Shown here: positions 1-64,000 of the stretch, piece after piece
How the letters are laid out: each line of letters opens with the position of its first letter
Numbering within the stretch: position 1 is the first letter of the stretch
Assembly: GCA_018266845.1 (NCBI GenBank)
Contig: JAFDZO010000024.1
Span: 1 to 64,000 of the forward strand
Length of the DNA: 64,000 nucleotides
From: Bacteroidota bacterium
GTDB lineage: Bacteria > Bacteroidota > Ignavibacteria > Tepidaquicellales > Tepidaquicellaceae
Reading direction: 5' to 3'
Program-made: the position numbers and the translations under genes
The notes under the pieces: generated by a model
The model's input: the letters and a program-made list of their open reading frames with translations, nothing else
What the model was told of the DNA's origin: nothing
Database searches by the model: none

Positions 1-236
1 CCGAGCCAGTATAAATAGGTAGAATCTACATTTGGAGAATACATTCTATTCTGCTGCTCAATTTGCGCCTGCGCTAAAATTCTGCTGCCGTTTTCTTCAG
101 AGTAGGGGATGTATGTGTTCTCATTTGTTTCGTTGTTTCTGTTTTCGGTTTCTTCATCCGGTGAAGTTGAAGAAGTGCATCCTGCAAGGACTGCCGCAAA
201 TAAAATTAAAAAAAATATTCTGAAAAAAATTTTCAT
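1..236 (-). CDS. Lipoprotein, N-terminal part (cut by window edge)
   Basis: A minus-strand reading frame starts at ATG 236-234 and runs open to the window edge, about 78 codons. Residues 1-20 form a lipoprotein signal: KIFFR, a hydrophobic stretch, then LAGC with Cys20 as the likely lipidated residue. After it comes a polar linker rich in Ser, Thr, Glu and Asn, typical of a tether. The start lies 5 nt after the mlaD stop, so it is probably the fourth gene of the mlaE-mlaF-mlaD operon and could be an accessory lipoprotein of that transporter; this is inference from position. The visible part shows no recognisable domain. Confidence 0.72.
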   Translation of the reverse strand, partial: MKIFFRIFFLILFAAVLAGCTSSTSPDEETENRNNETNENTYIPYSEENGSRILAQAQIEQQNRMYSPNVDSTYLYWL

Positions 237-241
237 ATAAT

Positions 242-1291
242 TTACTTTTTTTGCTGTCTGCCCAAGCTATCGAGCTGATTTTGTATCTGCTTTAGCTGTA
301 GTTTTTTCTCGTTTAGTTCTTTTATCCTGTTTCTTATCTGTTCTTCGATTGCATTAATTTTTTTATCTACATCAGATTTTTCCCAATAGCCAATATCTTC
401 AAAATATCCTTTGAAAAGAAAATTATGTTTCAACGCTTCCATGTTTTGCGCAAAGCTGAATGCTCCGTCTTCCAGCTTTGCTGTAGTTTCATTCGTATTT
501 TTTACTATCTGTTTAAGGTTATTTGCAAAAACAGTATCTGTTAAAAGTGTTCCGACTAAGCTTTGGCTTGAATTTATCTTTGCAGATATTTCTCCGATGT
601 TTTGCGTGATAGCGCTCACTCCGTTTGAAAGTCCGTCAAAGTTTCTTGAAAACTTATCCACTGCGCCGCTGACCTGAGCGAGGATAATATCAACCTTTTG
701 AGTTGAGGATGCGAAACCTCTAAACGTTGAGTCAACGCTTCTAAAGAGAGATTCGTTATTCACAAGCTGACCTATGGTTCCTTTTCCATGGCTGATGCTA
801 TCCACAATATTTGATAAGTCTTTTGTCAGCTTATTTACGTTCTCGCCTGTAGATTTAAGTTCTTTGATGATGTCTTCAACTCCGACCGGTTTGACAGATT
901 CAAGCACGTCTCCGCTTTGAACAGACGGAGTGTTTGTATTGCCGGATGAAATTGAAACAACTTTGTTGCCCACCAGACCTTCAGAAGTGATTGATACTTT
1001 TGAATCTTTTTTTATAAACTGCTGAACTTTTGAATCAATCGTCATGGTTACTAAAACTTTTACAGGAGACTCTATTTTTACTTTATCAACCGTGCCGACA
1101 TTGATTCCTGCATATGTAACAGTGTTGCCTTCCTTTATTCCCCCCACATTTTCAAATACAGTTCCGAGTTCAAATGTTGAACGAAACATATTTGTTTTGC
1201 TTCCTATAATAAATGAAGCTATAATAAACAAAGTTATGCCTGTAACTATAAAAACTCCCGTGATAACTTTCTTTCTTAAATCTACATCCAT
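242..1291 (-). CDS. mlaD: MlaD/MCE-family substrate-binding protein of lipid ABC transporter
   Basis: This 349-residue protein has one N-terminal membrane anchor (about residues 9-30), then an MCE domain (about 38-117) with the typical GTVFENVGGIKEGN and YAGINVGTV pattern. A long, mostly helical C-terminal part with Gln/Lys-rich coiled coil follows (about 300-349). In the family, MlaD-type subunits form periplasmic rings that bind phospholipids and couple them to the MlaE/MlaF inner-membrane complex. It directly follows mlaF and mlaE, the standard gene order. It is longer than E. coli MlaD (about 180 residues); extended helical C-termini are common in other MCE proteins. The direction of lipid transport cannot be told from sequence. 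Confidence 0.9.
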   Translation of the reverse strand: MDVDLRKKVITGVFIVTGITLFIIASFIIGSKTNMFRSTFELGTVFENVGGIKEGNTVTYAGINVGTVDKVKIESPVKVLVTMTIDSKVQQFIKKDSKVSITSEGLVGNKVVSISSGNTNTPSVQSGDVLESVKPVGVEDIIKELKSTGENVNKLTKDLSNIVDSISHGKGTIGQLVNNESLFRSVDSTFRGFASSTQKVDIILAQVSGAVDKFSRNFDGLSNGVSAITQNIGEISAKINSSQSLVGTLLTDTVFANNLKQIVKNTNETTAKLEDGAFSFAQNMEALKHNFLFKGYFEDIGYWEKSDVDKKINAIEEQIRNRIKELNEKKLQLKQIQNQLDSLGRQQKK

Positions 1292-1314
1292 ATTAGTAAA
1301 TTAAAATTTTAGGC

Positions 1315-2058
1315 TTAAAAATTCAAACCTTCAAAAAAAGATTTTACAAACGGGTCATCGGATTTTTGCAGCTCTTCAAAAGTTCCTTCGCATATATAAA
1401 CTCCGTCTTTCAGCACAACAATTCTGTCAGCAGTAAGCTTGGCGCACTCCATATCGTGAGTAACATTAATGGAAGAAACCTTGTGCTTATCTTTCATTTT
1501 TAAAATCAGTTCGCTAATCTCTCGCGAAGTTGCCGGGTCAAGCCCCGTGGTAGGTTCATCGTAGAGCATTATTTTCGGGTCAGTGATAAGCGTTCTTGCA
1601 AGCCCAATTCTTTTTCTCATACCGCCGGAAAGTTCCGAAGGCATTTTGTCAATTGCTCTGTAAAGACCTACACTTTCCAAAGCATCTTTAACCTTATTAT
1701 TAATCTCTGCATCGTTTAAATCCGTCAATCTTCTAAGGGGGAATTCCAGATTTTGCCTCACAGTCATTGAGTCATACAATGCTCCGCTCTGAAATAAAAA
1801 CCCTATCTTTTTTCTTACTTCCTGCAATTCATCTTCCGAAAGCTTCGGAATATTTTTTCCATAAACATAAATGCTGCCGCTATCAGGATATAGCAGCCCG
1901 ACAATGCACTGCAGGATAACAGATTTACCGGTGCCTGATTTACCCAAAGTAACAAGAGATTCTCCCTCGTAAACTTTCAGGTTTATATCTCTGAGAACAA
2001 CATTTCCTCCGAAAGATTTTTTTACGTGTTCAATATTTATTGCAAGATTGTTTTCCAA
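1315..2058 (-). CDS. mlaF: ABC transporter ATP-binding protein, MlaF type
   Basis: This 247-residue ATPase has Walker A GKSGTGKS at residues 39-46, Q-loop Gln90, signature LSGGMRKR from 143, Walker B IMLYDEP at 163-169 with catalytic Glu168, and H-loop His201. It would energise lipid movement through MlaE and MlaD at the inner membrane. Its start is a TTG directly after the TGA stop of mlaE, which implies translational coupling. The motif set and the MlaE/MlaD neighbours make the family secure; the transported lipid is not known from sequence. Confidence 0.93.
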   Translation of the reverse strand: MENNLAINIEHVKKSFGGNVVLRDINLKVYEGESLVTLGKSGTGKSVILQCIVGLLYPDSGSIYVYGKNIPKLSEDELQEVRKKIGFLFQSGALYDSMTVRQNLEFPLRRLTDLNDAEINNKVKDALESVGLYRAIDKMPSELSGGMRKRIGLARTLITDPKIMLYDEPTTGLDPATSREISELILKMKDKHKVSSINVTHDMECAKLTADRIVVLKDGVYICEGTFEELQKSDDPFVKSFFEGLNF

Positions 2059-2826
2059 TCAGAAAATTATAGTTGAAATTTGCACGGCGATTAAATCCAA
2101 TAAAATAACAAGTAGAGATGCTGCTACAACGGCAGAGTTTGCAGCAATTCCTACGCTTTCAGTTCCGCGTGAGCAATTATATCCTTTATAGCTTCCTACT
2201 AATCCTATTCCGAAACCAAAGAATATAGTTTTTACAACGGCGGGAAGAAAGTCTTCAAATGTAAGGGTTGAAAATACTTCTGAAAAAAATAAGCGGATGC
2301 TCATATCGGCATTGACGCTCATAGAAAGATAGCCTCCTATGAGAGAGAGTGTATCTGCGTAAATTACGAGAATGGGAACGGTAATCATCGCTGCTGTAAT
2401 TCTTGTAACAACAAGGTACTTGAACGGATTTATGGCGGAAACTTCCATTGCTGCAATCTGCTCCGTAACTTTCATTGAGCCAAGCTCAGCTCCTATGCCG
2501 GACCCCATTTTGCCGGCGCAGATAAGACCAATTATTACAGGTCCGATTTCCCGCACAACAGCAATTGAAAGCATTTGCGGAATTAATGATACTGCGCCAA
2601 ACTTATCGAGTGTGGGAATAATCTGCAGAGCAAGCGTAAGCCCTATTATAAATCCCGTTATACTTACAAGCGGAAGTGATTTATATCCGATTTGAAAACA
2701 CTGCTTGATAGTTTCTTCTACTTCCGGTTTACCTCTGAAAAATTGTATAAAAAACCTTTTCGTAAAATTAAATAAACCCCATGTATTGAGAAAAAAATCA
2801 ATAATATTTTTAGGAAGAAATTTCAA
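2059..2826 (-). CDS. mlaE: ABC transporter permease, MlaE family
   Basis: This 255-residue polytopic membrane protein has the MlaE hallmarks, including VVREIGPVIIGLICAGKMGSG, the conserved ELGSMKVTEQIAAMEV segment in the middle, and a C-terminal hydrophobic helix pair. It is the permease of the Mla-type phospholipid transporter and sits first in the mlaE-mlaF-mlaD order. The start is a TTG at 2826-2824; no in-frame ATG lies nearby. The gene ahead (2833-3519) is only 6 nt away and encodes an outer-membrane-type protein, so they may share a transcript. Confidence 0.92.
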   Translation of the reverse strand: MKFLPKNIIDFFLNTWGLFNFTKRFFIQFFRGKPEVEETIKQCFQIGYKSLPLVSITGFIIGLTLALQIIPTLDKFGAVSLIPQMLSIAVVREIGPVIIGLICAGKMGSGIGAELGSMKVTEQIAAMEVSAINPFKYLVVTRITAAMITVPILVIYADTLSLIGGYLSMSVNADMSIRLFFSEVFSTLTFEDFLPAVVKTIFFGFGIGLVGSYKGYNCSRGTESVGIAANSAVVAASLLVILLDLIAVQISTIIF

Positions 2827-2832
2827 TTAATA

Positions 2833-3519
2833 TTACCAGTATCTTCTTATTTTAAGTTCTGAAAAAGGATTTGCTAAGCCTACCATTACACCGAATGAAA
2901 AATCTGCGATGTTTGATTTTTGCCCCCTGAACGTGTAAGTGAATCTTCCTTTCACATGAGGGTAAATCAAAAGCTTATCGTTCCTGAATGAATATCCGTA
3001 AGTAATTTCCGGGAAAATTCCCCATCCGTCCAAATCATTGAACATTCCTCCTCCCATAGTAAGCACTCCTGTAGTCTGCAAAAAATTTGAGGGGAGAATA
3101 TCGCTTAAAATAAAATCATGCTTATACCCTAAGCGGAAATGACTGGAGGAGTAGTCCCGGAAAATATATGAGTATTCGAATGAAATTCTATCCTGCCCAA
3201 AGTAACCGAATCCTAAAGAAACTTCCTTTGTTATTCCTAATGCAATTTTATCGTTTTCAAAAAGTATAATCGGGTTTAGAAGGTAGAAAAAAGAAGCAAC
3301 TCCAAGAGCGAATGGAATAGTAGCATTGTATCCTCTTCGCGGAAGAGTGAAATTTGTGTCTTCAGGAGTGGTATCAACCGAGTCCTTATATAAGTAAGCT
3401 GAGAATTTTTTTGAGGATAAATATTCTGTTTCAGCAAACGCAGATTGGCTGCGCGCGCTGCTTGCGAATACAGTAAATAATATCAGAGATAAAATTAGTT
3501 TATAGGGAAAGCCCGGCAT
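2833..3519 (-). CDS. Predicted outer-membrane beta-barrel protein
   Basis: This 228-residue protein has a signal peptide (PYKLILSLILFTVFASSARSQ, about residues 5-25). Its C-terminal half alternates aromatic and polar residues (for example FGYFGQDRISFEYSYIF and YKHDFIL) and ends in RRYW, a terminal-aromatic signature of barrel proteins. No named family is recognised. It starts inside the purL stop codon (TAATG overlap) and is followed 6 nt later by mlaE, so it lies between nucleotide biosynthesis and lipid-transport genes in one minus-strand run. A role as an outer-membrane partner of the Mla system is possible but unproven. Confidence 0.7.
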   Translation of the reverse strand: MPGFPYKLILSLILFTVFASSARSQSAFAETEYLSSKKFSAYLYKDSVDTTPEDTNFTLPRRGYNATIPFALGVASFFYLLNPIILFENDKIALGITKEVSLGFGYFGQDRISFEYSYIFRDYSSSHFRLGYKHDFILSDILPSNFLQTTGVLTMGGGMFNDLDGWGIFPEITYGYSFRNDKLLIYPHVKGRFTYTFRGQKSNIADFSFGVMVGLANPFSELKIRRYW

Positions 3520-5762
3520 TATTGCGCCATTATTTTTTCTAACGAATTGAAATAAGCATCGGATAAAGCATCTAACGATAAAGTTATGGTATTGTTAATA
3601 GAAAATTCACCCGAAGAAGTTTCGCCGATTTCCGCGTATTCCAATTTATTTTTTTCGCAAAGCAGTTTTAGGGGGAGTAAATTATTCTTTTCAACTGATA
3701 CCAAAACTCTTCCCTGCGATTCATTGAATAAAACAAAATCTTTTCTTGTGTTGAAGTCAAAATTTATTTTGCATCCTACGGGTTTATTTTTATCAGCTAT
3801 ACAGCACTCAGCAAGCGCGACGGCAAGTCCGCCATCTGAAATATCGTGAGCGGATTTTAACAATTTTTTATCTGCCGCCTCAAGCAAAGTACCAATCAAT
3901 TTTTTATCTTCTTCTAAATTTATATATGGAGCATCGCCTTTAACTAAATTCTGAATAGTGTTCAGGTATTCACTGCCGTCTATTCCATTGTGAGAATTAT
4001 CTCCTAAAAGAATAATTACATCTCCTTCATCTTTAAAATTGCTTGTTATCATTTTATCGTAATCTTCGAGCAGCCCAATCATTCCGATTGTCGGAGTAGG
4101 GAAGACTGCGTAATCTTTAGACTGATTATAGAAGCTGACATTGCCTCCCGTTACAGGAGTTTCAAGTGTTTTACACGCATCGCCCATTCCGCGAATTGCC
4201 TCTGAAAATTGAAAGTAAACTTCAGGATTGTAAGGGTTGCCGAAGTTAAGGCAATTCGTTATTGCAAGAGGAATCGCCCCCGTGCATGCAACATTGCGTG
4301 CAGATTCGCAAACGGCTATTATTCCGCCTTTATGAGGATTGAGATAAACGTATCTTCCGTTGCAATCCGTTTTCATTGCAAGAGCTTTCTTTGTGTCTTT
4401 TATTCTCACAACGGAAGCATCGCCTCCGGGCAAAAGCATTGTATTGGTTCTTACTTGCGTATCATATTGAGTGTAAACCCAGTTTTTATTTGTTATGTTG
4501 GGAGACGCTAAAAGTTTTAATAAGACTTCATTGTAATTTTCCGGTTCGGGTAAAGAATTAAAATCAAAATCTCTTGTTTCTTGAAAGTATGATGGCTCTA
4601 TCGTTTCTCGTTTGTAAACAGGAGCTCCTCCTCCAAGCACTAACGGCTCTGCGGGAATATCAGCTTCAAGATTTCCTTTATGATAAATTTTTACATTCGG
4701 CTCTTCTATAATTTCTCCAATTTGCACGCAGTTCAAATCCCACTTGTCAAATATTTCCTTCGCTGTCTCCTCCTGCCCTTTATGAACAACAACAAGCATT
4801 CTCTCCTGAGATTCTGAAAGCATAATTTCATACCCGCTCATATCGGAATCTCTCAACGGAACGAAGTCTAAGTTAATCTTCATGCCGCATTCACCCTTAG
4901 CGCTCATTTCACTCGTTGAGCATGTAATACCGGCAGCGCCCATATCCTGAATTCCCGCCACTGCTCCAGAATGAATAAGCTCAAGAGTCGCTTCAAGTAA
5001 AAGCTTTTCAGTGAAGGGATCGCCGACCTGAACATTTGGTCGTTTCGATTCCGATTCTTCCGAAATTTCCTCAGATGCGAACGTTGCTCCGTGAATGCCG
5101 TCTTTGCCTGTAGATGAGCCGACTATGAAAACGGGATTTCCGATTCCGCTAGCTTTTGCTGTAGCTGTTTGATTGTGTTTTACAATTCCTACTGCCATAG
5201 CATTTACCAATGGATTATCCTGATAACATTCCTCAAAATAAACTTCGCCGGAAACCGTCGGGACTCCGAAACAGTTGCCGTAATGCGCAATGCCGCCGAC
5301 AACATTTGCAAATAAAAATTTAGAGCGGTCGTTTATTGCTTTGCTGTCTGAATTAATTTTTCCAAATCGCAGTGAATTCAAAGCGGCAATCGGTCTTGCG
5401 CCCATAGTAAAAATATCTCTCAATATTCCGCCTACACCTGTAGCTGCTCCCTGATGCGGCTCAACAGCAGAAGGGTGATTGTGTGATTCAATTTTAAATG
5501 CAACAGCCAGTCCGTCTCCAATGTCAACAAGTCCTGCGTTTTCTTCCCCGGCTCCGACGAGTAATCGTTTGCCTGTGCGCGGCAGGGTTTTCAATTGAAG
5601 AATGGAATTTTTATATGAGCAGTGCTCGCTCCACATTACAGAAAAAATTCCAAGCTCAGTATAGGTTGGCACTCTGCCGAGAATTTCTAATATTTTGTTA
5701 TACTCATCTTCTGTTAAGCCGAGTTCTTTTGCAATTGATAAATCTACTTTTGGATAATTCAT
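3519..5762 (-). CDS. purL: Phosphoribosylformylglycinamidine synthase subunit PurL
   Basis: This 747-residue enzyme converts FGAR to FGAM with ATP and ammonia in purine biosynthesis. Visible motifs are MWSEHCSYK near residue 45 (active-site His), the [20 protein letters not shown] metal/nucleotide segment, [15 protein letters not shown], and a second half with GGDASVVRI and [12 protein letters not shown]-like segments. The length matches the small PurL type, which needs separate PurS and PurQ subunits; neither is in this window. Its stop overlaps the next start by one base. The gene is 11 nt downstream of aat. Confidence 0.97.
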
Positions 5763-5773
5763 TTATTGAAAAC

Positions 5774-6370
5774 TTATAATTTAAATTCGCATTTTATTTG
5801 CAATGCTTTTTCTAATTCTTTTAAGTATTTATTTTTTGTAATATGCTCTGCACCGAACGATTTAAAAACATCTGTCATCATCTGAATATCAAGCAGCCTG
5901 AAATTATTTTTTGTAAGAATATCATACAGCTTTACAACTGAAACTTTTGAAGCATAAGATTTTTTGAAAAACATTGACTCACCGAAAAATACTCCGTTAA
6001 TTGCTACTCCATATAAGCCGCCCGCCAATTTTCCTTCCGAATATGCTTCAACACTGTGTGCATAACCCATTCTGTGAAGCTGCGTGTATGCGTCAATGAT
6101 TAGCTCGTTTATCCATGTTGTTTCTCTGGCGGCGCACTCTTCCATTACTTCAGTAAACTTTTTGTTCAGCTTTATCTCGAAAACATTTTTGTTTAAAATT
6201 TGTTTTAAAGAACGGTTTACGCTCAGCGGTTTATTTAACGGCAAAATTGCTCTTGGGTTTGCTTCGTACCAAGTAATACTATCATCATCATTTCCCATAG
6301 GGAAAATCCCGTTTACATATCCGTTTAAAACCTGTACAGGAGTAAGCTCGTAAAAAATATTTTCACTCAT
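5774..6370 (-). CDS. aat: Leucyl/phenylalanyl-tRNA--protein transferase
   Basis: This 198-residue protein carries the Aat pattern: GYVNGIFPMGN near residue 16, ITWYEANPRAILPL, HSVEAYSEGKLAGGLYGVAINGVFFGESMF in the middle, and LLDIQMMTDVFKSFGAEHI near the end. Aat moves Leu or Phe from tRNA onto N-terminal Arg/Lys and feeds the N-end-rule ClpS/ClpAP pathway. Its ATG overlaps the stop of the upstream EI24-like gene (ATGA), so the two are translationally coupled. Length is normal for the shorter Aat enzymes. Confidence 0.95.
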   Translation of the reverse strand: MSENIFYELTPVQVLNGYVNGIFPMGNDDDSITWYEANPRAILPLNKPLSVNRSLKQILNKNVFEIKLNKKFTEVMEECAARETTWINELIIDAYTQLHRMGYAHSVEAYSEGKLAGGLYGVAINGVFFGESMFFKKSYASKVSVVKLYDILTKNNFRLLDIQMMTDVFKSFGAEHITKNKYLKELEKALQIKCEFKL

Positions 6371-7116
6371 TTAGCGGAAACAGTATTTATTTTTTCCAGA
6401 TACAATTTCGTTCCTGCCACAACAAGCAGCGGCTTAAAAAGTGAATTTATAAATGGAAGAAACATCATTAAAAAAGCTGTTACGCCAAATCCGTATGTAA
6501 ATAATCCGCCTGTATTTGCCGCTTTAATTTTATCGCGAAGCCGGAAATTTTTTCTTTGCATAGGATAATCAAAAAAATCTAATGAGTTATAAAAAAATGA
6601 AAACAGCAGTCCAATTACTGTAGAAATAATTGTGCCTGCCACCGGAATAAAATTTACAAAATACAAAGGGATTATTATGCTAAAATAAAATAATAATTTA
6701 AAAATTTCGCCTTTAATACTTAGCCATGTATCCTTCAGAAAAGGAACATCGGGACATTTAATACCTGTAACGGTTTCCTCGACATACTGCGAAATCGTTT
6801 CGTTGAACGGAGCGGAAATAATTCCTCCTATTATAACATAAAACAAATAACTGACTAGAAACACCAAAAGAAAAGTGAGAACGTAAAGAATATAATTGTA
6901 AATTTTCTCAATCAGTTCCAGAGTAATGTTCTCCGATTGCCCGTCAGCCATCGGGAGGTAGTTTGTTAAATTTTTATATGAAAAATAAAATATGAGCGAG
7001 TAAACAATGATGTTTAATGCTGTGGGGATTAAAGATAATAAGATTACTTTTGGATGCCGGAAAAAAAAGCCTATGGATTTGAAGGGGTAGAATAAGCCAT
7101 AGAAAAAATCTTTCAT
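6367..7116 (-). CDS. EI24/CysZ-like integral membrane protein
   Basis: This 249-residue protein has about four to six hydrophobic segments (around 25-45, 80-110, 150-185 and 205-235). The pattern FYGLFYPFKSIGFFFRHPKVI at the N-terminus, GGIISAPFNETISQYVEE in the middle and SLDFFDYPMQRK later fits the EI24/CysZ-like family (old name DUF540). CysZ is a sulfate permease in enterobacteria, but most members lack a defined role, so no substrate is assigned. It overlaps the aat start by 4 nt. A stem-loop terminator separates it from metK, so its own promoter must lie close to 7117-7130 or read-through occurs. Confidence 0.8.
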   Translation of the reverse strand: MKDFFYGLFYPFKSIGFFFRHPKVILLSLIPTALNIIVYSLIFYFSYKNLTNYLPMADGQSENITLELIEKIYNYILYVLTFLLVFLVSYLFYVIIGGIISAPFNETISQYVEETVTGIKCPDVPFLKDTWLSIKGEIFKLLFYFSIIIPLYFVNFIPVAGTIISTVIGLLFSFFYNSLDFFDYPMQRKNFRLRDKIKAANTGGLFTYGFGVTAFLMMFLPFINSLFKPLLVVAGTKLYLEKINTVSAK

Positions 7117-7131
7117 TAATACTGTATAATA

Positions 7132-7160
7132 AAAAAGCCCGATTCATAACCGGGCTTTTT
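7132..7160 (-). terminator. Rho-independent terminator after metK
   Basis: Perfect arms AAAAAGCCCG (7132-7141) and CGGGCTTTTT (7151-7160) enclose a 9-nt loop. On the minus strand the stem is followed by a T-run, so it ends the metK transcript. The A/T-rich arms make it potentially active in both directions. Confidence 0.88.
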
Positions 7161-7169
7161 ATGATTAGT

Positions 7170-8318
7170 TTATTTGCTTACGAGTTTTTTGAAAGCAGGA
7201 ACAAGGTCGAGCTTTTCCCATGTAAAATCTTTATCATCTCTTCCGAAATGTCCATATGCGGCTGTCTTTTTATAAATAGGTCTCTTTAGTTTAAGTCTCT
7301 TAACAATTCCACGCGGAGTTAAATCAATTTTGCTCTTAATAAACTGACCGAGCTTTTCATCATCAATTTTTCCTGTTCCATAAGTGTTGACATAAACTGA
7401 AACAGGCTCAACAACTCCAATAGCATAAGAAAGCTGGATAAGGCATTCTTTAGCCAATCCGGCAGCAACAATATTTTTTGCAAGATGTCTTGCTGCGTAA
7501 GTGGCGCTTCTGTCAACTTTGGACGGATCTTTTCCTGAAAATGCGCCGCCGCCGTGAGGAGCTTTACCTCCGTAAGTATCAACAATAATTTTTCGTCCTG
7601 TTAAGCCTGTGTCGCCGTGAGGTCCGCCTATTTCAAATTTTCCGGTCGGGTTAATGAAGTACTTTGTATTTTTATCAATAAGGTTTGACGGGATAACCTG
7701 TTTTATTACATGCTTCATAATATCAGCTTTAATCCTTGACTGGCTTACTCCCGGGTCGTGCTGTGTTGAAATTACAATTGCATCAATTCTTAATGCTTTT
7801 CCTGCGTTATCGTATTCAACTGTTACCTGTGATTTTGCATCAGGTCTGAGATAAGGCATCAGCTTTGGCTGTTTCTTTCTAATATCGGATAATTTTTTTA
7901 CAAGCTTGTGAGAATAAACTAATGTCATCGGCATATATTCTTTCGTCTCATTGGTTGCATAGCCGAACATTATTCCCTGGTCGCCTGCGCCTCCGGTATC
8001 AACACCCATTGCAATATCAGGGGACTGCTTGTTGATTGCAGACATAACATTTACGGAGTGATAGTCAAACCTGTATTCTCCTTTTGTGTAGCCGATTTCT
8101 TTTACAACTTCACGGACTATTTTCTGAATATCTACATAATGAGTAGTTGTGATTTCGCCTCCTACAAGAACCAATCCTGTTGCCGCATAAGTTTCGCAAG
8201 CTACTCTTGCATGGGGGTCGTGTTTTAATATATCGTCTAATACTGCATCTGAAATCTGGTCGCATATTTTATCAGGATGACCTTCACTTACAGATTCCGA
8301 CGTGAAAAAATAAGACAT
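7170..8318 (-). CDS. metK: S-adenosylmethionine synthetase
   Basis: This 382-residue enzyme makes SAM from methionine and ATP. Recognisable motifs are [18 protein letters not shown] near residue 11 with catalytic His14, the hexapeptide GAGDQG followed by MFGYA, and [17 protein letters not shown] (P-loop-like). Its ATG is preceded by AAAGGAG, an unusually good ribosome-binding site for this window. No SAM riboswitch is visible in the 28-nt gap to the upstream Fe-S protein gene. SAM from this enzyme would feed the methyltransferases at 45-48 kb among many others. Confidence 0.98.
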
Positions 8319-8346
8319 TTTAGTTTTTCTCCTTTGAATTAATTAA

Positions 8347-10365
8347 TTATTTTAAACTCTCTAATACTATTTCAGAAATATCTTTAATTTTTACTTCTTC
8401 TGTTTTTCCTTTTTCTTTTATTCCGTCAGTCATCATAGTCATACAGAAAGGACACGCTGCTGCAATTGTAGTTGCGCCTGTGCTTAATGCCTGCTCCGTT
8501 CTTTCAATATTAACGCGCTTGCCTTCATGCTCTTCCATAAACATTCTTCCGCCCCCTGCGCCGCAGCACATTCCTCTGTCTCTGTTCTTTTCCATTTCAA
8601 CAATGTTTAAGCCCGGAATGTTATCTAAAGTTTTTCTTGGCGCATCATAAATATCGTTGTATCTTCCAAGATAGCAAGAGTCATGGAAAGTAACTTTTTC
8701 TTTTATTTCATTCTTCGGCTTTATCTTTCCCTGCTCCATCAGTTCTGCAATGTATTCCGTGTGATGCTTCACTTCAAGCTCAACGCCGAATTGAGAATAT
8801 TCGTTTTTTAATGAGTGCATACAGTGCGGACATGCTGTAACAACTTTCTTTACATTGTACTGCTTCAATGTTTCAGCATTTTGCTGCGCAAACATTGAGA
8901 ATAAATATTCATTGCCCAATCTTCTTGCAGGGTCGCCGGTACATTTTTCTTCGCTTCCAAGCACGCCGTATTTTACTCCGGCTTCATTCATAATCTGAGC
9001 AAATGATTTCGTAGCATTGCGGTAGCGTTTGTCGAACGCTCCCATACAGCCGCTCCAGAAAACAACGTCGAGATTATCGGCTGTTCCCATTGAAGATAAC
9101 TTCTTCAATGAGTTCGGCTTTCCTTCTTTATCAAGCTCGTCGCTAAGCTCATCAATCCAATCGTTTCTTTCATTTGCTCCGAATGCCCACGGCGATTCGT
9201 TATTTTCTAAATTTCTGAATACAGTGTTAAGCTCATCGGGGAATTGCGATTCCATCATTACAAGGTTTCTTCTCATATCAACGATTGAAGTAACGTGGTC
9301 AATCAACACGGGGCATTCCTGAACGCAAGCCATGCAGGTTGTGCAAGCCCAAAGTTCCTGCGGAGTGATATAATCGGGAACAAGCGGCTGCTCAAGCACG
9401 GGACTTTCAGTTACTCCTGCCGTAACAACGGGTCCTAAATCGTGAGTTCTTTTTCTAATCTTTGTAACAATCATCTTTGGGTTCAACAGCTTGCCTGTTG
9501 TATTAGCAGGGCAGACAGATGTGCATCTTCCGCACTCAGTGCAGGTATAGCCGTCAAAAACTTCTTTCCACGTTAAATCCTTTATATCTTTTGCGCCCCA
9601 TTGAGTAATGCTTTCGTCTTCAAAGTTGATTGTTTTTAGTACGCCTTTAGGTTCAATATCAAAATTAGAGAAGAACGTATTAGGCACTGAAGATAAAACG
9701 TGAAAGTGCTTTGAGTAAGGCAGGTAGTTCATAAAACCAAGAACCACTGCTATGTGCCCCCACCAGAAAGCTTCATACATTGCAGAAGAACCTTCCGGCT
9801 TAAATAATTTATATAAGAAATCAGAAATAGGTCTGTATCCTTCCGAGTGTCCGAGAGCAATGCGCTCAATGTTTTGTCCGAACATGGTAACCATAACAAG
9901 CATAATCATTATAAGGATAAAAGTCGCATCTGCTTTTGATGAAGCTTCTACCTGAAGTCTTTTCGGTGTGCCGACATATCTTCTGAATAATGAAAATAAA
10001 ACTGTAACAAATACAAGCGCGCCGAAGAAATCCTGCGTTACAGTTATGATAGAGTAAACAGGGCTGCCAAGAAATGCGAAAGAGAAATGCGGCGCAAATC
10101 CTTCTATGATTGATTCAACAACTACAAGAAGCAAAACCACAAATCCCCAGTAAATGCACAGGTGAAGAATACCTGCGAATTTATCTCTCAAAAGTTTCGT
10201 TTGCATAAAAGCGAAGACGAAAACATTTTTCAGCCTTTTGCCTATTTCATTAAAGCGGTTTTCCGGTTTAGCGATTTTTAAGTAAGATAAAAATCTGTTG
10301 ATGGAAAAAATAAAAAATCCGACTGCGGATAAGAGTATTACCCCGAAAATTATTGGTTTGACCAT
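8347..10365 (-). CDS. Membrane Fe-S oxidoreductase, probable ETF:(methyl)menaquinone oxidoreductase
   Basis: This 672-residue fusion has several transmembrane helices in residues 1-230, with candidate haem-ligand histidines (His68, His204, His220). Two [4Fe-4S] motifs follow: Cys275/278/281/285 and Cys341/344/347/351. Two CCG-type cysteine domains end it, with CPHCMHSL and CCGAGGGRMF..ACPFCMTM. This NarI-like plus HdrD-like layout matches the family proposed to pass electrons from electron-transfer flavoprotein to menaquinone (EMO). The presence of etfB-etfA 4-8 kb upstream on the same strand supports that role. Alternative: a generic heterodisulfide-reductase-like subunit. Function is inferred from family and context; the domain reading is direct. 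Confidence 0.85.
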   Translation of the reverse strand: MVKPIIFGVILLSAVGFFIFSINRFLSYLKIAKPENRFNEIGKRLKNVFVFAFMQTKLLRDKFAGILHLCIYWGFVVLLLVVVESIIEGFAPHFSFAFLGSPVYSIITVTQDFFGALVFVTVLFSLFRRYVGTPKRLQVEASSKADATFILIMIMLVMVTMFGQNIERIALGHSEGYRPISDFLYKLFKPEGSSAMYEAFWWGHIAVVLGFMNYLPYSKHFHVLSSVPNTFFSNFDIEPKGVLKTINFEDESITQWGAKDIKDLTWKEVFDGYTCTECGRCTSVCPANTTGKLLNPKMIVTKIRKRTHDLGPVVTAGVTESPVLEQPLVPDYITPQELWACTTCMACVQECPVLIDHVTSIVDMRRNLVMMESQFPDELNTVFRNLENNESPWAFGANERNDWIDELSDELDKEGKPNSLKKLSSMGTADNLDVVFWSGCMGAFDKRYRNATKSFAQIMNEAGVKYGVLGSEEKCTGDPARRLGNEYLFSMFAQQNAETLKQYNVKKVVTACPHCMHSLKNEYSQFGVELEVKHHTEYIAELMEQGKIKPKNEIKEKVTFHDSCYLGRYNDIYDAPRKTLDNIPGLNIVEMEKNRDRGMCCGAGGGRMFMEEHEGKRVNIERTEQALSTGATTIAAACPFCMTMMTDGIKEKGKTEEVKIKDISEIVLESLK

Positions 10366-10424
10366 TGAGAAATAAATTTATGCAAAATAAGGAAATACTA
10401 TCTAAGAATAAATGAAAAACGGGA

Positions 10425-11894
10425 TTATTTATAAAAGTAAGCTGTCTTTACTTTTGCAGGATATGGGTAGAAAGTTTTTTCTTTAAGTGAGTCTGCTTTA
10501 AATCCTATTGAAGTCATTTTTACATTAAGGGAATCGTAGCCGTTTTTTTCCATGGAAGAATAATCAAGTACCATCCAGACATTTTTAATATCATTCCTTT
10601 TCGCAAGCGAGTCTATCTGCATTTGCAAAACCCAGCCAAGTATATCGGGAGCAGGGAGAGAAGTTTTTTTATGCCAGTTATCGTATTTGATTATCCATCC
10701 GAGATAGTGCGGTTCTACAATAACTTTATCATTGGGCGAAGAATTTTTCTCAATATAAGATTCTATTTTTCTGTAATCGTTATTTTTGTAATCGTTGGCA
10801 AAATTTATTGTGAGTCCGAAAGCGGAAGAAGCTATCAAAATTATGTAAAGAGGGTAGCTGACTAATTTTCTCTTAAAGCTAAAAATCAGCATTCCAAAGA
10901 GAATCAGAAGATATGGAACTGTGATTAAAAGATAACGCGAGAAGATTATGCTTTGCCTGAATGAAATTAAAAAAGCAATCAGCGAAGGAATAAAAAATAA
11001 AACTATTATTGGTAGTTTTTCCCCGTCATTTTTGAGGAAATATCTAATTGAAAATATTAAGAGAAATAAAATTAATAGAGCGGAGACTATGTTCACACCG
11101 AAAATCACTCCCTTGTTTTCGTAATTCCAGTAATAGCTGAAAAATGCTTCGTTGAAAAAACGAAGGTAACCGGAGGATACTTCAATAATATTTTGCGGAA
11201 CTCGCCACGGCTGCCCTTGTGAAGTTTGCTTGAAAAAAGTAGGAAGCCAGGGAGAGAAAGCAAGTAACGGCAGCAGGGAGAATAAAAATACTCTTCTTGT
11301 AAATTTTGAATCGAACTGCGTCCTGAAATATAGAACCATCAAAATTATGAACTGCGAGAATAAAATAAGCAGCGCAAAGTAATGTGTATAAATGGAAAGC
11401 GAAGCGAATACTGCCCAAACAATTCCGTGAATATTTTTTTTCTTATCGAGAAAGACAAGAAAAAAATATGTTGAGCCGAGCGTGAGGAATAAATTTAATG
11501 ACTGCATTCTCACTTCCTGCGCATAATAAATCAGCAGGGGAGAGAAAGTGTAAAGTAAAAGTATAAGTAAAATTTTCCCATGAGAAATTTTCAATTGCCT
11601 GCAAATTCTGAATGTCCAAAACATACCTCCTATTACAAGAAGAACACTTAACAACCGCATTGAAAATACTGTATCGGAAAATAAACTTGTCCAGAGTTTT
11701 AATGTAAGATAAAAGAGCGGTGGATGAATATCGCCGGAAGCGGTTTCAATAATTGTTTTAGGGGAGTCGAGCGATAAATTCCAGGAATAAACCTCATCGA
11801 ACCACATATTTTTTTGCTCAATCTCGTTTATGCAGTGAACGAATGCGAGCGCAAAAATCAGAATAAGTAAGGGGTAAAAAACTTTTTTTGACAA
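10425..11894 (-). CDS. GT39/ArnT-like membrane glycosyltransferase
   Basis: This 489-residue protein is polytopic with about ten hydrophobic segments. The first periplasmic loop carries WFDEVYSW (Asp-Glu pair), followed by GDIHPPLFYLTLKLW, the hallmark of the PMT/ArnT (GT-C fold) family, which uses polyprenyl-phosphate sugars. A soluble domain forms roughly the last 110 residues. Acceptor and sugar cannot be read from sequence. The start is TTG, 4 nt after the yjbQ stop; no closer ATG exists. It belongs to the coaX-yjbQ minus-strand run. Confidence 0.82.
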   Translation of the reverse strand: MSKKVFYPLLILIFALAFVHCINEIEQKNMWFDEVYSWNLSLDSPKTIIETASGDIHPPLFYLTLKLWTSLFSDTVFSMRLLSVLLVIGGMFWTFRICRQLKISHGKILLILLLYTFSPLLIYYAQEVRMQSLNLFLTLGSTYFFLVFLDKKKNIHGIVWAVFASLSIYTHYFALLILFSQFIILMVLYFRTQFDSKFTRRVFLFSLLPLLAFSPWLPTFFKQTSQGQPWRVPQNIIEVSSGYLRFFNEAFFSYYWNYENKGVIFGVNIVSALLILFLLIFSIRYFLKNDGEKLPIIVLFFIPSLIAFLISFRQSIIFSRYLLITVPYLLILFGMLIFSFKRKLVSYPLYIILIASSAFGLTINFANDYKNNDYRKIESYIEKNSSPNDKVIVEPHYLGWIIKYDNWHKKTSLPAPDILGWVLQMQIDSLAKRNDIKNVWMVLDYSSMEKNGYDSLNVKMTSIGFKADSLKEKTFYPYPAKVKTAYFYK

Positions 11895-11898
11895 ATTT

Positions 11899-12318
11899 TT
11901 ATTGTCCTATTAATTGAATAAAAATTCTTCTTGTTCTTTTTCTGTTATCGAAATCAATCAAAACAATCTGCTGCCATGTGCCGAGCACCAATTGCGCATT
12001 GACAAAAGGAACATTGAAAGATGTTCCGAATATAGATGAGCGTATATGCGCATGCCCGTTGTGGTCGCCCCATGTATCGTTGTGATGATACTTTTGATAT
12101 GTAGGGATTAATTTTTCCAGCACCTTTGGAATATCTTTCAAAAGTCCGGGTTCAAACTCCAATGTTGTTATAGATGCCGTAGAGCCGATTGAAAATACCG
12201 TTGCATTGCCTTTACCGAGCTTACTTTTTGAAATAATATCCTGCACCTGCGCAGTGATGTTTATTATATCACAGTTGCCGTTAGTATCTATCAATATTTC
12301 TTCGTTAATAATCTTCAT
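11899..12318 (-). CDS. yjbQ: YjbQ/UPF0047 family protein
   Basis: This 139-residue protein fits the YjbQ (UPF0047) family by full length. Visible signatures are VFSIGSTASITTLEFEPG, HNDTWGDHNGHAHIRSSIFG and LVLGTWQQIVLIDFDNR. Members share a conserved His-rich pocket and have been linked to a secondary thiamine-phosphate synthase activity, though their main role is unsettled. Its ATG overlaps the coaX TGA (ATGA), so it is translationally coupled to coaX. Family placement is strong; biochemical role is weak. Confidence 0.92.
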   Translation of the reverse strand: MKIINEEILIDTNGNCDIINITAQVQDIISKSKLGKGNATVFSIGSTASITTLEFEPGLLKDIPKVLEKLIPTYQKYHHNDTWGDHNGHAHIRSSIFGTSFNVPFVNAQLVLGTWQQIVLIDFDNRKRTRRIFIQLIGQ

Positions 12319-13040
12319 TGGTTTTGCTCAAGAAAGCAATTTAATCCTTCAAGATTCAATGCAGGTTCATTTTTATTTATGAGTTTTGTTAGAGGGAAAA
12401 TATACTTTGCGTTTCCCCCCGTTGAGATAACAAGCAGATTTCGGAACTCTTTTTTATATTCTGTAATGATTCTTTCAGTAAAGAACAGGCTTTGCAAAAT
12501 TATGCCGTTTGAAATATTATTTATCGTGTCTTTATAATATAATTTTTTTTTGAATTTTATTTCAGGCAACGGTAGGGAAGTATTTTGTATGAGTGAATTA
12601 AGCGCTGTTTTAATACCCGGAGTAATTAATCCGCCCTTAAAAACTTTATCTGAAATAATGTTGTAAGTGGTTGCCGTTCCGAAATCAATTACAAGAATAT
12701 TTTTCCTTTCGGGATATTTTTTTACTGCTCCAAGCCCGCCGCAGATTCTGTCAGTGCCTAAGGTTTTTGCATAATTAATTTTTATCGGCAGCTTTGAATC
12801 TCTTCTTATTAACTTTATATTCGGATTCTTGAATTTTTTTTCTATAAAATTTGCATGATTAGTATTTGCGCAGGAAATTCCAATCAAATCATATTTATTT
12901 TTTTGATTTAAGACGCTGCCAATTTTTTTCTCAAAATCATTTTTTAAATAATTTTCAAACTTAGCTTTGCCTGATTTACCGTTGTAAACCTCGGCAAACT
13001 TTATGGCGGAGTTTCCTATATCAATTACTAAATTTTTCAA
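12315..13040 (-). CDS. coaX: Type III pantothenate kinase
   Basis: CoaX phosphorylates pantothenate, the first step of coenzyme A synthesis. The protein starts LKNLVIDIGNSAIKFAE (ASKHA phosphate-binding loop) and contains GTDRICGGLGAVKKYP and VIDFGTATTYNII followed by GGLITPG, all family signatures. The frame extends to a TTG at 13070, but that codon sits in the T-tract of the terminator at 13073-13102. A TTG at 13040 has AGGA 7 nt upstream and puts IDIGNS at the usual distance from the N-terminus, so I choose it (241 residues). It is the first gene of coaX-yjbQ-glycosyltransferase. Confidence 0.92.
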   Translation of the reverse strand: MKNLVIDIGNSAIKFAEVYNGKSGKAKFENYLKNDFEKKIGSVLNQKNKYDLIGISCANTNHANFIEKKFKNPNIKLIRRDSKLPIKINYAKTLGTDRICGGLGAVKKYPERKNILVIDFGTATTYNIISDKVFKGGLITPGIKTALNSLIQNTSLPLPEIKFKKKLYYKDTINNISNGIILQSLFFTERIITEYKKEFRNLLVISTGGNAKYIFPLTKLINKNEPALNLEGLNCFLEQNQ

Positions 13041-13072
13041 AAAATTTTCCTGTGAATTCTTTATAAACAAAA

Positions 13073-13102
13073 ACAGCGTAAAAGAATTAACCTTTACGCT
13101 GT
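13073..13102 (-). terminator. Rho-independent terminator after the 13.1-13.7 kb gene
   Basis: Arms built on ACAGCGTAAA pair perfectly over 10 bp (13073-13082 with 13093-13102). On the minus strand the stem is followed by TTTTTGTTT. It ends the beta-barrel gene and overlaps the extended upstream coaX reading frame. Confidence 0.88.
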
Positions 13103-13125
13103 ATGAGACTCTAACATCCTTGAAA

Positions 13126-13677
13126 TTACATAGGGAATTTCAATCCAACATTAATAACAAATCCTGATGTATTGGATTCTTTTATTATTATTAGTTTATA
13201 CTTTATATCTCCATAAACAGAAAATCCTGCTGATAACATTTGAGACTCTACGCCGCCCCCAAGAACAATACCTAATCTTGTATTATTGCTTTGCGTTGCA
13301 TCATTATAGAAATTGATTGATAACCCGCCGTCAAGATAAGGGTTGATCGGCGCACCTGTAGGAGGAGCTAGCTTAATTCTTCCAAGTCCTGCAATTTCAA
13401 AATTATTTGTATTCTTTAGCTTCCAGTAATTTAACTGAGGTGTGAATGCAAATTTCCCGTAGCCGATTTCTGCAAATGCGCCTACATTAAATCCGGTTTC
13501 CGATTCTATTGAGGCAACACCTATATGAACACCCAATGAAACAGGCGAACCCGGAACAGGGGGATTTAATTTTGATTTATTCTCCGTTAGCTTCAGCTCT
13601 CCAATATAATTTTGAGCTTGCGATAAATTACAAAATGTGAATATTAAAACTGCTAATAATAAGAGTTTTGATTTCAA
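13126..13677 (-). CDS. Predicted outer-membrane beta-barrel protein
   Basis: This 183-residue protein has a signal peptide (LLLLAVLIFTFCNLSQAQ, about residues 4-22). The remainder is made of short amphipathic strands and glycine turns, such as GKFAFTPQLNYWK, LGIVLGGGVESQML and FVINVGLKFPM. The ending on a hydrophobic strand (VGLKFPM) is typical of small porin-like or OmpA-like barrels. No specific family is recognised. The start is a TTG at 13677. It is followed by its own terminator, so it may be transcribed alone or with the nuclease gene 18 nt upstream. Confidence 0.7.
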   Translation of the reverse strand: MKSKLLLLAVLIFTFCNLSQAQNYIGELKLTENKSKLNPPVPGSPVSLGVHIGVASIESETGFNVGAFAEIGYGKFAFTPQLNYWKLKNTNNFEIAGLGRIKLAPPTGAPINPYLDGGLSINFYNDATQSNNTRLGIVLGGGVESQMLSAGFSVYGDIKYKLIIIKESNTSGFVINVGLKFPM

Positions 13678-13694
13678 TTTTAATTTAGTTTTGT

Positions 13695-14357
13695 TTAGTT
13701 AGTAGATATTTCCAATTTTTGAATGGCATCTCTCAACTGAGCTGCCTTCTCGTAATTTTCCTGTGTAACGGCTTCATCAAGCTCGCTTTTTAATTGTTTT
13801 ATCTTTCTGTCTTTTGCAGTCAATGTTTTGCTTTCATCCTCTTTCAGCATCCTTGCTTCTTCATCTTCTTCCGCAAATCCTTCGTTTTCCGGCTCGGCTT
13901 CTAGATCTTCATCCTTAGGCGCAATCTGGTCTTCAAATTCAGGAATAAATCCCACCTCATCCATAATTGAAGAGGCAACATAAATCGGCGCTCCGAATTT
14001 AAGAGCGAGCGCAATTGCGTCAGAAGGTCTTGCATCAAGCTCTTCAACGCTCATTGAATCGAATTTTATCTTCGCAAAAAAGGTAGAATCTTTTAACTCT
14101 GAAATATAAATTGATGATACTGCATAACCAAAATTTTCAATTACTTCTTTAAGCAAATCGTGCGTGAGCGGTCTTTGCTGCTTTTTACCTTCAAGCTCAA
14201 GGGCAATTGCCTGCGCCTCGAACTGCCCGATAATAATCGGCAGCCTTCTGTCTCCGCCTGTTTCTTTCAAAATAATAGCAAAGCCGCCTCCGCTTTTATA
14301 GGGAGTGAGCGAAAGTCCGAAAATATCCACTTGTAAAAAATCTGAATCGTGCTCCAT
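13695..14357 (-). CDS. Bifunctional nuclease family protein with C-terminal UVR motif
   Basis: This 220-residue protein has an N-terminal BFN/DUF151 domain (about 8-135) with LPIIIGQFEAQAIALELEG, RPLTHDLL and RPSDAIALALKFGAPIYV. An acidic linker (about 145-165) leads to a UVR motif at the C-terminus (AVTQENYEKAAQLRDAIQKL), the helix pair used by UvrB/UvrC for contact. BFN proteins in plants have been reported to have nuclease activity; the bacterial role is little known. The fusion of BFN and UVR recurs in Bacteroidota-like genomes. The gene lies downstream of a paired-hairpin repeat (14441-14508). Confidence 0.88.
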   Translation of the reverse strand: MEHDSDFLQVDIFGLSLTPYKSGGGFAIILKETGGDRRLPIIIGQFEAQAIALELEGKKQQRPLTHDLLKEVIENFGYAVSSIYISELKDSTFFAKIKFDSMSVEELDARPSDAIALALKFGAPIYVASSIMDEVGFIPEFEDQIAPKDEDLEAEPENEGFAEEDEEARMLKEDESKTLTAKDRKIKQLKSELDEAVTQENYEKAAQLRDAIQKLEISTN

Positions 14358-14440
14358 AGCTTTTTTTATTTTTACTGTATCAATTTAAAAAAGTTTCCTT
14401 TAATAATACAGTAAATTTTTTTATATCCTTTCTGTTTTTT

Positions 14441-14508
14441 CGTTACAACGCCGGGGCGTTGTAACGAGAGTGTTTAATGTCTCGTTCCGAAGCTCCTGCT
14501 TCGGAACG
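14441..14508. repeat. Paired palindromic hairpins between etfA and the nuclease gene
   Basis: Hairpin 1 has 12-bp perfect arms, CGTTACAACGCC and its complement, with a 2-nt loop (14441-14466). Hairpin 2 has 11-bp perfect arms, CGTTCCGAAGC and complement, with loop TCCT (14483-14508). A short ACGAG/CTCGT pairing could join them into a larger fold. Neither is followed by a T-run, so it looks like an interspersed REP-like element, not a simple terminator. It ends 6 nt before the etfA stop codon. Confidence 0.82.
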
Positions 14509-14514
14509 TTCGTT

Positions 14515-15528
14515 TTAGCTTCCTAATACTTTTTTCAATTCATCTGTAAAAGCAGGCACGATTTCAAACGCATCGCCTACCATTCCATAATCTGCAATTT
14601 GGAATATCGGAGCGTCCTTGTCTTTATTAATTGCAACAATGCACTTTGAAGATGACATACCTGCAAGATGCTGAATAGCTCCGCTGATACCGATTGCAAT
14701 GTACAAGCTTGGCGAAACTGTTTTTCCTGTCTGCCCGACCTGTTCTCCGTGTGGTCTCCAGCCTGCATCAACAACTGCTCTCGATGCACCTGTCGCTGCG
14801 CCGAGAACTCCTGCAAGATTTTCTACTAAGTTGAAATTTTCCGGTCCTCTAAGTCCGCGTCCGCCCGATACGATAATATCAGCTTCAGCAACATCCAGCT
14901 TTTCACTGCTTACTACAACTTCTTTAACTGCCGAACTGAAATCTTTATCTGTTAAATTTAATGAGCCGGTGTCAAGTTTTTCAACCGAAGCTTTTGCATC
15001 GCCTGATTTTACAGGTTTGAAAACATTTGGTCTTAATGTGATTAATACCTTATCGCCGTTAAATTTTAGATTGATTAAGCTCTTTCCTGCGTAAACAGGT
15101 TTTGTTGCTATTATGTTTCCGCCTTCGGCATGCAAGGCTACACAATCCTGACAGAAAGCTGAATCGGTTTTAATTGCCACTCTTGGAGCAATTTCTTTTC
15201 CTAATCCTGTGCCGGAAATTAATATAATATTTGCTCCCTGTTTTACTGCCGTTTCCGCAATGACCTTTGCGAATGCAGGGTGCGAGTATTGTGTTCCGGC
15301 AAATTTGCTTTTTCCGTTAAGCTCATTTAAGTCAACAACTAACACTTTTGACGCTCCGTAAGCGCCAAGGTTTTCTGCTTCAGAATCTACACCTGAGCCG
15401 ATTGTTAATACATCAAACTCGCATCCTAACTCTCCTGCTAATTTTTTTGCTTCGCTTACAACTTCAAATGCAGAATTTTTAAATTTTCCGTCTTTTGATT
15501 CTACAAATGCTAATATCTTATTTGACAT
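14515..15528 (-). CDS. etfA: Electron transfer flavoprotein alpha subunit
   Basis: This 337-residue protein is the FAD-binding ETF subunit. The C-terminal FAD domain is clear: SGGRGLRGPENFNLVENLA, GASRAVVDAGW, QVGQTGKTVSPSLYIA and GISGAIQHLAGM, then INKDKDAPIFQIADYGMVGD. ETF accepts electrons from acyl-CoA and related dehydrogenases. It follows etfB by 31 nt. The membrane Fe-S oxidoreductase at 8347-10365 is a likely electron acceptor, which would link beta-oxidation-type reactions to the quinone pool; that link is inference. Confidence 0.97.
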   Translation of the reverse strand: MSNKILAFVESKDGKFKNSAFEVVSEAKKLAGELGCEFDVLTIGSGVDSEAENLGAYGASKVLVVDLNELNGKSKFAGTQYSHPAFAKVIAETAVKQGANIILISGTGLGKEIAPRVAIKTDSAFCQDCVALHAEGGNIIATKPVYAGKSLINLKFNGDKVLITLRPNVFKPVKSGDAKASVEKLDTGSLNLTDKDFSSAVKEVVVSSEKLDVAEADIIVSGGRGLRGPENFNLVENLAGVLGAATGASRAVVDAGWRPHGEQVGQTGKTVSPSLYIAIGISGAIQHLAGMSSSKCIVAINKDKDAPIFQIADYGMVGDAFEIVPAFTDELKKVLGS

Positions 15529-15559
15529 ATAAAATTTTCTTTTTAAAATTTAAAAATGT

Positions 15560-16309
15560 TTAGATTACTTTAGCTTCTTCTCTTAAAAGTCTTACAACCT
15601 CTGCTGCATCAGCCGCGCCGTTTGAAAATATCTTTCCGGCTGCCTTTGCCGCAGGCAATTTCATTTCTACCACATCATATTTATTCCCGTTGTAGGTCGG
15701 AGCAGCTTCTTCGATTGGTTTAGATTTTGAAGCCATAATGCTTTTCAGATTTGGGTATCTGGGATTGTTAATTCCTTTTTGTGTTCCTATAACGGCAGGA
15801 AGATTTGATACAACAATTTCTTTTCCGCCCTCTATTTCTCTTTCGGCAGTAATTTCGTTTCCGTTTATATCAAGCTTTACAACAACATTTATGCACGGGT
15901 AATCTATCATTTCCGCAACCATTGCCGGAACAGATAGTCCGTCAAAGTCAATTGAAGTTTTTCCGAATAAAATCAAATCAGGATTCTGTCCTTTAATGTA
16001 ATCTGCAAGGTTTTTTGCAGCCGTATAAGTATCGAACTCAGCTGAAGGAGCTTTTATAAGAACGCCCTTTTCCGCTCCCATTTGGAATGCTTTTTTAATT
16101 GCTTCCTTTGCTTTATCTGTTCCGTAAGAAACGGCAATCACTTCTCCGCCGTTTTTTTCTTTTAGCTGAAGCGCTTCTTCAACAGCAAATTCATCGTAAG
16201 GATTCAAAATATAGCTTACGCCGTTTTCATCAATAGATTTGTTATCTGCGCCTATCTTTACTTTGGTCGTGCTATCAGGCACTAATGATACGCCAACGAT
16301 TATTTTCAT
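15560..16309 (-). CDS. etfB: Electron transfer flavoprotein beta subunit
   Basis: This 249-residue subunit binds AMP and contacts the dehydrogenase partner. It begins MKIIVGVSLVPD and has NPYDEFAVEEALQLKEK, VIAVSYGTDKAKEAIKKAFQMGA and PAVIGTQKGINNPRYPNLKSIM, all typical of EtfB/FixA. It is the first gene of the etfB-etfA pair. The long upstream gap (16310-16751) probably holds its promoter. Nothing visible marks it as the electron-bifurcating type, though sequence reading alone does not exclude that. Confidence 0.97.
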   Translation of the reverse strand: MKIIVGVSLVPDSTTKVKIGADNKSIDENGVSYILNPYDEFAVEEALQLKEKNGGEVIAVSYGTDKAKEAIKKAFQMGAEKGVLIKAPSAEFDTYTAAKNLADYIKGQNPDLILFGKTSIDFDGLSVPAMVAEMIDYPCINVVVKLDINGNEITAEREIEGGKEIVVSNLPAVIGTQKGINNPRYPNLKSIMASKSKPIEEAAPTYNGNKYDVVEMKLPAAKAAGKIFSNGAADAAEVVRLLREEAKVI

Positions 16310-16714
16310 TATATATTAGTAAAATTTAAGGATTTATGAATATTTTATAAAATACTTTATATTGAAAAGACATTCAATTTAAAAAGGAAGGGATGTTGCT
16401 CGGGCTTATCACACGACAAAAATTTCTCTTAAAAAACTAAATTTAACCGCAAAGGTGCAAAGTTTTTGCAAAGCACGCAAAAAATATAAAATATTTTTCC
16501 TAAATATCTCAAACATAAAACTAACTGCGCTTTAATGTCTGTTTTGGCTGAACAATTTCGAGTTTGAGAAATCATATTTTGAGTTCGTTTTTAAGGTCTT
16601 TGCGAACTTTGCTGTCATATTTTGCGTTCTTTGCGGTCAAATACATATTTACAAGTTGTAAAAATTTTTTGTAGTGTAGTGAATTGCTAGGGAAAGCTGC
16701 AAAGTGAGAAAAAA
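16310..16714. other. Intergenic stretch with imperfect inverted repeat
   Basis: No gene is visible. Two arms of a dispersed-type repeat lie here in opposite orientation: about 16444-16488 (AACCGCAAAGGTGCAAAG and following) and about 16593-16641 (ends TTTGCGTTCTTTGCGGTCAA). They are related to each other but not perfect, with about 100 bp between them. The part nearest 16310 should include the etfB promoter. Confidence 0.6.
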
Positions 16715-16746
16715 TTTCGGCTTCCTTGAAATCAAGAAAGCCGAAA
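16715..16746 (-). terminator. Rho-independent terminator after lipoprotein gene
   Basis: Arms TTTCGGCTTCCTTG and CAAGAAAGCCGAAA (one mismatch) enclose a 4-nt loop. On the minus strand the stem is followed by TTTTTTCTC. It ends the 16752-17603 transcript. Confidence 0.85.
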
Positions 16747-16751
16747 ATTGT

Positions 16752-17603
16752 TTATTCAGAAACGTATTTTGAAAGGTTGATGGCTTTGCTTTGGATTCCA
16801 ATAGGAACACCCATTAGTTGAGATGATACTACAACCGTTCCTAATATCAGGTTTTCCTGCTGTGATGCTGCGTTTGTTTTTTTGTATTGGACAATCCACA
16901 AGTCAGCGGGAAATCCCGTTAGGTTTGAAATATATGCGGGCAAATTCAAAGTGCCTGCTGCGGGAATTAATACCATGTTTCTCGTCTTGCCGGAACCGGA
17001 TGCAAAAAAAGCGTTTCCGTTTAACGAGCTTGTATCAGGAATGAAGCTTGAATTAAATTTAATTAACGGATTGGAGGTATTTGCATAGCCTAATGACACT
17101 TCGCTATTGACTAAACTTACCGTAGGAGTTGTGATGCCGATGTTTGCAGATGTTATGAAATTCAAAGCGCCCGATACGATATTCTTCGCAGAGGTATCCT
17201 GGATTAATCCTATTAGCTGATTTGTATTAAAATATGCAGTCAATTCCACACAATCGGTTGCAGTAGGCAATGGGTTCGGAGTATAAATTCTGAGTGAAGT
17301 ATCCGAAGGCACTCTGTAAATATAAAGCCATGCGCCGATTGTATCAGGATTTGAAACGGCTGAAATAGGGGAAAGGACAGTCTTTCCGGCTTCATTTACG
17401 TTTCTGCCAAAAATCATAACCAGTTTTGTGCTTGCGCCGTATTTTCTGGTTGCCTGAGCATTGGCGCTGTCAAGCCGTTCTTTGGCAGTTACTTCTGTAG
17501 TTGTAATGTTGTTAATAACGTTTGTAATTTCATTGCTGCAGGAAGATAAGAAAAATGCTGAAAATAGCACAAAAAGAAGGAAAATATGTCTTAGATTTAT
17601 CAT
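16752..17603 (-). CDS. Lipoprotein of unknown function
   Basis: This 283-residue protein has a lipoprotein signal, hydrophobic residues 7-20 then LSSC (Cys22), so it is probably membrane-anchored on the periplasmic or outer-membrane side. After it comes an Asn/Thr-rich stretch and a globular region with beta-rich patches (for example GAWLYIYRVPSDTSLRIY and DLWIVQYKKTN). I recognise no family. It stands alone with its own terminator. The upstream 17693-17748 repeat lies in its probable promoter region. Confidence 0.72.
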   Translation of the reverse strand: MINLRHIFLLFVLFSAFFLSSCSNEITNVINNITTTEVTAKERLDSANAQATRKYGASTKLVMIFGRNVNEAGKTVLSPISAVSNPDTIGAWLYIYRVPSDTSLRIYTPNPLPTATDCVELTAYFNTNQLIGLIQDTSAKNIVSGALNFITSANIGITTPTVSLVNSEVSLGYANTSNPLIKFNSSFIPDTSSLNGNAFFASGSGKTRNMVLIPAAGTLNLPAYISNLTGFPADLWIVQYKKTNAASQQENLILGTVVVSSQLMGVPIGIQSKAINLSKYVSE

Positions 17604-17692
17604 TATTGATTTTTACTTTGTTTTTAAACTGTTTTTGAGGAGGAAAGTTTCAGGAAATTTAGCAGGGATAAATTGCTGAAAAAATAAGGGGT

Positions 17693-17748
17693 GAAACTTA
17701 CGCCCCCTCGTAAGTTTTGAGATAAATTACTGTTAAAACAGCATCAAA
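17693..17748. repeat. Intergenic repeat copy A (second copy at 56693)
   Basis: About 56 bp match 56693-56748 in the same orientation with about five differences. The core is a hairpin with 9-bp arms AAACTTACG and CGTAAGTTT around CCCCCT, followed by a conserved TAAATTACTGTTAAAACA tail. Confidence 0.85.
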
Positions 17749-17869
17749 TGGTATCGGTGCAGGACTTAAACTATTGATAAATTATATAATTGTGGTGTAA
17801 AAAGAATGAGGAATTATTAAAAATTTTGTGATTGAAGGTGTGCAAAAAAATAAGTATATTTATAAATAT

Positions 17870-17942
<73 letters not shown>

Positions 17943-17950
17943 CAAAGCAA

Positions 17951-17976
17951 AGGCACAGGAAACTGTGCCTTTTTTA
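17951..17976 (+). terminator. Rho-independent terminator after tRNA-fMet
   Basis: Perfect 8-bp arms AGGCACAG and CTGTGCCT enclose a GAAA tetraloop and are followed by TTTTTATTTT. Confidence 0.92.
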
Positions 17977-18283
17977 TTTTATTGAAATTTACTTCATAAA
18001 TCTTTGATTTATTGTTCTTTTTGTCTTGATACAAAAAGAACTCCTGCAAGAAAACTGCGGGACAGGCGCCAAATCAAGGCTGTATAAATTTTCCTAAAAA
18101 TCACTCCGAAAATCGCGCTCGAAGTAAACTCGCTTCGCTCAAGCAGTTTTTCTCGCTTACGCTTTTTCTTGAAATTTTCTTAACACAAATTTTTAATGGT
18201 CGTTTTTACTTGCTATTCATTCAAGTAAACTTTCTGCTTGCAAATGGAGATCAATTCTGTGAAACGAGAATAATTTCACTGAT
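17977..18283. other. Intergenic stretch, no gene seen
   Basis: Composition changes in blocks, and a GC-richer patch (about 18050-18170) contains short mirrored motifs such as CTCGAAGTAAACTCGCTTCG. It looks like remnants of dispersed repeats more than regulatory DNA. No open frame with a credible start is visible. Confidence 0.45.
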
Positions 18284-19294
18284 TCACTTTATACCATCGT
18301 TAGGCAGCTTTATCGTATCCTTCGATTTTTTACACTTCTCCAGTTCCTTCTGCAGAGAGTCGTATTTCGATCTCAATTTTGAAAGCTCAGATTTATACTC
18401 ATCACAATTTGTGCTTTTCGTTGACAGCTCACTAAGTTTCTTTTGACATTTACTATTCTCTTCCTCCACTATTTTGAAGCGCTTTTGAAGATCATCATAA
18501 TCGCTTTTGAGCTTTTTATAATTGTCATCGCCCTTCTTCAGTTTTTCGAGAAGCTTTTCACAATCGCTTAAAGACTTGCGTAAATTTTCGATTGTTTTAT
18601 CCGATTCATTTTTACTCTGCGCCGCATCGCTCAGATTTTTTGTCTGGGTGCTTGTAACTTTCTTTAAACTGTCAATCAGCTTTAAGCTGCTGTTGTAATT
18701 TTTTAAAACGGCTCCAAGACTATCGGCGGTTTTTTTCAAGTCTTCTGTTTTGCCTGCATCTTTGGATACGTTTGTATCGCTGCCCGTTAAATCCTTTGCT
18801 GATAGTTTTCTCTTTAATGCATCAATACTGTCAATCTGATTTTGGTTTTGCTTCTTCAGGTTGTTGTTTTCATCAATTAATTCCTGATTAGGCCACCAGT
18901 CAACAACATAAGGGATGGGCAGCAGCCCCGCCTGCAATTTCGCCGGAGGCGAATAAAATTCCGTTTTGGATTTCACCGTATCATTATTGCTGATTTTCTT
19001 AAAGTCCGCAGTGATACTGTTCATTCCAGATACATTCACGAATATCAGTATCCCGTTTAGAAACACAAAAACCCAGCTCTTCGCCGATTTTGATTTTTTC
19101 CCGGGATACAAAATGAAAACTGCTGCAAGAATGGATAAAGCTAAACCAGAATATCTGTAAAACTCAGGGGAGAGCGAGCAGTTAGTAACAAAATTTAAAA
19201 CAATGCTTACTAAGTAAACTGCGCCTGATGCCTGACTGAGTGTCTTTAAACTTTTTTCGGAAATAAATTCACTTGGTAAATTTTCGTTTGCCAT
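18284..19294 (-). CDS. Membrane protein with long coiled coil
   Basis: This 336-residue protein has three hydrophobic segments in residues 20-110 (about 22-38, 48-60 and 72-88). A long heptad-rich region follows (about 135-320), full of Leu, Lys, Ser, Glu and Asp, for example LKKQNQNQIDSIDALKRKL and DYDDLQKRFKIVEEEN. The C-terminus is Lys-rich. This is a membrane-anchored rod, of a type seen in structural or scaffolding proteins; no family is recognised. It is transcribed towards the tRNA gene and no terminator is evident after it. Confidence 0.72.
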   Translation of the reverse strand: MANENLPSEFISEKSLKTLSQASGAVYLVSIVLNFVTNCSLSPEFYRYSGLALSILAAVFILYPGKKSKSAKSWVFVFLNGILIFVNVSGMNSITADFKKISNNDTVKSKTEFYSPPAKLQAGLLPIPYVVDWWPNQELIDENNNLKKQNQNQIDSIDALKRKLSAKDLTGSDTNVSKDAGKTEDLKKTADSLGAVLKNYNSSLKLIDSLKKVTSTQTKNLSDAAQSKNESDKTIENLRKSLSDCEKLLEKLKKGDDNYKKLKSDYDDLQKRFKIVEEENSKCQKKLSELSTKSTNCDEYKSELSKLRSKYDSLQKELEKCKKSKDTIKLPNDGIK

Positions 19295-19746
19295 TTTTAG
19301 GGTTAATTAATTTTTTAAAAAACTGATTTTAGCAAACTGATATTCGGCTGTGCAGAAATTTTTAAGAATGTGATACGGGTTAAATTCAGCGAAACAGTTT
19401 GTAAATGTATCTTACTTTTATCTTCCGTTTCGCCATCAACGGATGGAGTGCTTATGTATGGATGTGAGCTACAAACTTATAAATTTAAAAATTATTAGTC
19501 AACTTATTTTGAGGAAAGAGATTACAGTGATATTTATAATGCTGCGGATGTAGTTCCCCCCTCCTTTAATAAGGAGGGGGCAGGGGGCGGTATCAAAATT
19601 CCATTTTTATAAAACTTCTCGCTTGCTATTATTCTCGTGGTTTTCTTATTCCCGCTAAAGCGGGACAGATAGGAAAATTATAAGACCGGACTAATACAAG
19701 TTATTGGTTTTTTCTTTTTGTTATCACTATTTTAAGTTTAAAAAAA
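19295..19746. other. Intergenic stretch with left cassette repeat
   Basis: No gene is visible. It contains the left C/G-run repeat at 19557-19590 and a small palindrome TCCCGCTAAAGCGGGA near 19651. The promoter of the PIN/HNH pair should lie in about 19600-19740. Confidence 0.55.
19557..19590 (+). repeat. Left copy of inverted repeat bracketing the PIN/HNH cassette
   Basis: 10-bp arms CCCCCTCCTT and AAGGAGGGGG form a hairpin, followed by CAGGGGGCGG. The reverse complement of 21341-21373 matches it at nearly every position (one differing loop length, one differing base in the tail). Confidence 0.88.
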
Positions 19747-20559
19747 TTGATTAATTTAGGTGGAATAAATTATAAACTTTGTTTAATTGACACTTGTGTT
19801 ATAAGTGAAATCTTAAAAAATAAAAAAGAAATAGGTTCTAAAATTGTTCCGAAATTTATTAATGAGCGAATAATGTTTTGTTATACAATTCAAACTATTG
19901 CTGAATTAAGAAAAGCTCCTGATATCTATAATGAATTTTTTTCTTATATGAGTATCATGCCTTCATTTTTATTAAAAAATTATAATCAACTAACTGAAGA
20001 TGAAATAAACTCATATGTAAATAAAAAATCAGTTGATCCAATACTTTTTCATATAGCGATGATGAAACCCGAATCTTACTATAAAGAATACCAAAATATG
20101 TTTGAAAGAAAAGAACTTAAACACTATTTTGATTCTGAAAAGATCGATGCACCAGATACGCTAAAAGCTTTGCTCGATTGGAGAGGTGGCTTTCCTCCCG
20201 AAAAAGAAAATTATTCAACGAAGGAAATCGAACATTGGGTTGAACTTGTGTCTTTAAAACAAATATTAATAACTCACCCAGAGTATTATAAACGAAATAT
20301 CACAAATTTAGAAGCTATGAATTACACTAATTTCAAATCATGGAATATGATAGCTTATATTGTTTTTTATAAATTTTATTTCAGACACAGAAATCCAAAA
20401 GTAAATGATGTTAATGACATATTAATTGTGAGTGCACTACCTTATTTAGATATTATTATAACTGAAAAAGATATGTGTGAGCAATTAAGACAGATAAAAG
20501 CTAAACATGACATAATAAATCATGTGGAGTTATATACTATAAAGAGTTTTATTAAATAA
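19747..20559 (+). CDS. PIN-like nuclease domain protein
   Basis: This 270-residue protein shows a PIN-type acidic set: LIDTCVISEIL with Asp15, TIQTIAELRKA with Glu53, and near the C-terminus NDVNDILIVSA (Asp221, Asp224) then IIITEKD (Asp242). PIN domains cut single-stranded RNA and often act as toxins, but here the motifs are split by about 165 residues, far longer than the usual 120-150-residue toxin. No antitoxin-like small gene precedes it. The start is TTG; no ATG occurs before residue 43. Codon use is markedly AT-rich compared with neighbours, suggesting transfer. The HNH gene follows after 10 nt, so they probably form an operon. Confidence 0.72.
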   Translation: MINLGGINYKLCLIDTCVISEILKNKKEIGSKIVPKFINERIMFCYTIQTIAELRKAPDIYNEFFSYMSIMPSFLLKNYNQLTEDEINSYVNKKSVDPILFHIAMMKPESYYKEYQNMFERKELKHYFDSEKIDAPDTLKALLDWRGGFPPEKENYSTKEIEHWVELVSLKQILITHPEYYKRNITNLEAMNYTNFKSWNMIAYIVFYKFYFRHRNPKVNDVNDILIVSALPYLDIIITEKDMCEQLRQIKAKHDIINHVELYTIKSFIK

Positions 20560-20569
20560 AAAATTTATT

Positions 20570-21331
20570 ATGTCAATACTTCAAATGTTTGAAATCAAGA
20601 CTATGGAAAACATAGTAGAAATTGAAAAAATTTTAAAAAAAAGATTAAAAGGAAAAGGTTTATCTAATTTCAGAAATAAAATAAGCGAATTGGGAACAAT
20701 ATTAGCAATTAAAAATTTGTTTTATAATAAAGATGAATATAATTCTCAAGCAATTTCATTACTCGCATTAGAAGCTTTTGAAACTAATATAAATAATTTA
20801 AGAAATTATTTAATGTTAACTGCTGAATATACTATATTGCAAAATCCTTTTTATAATTTATTTGAACATGGAATTTTGTTTTCTGCCAAAAAAAGACTTC
20901 TAGATTTAAAGTTTCCTTTTTCACAGCAAGAAATAGCCAACATAGAAACAATATTAAATAATAATATAATTAAAATAGATGATCCCGGTGAAAATCTCCC
21001 AGAAGAAAGTTATTTCGAAGGAGCAGGAAAACAAATTACAGTAAATAGATATGAACGAAATGGAGAAGCTAGATTAGCATGCCTTGAAATTCATGGGTAT
21101 GAGTGTACAATATGTGGTTTCAATTTTGAAAATAGATATGGAGAAATAGGAAAAGATTATATACAAGTTCATCATATTGAGTCCATAGCTTCAAAGAATG
21201 GAGAGGAATATGAAATTAATCCCGAGACTGACTTAATTCCTGTTTGCCCTAATTGTCATGCAATGTTGCATCGAAAAACTCCGCCGTTTAATACTGAAGA
21301 ACTTAAACAAATTTTATTAGGAAATAAGTAA
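20570..21331 (+). CDS. McrA-like HNH endonuclease
   Basis: This 253-residue protein has an unrecognised helical N-terminal domain (about 1-145) and a C-terminal HNH/McrA-type nuclease (about 160-245). Zinc-type cysteines are Cys179/Cys182 and Cys226/Cys229. The catalytic region includes VHHIES (His201-His202), DLIPVCPNCHAML and His230/His234. Such domains occur in modification-dependent restriction enzymes that cut methylated DNA, among other roles. It is strongly AT-rich like its partner and lies 10 nt after the PIN-like gene. No methyltransferase is nearby, which fits a type IV-like or abortive defence gene better than a classic R-M pair. Confidence 0.85.
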   Translation: MSILQMFEIKTMENIVEIEKILKKRLKGKGLSNFRNKISELGTILAIKNLFYNKDEYNSQAISLLALEAFETNINNLRNYLMLTAEYTILQNPFYNLFEHGILFSAKKRLLDLKFPFSQQEIANIETILNNNIIKIDDPGENLPEESYFEGAGKQITVNRYERNGEARLACLEIHGYECTICGFNFENRYGEIGKDYIQVHHIESIASKNGEEYEINPETDLIPVCPNCHAMLHRKTPPFNTEELKQILLGNK

Positions 21332-21340
21332 TTCTTTAAA

Positions 21341-21373
21341 CCTCCCCCTGCCCCCTCCTTAGTAAGGAGGGGG
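21341..21373 (-). repeat. Right copy of inverted repeat bracketing the PIN/HNH cassette
   Basis: This is CCTCCCCCTG followed by arms CCCCCTCCTT and AAGGAGGGGG, the inverted counterpart of 19557-19590. It begins 9 nt after the HNH gene and may also act in ending its transcript. Confidence 0.88.
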
Positions 21374-21415
21374 AAAAGCGTAGTACTTTTTATACACGCT
21401 GCACATAAAAAAAAA

Positions 21416-21436
21416 ACGGGCAATTTAGTTGCCCGT
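21416..21436 (-). terminator. Rho-independent terminator after DUF4870-like gene
   Basis: Perfect 8-bp arms ACGGGCAA and TTGCCCGT enclose a 5-nt loop. On the minus strand the stem runs into a long T-tract. Confidence 0.88.
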
Positions 21437-21490
21437 TGCTAGTTTTTAGTTGTCCGTTATTAGTTGTCAAATATCAGAAATTTCTCACTA

Positions 21491-21553
21491 CTCAATACTC
21501 AATACTCAATACTCAATACTCAATACTCAATACCCACTACTCAATACTCAATA
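21491..21553. repeat. Heptanucleotide tandem repeat (CTCAATA)n
   Basis: Six perfect CTCAATA units lie at 21491-21532, then a variant CCCACTA unit, then two more perfect units ending at 21553. The array stops 10 nt before the end of the DUF4870-like gene. Confidence 0.95.
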
Positions 21554-21563
21554 CCCATTCCAC

Positions 21564-22028
21564 TCAATTCCCATATACCTTTTTCCATGCCCAGTTGCCG
21601 ACAAGGAAATATTTTTTATTCTCTCCGCCGTATGCTTTAATTCCCATAAAAATTCCGTAAGCGATGACTGAAAGAACGCTGATTATCAATCCGCCGTAGA
21701 AAATAATTATTCCGACAATAAAACCCATACCTGTTTCGGGTCCCATACTGCGAGAGTTTGCGAGCGTGAATGCCCCTGTGGCTAAAAGCACGACGACTAA
21801 AAAAACAACCAGCACAAAAATAAAAACAAGATAGAGCAGATGAAAGAAAATTGACTGCAGCGCGTGAAACATCACGAACTTTGATTTTCCTTTCTGAACA
21901 AAATACAGAATGATTGGAAGTATTATTCCTCCAATGAAAATAGAAAAATGCGAAAACATTGCAAGCAGCCTTTCATCGCTTGTCGGCTGTTCTGAAACCT
22001 GCTGGGGTGTTTGTATATAATTATCCAT
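21564..22028 (-). CDS. DUF4870-like small membrane protein
   Basis: This 154-residue protein has a Gln/Ser-rich N-terminus, then about three transmembrane segments (about 25-45, 60-90 and 105-135). The pattern DERLLAMFSHFSIFIGGIILPIILYF followed by KFVMFHALQSIFF matches the DUF4870 family. The family has no agreed function. Its 3' end abuts a CTCAATA tandem array and its transcript ends at the hairpin 21416-21436. Confidence 0.8.
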   Translation of the reverse strand: MDNYIQTPQQVSEQPTSDERLLAMFSHFSIFIGGIILPIILYFVQKGKSKFVMFHALQSIFFHLLYLVFIFVLVVFLVVVLLATGAFTLANSRSMGPETGMGFIVGIIIFYGGLIISVLSVIAYGIFMGIKAYGGENKKYFLVGNWAWKKVYGN

Positions 22029-22085
22029 AGTTTAAATTTGATTTAAAAATATTATTTTGGGAAACAAATTAAAATCCCTTCCTAA

Positions 22086-23540
22086 ATGAAAAAAGTAGTA
22101 TCTATTTTACTGGGAATATTATCACTTGTTCCCGTAGCGCCTTGCTTTTCACAGTATTCGTTACAAAACGTATTTAGTTCCACTACGTTTGTAAATCCGC
22201 TTGAGGCGGCAATCCCGCCGGACGGAACAGACCGCATGTTTATTGTCGGTCAGCGCGGAGTAATAAAGGTAGTTTATCCCTCGGCTCCTTCTACTCCCGG
22301 AAAAACATTTCTTGATATTTCGGACAAAGTTGTTCCATCGGGGCTTGAGCCGGGATTGCTCGGTCTTGCGTTTCATCCGAACTATGCAGTGAACGGATAT
22401 TTTTATGTTTATTATAATCCCGTTAGCAGCAATACCACGGAGATAATTGCCCGCTATCAGGTAAGCCCTTCTAATCCCGATTCCGCATTGAAGTCATCGG
22501 AGTTTATTGTAATGACAAACACAATGTCTGCGGCTTCTCACTACGGCGGGAAGATTGCATTCGGCAAAGATAATTTTTTATATATTGCATGGGGAATGGG
22601 CACGGGGCAGAACGATCCGCCGAACAATGCGCAGAACCTTACGCTGCTTCTTGGAAAAATTTTGAGAATAAATGTTGATGTACCCTCCGGCAGTTTGAAT
22701 TATTCCATCCCCCCGACAAATCCTTTTGTTGACAGCACGGGCGGTCAGAGGAAAGAAATTTTCGCATGGGGATTCCGCAATCCGTGGAAATTTAATTTTG
22801 ACTCGACGGGAAGAATCTGGTGCGCAGATGTGGGACAAAATACATTTGAGGAAATTGATATTGTAGAAAAAGGAAAAAATTACGGTTGGAGAATAATGGA
22901 AGGGAACAACTGTTTTAACCCGAATCCTTGTGATACTACAGGATTAGTAAAACCGATATTTCAGTATCCCCGAAGCGAGGGAGTTTCGATTAACGGCGGA
23001 TATGTGAGCTACGGAAACTCGCTTCCGAATTTAAAAGGAAAATATCTTTACGGCGACTGGAGCAGTAAAAAAGTTTGGGCACTTACATACGACGGAATAA
23101 ATCCGACGACAACTCAGCTGCTTACAACTGCTCCTGCAGCAATAGCATCGTTCGGAATGGATAAGAATAAAAATATTTATGTGCTATGCACCGGCGATAG
23201 CAAAGTGTATAAACTGATTGATAATACAGTAAGCGCAGAGCCGTATGAGGCAACTGTGCCGAAAGAGTTTGCGCTGAAGCAAAATTATCCTAATCCGTTT
23301 AATCCCGTAACATATATTCAATTTAATCTTACGGAAAAATCTGATGTGAAGCTGGAAGTATATAATCTTGAGGGGAAAAAGGTCGGGACTGTATTGAATG
23401 ATACAAAAGATGCGGGAGAGTATGGAGTGAGGTTCGATGCTTCGGGCTTAACGAGTGGAATTTATTATTATAAAATTTTTGCAAAGGGAGTTTCAGGCAG
23501 TGAGTTTGTTGAAACAAAAAAAATGGTGCTGCTGAAATGA
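22086..23540 (+). CDS. Secreted PQQ-type sugar dehydrogenase-like protein with T9SS sorting domain
   Basis: This 484-residue protein has a signal peptide (about 1-22). A six-bladed propeller of the glucose/sorbosone dehydrogenase (YliI/Asd) family follows: PDGTDRMFIVGQRGVIKVV, GLLGLAFHPNY, HYGGKIAFGKDNFLYIAWGMG, FAWGFRNPWKFNFD and CADVGQNTFEEIDIVEKGKNYGWRIMEG. The last 90 residues are a T9SS type A sorting domain beginning QNYPNPFNPVT and ending KKMVLLK, so it should be exported and cell-surface attached or released. PQQ and metal ligands cannot be assigned with certainty. It is divergent from the DUF4870-like gene, with a 57-nt gap. Confidence 0.9.
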   Translation: MKKVVSILLGILSLVPVAPCFSQYSLQNVFSSTTFVNPLEAAIPPDGTDRMFIVGQRGVIKVVYPSAPSTPGKTFLDISDKVVPSGLEPGLLGLAFHPNYAVNGYFYVYYNPVSSNTTEIIARYQVSPSNPDSALKSSEFIVMTNTMSAASHYGGKIAFGKDNFLYIAWGMGTGQNDPPNNAQNLTLLLGKILRINVDVPSGSLNYSIPPTNPFVDSTGGQRKEIFAWGFRNPWKFNFDSTGRIWCADVGQNTFEEIDIVEKGKNYGWRIMEGNNCFNPNPCDTTGLVKPIFQYPRSEGVSINGGYVSYGNSLPNLKGKYLYGDWSSKKVWALTYDGINPTTTQLLTTAPAAIASFGMDKNKNIYVLCTGDSKVYKLIDNTVSAEPYEATVPKEFALKQNYPNPFNPVTYIQFNLTEKSDVKLEVYNLEGKKVGTVLNDTKDAGEYGVRFDASGLTSGIYYYKIFAKGVSGSEFVETKKMVLLK

Positions 23541-23543
23541 TAT

Positions 23544-23644
23544 TTAACCACAGATTGCACAGATTAATTCACAAAGAACACAGATATTATTAAAAATTAT
23601 ATTCTGTGTCCTCTATGTAAAATCTCTGAGTAATCTGTGGTTAA
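23544..23644. repeat. Imperfect 101-bp palindromic intergenic repeat
   Basis: The two ends TTAACCACAGATT and AATCTGTGGTTAA are perfect complements, and the interior arms are related (CACAGA-type motifs). It fills the gap between two convergent genes and overlaps the stop codon of the HAD gene. A related half-copy lies at 30958-31002. Confidence 0.85.
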
Positions 23645-24249
23645 AAAGTAACAAGTTGCTTTAACTCAATTCTCATCTGAGCCGGTGATGTTACTGTTAT
23701 GGTTTTAATACCAAGCTGCTTTGCCGGCTCAATATTTTCAGGCTTGTCATCCAGAAAAATCACTTCTTCCGCGTTCACTTTAAGATAATCTAAGGCAATA
23801 AGATACGGCTGTAGTTCAGGTTTACGAGTGTTTATTTCATGCGAGCAGAAAATCTTTTCAAAATGATTCATTGTCTCTTCATATTTTTTTCTCCACACTC
23901 TTTTGTGAATGCTGTTCGTATTTGATAGCGCGATTACAGTATAATTTTTTTTGAGGGATTTCAGGAGTGAATTTATCCCTTCGCATTCATCCAAGTATAA
24001 CGCCGTCAGTCCTTCATCAAAAATTTTATCGGGAAGATTCATTCCGATAACTTTGTTTGTAATGCTCCTATATTCTTCTTCGGACAAATCGCTGCGCTCG
24101 AGCAGGTCGAAATAATCCGTGCTTTCGAAATAATTTTTTATTTTATCGAATGAAACACCTGAGTGTTTTGACCAGTGTTCGTAAATACAGTTGAAGTCAA
24201 CATTGAATACAACATTGCCTAAATCGAAAATGAGAGCTTTGAAATTCAT
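23641..24249 (-). CDS. HAD-family hydrolase (YihX-like phosphatase)
   Basis: This 202-residue protein has HAD motifs: motif I IFDLGNVVFNVD near residue 7, motif II ALSNTN, and motif III/IV FLDDKPENIEPAKQLG. A helical cap lies between motifs I and II, as in HAD-IA phosphatases that act on sugar or nucleotide phosphates. Motif I is DLGNV instead of DxDxT; this glycine variant is normal in the YihX branch. Its ATG overlaps the stop of the nucleoside permease gene (TAATG). The substrate is unknown. Confidence 0.85.
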   Translation of the reverse strand: MNFKALIFDLGNVVFNVDFNCIYEHWSKHSGVSFDKIKNYFESTDYFDLLERSDLSEEEYRSITNKVIGMNLPDKIFDEGLTALYLDECEGINSLLKSLKKNYTVIALSNTNSIHKRVWRKKYEETMNHFEKIFCSHEINTRKPELQPYLIALDYLKVNAEEVIFLDDKPENIEPAKQLGIKTITVTSPAQMRIELKQLVTF

Positions 24250-25157
24250 TAATATGGTACGCCGTCGGCGGCAGGGGGTTTTGTTTTTCCGATTAATCCA
24301 ATCAAAACAAGTATTGTAATGAGATAGGGCAGCATTTGAATTAACTGCGAAGGTATAGGCACTCCCGAAATCTGAATTGAAATTTGCAGCGCTTCAAAGA
24401 ATGCGAAGATGAGCGACGCGAAGAAAATATTCACGGGCTTCCATTTGCCGATTATCATAGCTGCGAGCGCAATGTAACCCCGCCCGGCAATCATTCCGTC
24501 GCTGAAAGATTTCTGTTCAGATGCGAGCCAGATACCACCAAGGGCAGCAAGAAATCCGCTGATTAAAATTCCGTAAACTTTGTAGCGGCGCACTTTGATT
24601 CCGAGTGATTCTGCCGCCTCGGGATTTTCTCCCACACTTCTTAATCTTAATCCGAAAGTAGTTTTGAATAAAATAAAATTTGATAAGAAGATTAATATCA
24701 GCGCGAATAAAACTATGTAATCCGAAAGGATTGCTCCTACAAGGGGAATTTTTCCTATAAGCTCGTTATCGGGTATGCCCTCGAAGCGTTCGGTATTGCT
24801 TGAGCTGTGGAAGATAATCATCATTAAAAATTTCGTCAGCCCTGCAATAAGAATATTAAATCCCACGCCTGTAACAATCTGATTTATTTTCAGCTTTACT
24901 GTGAAGACAGAATAGAGAAGAGCAAACACAACATTAATTATGAGAGCAAGAAAAATTGCAAGAGGAATATTGTGTGTTAATATATTAAACATAGCAAATG
25001 AAAAAGCGGAGAGAATCATAAATCCTTCGATGGCAATATTTATTACGCCGCCGCGCTCGGAAAAATTTGCTGCCGATGCGCCGAGATAATAAGGAGTCAT
25101 CAGTCTGAACACCTGCGTAAGAAATGCAACGGTTAATATTGAATTAAAAAGCTCCAC
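24249..25157 (-). CDS. Nucleoside-type ABC transporter permease (BmpC/YufQ-like)
   Basis: This 302-residue inner-membrane protein has about eight hydrophobic segments and the family segments YYLGASAANFSERGGVINIAIEGF and GLRLRSVGENPEAAESLGIKV. GTG start at 25157, overlapping the upstream TAG stop by one base. It pairs with the permease and double ATPase just upstream (25157-27679). Such systems import nucleosides or related solutes with a BMP-family lipoprotein; none is in this window. Confidence 0.88.
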   Translation of the reverse strand: MELFNSILTVAFLTQVFRLMTPYYLGASAANFSERGGVINIAIEGFMILSAFSFAMFNILTHNIPLAIFLALIINVVFALLYSVFTVKLKINQIVTGVGFNILIAGLTKFLMMIIFHSSSNTERFEGIPDNELIGKIPLVGAILSDYIVLFALILIFLSNFILFKTTFGLRLRSVGENPEAAESLGIKVRRYKVYGILISGFLAALGGIWLASEQKSFSDGMIAGRGYIALAAMIIGKWKPVNIFFASLIFAFFEALQISIQISGVPIPSQLIQMLPYLITILVLIGLIGKTKPPAADGVPY

Positions 25158-26206
25158 TATTTGGCTATGTTAAATTTTTTATCAACGATTGTATTAATGG
25201 AAAGAATAGTAAGTATTATCACACCCTGCACAACGAGAACAATTTCTTTCGGCACTATTTCATTAACAGCAAGCCCGCCCGAATCAAGCACTCCGAATAA
25301 AAGCGCGGAGAAAATTATTCCGATGGGATTATTTCTCGCAAGCAGAGCAACTGCGATTGCAGTGAATCCGACATTGTTTGAAAACCCGTATTCGTAAAAT
25401 CCTTTGTAGCCCATAATGAAGTTAAGCCCCGTTAAGCTTGTAATACCTGCTCCGATAATAAATGTTATGATAATAATTTTATCGGGAGAAAGACCGATGT
25501 ATTTTGATGCGGAAGGATTAAACCCAACGGCTCTGATTTCATAGCCGAACTTTGTTTTGTAAATTACAATGTAAGAAATAACTGCAAGCGCGAGAGCAAT
25601 AATAAAGCTAATATTAAGCGATGAACCCTGAAAAAATGAGGTGATGGATGAGAATTTCATCAGCATCATGTCTTCGGGAATTTTTTCAGTGTGCATAGTT
25701 GATTTCACTGCGAAAAAATCCACCAGAAAATAATTTATTAATGCCATGATGATGAAGTTCATCATTATAGTTGTGATAACTTCGCTGACATCCTTTTTTA
25801 TTTTTATTATTGCGGGGATAAGACCGAACAAAGCGCTTACTCCGAATGCAACAACTATGCAGATAATAATACTGATATACCACGGGAACGCGCCGAGCTT
25901 CAATGCAATTAAGCTCATTGCAAATGCCCCGGCATTTAATTGTCCTTCTGCGCCGATATTAAATATGGAAGCATGGAAGCAGAATGCAAGTCCGCAGCCG
26001 CAGATTATTAACGGAGTTGTTTTGAAAAGTGTCTGACCGATTCCGTATCCGCTCAGGAAGACTTCGCTAAACATGTTACCGAAAACTTCAATTGGGTTTT
26101 TTCCAATAAGAATAATCAGCAGCGCAGTAATAATAAACGTTGCTGCAAGCGATAATGAAATCGAAATTATATTTGCCTTTGTTTGTATGCTCGTTCTGCT
26201 AAACAT
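25157..26206 (-). CDS. Nucleoside-type ABC transporter permease (BmpB/YufP-like)
   Basis: This 349-residue polytopic protein has family markers FSEVFLSGYGIGQTLFKTTPLIICG, CFHASIFNIGAEGQLNAGAFA and YEIRAVGFNPSASKYIG. It is the larger of two permeases in the system. It sits directly after the ATPase gene and overlaps the next permease by one base. Its substrate is probably a nucleoside, by family. Confidence 0.9.
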   Translation of the reverse strand: MFSRTSIQTKANIISISLSLAATFIITALLIILIGKNPIEVFGNMFSEVFLSGYGIGQTLFKTTPLIICGCGLAFCFHASIFNIGAEGQLNAGAFAMSLIALKLGAFPWYISIIICIVVAFGVSALFGLIPAIIKIKKDVSEVITTIMMNFIIMALINYFLVDFFAVKSTMHTEKIPEDMMLMKFSSITSFFQGSSLNISFIIALALAVISYIVIYKTKFGYEIRAVGFNPSASKYIGLSPDKIIIITFIIGAGITSLTGLNFIMGYKGFYEYGFSNNVGFTAIAVALLARNNPIGIIFSALLFGVLDSGGLAVNEIVPKEIVLVVQGVIILTILSINTIVDKKFNIAK

Positions 26207-27679
26207 TTAGTGAATGCCTATCATTAGTTTTCCGATTTGTTCAAGAAGATTATTCCTGTTACCGGAGGAAAGCTCCGTTTCATCAAAAGTTTTTATCAGC
26301 CGTCCTTTGTGCATTACGCTTAATCTGTCGGATAATTTTAAAAGTTCATCAAGATCTGACGAGACAAGCAGTATTGCTTTGCCTGCATTGCGCAAGCTGA
26401 CAATCTCCGAATGAATAAACGCTGTTGCGTTTATATCAACGCCGCGTGTCGGGTGATAAAAAATCATTGTATTTTGCTGCATCTCAATTTCGCGGGCAAT
26501 GATTGCTTTCTGCTGATTTCCTCCCGATAAAGAGCCGATGGGTGTTTCTGCAGAGGGAGCGCGCACGTCGTATTTTTTCATTATGTATTGTGATGCAGTA
26601 TCAACAGTGCGTTTTGAGATTAACCCTTCGCTTGGTTTTTTCAGGATAAGATTTTCTCCCACCGTAAATTCTTTTATCATTCCCCGCTTATATCTGTCAT
26701 CGGGAACGATTGAAACTCTCTCATCTTTCATCATCACGGTGCCGGAAATGTTTTTTTCAAACTGCAATATCACATCAACTAATTCCTGCTGACCGTTGCC
26801 TTCTACGCCGCATATTCCGTGAATCTCATAGCGCCTTATATCTATAGTAATATCGTCGAGAACTTTTACTTTATCTTTTATTAAAGTTACATCTTTTAAC
26901 TCAATAAAACTTTTTTTGTTTTCTTCGTTCGGTGAAATCTTCGCAGGGGATTCAGCCACTTCTACATTCCCTATAATTTCTTTTCCGAGCTTCTGCACAT
27001 CTATATCTGCTTTGTCGGTTTCATAAACTAACTGCCCCTTTCTTAATATCGAAACTCTGTCTGCAAGCTCTTTAACTTCATTGAGCTTATGTGTAATAAA
27101 AATTATTGTTTTGCCGTCTGCTTTAAATTTCTCTATGATTTTAAAAAACTCATTTACTTCTACGGGTGAAAGCACGGCAGTCGGTTCGTCAAAAATTAAT
27201 ATATCGGAATTTCTATAGAGCAGTTTCAGCAGCTCAACCTTCTGCTCCTGACTGATGCTGATGTCGCAGATTTTTTTATTTATATCTAAACCTAAATTGT
27301 AAATTTCTATTATCTCATTCAGCCTGTATTTGATTTTCTTATAGTCAAGTTTCATCCCTGCATTCATTTCATTTCCTAGCACAACATTTTCCCAAATTGT
27401 GAATTCATCAATAAGCATGAAGTGCTGGTAGAGCATTCCGATTTTTTCATCTATGGCATCGAGAGGGGATTTAAACTTCACTTCCTTGCCTCTGATTTTA
27501 ATTGTGCCGGAATCCTGCTTATAGCTTCCGAATAAAATTTTCATCAGCGTTGATTTACCCGCGCCGTTTTCTCCGAGTAGGCAATGAACGGAATTTTCCT
27601 TTACCCCGAATGTAACTTTATCGTTTACGGTAAGAAGCCCGAAGCTTTTTGTAATATTTTCAAATTCTACTGCGTACAA
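26207..27679 (-). CDS. Nucleoside-type ABC transporter ATPase, tandem domains (BmpA-system/YufO-like)
   Basis: This 490-residue protein has two ABC domains. The N-terminal one has Walker A GENGAGKS, signature ISISQEQ (degenerate) and Walker B ILIFDEPTAVL. The C-terminal one has GVEGNGQQ in place of a perfect Walker A and signature LSGGNQQK with FYHPTRGVD. Degenerate second sites are normal in this sugar/nucleoside importer subfamily. The start is TTG at 27679, 3 nt after the xerD stop, so xerD and the transporter may be cotranscribed. Confidence 0.9.
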   Translation of the reverse strand: MYAVEFENITKSFGLLTVNDKVTFGVKENSVHCLLGENGAGKSTLMKILFGSYKQDSGTIKIRGKEVKFKSPLDAIDEKIGMLYQHFMLIDEFTIWENVVLGNEMNAGMKLDYKKIKYRLNEIIEIYNLGLDINKKICDISISQEQKVELLKLLYRNSDILIFDEPTAVLSPVEVNEFFKIIEKFKADGKTIIFITHKLNEVKELADRVSILRKGQLVYETDKADIDVQKLGKEIIGNVEVAESPAKISPNEENKKSFIELKDVTLIKDKVKVLDDITIDIRRYEIHGICGVEGNGQQELVDVILQFEKNISGTVMMKDERVSIVPDDRYKRGMIKEFTVGENLILKKPSEGLISKRTVDTASQYIMKKYDVRAPSAETPIGSLSGGNQQKAIIAREIEMQQNTMIFYHPTRGVDINATAFIHSEIVSLRNAGKAILLVSSDLDELLKLSDRLSVMHKGRLIKTFDETELSSGNRNNLLEQIGKLMIGIH

Positions 27680-27682
27680 TTT

Positions 27683-28603
27683 TTATCCTCGTGGATGAAA
27701 AGTTTTATGCACTTCGATTAAATAATCTCTGTTTGTATGTGTGTAAATCTGTGTTGTGGAAATATCGGAGTGCCCCAGCATTTCCTGTATAATTCTTATA
27801 TCTGCGCCTCCCTGCAAAAGGTGAGTTGCAAATGAATGCCTCAATGTATGAGGATGAACATCTTTTTCAATCTGCGCTTCCCTCGAGTATCGTTTCACTA
27901 TATCATAAATTCCCATGCGTGAAAGTTTTTTGCCTCTGAAATTAAGAAATAAAAAATTTTCCGATTTTGAATTTTTTAAAAACGAACGGCTTTCATTTAT
28001 ATATTTCTCAATAAATTTCAAACCTGTTTTTCCGATAGGCACAATTCTTTCTTTGCTTCCTTTGCCGAAAACCCGTATAAATTCGTCTTTAAAAAATACA
28101 TTTGAAATAGTTAAATTTATCGCCTCGCTAACGCGCAAACCGGAGCCGTACATCGTTTCAAGAAGCGCTTTATCACGCAGTCCGAGTTTATTGCTTAAAT
28201 CCGGTTTACTTAACATTGCATCAACTTCTTCTATGGAAAGATATTCGGGAATTATTCTCGCGATTTTAGGCGAGTCAATATTCTCAACAGGATTTGCATC
28301 AATTTTTTTCTCTGATTCAAGAAATTTGAAAAACGAACGAAAGGTGGAAAGATACCTGCTCATCGTGCGGATTGCAAATTTTTCCTCTGAATTTTCCCCC
28401 GATGAATTTGCGAATTTGAAAAAATCTATTAGGTCATCTTCGCGGATGCTTTTTATTGTTTCAAGGAGCTTTACGTTTATTAAATAATCGAAAAGTTTTG
28501 CGAGATCAAGCTTATAAGACTTGATAGTATTTTCCGAAAGGGATTTTTCGTGTTTAAGAAAATTTATAAAAAGCTTTTGCGAAAGCTCAAAATCTTTTGT
28601 CAT
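27683..28603 (-). CDS. xerD: Tyrosine recombinase XerD
   Basis: This 306-residue protein has an N-terminal SAM-like DNA-binding domain (about 1-95) and a catalytic domain with all six conserved residues: Arg157, Lys181, His252, Arg255, His278 and Tyr287 (motifs GSGLRVSEA, HPHTLRHSFATHLL, LGHSDISTTQIYTH). Length and layout match chromosomal XerC/XerD, which resolve replicated chromosome dimers at dif. It sits in a housekeeping operon between the pgpH-like gene and the ABC transporter, not beside mobile genes, so I call it the cellular resolvase. A XerC role is possible, since only one recombinase is visible. Confidence 0.9.
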   Translation of the reverse strand: MTKDFELSQKLFINFLKHEKSLSENTIKSYKLDLAKLFDYLINVKLLETIKSIREDDLIDFFKFANSSGENSEEKFAIRTMSRYLSTFRSFFKFLESEKKIDANPVENIDSPKIARIIPEYLSIEEVDAMLSKPDLSNKLGLRDKALLETMYGSGLRVSEAINLTISNVFFKDEFIRVFGKGSKERIVPIGKTGLKFIEKYINESRSFLKNSKSENFLFLNFRGKKLSRMGIYDIVKRYSREAQIEKDVHPHTLRHSFATHLLQGGADIRIIQEMLGHSDISTTQIYTHTNRDYLIEVHKTFHPRG

Positions 28604-28609
28604 TAAACG

Positions 28610-30865
28610 TTAATAAACTTTTGATTTGAATTCCAGCTTCTTCTGTTCAGGGTATTGAATTCTATGGTGATGAATGCCTATGAGAATTTTTAAAAACGAC
28701 TGCTTTATTTTTGTAAGGTCTTTCAGCGTAAGCTCGCATTCATCAAGCTCGCCTTCCATAAATCTTGCTTTGATAACATCGTCAATTCTGCTTTCTATTT
28801 TTTGCGGAGTCGGTTCTTCAATTGCCCGCGTGCTCGCTTCGATAGCATCGGCAAGCATTACAATTCCTGTTTCTTTTGTCTGCGGCTTTGGTCCCGGGTA
28901 GCGGTAAATGTATTCTGAAATTTCCTCTGACTTAGCAATGAACTTTGCCTTGTTGTAAAAATATGAAACTAAAGTTGTGCCGTGGTGCATAGGGATAAAG
29001 TCAACTATCTCCTGCGGCATATTATATTTTTTCGCAAGCTCGATTCCGTCTTTTACGTGGGAGATAATCAGCTTCGTGCTGATGTTCGGGTTTAAGTTTT
29101 CGTGCTTGTTCTGGTCAAGCTGATTTTCAATGAAGTACTGCGGCTTCAAAGTCTTTCCTATATCGTGATAGTAGCAGCCGACACGCGCTAGGGTGGAGTT
29201 TGCTCCTATAGCTTCCGCTGCTGCTTCGCTCAGGTTTCCCATAACAATGCTGTGATGAAAAGTTCCGGGAGCTTTTGATGAAAGCTCTTTCAAAAGAGGA
29301 TGATTAAAATCCGAAAGCTCAAGCAATGTAAGGTCTGTTGTGATTTTGAAAAATCTTTCATAGAAAATCAAAAGCCCGTAAGCAATGATAGGGGAAAGCA
29401 TCGAGTTTATGCCGCCGAATAAAATCTGCAATAAAATTTTTGACGGCTCTTCTGTTTTATCCAATCCTACTGCGAGAATGGAAATTGAGTAGCCGATGAG
29501 CATAAAATAAAACGAGCGGAAAATCTGCGAGCGGTTCTTTACATTCTGCACACTGAAAATTGCCAGCACGCATCCGCAGAATGAAACGAACGCAATTGTG
29601 TAATCGCCTCCGCGGATAGAGGCAATAAGAAAGCAGCCGATTATAGTCATGTAAAACGAAAGGCGCGAGTCGAATAGTATAGTAAAAAGTATAGACGCAA
29701 CTGAAGCGAATATGAGATACTCTACGGGCGCGTTTACGTTTATCTTTAAGCTGATGTAAGCAACAAAGCTGACTAATATTATAAGCGAGGCGATGAGTAT
29801 TAGTTTCAGATTATCATCGTAAATGTTTCTTCTGATATAATAAAGAAAAAATGCCGTGAGAAGAGCGAGAATAAGAACCGTGAGAACCTTGCCGACATAC
29901 TGCACGAAGTAGTCTTCGACTCCGAGCTTTTCGAGGCGCACTTTTTTGTACGAGTCGAGCTTCAGTTTTGTGTTTCTGTTTATCGGGTCGTGCTTGCTTA
30001 CGATTCTTTCGTTTCCTTTTACAATACCAATTGTGTTCGGAATTTTTTCGATTTTATTCTGAATCTCAAGGTCCGTCAGCTCTTTATTGTAAATCAAGTT
30101 TTCGCGGACGAAGGAGTTAAGAATTTTTTTAGCAATGTTAATGTAGGTTGTGTCTTTTATCGAGCTTCGCAGCCGGTCGGACATCATATTCATCAGTTCT
30201 TTTTTATCAATTACGTTAGACTTATCCTCCGATAACTGAACCTTTACATTTTCTTTTTTGATTGAAATTTTTGAGGAACGGACAGAATCTTTGCTGATAT
30301 TAATAACGTTGTTGTAATAGTTTTCCTGCGCAGAATTTTCAACTGCATTGCGGAACTCGTCAAGCGTTAAGGAAACATTTGCGTTCTCTTTTTTATAGAG
30401 GAGAAAAAGCCATGTAATATCTTCCGGTGACAGAACTGTATATAGGGCAGCGAGAGGTTTTTCAAGCCGCGATGATTTCAGCCCGCCCTGATTATTTTTC
30501 TCAAGCTCGGCTGCTTCTTTTAGAACAGCGGATACACTCCTGAAAAAAATTGCGAGACTATCGGCAGTTATTGAATTTTTATTCTGCTCGTCAAAAACAG
30601 GGTTCACGCTCATACGGGCTTCCTGTTTTTCCTTTTCGTAGTCTGCTTCGTCTTTATAAATTGGGAAAGAAAACGGCGCGATTAAATCTTCCTTCGACCA
30701 GATTGTGCCTACTTCATATTCGCTGTCAATATTTTTATAGCTTGGCAGCATAGCAGAGATAATTACAATAGTAATTATTCCGATAAGAAGCTTTGCGGAT
30801 TTGCTGGTTTTGAAATTATAGCCTTCCGGGAGATGAAATAAATGCGCTTTGTTTTCTTTTGCCAT
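28610..30865 (-). CDS. PgpH-like 7TM-HD phosphodiesterase (c-di-AMP type)
   Basis: This 751-residue protein has an N-terminal transmembrane helix (about 24-42), a large extracytoplasmic 7TMR-HDED-type region (about 45-320), a block of about seven membrane helices (about 325-500) and a C-terminal HD domain. The HD domain shows GTFHHSIVMGNLSEAAAEAIG, VGCYYHDIGK, MHHGTTLVSYFY and MLADAIEASTRA, the metal-binding His/Asp set. Characterised PgpH proteins hydrolyse c-di-AMP. The gene is followed by xerD after 6 nt. Its 5' leader carries a perfect stem-loop 10 nt before the ATG (30876-30906). Confidence 0.9.
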   Translation of the reverse strand: MAKENKAHLFHLPEGYNFKTSKSAKLLIGIITIVIISAMLPSYKNIDSEYEVGTIWSKEDLIAPFSFPIYKDEADYEKEKQEARMSVNPVFDEQNKNSITADSLAIFFRSVSAVLKEAAELEKNNQGGLKSSRLEKPLAALYTVLSPEDITWLFLLYKKENANVSLTLDEFRNAVENSAQENYYNNVINISKDSVRSSKISIKKENVKVQLSEDKSNVIDKKELMNMMSDRLRSSIKDTTYINIAKKILNSFVRENLIYNKELTDLEIQNKIEKIPNTIGIVKGNERIVSKHDPINRNTKLKLDSYKKVRLEKLGVEDYFVQYVGKVLTVLILALLTAFFLYYIRRNIYDDNLKLILIASLIILVSFVAYISLKINVNAPVEYLIFASVASILFTILFDSRLSFYMTIIGCFLIASIRGGDYTIAFVSFCGCVLAIFSVQNVKNRSQIFRSFYFMLIGYSISILAVGLDKTEEPSKILLQILFGGINSMLSPIIAYGLLIFYERFFKITTDLTLLELSDFNHPLLKELSSKAPGTFHHSIVMGNLSEAAAEAIGANSTLARVGCYYHDIGKTLKPQYFIENQLDQNKHENLNPNISTKLIISHVKDGIELAKKYNMPQEIVDFIPMHHGTTLVSYFYNKAKFIAKSEEISEYIYRYPGPKPQTKETGIVMLADAIEASTRAIEEPTPQKIESRIDDVIKARFMEGELDECELTLKDLTKIKQSFLKILIGIHHHRIQYPEQKKLEFKSKVY

Positions 30866-30875
30866 TAAAATAAAA

Positions 30876-30906
30876 AAGGAGTATTTCGTTGTAAGAAATA
30901 CTCCTT
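30876..30906 (-). promoter_or_regulatory. Stem-loop in the leader of the pgpH-like gene
   Basis: Perfect 12-bp arms AAGGAGTATTTC and GAAATACTCCTT enclose a 7-nt loop. On the minus strand the stem is followed by T-rich DNA, then the ATG at 30865, only 10 nt away. It may end the upstream transcript, but no room for a promoter remains between it and the ATG, so it may lie in the pgpH mRNA leader. Confidence 0.75.
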
Positions 30907-30910
30907 GAAA

Positions 30911-30937
30911 ATTATATCATTTTTAAATTTATAACAA
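30911..30937 (-). promoter_or_regulatory. Candidate promoter ahead of the pgpH leader stem-loop
   Basis: On the minus strand TTGTTA (30937-30932) and TATAAT (30916-30911) are separated by 15 nt, somewhat short of ideal. Transcription would begin near 30904, at the foot of the stem-loop. Weak evidence: sequence match only, in AT-rich DNA. Confidence 0.35.
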
Positions 30938-30957
30938 TTCTTTACTTCGTGCGATAA

Positions 30958-31002
30958 TTAACCGCAGATTACACAGAAAAAATTCACAGAGAACACAGAA
31001 AA
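30958..31002. repeat. Half-copy of the CACAGATT-type intergenic repeat
   Basis: TTAACCGCAGATTACACAGA and the following bases match the left arm at 23544-23585 with a few changes, including ATTCACAGAGAACACAGA. It lies just after the 31040-31339 gene. Confidence 0.78.
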
Positions 31003-31039
31003 TTAATTTTAGTGTAAGTTCTGCTTTTTAGCAGGTAAG

Positions 31040-31339
31040 TTACAACTCGTATTTTGTAGAGTATGTAACTTTTTTATCTACAATTATGCTTTGGAAAAGC
31101 TTATCTGTTAATGCCGTTACTTCGTCATTTTCAAAATCATCAATAGCATCGTATTCTAATTCTGATTCGCAGATATAGATTTCGCTGAAATTATTAGACC
31201 CTTTTTTATTTTCGTAGATGGAATAATTTTTAGTGGACTGCGACTGAATAATCCCGCGCATTTTGTCTGCTATTCCTAAATATTCATCTCTTTTCTCAGG
31301 ATAAATACTGTAGTTTAATTCGAGAATAACTTTTGGCAT
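31040..31339 (-). CDS. Small protein, possible dimeric alpha/beta-barrel fold
   Basis: This 99-residue protein has no signal peptide. The order strand (KVILELNYSIYP), helix (KRDEYLGIADKMRGIIQS), strand (YSIYENKKG), strand (FSEIYICES), helix (EVTALTDKLFQSII) and strand (KVTYSTKYEL) resembles ferredoxin-like ABM/monooxygenase proteins. Family assignment is not secure. It lies upstream of the pgpH-like gene on the same strand, with a repeat half-copy and a stem-loop between them. Confidence 0.6.
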   Translation of the reverse strand: MPKVILELNYSIYPEKRDEYLGIADKMRGIIQSQSTKNYSIYENKKGSNNFSEIYICESELEYDAIDDFENDEVTALTDKLFQSIIVDKKVTYSTKYEL

Positions 31340-31836
31340 TAAGTGTAATTTTTGTTAAACAATTCTACAAATATATTAATGGAATCAGCTAAAATAAAGA
31401 GAAAAGAAACTTAAAATTTTATTTCCGAATAAATTACAAACCGGAGAGGGGTAAGGGAATTCTTTCTAAAATACTTTTTGAGTTTAAGTTTTCAGCGGTT
31501 TGCAGAGAGACAATATATTGCGTTTTTACGTTAACAAATCCGATAATGTTTGCCTCGCTGCGGGCTGAGTCATCATTCTGCCGGTAAAATATTTTGCTGC
31601 AAGGTAAGTAAATTTTGCCCGATATAAAAAATATCTTGACAAGCGGATTTTCTTTAATTAACTTTGCATTAGAAAGTGCTTTGTGAATTGTGTTATTAGT
31701 GTAGTTGACCCTGTTTGAAAAGTGATGCAACCTTTTTGAAAAACCCTAAGTCTAACACCTTAAAGCCCCTCAATCTTTTTTATAACTTTTCACAAAAAAT
31801 CACGTAAACAACGAAAATTAAACACATTAAGGCTAA
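31340..31836. other. Intergenic stretch ahead of the TonB-type receptor gene
   Basis: This gap separates divergent genes and should hold both promoters. An open minus-strand frame of 98 codons (31434-31730) occurs, but its residues look random, its start is unsupported and it has no recognisable motif. No clear hairpin or repeat was seen. Confidence 0.45.
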
Positions 31837-34278
31837 ATGAAAAAAACTGTTCAATTACTGCTTTTTCTCTCGTTATTTATTGCGGGGTATTCCTCCTCAA
31901 ATGCTCAGAATAATAATGGCGGAAAAATCTCCGGGAAAGTAACGGATAAAGAAACAAATGCTCCGGTTCAGTCAGCGGCGGTAAAGCTTCTCAGCGGAAA
32001 AGACTCTTCAATTGTTTCGGGAACGGAAACCGATGCAAGCGGAAATTTTTCCTTTGATAAGGTTGCTTTCGGGAAATATTCTGTGCTTGTTGAACTTACA
32101 GGCTACTCAAAATCTTATGCAAGAGGAATTACGCTTAGCGATGGCAATCAAAATGTAAATCTCGATTTGAAATTAAAGTCAGGCACAACCACAACAGATG
32201 AAATCGTGGTTGAATCTGAAAAAAGTGAAATCGAGCTAAAGCCGGATAGAAGAGTTTTCAATGTCGAAAAAAATATGAACGTTACGGGCGGCTCTGCAAT
32301 TGACGTGCTGAAAAATATTCCCTCGGTTTCGGTTGATGTTGACGGCAATGTAACGCTAAGAGGAAACTCAAATGTGAAAATAATTATTGACGGAAAACCT
32401 TTCGGCATTAACGGAGCTAATATGAACACAATGCTTGAGCAGATTCCGGCAAACCAGATTTCTTCCGTCGAGTTGATTACAAATCCGGGGGCTAAGTTTG
32501 ATGCTGAAGGCGCTTCCGGTATTATTAATATTGTCATGAAAAAAAATGACGGCGTTGGATATAACGGTAATGTTACTCTTAATGCAGGCACGAAGGATAA
32601 ATACAACGGCTCATTTAATCTGAATGTAAAAAACAAAGGACTTAATCTGTTCGGAAACTACGATTATCGTTTGAATAATTTTTTCATAGAAGGAAACAGC
32701 GTAAGGGATAACTTTATCAACAGTGTTTATGCTATTACGAACCAGTCTTCAGACGGAAATTTTAGAAACTACTCGCATTTCGGCAAAGGCGGACTTGATT
32801 ATACTTTTGATAACAATAACTCTTTGAGCTTATCAGGTAACTATAACGACAGGAACAGACAGCGCTCTGAAAGCAATAGAGTTACTCAGTTTAATACACA
32901 AAATTCTCAAACAGGGGATTACTTGAACTCGATGTTTGAGAAAGGGGACGGATACAGCTTTAATATTGCAAGCAACTACACATTAAAGTTTAAAAATCCG
33001 AAACAATCTCTTTCAAATGATTTCAGTTTCCTGAGATGGACGGATAACTCGACAAGCAATAATACAACTGACTATTATATTAATCAGGGAACTCCGCAGG
33101 CGAAGAGAAACCAATTCAATAATGAAAGCAACGATGAATTCAACGGGCAGCTTGATTATACGCATCCTTTCTCCGAAGATATTAAGCTGGAGGCAGGAAT
33201 AAAAGAAACATACAGAAATACGGATAAAGATTACAGAAGCGAAAACTATAATTACGTTACTAACACTTACGATTATGATGCAAACCTTAGCAATCATTTT
33301 AAATATTCGGATAACATCGCTGCGGCATATCTAACATTTTCTGCAAAAGTAAAGAACACAACTTTTATGCTGGGCTTAAGAGGCGAGCAGACGAATACTG
33401 ACGGCAATTTGATTACAACAAACAATACTTTTAAGACAGATTACTTTGACTTATTCCCAAGTGTAAGCGTTTCCCAAAAACTTGGAATTACAGAAGAGCT
33501 TTCCGCAAGCTACAGCAGAAGAATTTACAGACCGGGAATATGGGATTTGAATCCCTTCGTAGTGGCTTCCGACCCGCTGAATTATTTTTCTGGCAATCCG
33601 AAGGTGAAGCCGGAATATACAAATTCGTATGAGCTAAGCTTCATAAAATATTTTTCTGCGACAACCATCACTCCGACTGTTTTCTTTAGAGATACTTATG
33701 ATAAAATCACAAGAACAAGAGTGCTGACAGACAGCAATAGAACGCTTACAACTGTTGATAATCTTGAAAGAAGCAAATCTTACGGCGCAGAGCTTGTAAT
33801 GAATACGACTCTTTTTCAGTTCTGGAATCTCAACGGAAGCGTAAGCTATTTCAAAAATGATGTAACGGCAAATATTCCTAATGTTCCTTCATCCAATTCT
33901 ACTTATTCATGGAGCGGAAGGGCTTCTTCATTTATGAGGCTGCCGGGCATACTGGATATTCAGTTTTCTTATTTCTATTCAGGCAAACAGATTACCACGC
34001 AAGGCACAGTTGAGCCGTTCACATCGTTCGATGTTTCTTTGAAAAAAGATTTTCTTGATAACCGCGCGAGCTTAAGCTTGAGAGTTCAGGATGTATTTAA
34101 TAATCTAAAATTCAAAGTGCTTATTGATGACCCGAATTTCACTGAAAATCTTTTCAGAAAAAGAGATACCAGAGCAGGCTTTTTAACTTTTACATATAAA
34201 TTCGGCAAGGAAGATAAAAATCAGAAAAGAAGAAAGAACGATACTGCTCCGCCGCCAAGCGACGGAATGGGCTTCTAA
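31837..34278 (+). CDS. TonB-dependent receptor-like outer-membrane protein
   Basis: This 813-residue protein has a signal peptide (about 1-23). A carboxypeptidase-regulatory-like beta domain follows (about 28-115; GKISGKVTDKETNAPVQSAAV). The plug domain (about 125-230) has VLKNIPSVSVDVDGNVTLRG and IPANQISSVELITNPGAKFDAEG, followed by a large beta-barrel. The barrel fits the outer-membrane protein beta-barrel family 3 of TonB-type receptors. It probably takes up or senses an unknown ligand. No SusD-like partner, TonB or ECF sigma gene is adjacent. The C-terminal tail after the barrel is Lys/Arg-rich, which is less usual. Confidence 0.88.
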   Translation: MKKTVQLLLFLSLFIAGYSSSNAQNNNGGKISGKVTDKETNAPVQSAAVKLLSGKDSSIVSGTETDASGNFSFDKVAFGKYSVLVELTGYSKSYARGITLSDGNQNVNLDLKLKSGTTTTDEIVVESEKSEIELKPDRRVFNVEKNMNVTGGSAIDVLKNIPSVSVDVDGNVTLRGNSNVKIIIDGKPFGINGANMNTMLEQIPANQISSVELITNPGAKFDAEGASGIINIVMKKNDGVGYNGNVTLNAGTKDKYNGSFNLNVKNKGLNLFGNYDYRLNNFFIEGNSVRDNFINSVYAITNQSSDGNFRNYSHFGKGGLDYTFDNNNSLSLSGNYNDRNRQRSESNRVTQFNTQNSQTGDYLNSMFEKGDGYSFNIASNYTLKFKNPKQSLSNDFSFLRWTDNSTSNNTTDYYINQGTPQAKRNQFNNESNDEFNGQLDYTHPFSEDIKLEAGIKETYRNTDKDYRSENYNYVTNTYDYDANLSNHFKYSDNIAAAYLTFSAKVKNTTFMLGLRGEQTNTDGNLITTNNTFKTDYFDLFPSVSVSQKLGITEELSASYSRRIYRPGIWDLNPFVVASDPLNYFSGNPKVKPEYTNSYELSFIKYFSATTITPTVFFRDTYDKITRTRVLTDSNRTLTTVDNLERSKSYGAELVMNTTLFQFWNLNGSVSYFKNDVTANIPNVPSSNSTYSWSGRASSFMRLPGILDIQFSYFYSGKQITTQGTVEPFTSFDVSLKKDFLDNRASLSLRVQDVFNNLKFKVLIDDPNFTENLFRKRDTRAGFLTFTYKFGKEDKNQKRRKNDTAPPPSDGMGF

Positions 34279-34305
34279 ACTCTTCTTAAACAATTATCTT
34301 GAAAG

Positions 34306-34340
34306 TGCCAATGCGCGAAAGCTCATTGGCATTTTTTTTT
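34306..34340 (+). terminator. Rho-independent terminator after the receptor gene
   Basis: Perfect 8-bp arms TGCCAATG and CATTGGCA enclose a 10-nt loop and are followed by nine T residues. Confidence 0.9.
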
Positions 34341-34543
34341 AAACAGATTTTTTTTACATCAAAGATGCAAAGATAAATTCAAGTCAGCAAAAAATTTATG
34401 CTTCCCTGTTAAAGAGTTTTACCGCTTCAAAATAAACTTCAACTCTTCAGTTTTTTTGTTTTTATAATACAATTTCATAGGGAAACTTTTCAAACTTGTA
34501 AATTATTTTTATTAGTATAATTTTGGTTTAATAATTTACCACT

Positions 34544-35464
34544 ATGAAAAAAATATTTTTTATACCTGCAATATTTATCTTGGCGCTTGCCCTTTGTTCC
34601 TGCACTAGAGAATCTTCTAAGACGGCAGACAATAAGAATACTCCTCAAGTTACCGATACTAAAAAAGACCAGACAAGTTCAACTACAACAAACGGCGATA
34701 AAAACTCTCCTCAGACGGGGCAGAACACAAGCCCGCAGGGTTCCGGCAGTAATTCATCAGGAGATTTGCCGAAGTTTACTCAAAAATCCCATGTGAAATC
34801 CTACAAGGGATGCGATATTACCAAAGATGACTGCGCGAACATTCAGATTTATTATCTTGAAATGGCAGATGGAAAATATTCATCAGTCGTTAATCAGCTT
34901 ATCAAAGAGCAGGCAATGAATGTTTACAGCTTTGAGGAAAGCCCGAAGTATAAAGACTTGAGTGAAGTAACTGATGCGTTTATGAAAGACTATGAAGAAT
35001 TCAAAAAAGATGTTCCCGATGCCCCCGGAGCATGGTATCTAAAGGACACCACTGCTATTATCACAAACACTCCTGAAATACTCTGCTTTGAAAACAGGCA
35101 TGAGAGCTATTTGGGCGGCGCGCATGGCTCATTCAATGTTGCATATACAAATGTAGATATGAGAACAGGCAAGAGATTAAATACAGCTAATATTTTTGTG
35201 AAAGATTTCAAAAAAACTTTGAATGCTTTAATCGAAAAAGAAATCAGAAAAATTCTTGAAATAAAGCCGGGACAGTCTTTGACTGACGGAGGGTTGTTTG
35301 AAAATACCGTTGGCTTTAATGAAAACTTTGCAATTAAAAAAGACGGGATAGAGTTTTTATATAATCAATACGAAATAGCTCCGTATGCGCTTGGCGTAAT
35401 CGAGGTAAAGCTTTCTTACAAAGACCTTGAATCAATATTGAATAAAGAAGTGGTAAAAATGTAA
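34544..35464 (+). CDS. RsiV/DUF3298-like lipoprotein
   Basis: This 306-residue protein has a lipoprotein signal (IFILALALCSC, Cys21), a Ser/Thr/Gln-rich low-complexity linker (about 25-75) and a C-terminal domain (about 80-306). That domain shows the DUF4163 plus DUF3298 pattern: ENRHESYLGGAHGSFNVAYTNVDMRTGKRL in the middle and FLYNQYEIAPYALGVIEVKLSYKDL at the end. Family members include RsiV, an anti-sigma factor that binds lysozyme, but many are plain envelope lipoproteins. No sigma-factor gene is adjacent, so a sensing role is not supported here. Confidence 0.82.
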   Translation: MKKIFFIPAIFILALALCSCTRESSKTADNKNTPQVTDTKKDQTSSTTTNGDKNSPQTGQNTSPQGSGSNSSGDLPKFTQKSHVKSYKGCDITKDDCANIQIYYLEMADGKYSSVVNQLIKEQAMNVYSFEESPKYKDLSEVTDAFMKDYEEFKKDVPDAPGAWYLKDTTAIITNTPEILCFENRHESYLGGAHGSFNVAYTNVDMRTGKRLNTANIFVKDFKKTLNALIEKEIRKILEIKPGQSLTDGGLFENTVGFNENFAIKKDGIEFLYNQYEIAPYALGVIEVKLSYKDLESILNKEVVKM

Positions 35465-35465
35465 T

Positions 35466-37385
35466 TCAGGCTTTATTAAATTCCAGAGTGAATTTTGTGC
35501 CTTTGCCTATTTCAGAAGTAACCTGAATGCTTCCTCTCATAATTTCCGTAAGCTTTTTTACGATTGAAAGACCAAGACCGGTTGAAAGTTCTCCTCCGGT
35601 CGGTTTTGAGCTTATCTTTGCAAACTTATCAAAGAGTTTTGAAATCTCTCCGGGCTTTACTCCCTGACCTTCATCTTCAACTTCAATAATAATTTTACTT
35701 TCCTTTTCAAATATTTTGATGAAAACTTTTTTCCCGGGATAAGTATATTTTATACCGTTTGAAACAAGGTTGCTCAAAATCTGCTCAAGAGAATATCTGT
35801 CGGCTTTTGCTTTTAGTTCCGCGCTTTCACTTTGCACTACAAGTGAAATATTTTTTTCATCTGCGCTGGACTGGTAAATTTTTATCACTTCCTGTATCAC
35901 TTCGGAAACTTTTACTGCCTCAAGGCGGTAGTTATAATTTCCCGATTCGATTCTGTTTACATTCAAAAGATTTTTCAGAAGTATAAGCAGCTTATCGGTG
36001 AGCTTTACTATTCCGTCGGAGTATTCAATAATTTCCGATTCGTTCAGCTTTATGTTTTCCTGCCGCAAAATTTCGGCGATGGAATGTATGGATGCAATAG
36101 GGTCGCGTAAATCGTGCGAAGCTATCCCAAGGAATTCATTTTTCTGCTTATTGATTTCCTCAAGGCGCTCATTCAGCTTGGAAAGCTCAATAGATTTTTG
36201 CCTGTAGAATTCGGAGATTTTCTTTTCGTTTTCAGTTTCATAGACAATCTGGAGATTTTTTATTCTTGCCTCCGAGTTATCAAGCAGAAGTGTCTGTTTT
36301 ATTTTAATGTGTTTTTCAAGATGTTCATAGGCAATTTTGTAATTGTTTTTAGCCGCGTGAACTTTAGAAAGCAGCAAATGCCCTCCATCCAGAATTGTAT
36401 CATAACCGTTTTCATCGGCAAGCTTCATGCTTCTCTCAAGATTTTCCAAAGATTCGTCATACAATCCTTCTTTTAATTGAAGCTCGCCAATTTCCTGAAG
36501 TGTTTCGCAAAGACCGAAAGGATATTTCAGTTCCTTTTGCATCTTATAGCACTTGCGGAAATATTTCATTGCCTCTTTGAATCCTTTGAGTTCGTACACA
36601 CTGACGGCAATATTATTAAGGACTAAAGCAATTCCGTGCGTATCTGACATTTCCTCCCTGAGAGCGAGGCATTTTTGATAATAGTCGAGCGCCTTTTCAT
36701 GCTCTTCAAGCTTGGAGTAAACTACTCCTAGATTCATAAGAATGTTTCCGCGGACATATTTGTCATTGGTTTTTTCGGAGAGGCTGAGAGCTTTCTTATA
36801 ATTTTCTAAGGCAATATTAATGTTGGTAAGCTTCAAATGAACCGTTCCGATATTGCTGTATGTGTTTCCGAGCGTAGCAATATCGTTCAGCTCTATCTTC
36901 GTATTCAGCGCGCGTATGTAATACTCCAGTGCTTTATAGTTTTCGCTTAGCTGAAGGTATATGTTGCCGATGTTATTTTCGGCTATGGACTCGGATTTTT
37001 TGTCGTTTACTTCTTTTGAGGCGAAAAGGGCTTTCTGATAGTTCTCCAGCGCTTTTTTGAAATCGCTTTTGTACAGGTAAACTCCTCCATAGTTATTATA
37101 GCAGTGCCCCATGCCTGCCTTTTCTCCGAGATTTTCATAGATAGAATATGCTTCATCGGTAATTTCTTTTGCTTCATCAAACTTGCTGATTCTTAAATAA
37201 TAGTATCCGTAGAGGTAGTAATTTCTAGCCAAGCCTTTGTGATAGGAAACTTCTTTTGCGAGGGACTGCGCTTTATCGAGAAGCTCTTTTGCCAATGTAA
37301 TATCGTTATTGGCAGCTTTGAGAGCTTCTTCGTTCAGCTTATCAATTTCTTCTTTGATGTGAACATCATTTTTGAGTTCCGGCAT
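35466..37385 (-). CDS. TPR-containing cytoplasmic histidine kinase
   Basis: The N-terminal half (about 30-370) holds roughly seven to eight TPR repeats (ENYKALEYYIRALNTKIEL style). A short coiled coil (about 385-415) leads to a HisKA region with FLGIASHDLRDPIASIHS (phosphoacceptor His424), the N-box EQILSNLVSNGIKYT, the G1 box DEGQGVKPGEISKLFDKF and the G2 box STGLGLSIVKKL. No signal peptide or membrane segment is visible. The ATG at 37385 is chosen over a TTG two codons upstream. No response regulator lies next to it, so it is an orphan kinase; TPRs probably bind a partner protein. A terminator sits 15 nt upstream of its start. Confidence 0.9.
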   Translation of the reverse strand: MPELKNDVHIKEEIDKLNEEALKAANNDITLAKELLDKAQSLAKEVSYHKGLARNYYLYGYYYLRISKFDEAKEITDEAYSIYENLGEKAGMGHCYNNYGGVYLYKSDFKKALENYQKALFASKEVNDKKSESIAENNIGNIYLQLSENYKALEYYIRALNTKIELNDIATLGNTYSNIGTVHLKLTNINIALENYKKALSLSEKTNDKYVRGNILMNLGVVYSKLEEHEKALDYYQKCLALREEMSDTHGIALVLNNIAVSVYELKGFKEAMKYFRKCYKMQKELKYPFGLCETLQEIGELQLKEGLYDESLENLERSMKLADENGYDTILDGGHLLLSKVHAAKNNYKIAYEHLEKHIKIKQTLLLDNSEARIKNLQIVYETENEKKISEFYRQKSIELSKLNERLEEINKQKNEFLGIASHDLRDPIASIHSIAEILRQENIKLNESEIIEYSDGIVKLTDKLLILLKNLLNVNRIESGNYNYRLEAVKVSEVIQEVIKIYQSSADEKNISLVVQSESAELKAKADRYSLEQILSNLVSNGIKYTYPGKKVFIKIFEKESKIIIEVEDEGQGVKPGEISKLFDKFAKISSKPTGGELSTGLGLSIVKKLTEIMRGSIQVTSEIGKGTKFTLEFNKA

Positions 37386-37399
37386 ACTCAATAAATAAA

Positions 37400-37427
37400 A
37401 AAGGTTTTCAATCTCTTGAAAACCTTT
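37400..37427 (-). terminator. Rho-independent terminator after the fatty-acid hydroxylase-like gene
   Basis: Perfect 11-bp arms AAAGGTTTTCA and TGAAAACCTTT enclose a 6-nt loop. On the minus strand the stem is followed by TTTATTTATT and then the kinase ATG 15 nt later. Confidence 0.88.
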
Positions 37428-37454
37428 AAAAATAAAAATTTGCTGTGTAAAAAA

Positions 37455-38108
37455 TCAATTGGAATTTTCCCGGCTTTCTTCTTTAATGTGCGGAGGAACG
37501 GTTGAGAAAACATAATCCCATAACGGATTGCTCACGCCGTATGCAGTATGTTCGTCATTATAGTGATGGCGCAGATGATATTCCTTTAAATACTTGCCGA
37601 TTTTTCCCTTCATAGGCATGTGATGTGTAGCGAAATGAATGGAATCATAAGCAATATAGCCAATGATAAAGCCTCCGAAAACGGCAAAGCCGTAAACTCC
37701 AAAAGACCATTGGTAAATGAAATAGAAAAGAATCGCAAGCGGAGCGCTTACGAGAAGCGGCATTACAAGACGAGTCCTGTCCCTGGGATAATCGTGATGA
37801 ATACCGTGAACTAAAAAATGAATTCTTTTACCCGTATCAGATTTTGGGTGATAATGAAATGCCCATCTGTGAAAAGAGTATTCAAAAATCGTCCATATAA
37901 TAACACCTAAAACAAAAAACATTGCCGTGTTTACCGGATTGATTGCTGCATAAGATAAATAGAGACAATAAGCAGCGACAGGCAGGTAAACAACAACAGG
38001 AGTAATAGGATGTATATGAGAAAAATATTCCAGAACCGGATTTTTGAATAACCTTACAGTTTCATCCCTGTTGGAAACGAATTTCCCTTTTGACCTCATT
38101 AGATTCAT
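37455..38108 (-). CDS. Fatty acid hydroxylase/sterol desaturase family membrane protein
   Basis: This 217-residue protein has about four membrane segments and the di-iron histidine clusters of the family: HRWAFHYH (about 86-93), HFLVHGIHHDYPRD, HFATHHMP, HLRHHYNDEHTAYGVSNPLWDYVF. Such enzymes use an oxo-bridged di-iron site to hydroxylate or desaturate acyl chains. In bacteria this can modify membrane lipids or carotenoids. No partner gene is nearby, so the substrate is unknown. It stands alone with its own terminator. Confidence 0.88.
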   Translation of the reverse strand: MNLMRSKGKFVSNRDETVRLFKNPVLEYFSHIHPITPVVVYLPVAAYCLYLSYAAINPVNTAMFFVLGVIIWTIFEYSFHRWAFHYHPKSDTGKRIHFLVHGIHHDYPRDRTRLVMPLLVSAPLAILFYFIYQWSFGVYGFAVFGGFIIGYIAYDSIHFATHHMPMKGKIGKYLKEYHLRHHYNDEHTAYGVSNPLWDYVFSTVPPHIKEESRENSN

Positions 38109-38177
38109 ACTGCAAAATAGTAAACTAAATTGAAAAAAATAATTTATAAATTTTTCCCTATGTTTCCCGGCGCGGGG

Positions 38178-38373
38178 CAGGGCTGTTAAGTTCTGATGTT
38201 CACTTAAATATATTCTCCCACATTCTCCTTACCAAACTCTGTTTGGTAAGGTATTATGGGGCGAAACTCCGTTTCGCATCCAAAAGCGGAACAGAGTTCC
38301 GCTCACTCTTTCCGTCCCAAACAGGAGTTTGGGACGGAGTTCTTCTAATTTTCTTAAGAACTTAACAGCCCTG
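38178..38373. mobile_element. MITE-like 196-bp element with ISAs1-type ends
   Basis: The left end CAGGGCTGTTAAGTTCT (38178-38194) and the right end 38357-38373 are perfect 17-bp inverted repeats. A 10-bp direct repeat, CGGCGCGGGG, flanks it at 38168-38177 and 38374-38383. Ends starting CAGGG and 8-10 bp target duplications are known for the ISAs1 family, so it is probably a non-autonomous derivative of such an insertion sequence. Inside are four short hairpins with 7- to 11-bp arms (38227, 38261, 38286, 38312) and no credible protein. It sits between the hydroxylase gene and the efflux operon. Confidence 0.85.
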
Positions 38374-38666
38374 CGGCGCGGGGAAGCGCTAAGTTTTGCG
38401 AAACTTAATTTCTCTTTCCAAGTCTGGAAAGAATGTGTAAAAAATTCTTGTTTCTCCCTGCGAAACAGGGTTTTGAAGATACATTCCGTCTCAAACAGGG
38501 TTTGGGACGGAGTATTTTAAAAAATCAAAAACGATATTTACATGTAAGTAGAGACGTAAAATATTGCGTCTCTACGATATGACAATCTGACAGAATACAA
38601 ACTTGTCAACATTTTTAGATTCCTGAGAAACTAAAAAATATTCAAATGTAGGAACAGCTTATGATT
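38374..38666. repeat. Cluster of further palindromes right of the MITE
   Basis: After the right flank come short hairpins: 38391-38406 (AAGTTT arms), 38413-38432 (TCTTTCCA arms), 38486-38510 (a decayed copy of the CCGTCCCAAA stem) and 38548-38575 (GTAGAGACG arms). Most lack T-runs. No gene with a credible start is seen. Confidence 0.72.
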
Positions 38667-39983
38667 TTACTTCTCGCTGTTCAGCAATTCTTCCAAATCG
38701 GTTCTTGCAATGAGGTAATCGTAAACAGCCTGTATGTATGCAAGTCTCGACTGGTTTACTGATAAGTTTGCATCAAGCACATCAATCTGTGTGAGAACTC
38801 CGTTTTTAAAGCTGGAGTTTGCAAGCTCAAGTCCTCTTTCTGAAAGCTTTACGGTTTCATATTGCGCGCGGATTCTTTTCTTCGCGTCTTCTATTCTCAG
38901 CAATACGCTTTGCGCCTGAATTTTTAGTTTACTCTTTACGTCGGCAATCAGCTCGTCTGATTTTCTTACTTCGATTTCACTCTGGTGGACCTTGTAATCT
39001 GTTCTGAAGAAGTTAAGATTCCATGAAAGCCCGATTCCCATATTGAATGTATTAAAAAATCTGTATCTGTCTAATGAGCGCCCGTCATCTTCGTTTGAAG
39101 TTAATCCATAGTTTGCAAAAGCATATAGCTTAGGCATGTAGGTTGCTTTATCTACTCTTATTAATTCCTGATTGATTAATTTACTTACGCTCAATTGCTT
39201 CACTGAAATATTTTCCTTCGCAACTCTTTCAAGCAATGCATCAGTTGTGCCGAATACTTCAGTCGAATCGTAAGATAAATTTCCCATTACATCAAATTCC
39301 TCATCAGTCTTATTTCCGATTGCATTCTTCAGATTTTTTTTGCTCAATAAAAGATTGCTTTGTGAGCTTGAGAGGGAAGGAATGATGTTATCAACTTTTA
39401 CTTTTGCTCGCAGGTAGTCAAACTCCGTAGCGACTCCGTTTCTGTAACGGGATTCTACCACAGTAAGATTTGACTGCGCATTATCGAGGCTTGCTTTGTT
39501 TACATCAATAACCTGCTTTGCCAAAAGAACTCCGTAGTAAGATTTTTTTACAGTAGAGGTAACTTTTATTTCTTTCGACTTAGTATTTTTCTGCGCAAGG
39601 TCAGAATAATATTTCGCGATTTGTATTCCCGAAAAAACAGGAGTACCCAAAAGCGGTATCGGTTCATTTAAACTTAGAGAAGTGGTGATAGCGTTATCAG
39701 TTCCTAAAAACACAGACTGCCCTGCGAAGTTTAAAACCTGCTTCTTGAAATTTCTCTGGTATGTTGAGCCAAGCGTTATAGTCGGAACAAGATTTTCGCT
39801 ATATACCTGAGATACGTATTCGTTTGCTTTTAACTCATCGAATCTTGCAATCACTAAATCAGAGTTGTTCGATTTTGCAAGTGAGATTGCTTCAGGCAGC
39901 GTAATGGTGCGGGTTTGTGAAAAACCCGCGCCGGCTGTTATAAAAAATAAACCTGCAATTAAAATTGATTTTATTTTATTCAT
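38667..39983 (-). CDS. TolC-family outer-membrane efflux channel
   Basis: This 438-residue protein has a signal peptide (about 1-22). Two related helical halves of the OEP/TolC fold follow; visible features are ITLPEAISLAKSNNSDLVIARF, VESRYRNGVATEFDYLRAKV, and in the second half FKNGVLTQIDVLDANLSVNQSRLAYIQAVYDYLIARTDLEE. It would form the outer-membrane exit duct for the RND pump encoded just upstream in transcription order. It is the last gene of tetR-adaptor-RND-tolC; the palindrome cluster lies beyond its 3' end. Confidence 0.93.
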   Translation of the reverse strand: MNKIKSILIAGLFFITAGAGFSQTRTITLPEAISLAKSNNSDLVIARFDELKANEYVSQVYSENLVPTITLGSTYQRNFKKQVLNFAGQSVFLGTDNAITTSLSLNEPIPLLGTPVFSGIQIAKYYSDLAQKNTKSKEIKVTSTVKKSYYGVLLAKQVIDVNKASLDNAQSNLTVVESRYRNGVATEFDYLRAKVKVDNIIPSLSSSQSNLLLSKKNLKNAIGNKTDEEFDVMGNLSYDSTEVFGTTDALLERVAKENISVKQLSVSKLINQELIRVDKATYMPKLYAFANYGLTSNEDDGRSLDRYRFFNTFNMGIGLSWNLNFFRTDYKVHQSEIEVRKSDELIADVKSKLKIQAQSVLLRIEDAKKRIRAQYETVKLSERGLELANSSFKNGVLTQIDVLDANLSVNQSRLAYIQAVYDYLIARTDLEELLNSEK

Positions 39984-39993
39984 TTTTGAAAAA

Positions 39994-42900
39994 TTAAAAT
40001 TGTTGTGTGCTTGCTAATGCTTCTTTTGCTTCTCTCTTGGCTGCTCTTCTCGCTCTGAAATTTATAACCCAGTCTTTCCATTTATCAAATTTTACGAATA
40101 TCACAGGAACTACAACGAGCGTGAGGAACATCGAGCTTGTCAAACCGCCGATAATTGCCCATGCAAGTCCTGATTTCCATTCCGAACCTGAATCGTGTGA
40201 GAGGGCAATTGGTAACATACCAATGACCATCGCAATAGTTGTCATAAGAATCGGTCTTAATCTCGTTCCGCCTGCTTCTAAAATTGCTTCAAGAGAATTT
40301 AATCCGTGCTGCTTCATATCATTCGCCCTGTCAACAAGAAGTATAGCGTTCTTTGCTACAAGACCCATAAGCATAATCATACCGAGTATAGAGAAAATAT
40401 TCAGAGTCTTCATAGTTAATGCAAGGGCAAGCAATGCTCCTATAACAGCAACAGGAAGCGAGAACATAACAACGAACGGATAGAGATATGAATCATAAAG
40501 CGCAACCATAATGAGGTACATAAAAATTATAGCAGCAAGAAGCGCGATACCTAAGCTTGAGAAACCTTCTGCCTGGTTTCTTAAATCACCGTCGTACCCT
40601 ATAACAATTTCAGGCGGGAGTCCGGCAGTTTTTAAAGCTGTCTGGAAGTCAGCGCCGATTGAACCGGAAGGTCTTCCGTTAACCTGAGCGTAAACATATA
40701 TAGTAGGGTTTCTGTCTTTCCTGGTCAGCTTTGTCGGTCCTGTTGTCTGGTAAATTTTTGCAAACTGGTTTAACTGCACTGCCTTTCCCGTCGGAGTGAA
40801 AAATATCATCGAAGTCAGGTCGCTGATTTTTGTTTTATCAAATTTGTCGTACTCAACTCTTATGGTGTATTCGGTATTATTTTTATCATCTCTGAATTTT
40901 GAATCATCATCTCCTGATAGACCGACTCTTAACGCAGTGCCGACTTCCGCAATCGAAAGCCCGAACGCAGCCAGTTTCTCTCTGTCAATTTCCACTCTTG
41001 TTTCAGGTTTTCCGTCTTCGGTTGAAAGACGCACATCTGCCGTGCCGGGTATTCTTTTTAAAATATTGAACACCGTATCTGCCGAGTGTTTCACAACATC
41101 CATATTAGGTCCGCTGACGATTATCTGAATTGGAGTCTGGTTAGCAACACCGAAAATACCAATCGGGTTTACTCTTACTTTTGCTCCGGCAAGGTTTTCA
41201 AGTTTCTTTTTAATTTCGTTGCCTACCTGGTCAGTTGAAAGTATTCTCTGCTCTTTCGGCACAAGCGTTACGTTTATTTCCGCGGCGTTGTTCGATGCCT
41301 GAGAGAATAAACCTTCCGCCGATGCTCCAACGTTCACAAACATCTTTTTCACTTCCGGCATCTGCCCTATAATATTTTCAACTTTTCTTGTAACATAATT
41401 TGTATTTTCTAATGTCGAACCCGGGTCTAATTCAAGCGTTACGGTAAACTCTCCTCTATCGGATTGTGTGATAAATTCTCCTCCGATAAATCCAAGCCCT
41501 ACAAGTGAAAATGAAGCGAAAAATAAAAGCCCCGTAACAATAATTGTAAGCCACTGATGTCTTAATGAAAACCTAAGAAGCCCTTCGTAATGATGTTTTA
41601 TTTTGTCGTAAATTCTTTCAAACACCCTTGAGAAAGAATTCATAAATCCTTTTTTGGTAATATCCTGAAGCTTTGAAAATCTCGATGCAAGCATCGGAGT
41701 AACAGTGAACGATACAAACAAGCTCATTAAAGTAGAGGCAACAACAACAAGCGAGAACTCTCTAAGAATGTTTCCGATAAGCCCTGTTACTAATGTAAGC
41801 GGAACGAACACAACAACGTCAACAAGCGTAATGGAAAGCGCAGCGAAACCGATTTCATTTCTACCTTTTAATGCAGCCGTTCTTTTCTCTTCGCCTTTTT
41901 CAAGATGGTGATAAATATTTTCAAGAACTACAATCGAGTCGTCAACAAGAATACCAACCACAAGCGATAACCCCAGCAGCGTCATAAGATTTAATGATAA
42001 ACCGAAGATGTACATAAATATAAATGTCGCAAGCATAGAGCATGGAATCGCAATCATAACAATAATCGAGTTTCTTATGCTGTGCAAAAATACAAGCATC
42101 ACAAGCGCAACAAGAACAATAGCAAGCCCTAAGTCTTTTTTTACTGCATCAGCAGCATCAAGCGTGAATGTCGAACCGTCCTGCGCAATATCAAATTTCA
42201 AATTATCTTTTGCGTAATCTTTTTCTATCTTAGGAATCTCTGCTCTTACAAGCGCGCTTACGTCAACCGAGTTAGCATCCGTTTGTTTGGAAACAAGCAC
42301 GCCAATAGATGTTATTCCGTTCAGCCTGCTGATTTTGGAATAGTCAGCCGTTCCGTCCTCTACTTCTGCAATATCACCGAGCTTTACATCGCCGCCCATT
42401 TTAGATTTGCCGACAATTAAGCTTTTCATCTCCTCCATTGATTTCACTTTGCCCGCAACTCTGACAACATACTGCCTTTCATCTCCTTTGAGATTGCCGG
42501 TAGGGAAGTCAATGTTTCCTCCTTTAATTGTTCCGACAATTCTCTGCACGGATAATCCGAACGACTGAATTTTATCTAAGTCTAAATTTACTTTTATCTC
42601 TCTTTCATCTCCGCCGACAAGTCCTATCTGCCCGACACCCGGCAGCTTAGCAAGGCGCGGCTGAACCTGGTCTTTCATCAATTGATAAAAATCGCGCGGA
42701 GGCATATTGCTTGTTACTCCCATACGGAGAACCGGAATTTCATCAAGCGCGATTTTTGAAAGCGTCGGAGTTTTCGCATCATCCGGCAGCCTTATTACAA
42801 CTTCGTTTACTTTTCTCTGAACATCCTGAAGAGCAATATCAATCTTTGCCGACTGAATAAATTCGATTGTTACAAACGAAACACCTTCGAGCGATGAAGC

Positions 42901-43143
42901 TGTGATTTTATTTATCTTGTCAATTCCCGATACGGCATCTTCGATTACCTTTGTAACCGAAGTTTCAACTTCAAACGGAGATGCTCCCGGATAAACAGTG
43001 GAAACCACCACTACAGGGGAAGCTATCTTCGGAAGAAGCTCGTACTTTAGCTGACCGAATAAAAATCCGCCGACAATTGCAATCACCGCAAATATTACCA
43101 CGATGAATGAAGGTCTTTTTATGGATAATTCTGTTAATGTCAT
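39994..43143 (-). CDS. RND efflux pump, inner-membrane transporter
   Basis: This 1049-residue pump has the AcrB/MdtB-like layout: about 12 transmembrane helices and two large periplasmic loops. The proton-relay pair is visible in SLVVGILVDDSIVVLENIYHHLEKG (two Asp). The second half repeats GLVAKNAILLVDRANDMKQHG and EAILEAGGTRLRPILMTTIAMVIGMLPIAL. The periplasmic docking domains are complete. It probably exports hydrophobic or toxic compounds using the proton gradient; substrates cannot be read off. It lies between its adaptor and tolC genes. Confidence 0.96.
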   Translation of the reverse strand: MTLTELSIKRPSFIVVIFAVIAIVGGFLFGQLKYELLPKIASPVVVVSTVYPGASPFEVETSVTKVIEDAVSGIDKINKITASSLEGVSFVTIEFIQSAKIDIALQDVQRKVNEVVIRLPDDAKTPTLSKIALDEIPVLRMGVTSNMPPRDFYQLMKDQVQPRLAKLPGVGQIGLVGGDEREIKVNLDLDKIQSFGLSVQRIVGTIKGGNIDFPTGNLKGDERQYVVRVAGKVKSMEEMKSLIVGKSKMGGDVKLGDIAEVEDGTADYSKISRLNGITSIGVLVSKQTDANSVDVSALVRAEIPKIEKDYAKDNLKFDIAQDGSTFTLDAADAVKKDLGLAIVLVALVMLVFLHSIRNSIIVMIAIPCSMLATFIFMYIFGLSLNLMTLLGLSLVVGILVDDSIVVLENIYHHLEKGEEKRTAALKGRNEIGFAALSITLVDVVVFVPLTLVTGLIGNILREFSLVVVASTLMSLFVSFTVTPMLASRFSKLQDITKKGFMNSFSRVFERIYDKIKHHYEGLLRFSLRHQWLTIIVTGLLFFASFSLVGLGFIGGEFITQSDRGEFTVTLELDPGSTLENTNYVTRKVENIIGQMPEVKKMFVNVGASAEGLFSQASNNAAEINVTLVPKEQRILSTDQVGNEIKKKLENLAGAKVRVNPIGIFGVANQTPIQIIVSGPNMDVVKHSADTVFNILKRIPGTADVRLSTEDGKPETRVEIDREKLAAFGLSIAEVGTALRVGLSGDDDSKFRDDKNNTEYTIRVEYDKFDKTKISDLTSMIFFTPTGKAVQLNQFAKIYQTTGPTKLTRKDRNPTIYVYAQVNGRPSGSIGADFQTALKTAGLPPEIVIGYDGDLRNQAEGFSSLGIALLAAIIFMYLIMVALYDSYLYPFVVMFSLPVAVIGALLALALTMKTLNIFSILGMIMLMGLVAKNAILLVDRANDMKQHGLNSLEAILEAGGTRLRPILMTTIAMVIGMLPIALSHDSGSEWKSGLAWAIIGGLTSSMFLTLVVVPVIFVKFDKWKDWVINFRARRAAKREAKEALASTQQF

Positions 43144-43179
43144 TTCAATAAAATTTTTTTAAGAATTCTTCTTTTACAA

Positions 43180-44238
43180 TTACGGCTTTACAATATTTAC
43201 TTCAGCTCCGTCTTTAAGGTTGTTCTGACCTGCTATTACAAGCTGGTCGCCTGCGCTCAAACCGGATGTAACTTCTATTTCCTTGTCTCCTTCAAGTCCC
43301 GTTTCGATTTTTCGCAGCGATGCTTTTCCGTTTACTATTACATAAACTTTAGCGTCTTTAATACTTCCGATAATTGCTTCTCTCGGAATCGCAAGACTTG
43401 TCTTTCCTTTTATGGTGCTGAAATCTATCTTTGCGAACATTCCTGCTTTCAAGGGATTAACCTTTGAATTTGAAATCACTATTTCAACCGGATATGTGTG
43501 CGCCTCATCGCCTTTCGGAGCGATTACGGAAATTTTTCCGTCGAATGATTTATCGGGGTAAATATCGGTTGTTACCACAACGTCATCACCGACTCTCAGT
43601 CTGAATACTTCCGTTTCCGGCACATTAACTTTTACCTTCAGCTTTGAAATATCTACCATGTTTGCAATCACAGTTCCGGGCGAAACGTAGCTTCCTACTT
43701 CTATATTTTTCGTGTTTATTATTCCGCTCATCGGCGCTGAAACTTTCGTATCCTTTACATTTCTATATGCAGTATTCAAAGCATACTCGGCATTTTTAAA
43801 AGCGAATAAATAATTTTCAAGCTGGCTAACGGTTGCTGCATCTTCCTTGACAAGCTGCTGGTATCTTTCCAAATCCTGCTTAGCTTTATTATAATTATTT
43901 TCCGCTGTTTCAACGGCAATATTTTTCAATTCGCTGTCAAGAAATACAAGCACGCTTCCCTGACCTTTGAAATCTCCTTCTTTAAATCTTACAGCTTTGA
44001 TTCTTCCCGGAACTTCCGAAGCAATGTTTACTTCTTTGAACGGGTTCATTACGCCGACAAGACTTAACGAATTTTTAATTTCTTTCTCGGCTACCGGAAT
44101 TACGTTCACCGGAATTTTTGTCGAAAAGTCGTTCGATGTCTTCAGTTTCTCAGCCGCTTTCTGCTTGTTCTGCATAAGAACAAATACAATTGCAGCTACA
44201 ACAACGAGCGCAAAAATTATTACAAGAATTTTTTTCAT
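43180..44238 (-). CDS. RND efflux periplasmic adaptor (membrane fusion protein)
   Basis: This 352-residue protein has an N-terminal signal/anchor (about 4-22), a lipoyl-type half-motif EVNIASEVPGRIKAVRFKEGDFKG, a coiled-coil hairpin (about 110-150), then SAPMSGIINTKNIEVGSYVSPGT, and beta-barrel and membrane-proximal domains (PREAIIGSIKDAKVYVI, KIETGLEGDKEIEVTSGLSAGDQLVIAGQNNLKDGAEV). It bridges the RND pump and TolC channel. It has no lipobox, so a membrane-inserted signal is more likely than lipidation. Confidence 0.95.
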   Translation of the reverse strand: MKKILVIIFALVVVAAIVFVLMQNKQKAAEKLKTSNDFSTKIPVNVIPVAEKEIKNSLSLVGVMNPFKEVNIASEVPGRIKAVRFKEGDFKGQGSVLVFLDSELKNIAVETAENNYNKAKQDLERYQQLVKEDAATVSQLENYLFAFKNAEYALNTAYRNVKDTKVSAPMSGIINTKNIEVGSYVSPGTVIANMVDISKLKVKVNVPETEVFRLRVGDDVVVTTDIYPDKSFDGKISVIAPKGDEAHTYPVEIVISNSKVNPLKAGMFAKIDFSTIKGKTSLAIPREAIIGSIKDAKVYVIVNGKASLRKIETGLEGDKEIEVTSGLSAGDQLVIAGQNNLKDGAEVNIVKP

Positions 44239-44253
44239 GAATATGATGATTAG

Positions 44254-44922
44254 TTAGTTTTGACTTAGATTTAATTTGCCCAACTGGCTTGCGAGTTCTT
44301 TCTTATCCTTGTCATATAGTTTCTTTCCTTTCTCCGTCAGAAGTCCGTTCATAAGAAGCTCCATCGTATTGCTGAAAAGCTCCGTGATATTCATCTTAGA
44401 GTTCATAATAAAATCGGGATTGATAATAGCCCTCACCGATGCCACAAAGCTTGTGATTACAATTTCAGCGGGGTAATCTTCGATGAGCTTTTCTTTTTTT
44501 CCCTGCTGTATAAGGCGTTTCAGCGTCGCCTCAATCATCTGCTCTCTGAATTTATCAACATCCAGCCAAAGCTGGGGAGTATGCAGCTGCAAATCTCTGA
44601 ACCATTTTTCCCCCATGCAAGAAAATCTTTCGCGGTTGAGATTTAATATCTTCATAATTTTTATAACAACATTGTCATCGGTTTTCAGAAACTCCTCAAC
44701 TTTTCCCGAGTCGCACATCAGCTTATCTTTTACGATATGCTCGACAAGTTTTTCTTTAGAAGCGTAATATTTATAGATGGTTTTTTTGCTTATCTGCAAT
44801 TCGCGCGCAAGCTCATCCATCGAAGTTTTGTAAAAGCCCTCTTTGTGGAATTTTTCCCTCGCATAGCGCAGTATGCGCTCATTATCTTTCGATAATTCTG
44901 CTGCCTGGGGTAAGTTTGACAT
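44254..44922 (-). CDS. TetR-family transcriptional regulator
   Basis: This 222-residue protein has an N-terminal TetR helix-turn-helix (about 14-60): ERILRYAREKFHKEGFYKTSMDELARELQISKKTIYKYYASKEKLVEHIV. The C-terminal ligand domain is not recognisable. It is the first gene of the efflux operon, 15 nt ahead of the adaptor, so it most likely represses the operon and itself until a pump substrate binds. No clear operator palindrome was identified in the upstream region. Confidence 0.93.
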   Translation of the reverse strand: MSNLPQAAELSKDNERILRYAREKFHKEGFYKTSMDELARELQISKKTIYKYYASKEKLVEHIVKDKLMCDSGKVEEFLKTDDNVVIKIMKILNLNRERFSCMGEKWFRDLQLHTPQLWLDVDKFREQMIEATLKRLIQQGKKEKLIEDYPAEIVITSFVASVRAIINPDFIMNSKMNITELFSNTMELLMNGLLTEKGKKLYDKDKKELASQLGKLNLSQN

Positions 44923-45257
44923 AAATTTTAATTTTTAAAAAGAAGTGATATAAATTTTGTAACCAAAACTCCCTTTACACAGGAACACTAAACATAAAAG
45001 CAGGTTTAGGCATCCGCAGGGGAGAAATCCGCTTGCCGGATGAAGCAAGCTGTTTTTTTTGTCTTACGGAAACTGAAACCTGAAAGTTTCAACGGAAACT
45101 CAATCTGTGTAATTAGTTTCCAAGTTATGAAGAATGGATTTTAATGTCAATAACAAAAATACTATGGAAACGAAAACTGGGCGGGAAGTTTCCAGGGAGG
45201 AAGCCTATTTTGTATTATACGATTGTTATATTGTGATTCAATGGTTATTTTTAATAT
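44923..45257. other. Intergenic stretch between tetR and the first R-M locus
   Basis: This divergent gap must hold the tetR and methyltransferase promoters. It contains several GGAAACT/AGTTTCC motifs between about 45067 and 45205, and an arm pair CATCCG/CGGATG near 45010-45040. These could be part of an operator or repeat remnants. No gene is seen. Confidence 0.5.
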
Positions 45258-46157
45258 ATGAAAGATTTAACTAATTCTGACAAGGTTTTTGAAAGTCTTG
45301 TAGAGTATGTTTCTACAGTCAAAATATCTCATGTAATAAAACCGGTTTTTAAAACTGATGATTTCGCTTTGTATCATAATGACAGTTTGGAAGTTATGAG
45401 TCGCTTTCCTGATAATTATGTTGATATGATATTTGCAGATCCTCCTTATATGTTATCGAATGATGGATTTACATGTCAGAACGGAAGAATGGTAAGTGTT
45501 AACAAAGGTAAGTGGGATAAATCCAAAGGATTTGAGGAAGATTTAGTTTTTCATGAGACATGGATTTCGGAATGTAAAAGAGTATTAAAACCGGAAGGCA
45601 CTATTTGGATAAGCGGCACATATCATAGCATATATCAATGCGGATTTTTGTTGCAAAAGCTGGGTTATCATTTGCTAAATGATATTGCTTGGTTCAAACC
45701 CAATGCTTCTCCCAATTTAAGCTGCCGCTTTTTTACCGCCTCGCATGAAACACTTTTATGGGCAAGGAAAGATAAAAAAGCAAAACATTATTTTAATTAT
45801 GAGGCAATGAAAAATGGGAATTTTCCCGAAGATAAATTAAAGAAACCGGAGTTACAGATGAGAAGCGTTTGGAGTATTCCAACAACTTCACCAAGTGAAA
45901 AAGAATTTGGGAAGCATCCGACACAAAAACCGCTTGCGCTTTTGAGAAGAATAATTCAGGCTTCGACAAAGCCCGGTGATATAATTTTCGATCCGTTTAA
46001 CGGTGGAGGAACTACGGGTATAGCATCTTCTATTATTGGGCTAAGAAAATATATAGGATGTGATATTAGTAAAGATTATATAGATCTCACCATTAAAAAA
46101 TATGAAGCTCTAAAATTTAACCACTCATTATTTGAAGAACATAGTGAGGCAATATAA
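45258..46157 (+). CDS. DpnA-like adenine-specific DNA methyltransferase
   Basis: This 299-residue enzyme has motif IV DPPYMLSNDG (61-70) before motif I DPFNGGGTTGIA near residue 245, the order of beta-class N6-adenine/N4-cytosine methyltransferases. The stretch FTCQNGRMVSVNKGKWDKSKG and KPNASPNLSCRFFTASHETLLWARK closely resembles M.DpnA and relatives that methylate GATC. Use of GATC is supported by the adjacent MutH/Sau3AI-type endonuclease remnant, but is inference. In Dpn-type systems a second GATC methyltransferase is usual; none is seen here. The frame looks intact. Confidence 0.9.
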   Translation: MKDLTNSDKVFESLVEYVSTVKISHVIKPVFKTDDFALYHNDSLEVMSRFPDNYVDMIFADPPYMLSNDGFTCQNGRMVSVNKGKWDKSKGFEEDLVFHETWISECKRVLKPEGTIWISGTYHSIYQCGFLLQKLGYHLLNDIAWFKPNASPNLSCRFFTASHETLLWARKDKKAKHYFNYEAMKNGNFPEDKLKKPELQMRSVWSIPTTSPSEKEFGKHPTQKPLALLRRIIQASTKPGDIIFDPFNGGGTTGIASSIIGLRKYIGCDISKDYIDLTIKKYEALKFNHSLFEEHSEAI

Positions 46158-46163
46158 ATTTGT

Positions 46164-46283
46164 ATGTCTAAAAAGATAATTCGAGCATTATTCAAATTGA
46201 CAAGGCTGTTTTTTATTGAAAAGAATATTACCCATTGGAATGGAACAAGAAGAGATATGTTGCTTTCTAAAATTAATTGTTAA
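46164..46283 (+). CDS. Possible small protein between methyltransferase and endonuclease remnant
   Basis: An ATG 7 nt after the methyltransferase stop opens a 39-codon frame with a basic start (SKKIIRALFKLTRLFF) and an aromatic-basic end. It ends 3 nt before the ATG of the endonuclease remnant, so spacing fits an operon member. No family is recognised and length alone gives little support. It might be a leftover of a control protein or of the endonuclease N-terminus. Confidence 0.3.
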   Translation: MSKKIIRALFKLTRLFFIEKNITHWNGTRRDMLLSKINC

Positions 46284-46285
46284 TA

Positions 46286-46893
46286 ATGGTTACTAGAGTT
46301 CTGGCAATTAAAAATCTTGAAAAACATATTGGTGAAGACTTATCAAAGCATGCTAAAAAATTTGGCATAACAACTTATTTTGAAGGCAAACAAAATAAAG
46401 GCTGGAAAGGATTAACATTAGAACGGCTTGCAGGTTTATCTTCTAATAATAAACAAGCGCCGAACGGATTAGGTTTCGAGTTAAAATCAACTGCTTTTTA
46501 CCGCCCTAAAGTGTGTGGACTGCGAAAGAAACTTTTGCAATTACTATGATTAACCCTGTTGCGTTAGCTGAAACATCTTTTTATCAAAGTCATTGTTGGG
46601 AAAAGTTAAAGTCACTGATCTATTGCGCTGTCTCTTGGAATGGACGCCATAATGAAAAATCGGAATTATTAAAAGTACAGTCGTTTGATTTTGTAGAAAG
46701 TAATACATTAATTCCTGAAATAGAAGCAGACTATGAATTCATTCGAAATAAGTTAGTTAGGCTAGGATTTGACTCGTTAACCGGAAAAGATGGCAAGTGG
46801 ATACAGGCAAGAACTAAAGGACCCGGGCATGGATCAAAAAGTAGAGCGTTCTATGCCAGGAAAAATTTAATTAATGAAATTATTAAATTGTAG
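46286..46893 (+). pseudogene. MutH/Sau3AI-type restriction endonuclease, frameshifted
   Basis: Frame one (46286 to about 46505) encodes WKGLTLERLAGL and NGLGFELKST, the catalytic Glu-x-Lys region of MutH/Sau3AI nucleases. After about 46510 the homologous sequence continues in another frame (46513-46893) with WTAKETFAITM and, near the end, KWIQARTKGPGHGSKSRAFY, the family C-terminal signature. One missing base near AAAGTGTGTGG (46507-46518) explains the shift; total length would be about 202 residues, MutH size. The cognate methyltransferase lies upstream. It is probably inactive, unless the shift is an assembly error. Confidence 0.85.
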
Positions 46894-47225
46894 TTTACTT
46901 CACACATAATTCTTTGTCGTTGTTGGTGAAAACACCAACAACGGCAACATTGTAAAATATTTCCTCTTAAATATTCACTCTCTCATCTTCACCAGCAAGC
47001 TTTGCCAGCCGCCGCCGTTGTGAACCTCTGTAAATCCGTTGGAGAGAAGAATCACAAGTATTTTTTTAACCCGTGTTCAATTATTTTGTGCTAATTCTTT
47101 ATACATTGGATAACTCTTTTTAAGATGAAACAATAGGTACTTTGCTGAGCAAAAAGTTATTCTAATAGCAATACACCAAATTTTAAATTACTTTTTAGTT
47201 ACTTCAAGGATTTGTATTTTTAAAA
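46894..47225. other. Junction between R-M loci with hairpin and rhodanese gene remnant
   Basis: A hairpin with 11-bp arms CGTTGTTGGTG and CACCAACAACG (46918-46943) lacks a T-run. It is followed by the rhodanese 3' remnant (46974-47040). The remaining about 185 bp before the second methyltransferase should contain its promoter. No intact gene is visible. Confidence 0.7.
46974..47040 (-). repeat. Remnant copy of the rhodanese gene 3' end
   Basis: These 67 bp match 49156-49222 with two differences. In the minus frame they encode NGFTEVHNGGGWQSLLVKMRE and a stop, the exact C-terminus of the intact rhodanese. Beyond 47040 the match drops, though ILLSNGF here versus ILLANGF in the intact gene suggests related coding DNA for a few more codons. 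Confidence 0.93.
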
Positions 47226-48170
47226 ATGCAGGCAAAAAAACTCAACTCTCAAGTTTCTTTATATTCCAATTCAAGTGAGATTTTTAATGTTGATATAAAT
47301 ACCGCAATTCCTCAATTAAACTTCAAAAATAGTAATGGTTCTTTATTCTTAGGGGATTGTATTCTATGGTTAAAAACTCTGGAAAGTAATTCTGTTGATT
47401 TATGCTTTGCTGATCCGCCGTACAATATTAAAAAGGAAGTGTGGGATAATTTTGACAGTATGGAAAAATATATTTCGTGGTCGTTGGATTGGATTAAAGA
47501 AGTTTCAAGAGTTCTTAAACCAAATGGTACTTTATACGTCTGTGGTTTTTCTGAAATATTAGCGGACCTAAAACATCCTTCGATGAAGTACTTTAAGGGG
47601 TGCAGATGGATAGTTTGGCATTACAAAAATAAAGCTAATTTAGGAAAAGATTGGGGACGCTCGCATGAAAGCATTTTACATTTTAGAAAAGGGAAAAGTT
47701 TTACTTTAAATATTGATGATATAAGAATTCCGTACGGAGAGCATACTTTAAAATACCCGGGACATCCGCAGGCAGAAACAAGTAACTTCGGAAAAGGCAA
47801 TAATAAAAAAAGAGATGATTGGTATCCTCATCCAAACGGAGCAAAACCTAAAGACGTTATTGAATTACCTACTACATGTAATGGTTCAAATGAATCTACG
47901 GCACATCCCACTCAAAAACCTGAAGGATTATTAAGAAAACTCGTTTTAGCATCCTCAAATGAAAATGACCTGGTAATTGACCCTTTCTCTGGTTCTGGTA
48001 CTACTGCAGTTGTTTCAGAGCAATTAAATAGGAAATGGTTAGCCTGCGATAATAATGAAGTTTATAATTCTATGGCAATAAAAAGATTACAAAATGTTGT
48101 TATAAAGTCTAAAGATGAATGGATAAAATATGATAAAGAGAATGCTAAGAGAAGGGAATCAAATAGATAA
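47226..48170 (+). CDS. DNA methyltransferase (N6-adenine/N4-cytosine, beta class)
   Basis: This 314-residue enzyme has motif IV FADPPYNIKKEVWDNF (DPPY 63-66), then the target region, HPTQKPEGLLRKLVLASS, and motif I DPFSGSGTTAV near residue 250: the beta-class order. It differs clearly from the methyltransferase at 45258, so the loci are independent acquisitions. Its stop overlaps the ATG of the next gene by one base (TAATG), the usual coupling of modification and restriction genes. Recognition sequence unknown. The start ATG is at 47226. Confidence 0.9.
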   Translation: MQAKKLNSQVSLYSNSSEIFNVDINTAIPQLNFKNSNGSLFLGDCILWLKTLESNSVDLCFADPPYNIKKEVWDNFDSMEKYISWSLDWIKEVSRVLKPNGTLYVCGFSEILADLKHPSMKYFKGCRWIVWHYKNKANLGKDWGRSHESILHFRKGKSFTLNIDDIRIPYGEHTLKYPGHPQAETSNFGKGNNKKRDDWYPHPNGAKPKDVIELPTTCNGSNESTAHPTQKPEGLLRKLVLASSNENDLVIDPFSGSGTTAVVSEQLNRKWLACDNNEVYNSMAIKRLQNVVIKSKDEWIKYDKENAKRRESNR

Positions 48171-49072
48171 TGTCTATAGAAACGCTAAGAGCTTTTGTGA
48201 TTAACAAAGAGAATTTTAGTAGTCTAAATGACTATATTGAATTTACTACTGACTATCTTTCCTTCATATCTGATAATAATAATATTCAGGCTACGATAGT
48301 TTCACAAAATGAAAATCATTATAAGTTTTTACAATATAAGGAAGACGGCACTTTTAATATTACACGCCCCCTTAACTCTAACTTATTTTACTCCTTACAG
48401 GATTTTGAAATAAAGAAAAATGAACTAATAGCGCTATTAGGAAATATTAGAGCGGAAGCACACAATACGGAAGCCTATCGCACTGTATTAAACAGGTGTA
48501 TATATACAATACAACAATGTATTGGTGCAGCTTTGGATGCCTTACCTGCAAACGAGTCAAATAGAGCAAAAAAAATTAATGGTGATTTGTTCGAAAGACT
48601 AATTCGACTTTTGTTTACTATGTGCGATATAAGCTGTAGTTCAGGAGAAGTGCCGATTGCAATCAATTTTGATAATGACGAATCATTCACTATGACTTAT
48701 CAACATGATTTAATTGTTAAGCAGGGTAGTGTTGTTAAGGCAATTGGCTCTGTAAAAACTTCAAGCAAAGATAGAATTGATAAAGTGTTTCTGGATAAAT
48801 TTTTATACAGCAGGCTTACCGAAACTACACTTCCTCATTTTGCAGTATTTCTCAATGATGTTCAAAGAAAAAAAGTACACTCTGGTTCAAGCTATGGAGT
48901 AAGCCAAACATTTTTGCCGGGAAAATTTAAAGCATATACAATTAAGTTAAATCCTTTAAACGGAGTTTATTATTGTGATATAAGACCAATAATGTTATCC
49001 GATAATCTGTTGCATCAGCACATAAAAACGTTTGACCATTTATTATTTGATGATATATGGAGTTTACTATGA
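48170..49072 (+). CDS. Probable type II restriction endonuclease
   Basis: This 300-residue protein is coupled to the methyltransferase by a one-base overlap. Residues 138-200 show GDLFERLIRLLF (Glu142), YQHDLIV (Asp180) and AIGSVKTSS (Lys196), which resembles a PD-(D/E)XK nuclease core, although Ser194 replaces the usual acidic residue before Lys. No named family is recognised. The gene position is the best evidence. It ends 84 nt before the intact rhodanese gene, convergent with it, and its last bases precede the right rhodanese repeat. Confidence 0.75.
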   Translation: MSIETLRAFVINKENFSSLNDYIEFTTDYLSFISDNNNIQATIVSQNENHYKFLQYKEDGTFNITRPLNSNLFYSLQDFEIKKNELIALLGNIRAEAHNTEAYRTVLNRCIYTIQQCIGAALDALPANESNRAKKINGDLFERLIRLLFTMCDISCSSGEVPIAINFDNDESFTMTYQHDLIVKQGSVVKAIGSVKTSSKDRIDKVFLDKFLYSRLTETTLPHFAVFLNDVQRKKVHSGSSYGVSQTFLPGKFKAYTIKLNPLNGVYYCDIRPIMLSDNLLHQHIKTFDHLLFDDIWSLL

Positions 49073-49155
49073 GTACAGGACCGAATTTACCTCGTTTGGT
49101 GTTTTCCTGATTGCATTGTAAAATTTTGCAACTTAAGGATTACATCAAAATTCCC

Positions 49156-49222
49156 TTCACTCCCTCATCTTCACCAGCAAGCTTTGCCAGCCGCCGCCGT
49201 TGTGCACCTCTGTAAATCCGTT
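49156..49222 (-). repeat. Right copy of the 67-bp rhodanese 3'-end repeat
   Basis: This is the last part of the intact rhodanese gene and its stop. It is a direct repeat of 46974-47040 and lies about 2.2 kb away on the other side of the second R-M pair. Confidence 0.93.
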
Positions 49223-49474
49223 TGCCAACAAAATTTTTCTTGCAGATGAGCTTCGCATACCTGATGCGCAGCAGGTGATTACCGGTTTGCTTTTATTTAT
49301 TTTGGAAAGTTTTTCAGGAAGAATGTCTAATGGAATATTGACCGAGCCTTTTATATGACCGCCTTGAAATTCGCCTTTGCTTCTTACATCAATAATTGTT
49401 GCGCCCGATTCGTATAGCTCTCTATAGTTTACTTTTACTCCTGCCCCAAAGAGATTTTTAATAAATTGAATCAT
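49157..49474 (-). CDS. Single-domain rhodanese-like sulfurtransferase
   Basis: This 105-residue protein carries IIDVRSKGEFQGGHIKGSVNIPLDIL and the active-site loop CASGMRS (Cys69), so a thiosulfate or persulfide sulfurtransferase role is likely. The N-terminal ten residues are amphipathic; there is no signal peptide. It is full length compared with PspE/GlpE-type proteins. Its final 21 codons are duplicated at 46974-47040 on the far side of the second R-M unit, so its 3' end is the insertion site of that unit. Confidence 0.92.
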   Translation of the reverse strand: MIQFIKNLFGAGVKVNYRELYESGATIIDVRSKGEFQGGHIKGSVNIPLDILPEKLSKINKSKPVITCCASGMRSSSARKILLANGFTEVHNGGGWQSLLVKMRE

Positions 49475-49846
49475 TAAATAGTTTTTTGAATTGGATAGAA
49501 CAGAGAAATATTTGTGTTTTCTTTCAAACTAAATTAGAAGTAAAATTTTGTTGAATAAAGTCAAACAAGAATTCTGTTATGGTCTAAGGTTGAACTCGTT
49601 ATGAATCGGAATTTATCCCAATGAATCGGGAGCTTCGTAGCGCTGCCACTCCTTTAATTTGGTTTAGAACCTTGTTTGTTGAAATTTTCTGTTTTAGAGT
49701 TTTTGTGGCAAATTTTATCGGGTTTTGAAAAATTAAATCTTGTAAAAACAATAGAATAAACACACTTTCGAAAACACCCCAAATAAATATTTGTATTAAC
49801 ACTTATTTATTGCGCAGCTTCTAATTTAAGCGTAAGTTCAAATAAA
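49475..49846. other. Intergenic stretch, no reliable gene
   Basis: This gap has the rhodanese promoter side. A patch near 49606-49660 (TCCCAATGAATCGGGA and flanks) resembles a decayed dispersed repeat. A 67-codon frame (49599-49802 minus) has no support. Confidence 0.45.
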
Positions 49847-49880
49847 AAAGCCCCTCCCGGATTCCTCCGAAAAGGGCTTT
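49847..49880 (-). terminator. Rho-independent terminator after the 49.9 kb secreted protein
   Basis: Arms AAAGCCCCTCCCGGA and TCCGAAAAGGGCTTT pair with a few mismatches around a 4-nt loop. On the minus strand a T-run follows. Confidence 0.82.
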
Positions 49881-49903
49881 ATTTTCCTCTTTTTTTAACT
49901 AGC

Positions 49904-51292
49904 TTATTTAACCAAACTCATTTTCATTGTCTTTGCAAAATCCGCAGCCGTAAGCCGGTAGTAATATATGCCGCTCGGCTTATTTTTAGCATCCCAGCTA
50001 ACAGAATATGTTCCGGGTTTTAGGTTTTCGTTTACAAGTTCATCTGTCAGCCTTCCTGTCTGGTCATAAACCTCCAGCTTTACAAATCCCGTTTTTAGAA
50101 CATCGAATTTAATCGTTGTCGCGGGATTAAACGGATTAGGAAAGTTCTGATACACATTATAGTTTTTGGGTACTTCAGTTGAAATATTGTTTACCCCAAC
50201 TCCTCCCCACCATGTGGAAATTATTTCTCCGTTATTACCTACTGCCCAGCCGACTTTATCATTCACGAAATAAACTCCGTTGAGATTATTTATTGTCGGG
50301 GAAATCTGCTGAGTCCATGTATGCGCAAGGTCATCGGTTCTGAAAACAAGTCCGTTTTCTCCGACAACAAAGCCTCTCCAAGTGTAAGCGCTGCCATTCC
50401 AGTAGTATGCCCATGACATACAACTGAAAGCATTTGCATCAAAGTAAGTTTTCTCATCCCATGTCAATCCGCCGTTTGTTGTTTTCAGAAGCTTTGCCCG
50501 GGTGCCGTTTGCGCCGCCGCCGCATGCAAATCCTGTAAGTTCGTTTATGAATTTAATATCGTTAATATAGATGCCTTGAATTGGAGTACCGATTACGTTC
50601 CAATTGTTACCCATATTGGTAGTTTTTACTAATCTGGTTACATTAGATGTATTTGTAACGGATAACCATCCTGTATTAGTATTAATAAAAGAAATTCCTT
50701 TAAAAGTGCCAAGCTTAGTAATGTTTGTATCATCGTAAGAGTAATAATGAATACCTGCCCCAATTCCTCCGTCTGTGGTTCTGTATATTCTTCCTTGATT
50801 TGCATCGTCGAACCTCGCGCCAATTATAAATCCTGTGAATGCATTTATAAAATGAAGATTTTTGAAATCTATATAATTAATAGTATTGTTCATCCAGATA
50901 GTGCCGCCATTTGTGGTCTGCTGAATTACGCCTGATACCGGATTGCTGTTTGTAACATATCCGCATGAGTAAACATATTTGCCTGTATCGGTGCCGTTTG
51001 GAATTCCCTCAATTTTAACTAACTGATTCTGGTAAGAATTGGTCAGCTGTTGAGTCCAGTTATATCCTCCATCCGTGGTTTTAAAAATTTTTCCGTGAGT
51101 ACCGCAAATCCATCCTGTTAAATGGTTAGCAAAGTATACTGAGTTGTAAGTGTAGTTCGTATCCTGCGTAGATTGTTTATACCACATTCCATTTGGCTGA
51201 GCAAAACTTTTTTCCGCTGAGGAAAAGATAAATGCAATAATTAATATTGCGAATAGAATTTGAACTTTGTATTTTTTGTTTTTTATCTCCAT
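49904..51292 (-). CDS. Secreted YCF48/BNR-repeat protein with T9SS sorting domain
   Basis: This 462-residue protein has a signal peptide (about 10-32). A beta-propeller with repeated TTNGG/TTDGG-type motifs follows, such as FKTTDGGYNW, QTTNGGTIWM, KTTNMGNNW, KTTNGGLTWDE. The last 80 residues are a T9SS type A domain (QNFPNPFNPATTIKFDV, then GIYYYRLTAADFAKTMKMSLVK). It should be surface-exposed or released. Repeats of this kind are named after YCF48 and BNR proteins; ligand unknown. Its terminator lies at 49847. Confidence 0.9.
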   Translation of the reverse strand: MEIKNKKYKVQILFAILIIAFIFSSAEKSFAQPNGMWYKQSTQDTNYTYNSVYFANHLTGWICGTHGKIFKTTDGGYNWTQQLTNSYQNQLVKIEGIPNGTDTGKYVYSCGYVTNSNPVSGVIQQTTNGGTIWMNNTINYIDFKNLHFINAFTGFIIGARFDDANQGRIYRTTDGGIGAGIHYYSYDDTNITKLGTFKGISFINTNTGWLSVTNTSNVTRLVKTTNMGNNWNVIGTPIQGIYINDIKFINELTGFACGGGANGTRAKLLKTTNGGLTWDEKTYFDANAFSCMSWAYYWNGSAYTWRGFVVGENGLVFRTDDLAHTWTQQISPTINNLNGVYFVNDKVGWAVGNNGEIISTWWGGVGVNNISTEVPKNYNVYQNFPNPFNPATTIKFDVLKTGFVKLEVYDQTGRLTDELVNENLKPGTYSVSWDAKNKPSGIYYYRLTAADFAKTMKMSLVK

Positions 51293-51576
51293 GGCGTTTT
51301 TTCGAACTCTAAATTACTTGGTATGTAATTTGAAACTCTTCTCCGTATGTAACAAATACCATACCAATTAAAATTGCGAAAATGTGGGATTAAAATTGAT
51401 TTTTTAAAAATAAATAAACGAATGCAGTTGAAGAAAAGTAGTAAGAAAACTATGGCGAATTGTAAAGAAACTATATCAAAGAAAAAATAGTCCAATATGG
51501 TAGTTTGTTATAAATCCAATTAATAGCCAAAAAATTTAATTTGCAGGTTGTATAAAAAAACTCTATTTTGCAGATA
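51293..51576. other. Divergent intergenic region
   Basis: This AT-rich gap separates two divergent secreted-protein genes and should hold both promoters. Small frames here have no start support. No hairpin with a T-run was seen. Confidence 0.4.
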
Positions 51577-52878
51577 ATGAGCCGAAAAACAAAAAGTCTT
51601 TTATTTATAATTGCATTATTATTAACAAACTTAATAATAATTGCCTCAAGTGTCAAGGCACAGTGGTCAATTCCGGGAGCTTCCCCCGGCGATACTGTAG
51701 TAGGGCAGTGCATGACTTCAATCGGTAATGTGCTAATTTCGGGGAAGCAGGGGATTGCGTATTCGACAAATTTTGGCGCTCATTGGATTTTCACTTTTCA
51801 GGGACTGCCTTACGCTAACTGGCTTCCTGATTATTCAAAATCACTCTATACAAGAGGAAATGAAGTTTTTCTTGGAATTGATGTTAACGGCACGCCTGTC
51901 GGCTCTGTGGGAGTTTACAAAAGTCTTGATAGCGGAAAATCATGGTTTCCCTCAGCCTCGGGAATGATAGAAGGCACTCCCGTTTATTGCTTTATAGAAA
52001 AGGGTAGTTTGTTATTTGCCGGCACTGATGACGGAGTTTATGTTACTTCTAATAGCGGGCAAAACTGGAGCAAAACATCCTCATTTTTGGATGAGAAAAC
52101 AATTTCATGCTTTTGCGTAAACGGCAATACTCTTTTTGCGGCTATACTTGGCTCAACAGCCACAACGGGATTAGGTGTTTATGCTTCTACAAATAACGGC
52201 GTGTCTTGGGCAACTGTCAATTACGGCTTCCCTACGTACACCACGATTTACTCAATGGTAAACTTCAACGGGTATATTTACGGAACATCTACTGACGGGC
52301 AGATTTTCCGCACTACAAATAATGGCGGCTTATGGCTTTTAGTAAATAGCGGAATGTCAACTTTCTATAACCCTGTTTACGCCATTGCAAAATTTAATAA
52401 TAATCTTATTGTTGGATGCAATGACGGCATTTTTCTCACGACAAATCAGGGGCAGATGTGGTATTCAATAAATCAGGGCATTACTCCGGGCAGCCAGTTT
52501 CAATTTAATGCAATTACAAAATGCGGAAATTATGTTTTTGCTCCCGCTAATAATGGAATATGGAGAAGAGATTTGAATCAGGTTAGTGTGCAAAACATTT
52601 CTGCTGTAGTTTCTTCAGACTATAAGCTAATGCAGAATTACCCTAATCCTTTTAATCCTGCAACTAAAATTAGGTTCGAACTTCCGAAATCTTCTTTTGT
52701 GAATCTTAAAGTTTATAATTCCGCAGGGAAAGAAATCGCCACGCTGGTAAATGAAAAACTTGCTCAGGGAGTTTATGAAACTGAGTTTGATGCTTCGGCA
52801 TTATCTTCAGGGGTTTACTTCTATAAAATTGTAACCGGTGATTTTATACAGACAAAAAAAATGCTGCTTGTGAAGTAA
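51577..52878 (+). CDS. Secreted BNR-repeat protein with T9SS sorting domain
   Basis: I use ATG 51577; an upstream TTG three codons earlier is less likely. The 433-residue protein has a signal peptide (KTKSLLFIIALLLTNLIII, then SVKAQW). A propeller with repeats such as YKSLDSGKSWFP, YVTSNSGQNWSK, YASTNNGVSWA and FRTTNNGGLW follows. The last 85 residues form a T9SS type A domain (QNYPNPFNPATKIRFELP and ending KKMLLVK). It belongs to the same secreted family as 49904, 58548 and 61705. Ligand unknown. Confidence 0.88.
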   Translation: MSRKTKSLLFIIALLLTNLIIIASSVKAQWSIPGASPGDTVVGQCMTSIGNVLISGKQGIAYSTNFGAHWIFTFQGLPYANWLPDYSKSLYTRGNEVFLGIDVNGTPVGSVGVYKSLDSGKSWFPSASGMIEGTPVYCFIEKGSLLFAGTDDGVYVTSNSGQNWSKTSSFLDEKTISCFCVNGNTLFAAILGSTATTGLGVYASTNNGVSWATVNYGFPTYTTIYSMVNFNGYIYGTSTDGQIFRTTNNGGLWLLVNSGMSTFYNPVYAIAKFNNNLIVGCNDGIFLTTNQGQMWYSINQGITPGSQFQFNAITKCGNYVFAPANNGIWRRDLNQVSVQNISAVVSSDYKLMQNYPNPFNPATKIRFELPKSSFVNLKVYNSAGKEIATLVNEKLAQGVYETEFDASALSSGVYFYKIVTGDFIQTKKMLLVK

Positions 52879-52886
52879 TCCATATT

Positions 52887-52922
52887 CTATTGTAAATCAA
52901 ATACAATAGTTTCCTGTTTTTA
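52887..52922 (+). terminator. Probable terminator after the 51.6 kb gene
   Basis: Perfect 8-bp arms CTATTGTA and TACAATAG enclose a 7-nt loop and are followed by a T-rich tract (TTTCCTGTTTTTATTTC). The stem is AT-rich, so it may be weak. Confidence 0.68.
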
Positions 52923-53020
52923 TTTCTTTGGGATTAATCACAAAACAACTCGGAATAAAACCACTTTGATTTTATCTGCTAGTTTTTTAGCTTATAAAGA
53001 AATGAAAATTGTGAGAAATT

Positions 53021-54580
53021 ATGAAAACCATATTAAAAATTTTTCCCTTTGCATTATTCCTCATAATTCCGTTCTCTCTGTTTGCTCAATATAACTATGA
53101 CGGTAAAGAGCTCAGCCCTGAAATTCAATCCATAATAAAAAAACTTGCAAAAGATAGCACGGTTTATAGCAGTTATATAGGTATTGTAGGTCAGGAATCT
53201 CCTACACAAAAATCTCTTATCGAATTATCTAAACAAGACACTTCAGTATTAATAAAAATTACAAATTATTTTAACCCTGTAATCAGATGTTTTGCGTTTC
53301 GCTCTCTAATAGAGAAAGGATATAAAAATTTCTTCCCAATAATTATAAATCATTTACAAGATACCGCAAACGTTAGGCTGCATTATGCCGATGTAGTTAT
53401 GTATCAAAAGGCAGGAGATTTTTTTATTGATAATGCGATAGTGAATTATACAAATGCAGTTGATTATGCTATGAAGAACAAGGTTTACATGGATTCATTG
53501 CAGAAATGTATTTTAGACAGTATTGTAATTTTTACCGATAATGAATTAGAATATCTTGATCAAATATTATATCATAACTCATTTAATGAAAATTACTATG
53601 AGAGAATCAATAAACTTGCTGTGAATAATTCTTATGCAAATGTTGCTTTAGCAAAATATAAAAGAGAAGGTGATGCCAAGATTATTTATGATAATTTTGA
53701 AAATATTGTAATTTACAATATCAATAATTTTAGTAAATCTTGTTTGTTTGAAGCCATAAGCATTTTCCCTGATGAAATCTTTTGGCACAAAGTTAAAGGT
53801 TATCTTTTGAGTTCAAAAAAATTAGACAGGAGTGATAAAAATTTTTGTAAAGCTTTATTTAAATATCAAAATGAAGAGGCATTACAATTAATTGACAGTC
53901 TGGTAAAAGTGAATGAAAAAGAAGATTATATACTTCATACTTTTTTAGCAGTTTTGCTATATGGTTTGGAAAACTCTCATGATGAAAATTTGCTTCAATA
54001 TAAATTTTATGTTGCAGAAAATTATAATGTAACAACACCCGAAATTTTTTCCGAAATGACCAAATTAGATTCTATAAGGACAAATAATTTTGCAAGGGTT
54101 TTCTTTTCACGTTATGAAGAATTTTATTACAATTTTTCGAACTATAATTGGATAGCAAAATATGGAGCAGACAGAAAATTAGTAAAAGAAATTTTTTTAT
54201 ACCTATATGCTATGGAGCCTGATAGCACAATAATACTTGCTGAAAGATTATTAATTAATAACTACAACAGATTATTTTTTGACGATTATTTAGACGGAAT
54301 CCGATACATAGATGATGTCAGAATAAAGCAGATACTTGTGAATATGCTTGGACAGAAAAGAGAAACAAATGATGAATATTATTTTATTATAAACGCGATT
54401 GTTTCATATAAAGATAAATCCTTAGTAAAATTGGCTGAAAAAAATTTAAAATCTAATGCCTGCCTAAATAAAAAAAATAAATACACGATTCAGAATTTAC
54501 TTGACTATTTGTGGGAATGCGAAAGGAAAATTCAAAAAAAAGAAATGGGAAATGTTAAAAATTACTTTTCGATTGATTGA
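53021..54580 (+). CDS. Secreted protein of unknown function, helical
   Basis: This 519-residue protein has a signal peptide (about 4-22, ending FAQY). The rest is rich in Lys, Asn, Ile and Tyr and predicted mostly helical, with repeated short segments (for example FNPVIRCFAFRSLIEKGYKNFFPIIINHL) that recall HEAT-like or other solenoid repeats. No sorting domain is present, unlike its neighbours. No family is recognised. It is more AT-rich than the propeller genes around it, so it may be a recent arrival. Confidence 0.65.
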   Translation: MKTILKIFPFALFLIIPFSLFAQYNYDGKELSPEIQSIIKKLAKDSTVYSSYIGIVGQESPTQKSLIELSKQDTSVLIKITNYFNPVIRCFAFRSLIEKGYKNFFPIIINHLQDTANVRLHYADVVMYQKAGDFFIDNAIVNYTNAVDYAMKNKVYMDSLQKCILDSIVIFTDNELEYLDQILYHNSFNENYYERINKLAVNNSYANVALAKYKREGDAKIIYDNFENIVIYNINNFSKSCLFEAISIFPDEIFWHKVKGYLLSSKKLDRSDKNFCKALFKYQNEEALQLIDSLVKVNEKEDYILHTFLAVLLYGLENSHDENLLQYKFYVAENYNVTTPEIFSEMTKLDSIRTNNFARVFFSRYEEFYYNFSNYNWIAKYGADRKLVKEIFLYLYAMEPDSTIILAERLLINNYNRLFFDDYLDGIRYIDDVRIKQILVNMLGQKRETNDEYYFIINAIVSYKDKSLVKLAEKNLKSNACLNKKNKYTIQNLLDYLWECERKIQKKEMGNVKNYFSID

Positions 54581-54771
54581 CTTTTTGATTTCAAAATTCA
54601 AAATAGCAAAAAGTTTCTTTTTTCTTCCCCACAATTTTTACAAAAAACCTCGTTTTTAGCTTTATATTACAGATTATTTGTAATCTCTCCACACAATTCC
54701 CCAAAAGTTAAATTGCAAAATCTACACTACATTAATTAGTTTTGAAACAGTTTTAAAAATTAAATTTAAAA

Positions 54772-56619
54772 ATGAAAATTAAGAAAACCGTTTCAATAGC
54801 AATTCTCTTTGTACTTCTCGCAACAGGAATTACTTTCTCCCAAAGTAAAACGGTTGCTGCAATTTCCGAAATCCAAAATGTCTCAGGCGACGGAACAATA
54901 GGAACTTTCCACTCTACTGATTCAGAGCAGATTCAACAGCTTGTAAACAAAATTAAGAATGCAAGAAACACCGGCGATACCGAAGCAGCGCATCTATATC
55001 AAAATCAACTAAACGAACTTACGGGCGCAGTAAAATTAAATACTCCGAATATTAATGTTACAACTTCAGGCGCGGCTGAACACGATAACCTTAGCGTTAC
55101 AACACTAAACACTAACCATAATGTTACAGCGGCTGCAATAGGCACGAACAGATTAAACGGAGATTTGTACGCCGTGTATGCAAGGTATGCAGCAGCGGGC
55201 GATGAAATTTTTCTTTACCGCTCCACCAACAACGGCATAAGCTGGAACTATGTAACCTTTTTCTCAATGACAATTCTTCCGAATTTCCATTTCAGAAATA
55301 ATGAGCTTGATATGGAAGTTGTTGCGAGAAGCGACTCGGCTTTTATATGGGTAACAGCCGGAGCAGACTATGATACGTATAGCTCGGCGTTTGCATTTAA
55401 ATTCAGGCAGGACGGGCAAAGCTTGTCAATCAAGCAGCTGAATTTTCCCACTACAAATTTAAAATACAGATTCCCGAGAATAGCGAGTGATAATGCGAAG
55501 TACTCGGCTTCTCCATATGTTTATATAATGTATTCGCTTGATTCAATTACCGGCTCAACAAAGTTCATTAAGTCAAAATTTTTGCTTGTTGATAATCCTT
55601 ATTCATTAGTTCCAAACTTTATCGAAAAGAGCAATGCTCCTATGGGAGCTTATGTGTATTACACTCCTTCAGCAGTGCCGGATAGCGCATTTATGCAGAA
55701 TGATATTTGCTTTGCAAATATGCCGGGAGACTCAGATGTGGTTATTCAGACTGCGCTGCTGCGTGGAGCCGCGGCATTTCTTCCTACGGCGCTTTATTTT
55801 TCAACTACAACTTCATTCGGGACTATAATCAAGTCGTCTTACCAGCTTGCCGATACGAAGTATCTTGAAAGCCCCAGAATTGCTTCATCCGGTTACTTAT
55901 CCAACAAAGTAATGGTTGCGGTAAGAAGGCTATTTTCCAGTGGAGATTGGGACCCATACTATTACCTTTCCCAGAATTTTAATACTGTGAACGGAAACTT
56001 TGCCTATTCGGGATATGTATCTCTTTCTACCGATACAACGTTGTCAATTGATGTAGCTGCCAGACCGCATTCATATGACCAATTTCTTTTTGCCTATGCC
56101 AATAAAAGAGGCACGGGCAATGCAATACCGCTTGCAAGACCTTTTAACAGTCAGGGACCTGCCGGGCTTGAGTATAATGCCGCACCCATAGGCAGCTTTT
56201 GCTCGTCAACTAATGGAATACCCGTTGCGGGATTCAGATTTGTCAACAACGACTCCTGCCTTATCGGCTGGGGAAATTCGTCCGGCTTGGGTTATACAGT
56301 TACGGGCGGATGTTCCGGCACGATGACGGGTGTATCAGGAAATCCGAGCTTGGTTGACGGATATTCTCTATCGCAGAACTACCCGAATCCTTTCAATCCC
56401 TCTACCAGAATAGCTTTTTCCATCAAAAACAGCTCATTTGTAAGGCTTACGGTCTATAATATCCTCGGAGGCGAGGAGAGGACTTTGGTAAGCTCTCAAA
56501 TGAACGAAGGGCAGCATGAAATAGAGTTTAATGCCTATGGGATGGCAAGCGGGATTTACTATTATAAATTGGAAGCGGGCGGATTTTCTGATGTAAAGAA
56601 GATGATACTTGTAAAATAA
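54772..56619 (+). CDS. Large secreted protein with T9SS sorting domain
   Basis: This 615-residue protein has a signal peptide (about 5-24). The middle (about 100-520) is beta-rich, with a sialidase/BNR-like LYRSTNNGISWNYV motif once, but otherwise unfamiliar. The last 85 residues are a T9SS type A domain (QNYPNPFNPSTRIAFSI and ending KKMILVK). The N-terminal 70-residue segment has a coiled-coil-like charged helix (EQIQQLVNKIKNARNT). Function unknown; probably surface or secreted. Confidence 0.82.
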   Translation: MKIKKTVSIAILFVLLATGITFSQSKTVAAISEIQNVSGDGTIGTFHSTDSEQIQQLVNKIKNARNTGDTEAAHLYQNQLNELTGAVKLNTPNINVTTSGAAEHDNLSVTTLNTNHNVTAAAIGTNRLNGDLYAVYARYAAAGDEIFLYRSTNNGISWNYVTFFSMTILPNFHFRNNELDMEVVARSDSAFIWVTAGADYDTYSSAFAFKFRQDGQSLSIKQLNFPTTNLKYRFPRIASDNAKYSASPYVYIMYSLDSITGSTKFIKSKFLLVDNPYSLVPNFIEKSNAPMGAYVYYTPSAVPDSAFMQNDICFANMPGDSDVVIQTALLRGAAAFLPTALYFSTTTSFGTIIKSSYQLADTKYLESPRIASSGYLSNKVMVAVRRLFSSGDWDPYYYLSQNFNTVNGNFAYSGYVSLSTDTTLSIDVAARPHSYDQFLFAYANKRGTGNAIPLARPFNSQGPAGLEYNAAPIGSFCSSTNGIPVAGFRFVNNDSCLIGWGNSSGLGYTVTGGCSGTMTGVSGNPSLVDGYSLSQNYPNPFNPSTRIAFSIKNSSFVRLTVYNILGGEERTLVSSQMNEGQHEIEFNAYGMASGIYYYKLEAGGFSDVKKMILVK

Positions 56620-56627
56620 CCAAATTT

Positions 56628-56657
56628 AAGCCCTTTTGGAGCAATCTGGAAGGGCTT
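56628..56657 (+). terminator. Probable terminator after the 54.8 kb gene
   Basis: 8-bp arms AAGCCCTT and AAGGGCTT enclose a 14-nt loop. The T-tract that follows is poor (CTCTATACC), so termination is likely but not certain. Confidence 0.55.
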
Positions 56658-56692
56658 CTCTATACCCTTAATGTGCTGTAAAAACATATAGC

Positions 56693-56748
56693 GAAACTTA
56701 CGCCCCCTCGTAAGTTTCGAGGTAAATTACTGTTAAAACAATATCGAA
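56693..56748. repeat. Intergenic repeat copy B (first copy at 17693)
   Basis: It matches 17693-17748 in the same orientation with about five differences, including the 9-bp hairpin AAACTTACG/CGTAAGTTT and the TAAATTACTGTTAAAACA tail. Confidence 0.85.
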
Positions 56749-56895
56749 ATTGCAGCTTTTTGAAGACTTTCCCGTGTGCTATTTCCCCCCGCAAAGAACT
56801 AATCAAATATAGAAATAATAAATTTCTTTTCAAAGAAAATCTTGCCTATTAGTAGTAATAGGAAAAAAGTGCAGGCATGTTTTTAAAAATTCCTG

Positions 56896-58374
56896 CTAAT
56901 TTTTCAATTTCCGAATCTCATTCTGCATTTCGTTTATCAGCCATTCATTTTTTGGTGTCGGTTTAAAATTCTTCATTTTAAAAATTGCATCCGCCTTTTT
57001 CTTTTCCGAGTTTGAATAGTTAAAATTCACCAGAGCGTTTAATCCCTCAATAAAATTAGTTCCGGTATTGTAATGGCTTCCTGTAAGTTTTTTGCTTTCT
57101 TTTAAATAGTGTCTGAAGGAATCTATTGCTGAAACTAAGGTTTCTAAATATTCCGGCTTGTTTTTTATCAGCTTATAAAAATTTTTTATCTGAAGCTCGC
57201 GCACACGATAGTTAATTACCTCATCGAACATTTTGTAATCTGAAATGTGTTTAAGAGACAGCTCATAGTTTCCTTTGTAATGTTCAATATGAGCAGCTGC
57301 AAACATCTTCATATTGAACTGATGTTCCGGTAAAATTCTATTCAGATTATTTTTTACAAAATTTTCTGCCCAACCGGTTTCACCAAGATTCAAAGCTGCC
57401 GTCAAAGCTTTACTAAGGCTGAACAAAGTTAAACCCACTGCTTCCTCCTCAAAATAAATTCCTCTTTCTATTGCGAAGTTTATTATTTCAAATGTCATTC
57501 TTTTGTGTTTTTCATCATAATTCGTCGAAAGAAAATTCAGGAGGAGAGCAATATTATTCATTGAGTCTCTTTTCCCGAATGCGGAAATATTTTCTTCAAA
57601 CATTTCTTTTAATACCGGAAAGTATTTTTCAAATTTTTCAGGATAGAGCAGGATAAGTAGATTGTAAATTGCCAGCTTCTGACTTAGAAAGTTTTCGCCT
57701 TCGCCTGTATATTCATCAATGTATTTTTCCAAATCAATATTTTTCAAAAACCCTGAAATGTTTTCCGAGGGGTTTTTAGGATTGTATTGATGTTTCTGTA
57801 TGGAAATGCTTCCAAGAAGATACTTTGCATGGTGCAGAAAAAAACTCAATAAATTCTCTGATTCAGACTGGTAAATTTCAAATGTTTCATTCCCTTTTGA
57901 GACTAATCTTTTAGCAATAGTTCCGGAATTAAGAGTAAAGATTTTTTTTATGTAGTCAAAATGATTTACTCTGTTTTTTTTCAGATACTCATTTAAAAAT
58001 AAATAAACTTCTTCAGCGCTTTTTCCGAGCTTGCGGATAATAAATTCATCCAGCAAACTTTCATTCCGGCTATAGATATTTTTCCTGAAAGAATTTACTG
58101 CAGTAAATTCTTCAGCAAATTTCAGCAGCTCCCAGTTATAGGTTTTAATTAGTTTGTTTTTCTTCTCATCGGTGTATTCAGTGCCTTTGAAATATTTTTT
58201 GATAAAGTCATTTTTTGAAATATTAAAGTGCGGATAATATTTTATCAAAAAATTAAAATAGCCGTTTAGGTTTCTTCCTTTTACAAAATAAGGTGATTTT
58301 AAAAAAAGACTGAACTCTTTCAGTTCACTTTCTGAAAAGGTGCTGAGAAGCTCTGTTAGTTTTGTATTATTCAT
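56896..58374 (-). CDS. Helical protein of unknown function
   Basis: This 492-residue protein has no signal peptide or membrane segment and is mostly helical, rich in Lys, Glu, Asn and Phe. The opening (LTELLSTFSESELKEFSLFLKSPYF) and later parts show tandem helical segments, for example AEEVYLFLNEYLKKNRVNHFDYIKKIF. No catalytic motif or family is recognised. It is the only non-secreted gene in this stretch, and is convergent with the 54.8 kb gene. A structural or regulatory role is possible; not supported further. Confidence 0.65.
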   Translation of the reverse strand: MNNTKLTELLSTFSESELKEFSLFLKSPYFVKGRNLNGYFNFLIKYYPHFNISKNDFIKKYFKGTEYTDEKKNKLIKTYNWELLKFAEEFTAVNSFRKNIYSRNESLLDEFIIRKLGKSAEEVYLFLNEYLKKNRVNHFDYIKKIFTLNSGTIAKRLVSKGNETFEIYQSESENLLSFFLHHAKYLLGSISIQKHQYNPKNPSENISGFLKNIDLEKYIDEYTGEGENFLSQKLAIYNLLILLYPEKFEKYFPVLKEMFEENISAFGKRDSMNNIALLLNFLSTNYDEKHKRMTFEIINFAIERGIYFEEEAVGLTLFSLSKALTAALNLGETGWAENFVKNNLNRILPEHQFNMKMFAAAHIEHYKGNYELSLKHISDYKMFDEVINYRVRELQIKNFYKLIKNKPEYLETLVSAIDSFRHYLKESKKLTGSHYNTGTNFIEGLNALVNFNYSNSEKKKADAIFKMKNFKPTPKNEWLINEMQNEIRKLKN

Positions 58375-58547
58375 AAAATTGGCTGACTTTTGAATATTCC
58401 GAAAATAATAATAATTAGCAATTTAAAATGAATTTGATTTTAATATTCAGTCTTAACCGGCTGACTTTTGGAGATATTTCTCTTTGATGCGAAAATTAAT
58501 ATTGAATATTTTAAGCCAATATTAAAATATTAAATAATTTATCCCTT

Positions 58548-59774
58548 ATGCTAAAGAAACTCACCTTTTTTTGTGTTACATTTTCGGTAATTACATTCTT
58601 CTTCTTCTCCGCAGTTTTTGCTCAATGGACTCAATCATCTGCCGGAATAGGCACAGACAAGACAGTCGTCTCATTCGATTCACTTGGCAATAATTTTTAT
58701 GCCGGGACTTATGATGCGGGTTTATATCTTTCAACAAATAACGGCGCAAACTGGGCACGCACACCCTTAATAGCTGTGCAGATAAATGCTCTGGCAACAA
58801 ACGCCGGAATACTATATGCAGGAGCAACAAATATCAGCGGAGTAGGAGGCGTATTCCGCTCCACAAACAACGGCACTAACTGGGATAACACACTTTCAGG
58901 TTATAGTGTGTTTTCATTAGCTTCAAAAGATAATAATATTATAGCAGGCACAAACGGCAGCGGAATATTTCTTTCTACAAACGGCGGAATTAACTGGTCT
59001 TCGACTTCAGTAACGACGGGACTTGTTTCCGCAATAAAAACTATGGGTACCAGAATTTTTGCAGGAGTCGGAAACGGCGGAGTTTACGTTTCAACAAACA
59101 ACGGCGCGAACTGGACTCAGACATCTTTGAACAACAAAACGGTTTATGCTTTCACTATCAGCGGTTCAAATATTTTCGCGGGAACTCAGGAGGGCACGGT
59201 GCATATTTCTACAGATAACGGAGCCACATGGAATCTTACAGGAGGGTTAAGCGGAAACTTTGTTCTTTCGCTTGCATCAGCCGGCTCTAATATTTTTGCA
59301 GGAGTATATGCCTCAGGGTTTTATCATTCGACAAATAACGGTGCAAACTGGGTGCAAAAAAATGACGGATTAACTCCCGGCGCAACATACATATATGCTT
59401 TGGGTGTTAAGAACAACTTTATCTATGCTGGCACATTGAGCTTTTCGTTATGGCGAAGAAACCTGACAGTATTAATATCAGATGTCAGGCAGATTTCATC
59501 GGCAGTTCCTGAGAATTATTCTTTAATGCAGAATTATCCTAATCCTTTTAATCCGGTTACAAAAATAAATTTCAGCATACCGAAATCGGGAAATGCCGTA
59601 TTAAAGGTTTTTAATTCAAGCGGAATGGAAGTAGAGACTTTGGTAAATCAAAATTTGACTGCGGGAACATACTCCGTTGATTTTGGAAATTCAAATCTTG
59701 CAAGCGGAATTTATTTTTATACACTTTCAGCCGGCGGATTCAAGGAAACAAAAAAAATGATGCTGGTGAAGTAG
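58548..59774 (+). CDS. Secreted BNR-repeat protein with T9SS sorting domain
   Basis: This 408-residue protein has a signal peptide (about 5-27, ending FAQW). A beta-propeller with strikingly regular repeats follows: LSTNNGANW, RSTNNGTNW, LSTNGGINW, VSTNNGANW, ISTDNGATW and HSTNNGANW, each followed by a variable strand and a shared FAG motif (IFAG). The last 80 residues are a T9SS type A domain (QNYPNPFNPVTKINFSI and KKMMLVK). It is a close paralogue in design to 51577. Ligand unknown. Confidence 0.9.
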   Translation: MLKKLTFFCVTFSVITFFFFSAVFAQWTQSSAGIGTDKTVVSFDSLGNNFYAGTYDAGLYLSTNNGANWARTPLIAVQINALATNAGILYAGATNISGVGGVFRSTNNGTNWDNTLSGYSVFSLASKDNNIIAGTNGSGIFLSTNGGINWSSTSVTTGLVSAIKTMGTRIFAGVGNGGVYVSTNNGANWTQTSLNNKTVYAFTISGSNIFAGTQEGTVHISTDNGATWNLTGGLSGNFVLSLASAGSNIFAGVYASGFYHSTNNGANWVQKNDGLTPGATYIYALGVKNNFIYAGTLSFSLWRRNLTVLISDVRQISSAVPENYSLMQNYPNPFNPVTKINFSIPKSGNAVLKVFNSSGMEVETLVNQNLTAGTYSVDFGNSNLASGIYFYTLSAGGFKETKKMMLVK

Positions 59775-59952
59775 TGTCATTTTTTTATGATGTTAAAGAA
59801 GATTTTATTCCAAAGGATATAAAGTGATTTTTCCTTAAAAAAAAACAAAATTGTAAATATTTTAAAAGCTATTTTTCAGTTGTTAAAGGGGAATTTAATT
59901 AACGAGTTTTAATATTTTATTGAGTTTGTGAACTTTGTAAATGTAAATATCT

Positions 59953-61188
59953 TCAATAAATTTTCACTATTTTCCCTGTAATAGATCCTTTATCAGTTTG
60001 TACCTTAACAAAATAAATTCCTTTAGGAAAACTACTGAGTTCAATTACATCGGAAAAATATTCTCCTATTAATTTACCAACTACGTCATAGACTTTAACA
60101 CTATTAAGACGCTCATTGCCTAGAGTAATTTTTAAATTACTGTTTACTAATTTTGAAAAACTTACACCGGAACTTGATGCCGAATTGGAGTTCTGATTAA
60201 TGATTGTTGGTTTGGAATAAATTGGCCCGATATAACTTTTGGCAACGACTACATGGTCGAAATACAAATCGTTAATATGTCCGGCACTACCTACATCGGA
60301 ATAATTTTTTAACCATATATAGTTTAACTTTAGAACCTGATTATTCCTCCATTGAAAACCCTCAAAAGGCAGCCCTGTTCCATTGGTAAAATCTTGCCAA
60401 TTCCAAGTTCCGTTTGGAAACTGATAACCGTAATGAGATACTTGCACTCCGTTTATCCACATCTTTAATTCACCTGTTTTACTTGTTACCGGATTATTCA
60501 TTTTGACCATTACTTCAATACAAGTCCATTGAGACATATTTATGGTTGATACAGGATTGGAGTTTATGAAACCATTTCCCCAATAATACCCTGTACCTGT
60601 AAGTGGATTAGTATCATTAGATTGATGCATACCCATCCAATAATTGTAATAGCCGAAGTAGGAAGAGTTCTGAGGAAATCTTGTTGCTCCGCGAACTTCC
60701 GTACCAACATGAAATGCTGAATCTCCTGCAGGTTTATATCCAGCGTGATTACCCGGGTAACTGGTTGACGGATAATTACCCCCTATCCAAACACCGGAAT
60801 GGTGAAAGGTACTCGAATTGTTATACTTTATATAATAACGAACAAAGATTGAATCACTAATTCCTGTCAGAAATCTTTTGAAAATATAAGTATCTTCATT
60901 TTGAGTGCTTCCAATAATAGTTGTAAGTTTACAAGATTTGCTGCCGGGACTGCCCGGCGGAACTGTAGCGCCGAAGTTAATATTTGTAAGCACTGAAGAT
61001 TTATTAGTCCATCCGGTTAACATTTCAGTAATTGTTGGTTCTTCAAACATTTCAACAAACAAAACATTAGGATCAAATTGTATGCTATCGTCTCCCGGGT
61101 AATTATTTGCAATTTGACCAATTGAACTTTTTGAAAAGAACAAAATGGTAAGCATTACAATTAACTGCACTCTTGAAATTTTTTTCAT
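59953..61188 (-). CDS. Secreted jelly-roll protein, possible polysaccharide lyase or lectin
   Basis: This 411-residue protein has a signal peptide (about 8-24). The middle (about 30-300) looks like a concanavalin-type jelly-roll: repeated strands with aromatic residues such as FHHSGVWIGGNYPS, YYNYWMGMHQSND and MWINGVQVSHYGYQFPNG. The fold is shared by polysaccharide lyases and lectins; a catalytic set is not certain, so no enzyme name is given. The C-terminal about 75 residues are a diverged T9SS type A domain (VKVYDVVGKLIGEYF then GIYFVKVQTDKG), lacking the NPFNP motif. Confidence 0.68.
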   Translation of the reverse strand: MKKISRVQLIVMLTILFFSKSSIGQIANNYPGDDSIQFDPNVLFVEMFEEPTITEMLTGWTNKSSVLTNINFGATVPPGSPGSKSCKLTTIIGSTQNEDTYIFKRFLTGISDSIFVRYYIKYNNSSTFHHSGVWIGGNYPSTSYPGNHAGYKPAGDSAFHVGTEVRGATRFPQNSSYFGYYNYWMGMHQSNDTNPLTGTGYYWGNGFINSNPVSTINMSQWTCIEVMVKMNNPVTSKTGELKMWINGVQVSHYGYQFPNGTWNWQDFTNGTGLPFEGFQWRNNQVLKLNYIWLKNYSDVGSAGHINDLYFDHVVVAKSYIGPIYSKPTIINQNSNSASSSGVSFSKLVNSNLKITLGNERLNSVKVYDVVGKLIGEYFSDVIELSSFPKGIYFVKVQTDKGSITGKIVKIY

Positions 61189-61704
61189 ACTGGTAATTAT
61201 AAATTAATGAAGTCGCTTAGAAGCGAATTACCTAAAGTGGGGATAATTTAAGAAACTTGTGGATATTTTATATCGGGAATTAAATATATTCTTGGGCACT
61301 TCTAATTTCAAGCGAAAAATACGTATGTTTTAATGTTCGGAGTTTACATAGAATTTCCAAAAGCAGCAATCTCAGGTTATCAAAAAATTTTCTTCGCATT
61401 ACTATTGGTAGGCGGAGTTTTATTTACTTCTTATAAATAATAAATTAAATTGTTTAGGTTAAGTTTTTTCGTTCAGATTATAGAAATCTACTCCTAGAAC
61501 TTGCTCAATAAAGTTCGTCAAAAATTTAGCAATGGAACGAAATTTGATTTTCTGGTACTGAAAAACAGCAGTGCTTCTATGAAAATTCGTCATTGATAAA
61601 AAAGCAGCTCTAACAATTTTGATTTTTGTAAAATTTTTTCCTACTATTCTCGCTTTTTTATTCTTTGCAGAATATATAATTTTATATACAAATTAATTTC
61701 TGCT
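61189..61704. other. Intergenic stretch ahead of the last secreted gene
   Basis: This divergent gap should hold two promoters. A 35-codon frame (61333-61440) with a hydrophobic stretch is present but lacks start support. The remainder is AT-rich with no obvious hairpin. Confidence 0.45.
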
Positions 61705-63852
61705 ATGAAAAAGTATATACTTTCCCTTACCGGGTTTTTAATAATTACATTCAGCTTTTCATCATCTTACTCTCAATGGGTGATGAGAAGTCCATACCCT
61801 ACAGTGAATGACGTTTATGATTTTCACGCATTCAACGCCATTAATATAATTGCAGTCTCTTATGGGATCAGCATAGGAGAATCAATGCTTTCTTTCGACG
61901 GAGGCATAACATGGAGCGTTCAGAGCGCCTCGCCCGAAAGACCGTATAGAAGAGTAGTATTTGTTAATGCGCAGACAGGTTATGCAATCGGCGGAGGACC
62001 AACGGATAAGCCGGTGAAATCAACTAACGGCGGATTGAACTGGACGGCGCTTTCCGGTTCGATTGACACAACTAAGTATGGAGTGAAATTCATTGATGCA
62101 ATGACAGGATGGATGATGGGATTTAACGGCTTCATTCAAAAAACAACTGACGGCGGAGCGACGTGGATAAGCCAGTCAAATCCGGGTGTAACAACGAAAA
62201 CTATCTGGTGCACCGATGCGACCGATGCAAATACTGTTTGGGGAAGCGCAAGCGATAATACAATTATAAAATCCACTAACGGAGGAGCAGCATTTACTTT
62301 GCTTCCAACTATCTTTAGACCTAATACTGATGATTTTCGTTATATAAAATTTCTTACAACCGGAACCGGGCAAACGGGATTTGTTTTTGGTGAAAGGCAG
62401 AGAATTGCGCGCACAACAAATGGCGGCGCAAACTGGGATTCCGTTTATGCAAACAATACGGGTTCAGTAGTTTTATATTCTGCTGATTTTAATTCAGTTT
62501 TCACAGCGGGGCTTGCAGTTGGAAGCAGCGGAACAATCTTAAGAACAACAAATCTCGGCACAACTTGGGACGTGATAACAACTTCATTCACGGACGATTT
62601 CTTCAGTGTAAAATTTGCCGATAACAATACAGTTTATATTGGAGGAAAGAACGGGAGAATTTTAAAATCAACAGATGCCGGTTTAACGTGGAGTGATATG
62701 AGCAGAAGAATTTATTCCGGTACGCTAAACGGAGTTTCATTCGGAAATAATAATGTAGGATTTGTATCAGGCACAACAGGATTTATCGCAAAGACAACAA
62801 ATCAGGGGCTTACTTATACAACTTTAAACTCAGGGGTAACAGTTGAGCTTGATAATATAAAAGCGGTAGATGCAAACACTGCGTATGTTGTCGGCGACGG
62901 AGGAACGATACTGAAAACCTCAAACGGCGGAACGAACTGGGCAGCGCTTACATCGGGCACAACTCAGGATTTGCTTGGAATAGATTTTCTGGATGCGCAA
63001 ACCGGATTTGTAGGCGGGGCTGCAAGCACTGTTTTAAAAACAACTAACGGCGGCGCAAACTGGACGGCAATGTCCGCTCCTGAAGCAGATTTCTTAACAT
63101 GGAACATGGACTTTTTAAATTTGAACACAGGATATATTTGCGGAAGCTTAAACGGAAAAGTTTATAAAACAACAAATTCGGGGCAGACATGGACTCAGCA
63201 ATTAAATGACGGAACAATGATAGGTATGTATGCAATAAGTTTTGTGAACGACCAGACGGGATATTGCGCAGGCGGAAGCGGCAAGACATATAAAACAACT
63301 AACGGAGGAACGAACTGGGTCGCCGGACCGACACTCGGGGCAAGCATCTGGGGAATGGACTTTGCAAATGCGCTAAACGGCATTGCTGTTGGCGGAAGCG
63401 GATATACATATATGACGACTGACGGAGGAGCAACGTGGAACGCGCCGCCGAGATTGACATTTAACCAGCTAAATGCAGTTCATTTTAATGATGATGGGAA
63501 TTTTGCTTGGGCAGTAGGAAATCTTGGACTGCTGCTCCAGTATGATAATCCGCTGGTAAACGTAACGCAGACAGGAACAACTGCGCCGGAGAAATTTTTG
63601 CTTGAGCAGAATTATCCTAATCCGTTTAATCCGAATACAGTCATTAGTTATCAGCTGCCGGCTGACGGATTTGTAACGCTGAAAGTTTACGATATGATGG
63701 GAAGGGAAGCCGCAAGTCTTGTAAATACGAATCAAACAGCGGGCAGTTATTCAGTGAGCTTTAACGCTTCAAATCTTTCAAGCGGAGTATATTATTATAA
63801 AATCGAAACGGGAGACTTTTCAGAGACAAAGAAAATGTTGCTTGTGAAGTGA
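61705..63852 (+). CDS. Large secreted YCF48/BNR-repeat protein with T9SS sorting domain
   Basis: This 715-residue protein has a signal peptide (about 4-24). About twelve propeller-type repeats follow, with motifs such as KSTNGGLNW, KTTDGGATW, KTSNGGTNW, KTTNGGANW and MTTDGGATW separated by AVDANTAYVVGDGGTI-type strands. This may be two consecutive propellers. The last 85 residues are a T9SS type A domain (QNYPNPFNPNTVISYQLP and KKMLLVK). In the family such repeats act in binding or assembly; target unknown. It is the longest of the secreted group and has its own terminator. Confidence 0.9.
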   Translation: MKKYILSLTGFLIITFSFSSSYSQWVMRSPYPTVNDVYDFHAFNAINIIAVSYGISIGESMLSFDGGITWSVQSASPERPYRRVVFVNAQTGYAIGGGPTDKPVKSTNGGLNWTALSGSIDTTKYGVKFIDAMTGWMMGFNGFIQKTTDGGATWISQSNPGVTTKTIWCTDATDANTVWGSASDNTIIKSTNGGAAFTLLPTIFRPNTDDFRYIKFLTTGTGQTGFVFGERQRIARTTNGGANWDSVYANNTGSVVLYSADFNSVFTAGLAVGSSGTILRTTNLGTTWDVITTSFTDDFFSVKFADNNTVYIGGKNGRILKSTDAGLTWSDMSRRIYSGTLNGVSFGNNNVGFVSGTTGFIAKTTNQGLTYTTLNSGVTVELDNIKAVDANTAYVVGDGGTILKTSNGGTNWAALTSGTTQDLLGIDFLDAQTGFVGGAASTVLKTTNGGANWTAMSAPEADFLTWNMDFLNLNTGYICGSLNGKVYKTTNSGQTWTQQLNDGTMIGMYAISFVNDQTGYCAGGSGKTYKTTNGGTNWVAGPTLGASIWGMDFANALNGIAVGGSGYTYMTTDGGATWNAPPRLTFNQLNAVHFNDDGNFAWAVGNLGLLLQYDNPLVNVTQTGTTAPEKFLLEQNYPNPFNPNTVISYQLPADGFVTLKVYDMMGREAASLVNTNQTAGSYSVSFNASNLSSGVYYYKIETGDFSETKKMLLVK

Positions 63853-63881
63853 TTTATTTTAACTAATATGAAATTTTTTCA

Positions 63882-63918
63882 ACAGCGCTCAATGAAAATT
63901 CAGCGCTGTTTTTTTTTG
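63882..63918 (+). terminator. Rho-independent terminator after the last secreted gene
   Basis: Perfect 8-bp arms ACAGCGCT and AGCGCTGT enclose a 12-nt loop and are followed by nine T residues. Confidence 0.92.
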
Positions 63919-64000
63919 CAATGAAAATTGAATTAAATTTGTTTTCGGAATTGAGTAAATTCTTTTATCAATAAAGTAAATATTAAAACATTTAATGAAA

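Follow-up and report, generated by a model that had tools for sequence, protein, structure and literature searches.

The 196-bp element at positions 38178–38373 of the window, the whole 64,000-nucleotide stretch of DNA analysed here, is very probably an ISAs1-type MITE that is non-autonomous and encloses a REPIN-like cassette of a REP-associated tyrosine transposase (RAYT). The same set of hairpins that fills the element also brackets a RAYT gene in this genome, which leads us to read the cargo as REPIN-like and the whole as an ISAs1-type MITE that has a REP cassette for its interior. Both halves are of known kinds, and it is their packaging together that is unusual.

Structure and copies of the element

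The left terminal inverted repeat (TIR), CAGGGCTGTTAAGTTCT, and the right one are exact reverse complements and form a perfect inverted repeat of 17 bp, and the two flanks carry the identical 10 bp CGGCGCGGGG. The 64-kb window holds 28 pairs of inverted 12-mers with a spacing of 60–600 bp, and only at this one do the flanks form an exact 10-bp direct repeat. The target of the window element with its surroundings, TTTCCCGGCGCGGGGAA, is a CCC..GGG dyad. No open reading frame of 80 aa or more was found inside the 196 bp, which hold four hairpins (H1–H4) in the order outer, inner, inner', outer'. Length, perfect repeats, identical flanks and number of hairpins are exactly as the original prediction had given them. 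It had further described four palindromes of different stem sequence; the stems do differ, but they are not arbitrary, because all follow a common loop and stem rule, AAC-TC(C)NG-GTT or its reverse complement. Specifically, the loops are of the TC(C)NG type in H1 and H2 and of the reverse complement in H3 and H4. Folded as single-stranded DNA, 216 bp reach −61.1 kcal/mol (z = −11.1). The features of the locus are as follows.

38168–38177: left 10-bp target-site duplication (TSD), CGGCGCGGGG
38178–38194, plus strand: left TIR, CAGGGCTGTTAAGTTCT, assigned to the ISAs1 type of end
38195–38222: left MITE arm, restricted to the four copies of the type A interior
38223–38343: four-hairpin REP cassette, best read as REPIN-like
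38227–38251: H1, outer REP hairpin, CCTTACCAAACTCTGTTTGGTAAGG
38261–38277: H2, inner REP hairpin, GCGAAACTCCGTTTCGC
38286–38302: H3, inner REP hairpin, GCGGAACAGAGTTCCGC, loop orientation opposite
38311–38338: H4, outer REP hairpin, TCCGTCCCAAACAGGAGTTTGGGACGGA, loop orientation opposite
38344–38356: right MITE arm
38357–38373, minus strand: right TIR
38374–38383: right 10-bp TSD, CGGCGCGGGG
38485–38511: another REP hairpin of this kind, close to but outside the element, TCCGTCTCAAACAGGGTTTGGGACGGA

A palindrome, GTAGAGACGTAA..TTGCGTCTCTAC, lies at 38548–38575 of the window; a related sequence, GTAGAGACGCAATACATTGCGTCTCTAC, occurs at many sites and sometimes adjoins CAGGG ends (for example at C41:77590 and C41:146346).

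The search for further copies with these ends, which the original prediction had named as its check, was positive. The genome (3.53 Mb in 46 contigs) contains three further copies of the element, 97–99% identical and at unrelated sites. Two of them, A2 on contig C11 and A4 on contig C41, have perfect 10-bp duplications of their own, CCCTCAAGGG and CCCTTGAGGG, respectively; a clear TSD is absent from the near-identical copy at C40:24362 and from the short element at C40:19210. Separate 10-bp duplications mark copies that comprise both cassette and ends, which shows that the composite, cassette already included, moved as one unit. The boundaries of seven full-length elements with such ends were established (196, 196, 196, 197, 267, 108 and 110 bp); five of these elements are flanked by a perfect 10-bp TSD and four by duplications or sites of the CCCC(TTGA/TCAA)GGGG type. 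The 10-bp core of these sites, CCC(TTGA/TCAA)GGG, occurs four times in a 464-kb sample composed of 400 kb of genome stretches and the 64-kb window. At least four distinct interiors lie behind CAGGGCTGTTAAGTTC-type ends in this genome.

Type A: the window element and the three further copies
Type B: copies at contig ends
Type C, two outer hairpins only: contigs C20, C2, C36 and C41
Single-hairpin elements with a AAGCTCCGGCTT-type core: C11:9196, C41:34922 and C40:19210 (decayed)

Contigs C34, C15, C23 and C42 start inside another multi-copy type, and the true copy number is therefore probably higher. The copy at G000:C41:29739-29939 has a longer first hairpin, CCCATATTCTCCTTACCAAACTCTGTTTGGTAAGGAGAATATGGG, which looks like the result of copying one arm onto the other. 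A genome-wide search for CCCAAAC preceded by CAGGGCTGTTAAGTT returned four records, none of which has this architecture.

Assignment of the ends to the ISAs1 family

Taken with the length of the duplication, the end sequence makes the assignment of these ends to the ISAs1 type well supported. As to the ISAs1 element expected to share them, this genome has no match to PF13808 (DDE_Tnp_1_assoc) or NF033564, but ISAs1 transposase fragments stand beside the same ends in G074, a genome of the same class. No ISAs1 transposase being found in this genome, mobilisation here is something that we infer, and the enzyme moving these ends would be of the ISAs1 family. The assembly is fragmented and several of its contigs begin inside copies, so that a multicopy IS could be missing from it.

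G074 contains 14 ends of this sequence, which it shares with the window element over the first 13–15 bp, and its transposase fragments adjoin ends that have CAGGGCTGTTAAG(T) in common. The N-terminal fragments, which score 71 bits against PF13808 and 31.6 bits (partial) against NF033564, begin approximately 50 bp inside CAGGGCTGTTAAGTGTTC ends, with one instance at a CAGGGCTGCCAAG end instead, and the C-terminal fragments lie approximately 80–100 bp from the ends CAGGGCTGTTAAGTTA. Additionally, complete ISAs1 elements in two other members of the class start with CAGGGCAAACGCAT (CAGGGC) and have 10-bp flanking repeats, one of them imperfect. A further class member, G171, has 29 exact ends, with MITEs mostly of 145–159 bp. 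On contig C14 of G074, one ISAs1-type MITE is apparently nested within another. The copies, the 10-bp duplications and the transposase fragments of G074 bear out what had been predicted from the window alone, namely a MITE with ISAs1-type ends and hairpin cargo.

In this genome, a hairpin lies no more than 90 bp inside 20 of 23 CAGGGCTGTTAAGTTC-type ends, as against 105 of 4000 random windows (2.6%), the 23 ends not being independent, since some belong together as the ends of a single element or as copies of the same type. Hairpins of another sequence occur at 10 of 13 ends in G171, and a hairpin inside 100 bp at one of 11 ends in G074; the idea that every ISAs1-type MITE with such ends has hairpins in it is mostly true of the former genome and false of the latter.

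The element resembles MITEs and IS of the ISAs1 family in its ends starting with CAGGGC, its 17-bp TIR, its 10-bp duplication and its lack of coding capacity, and ends of the same sequence adjoin ISAs1 transposase fragments within the class. Unlike those elements, it has no autonomous partner that could be found in this genome, and its interior consists of RAYT REP hairpins rather than IS remnants.

The hairpin cassette and RAYT genes

Without CAGGG ends, the cassette is repeated in this genome and also occurs in the congener G001. A stand-alone cassette of this kind, 90% identical to that of the window, lies at G000:C46:72894-73017. Across 13 aligned cassettes, 99% of cells are paired, stem pairs changed on both sides number 13 versus 5.2 in shuffles, and the inner stem AAC/GTT is nearly fixed. 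The two loop orientations face each other with two hairpins per side, which makes the unit an inverted pair of REPs. REP-like hairpins number approximately 50 in the 464-kb sample, versus one in 160 kb of shuffled sequence.

Four Y1 transposase matches were found in this genome, three of which were scored against NF047646 (REP-associated tyrosine transposase; cut-off 80 bits): two pass, with 116 and 105 bits, and the third reaches 79.5 bits. The RAYT P0001 on contig C7, which scores 116 bits, sits between TTCCGTCCCAAACTCCTGTTTGGGACGGAA and AGCGAAACTCTGTTTCGCT on one side and TTTGTCGAAACAGGAGTTTCGACAAA and CATTCCCAAACAGGAGTTTGGGAATG on the other, an arrangement in which the gene occupies the middle of the cassette. 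Its orthologue in the congener G001, 80% identical, lies between two cassettes. Among 22 RAYT loci, drawn from this genome and related ones, all have a hairpin within 130 bp and 14 have hairpins on both sides; hairpin density is 7.7 per kb near these loci versus 0.23 per kb farther off, and the type of hairpin varies with the RAYT. The cargo of the window element is best read from these comparisons as a REPIN-like non-autonomous RAYT element from which the gene would be missing.

Other loci show RAYT or Y1 genes amid hairpins of various kinds. At G010:C100:22684-26199, a RAYT gene lies within a hairpin array (GCGTTCCCAATCGGGAGATTGGGAACGA) of approximately 17 near-identical members, several of which are spaced at approximately 55 bp. 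The RAYT at G000:C15:76361-79588 lies in a repeat-rich tract of GTTGGTC..GACCAAC hairpins that includes a 35-base N gap in the assembly, and the fourth Y1 transposase match, at G000:C33:34957-38151 (61.6 bits, open frame of 97 aa), is near hairpins of another type, AATATCCACGCCTTAAAAGGCGTGGATATT.

The literal hairpin sequences were not found in the literature; REPs and REPINs of RAYTs are already known (PMC2817692, PMC3116915, PMC3733652). With REPINs and REP/BIME units (PMC3116915, PMC2817692), the cassette shares inverted hairpin pairs, compensatory stem changes and dispersal in the genome, and each type brackets its own REP-associated tyrosine transposase gene. It departs from them in having four hairpins where known units have two, in showing its strongest conservation in the loop and inner stem (AAC-TCNG-GTT), and in sitting inside a DDE-type MITE.

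Origin and movement of the composite

We propose that an ISAs1-family DDE transposase acting in trans, none of which was found in the assembly, would recognise the CAGGGCTGTTAAGTTC ends and move the entire unit to palindromes of the form CCC-N4-GGG, where 10 bp would be duplicated. The cassette would be a deletion derivative of an element arranged outer, inner, RAYT, inner', outer', once spread by a Y1 (HUH) RAYT transposase acting on single-stranded hairpins. It may have come to lie between ISAs1 ends either by RAYT insertion into MITEs or by ISAs1 ends settling on either side of REP clusters, and the element would thereafter have moved as one piece. We regard these two origins as about equally probable.

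That MITEs existed first and that REPIN cassettes were then inserted into them by a RAYT is a serious possibility, if one that falls somewhat short of even chances. The homology between the window element and the stand-alone copy on contig C46 ends at sharp boundaries (38223–38347), as would suit an inserted cassette, and GTAG-15 REP dimers that were inserted into long palindromes in A. variabilis (PMC3733652) offer a published parallel; the same MITE arms without a cassette, however, were not found in this genome.

Alternatively, pairs of ends may have settled around palindrome-rich intergenic DNA, the outer pair then mobilising whatever lay between, so that the presence of REPs would be incidental to the choice of target. 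On this view, ISAs1-type elements would target short palindromes of the CCC..GGG kind, and end pairs would therefore often settle round palindrome-rich DNA; the target dyads seen here are of the CCC..GGG kind. The 267-bp element on contig C20 has, besides its outer pair, a third end inside it at 142 bp, and its 10-bp TSD fits the outer pair only, which favours enclosure for this type. Additionally, the arms next to the TIR are not alike between types, so that the types have little in common except the TIR. Yet the targets (CCCCTTGAGGGG) differ from the REP hairpins themselves, and the same kind of ends in G074 enclose a hairpin near the end in only the one case among 11. We consider such capture a plausible account, though we would lean against it.

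A broader proposal, that ISAs1-type ends have turned into regular vehicles for RAYT hairpin cassettes in this lineage and that the chimera is open to two unrelated transposases, a DDE enzyme working on its double-stranded ends and a HUH enzyme working on its single-stranded hairpins, seems unlikely. REPINs are usually described as moved by the RAYT alone, and such movement has proved difficult to observe. Carriage of a REP cassette between the ends of a DDE transposon, the 10-bp duplications being intact, shows that REPs have a second route of spread, and the four-hairpin unit and its RAYT-containing counterpart form a candidate pair of non-autonomous and autonomous elements far from Pseudomonas and Escherichia. 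REPs have been described as targets into which insertion sequences insert (Tobes and Pareja 2006, PMC1525189). Among published links between such elements, those cases and the REP dimers within palindromes (PMC3733652) come closest; they likewise join an IS-type element physically to REPs, whereas here the REP cassette lies as cargo within the MITE and was moved together with the MITE ends. A short literature search covering few subscription journals did not turn up any account of an ISAs1-type MITE with a RAYT cassette as its cargo.

It is very improbable that the hairpins are kept for a host function, as terminator, mRNA stabiliser or protein-binding site. The element does lie approximately 70 bp upstream of the start of a fatty acid hydroxylase gene, in a 560-bp gap, and REPs fill such roles in some hosts according to the literature. 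However, the same composite occurs at three unrelated sites, and no Rfam family reaches its gathering score at the element, a sub-threshold mir-1892 match falling outside it. The congener, too, is without the element upstream of the orthologous gene; its own upstream gene differs, so that the empty-site comparison which had been suggested demonstrates absence of the element at this locus rather than a clean empty site.

Y1 transposases are not expected to produce 10-bp duplications. The least probable explanation, that the CAGGG inverted repeats are unrelated to ISAs1 and are a RAYT element's own terminal repeats, has in its favour the strong association of ends and REPs in this genome and the long TIRs that can flank RAYT genes ('TIRtron', PMC3733652), but the stretches inspected show no CAGGG ends near the RAYT genes of this genome, and the candidate is disfavoured by the 10-bp duplications, which fit a DDE transposase, and by the occurrence of the ends with ISAs1 transposase in G074.
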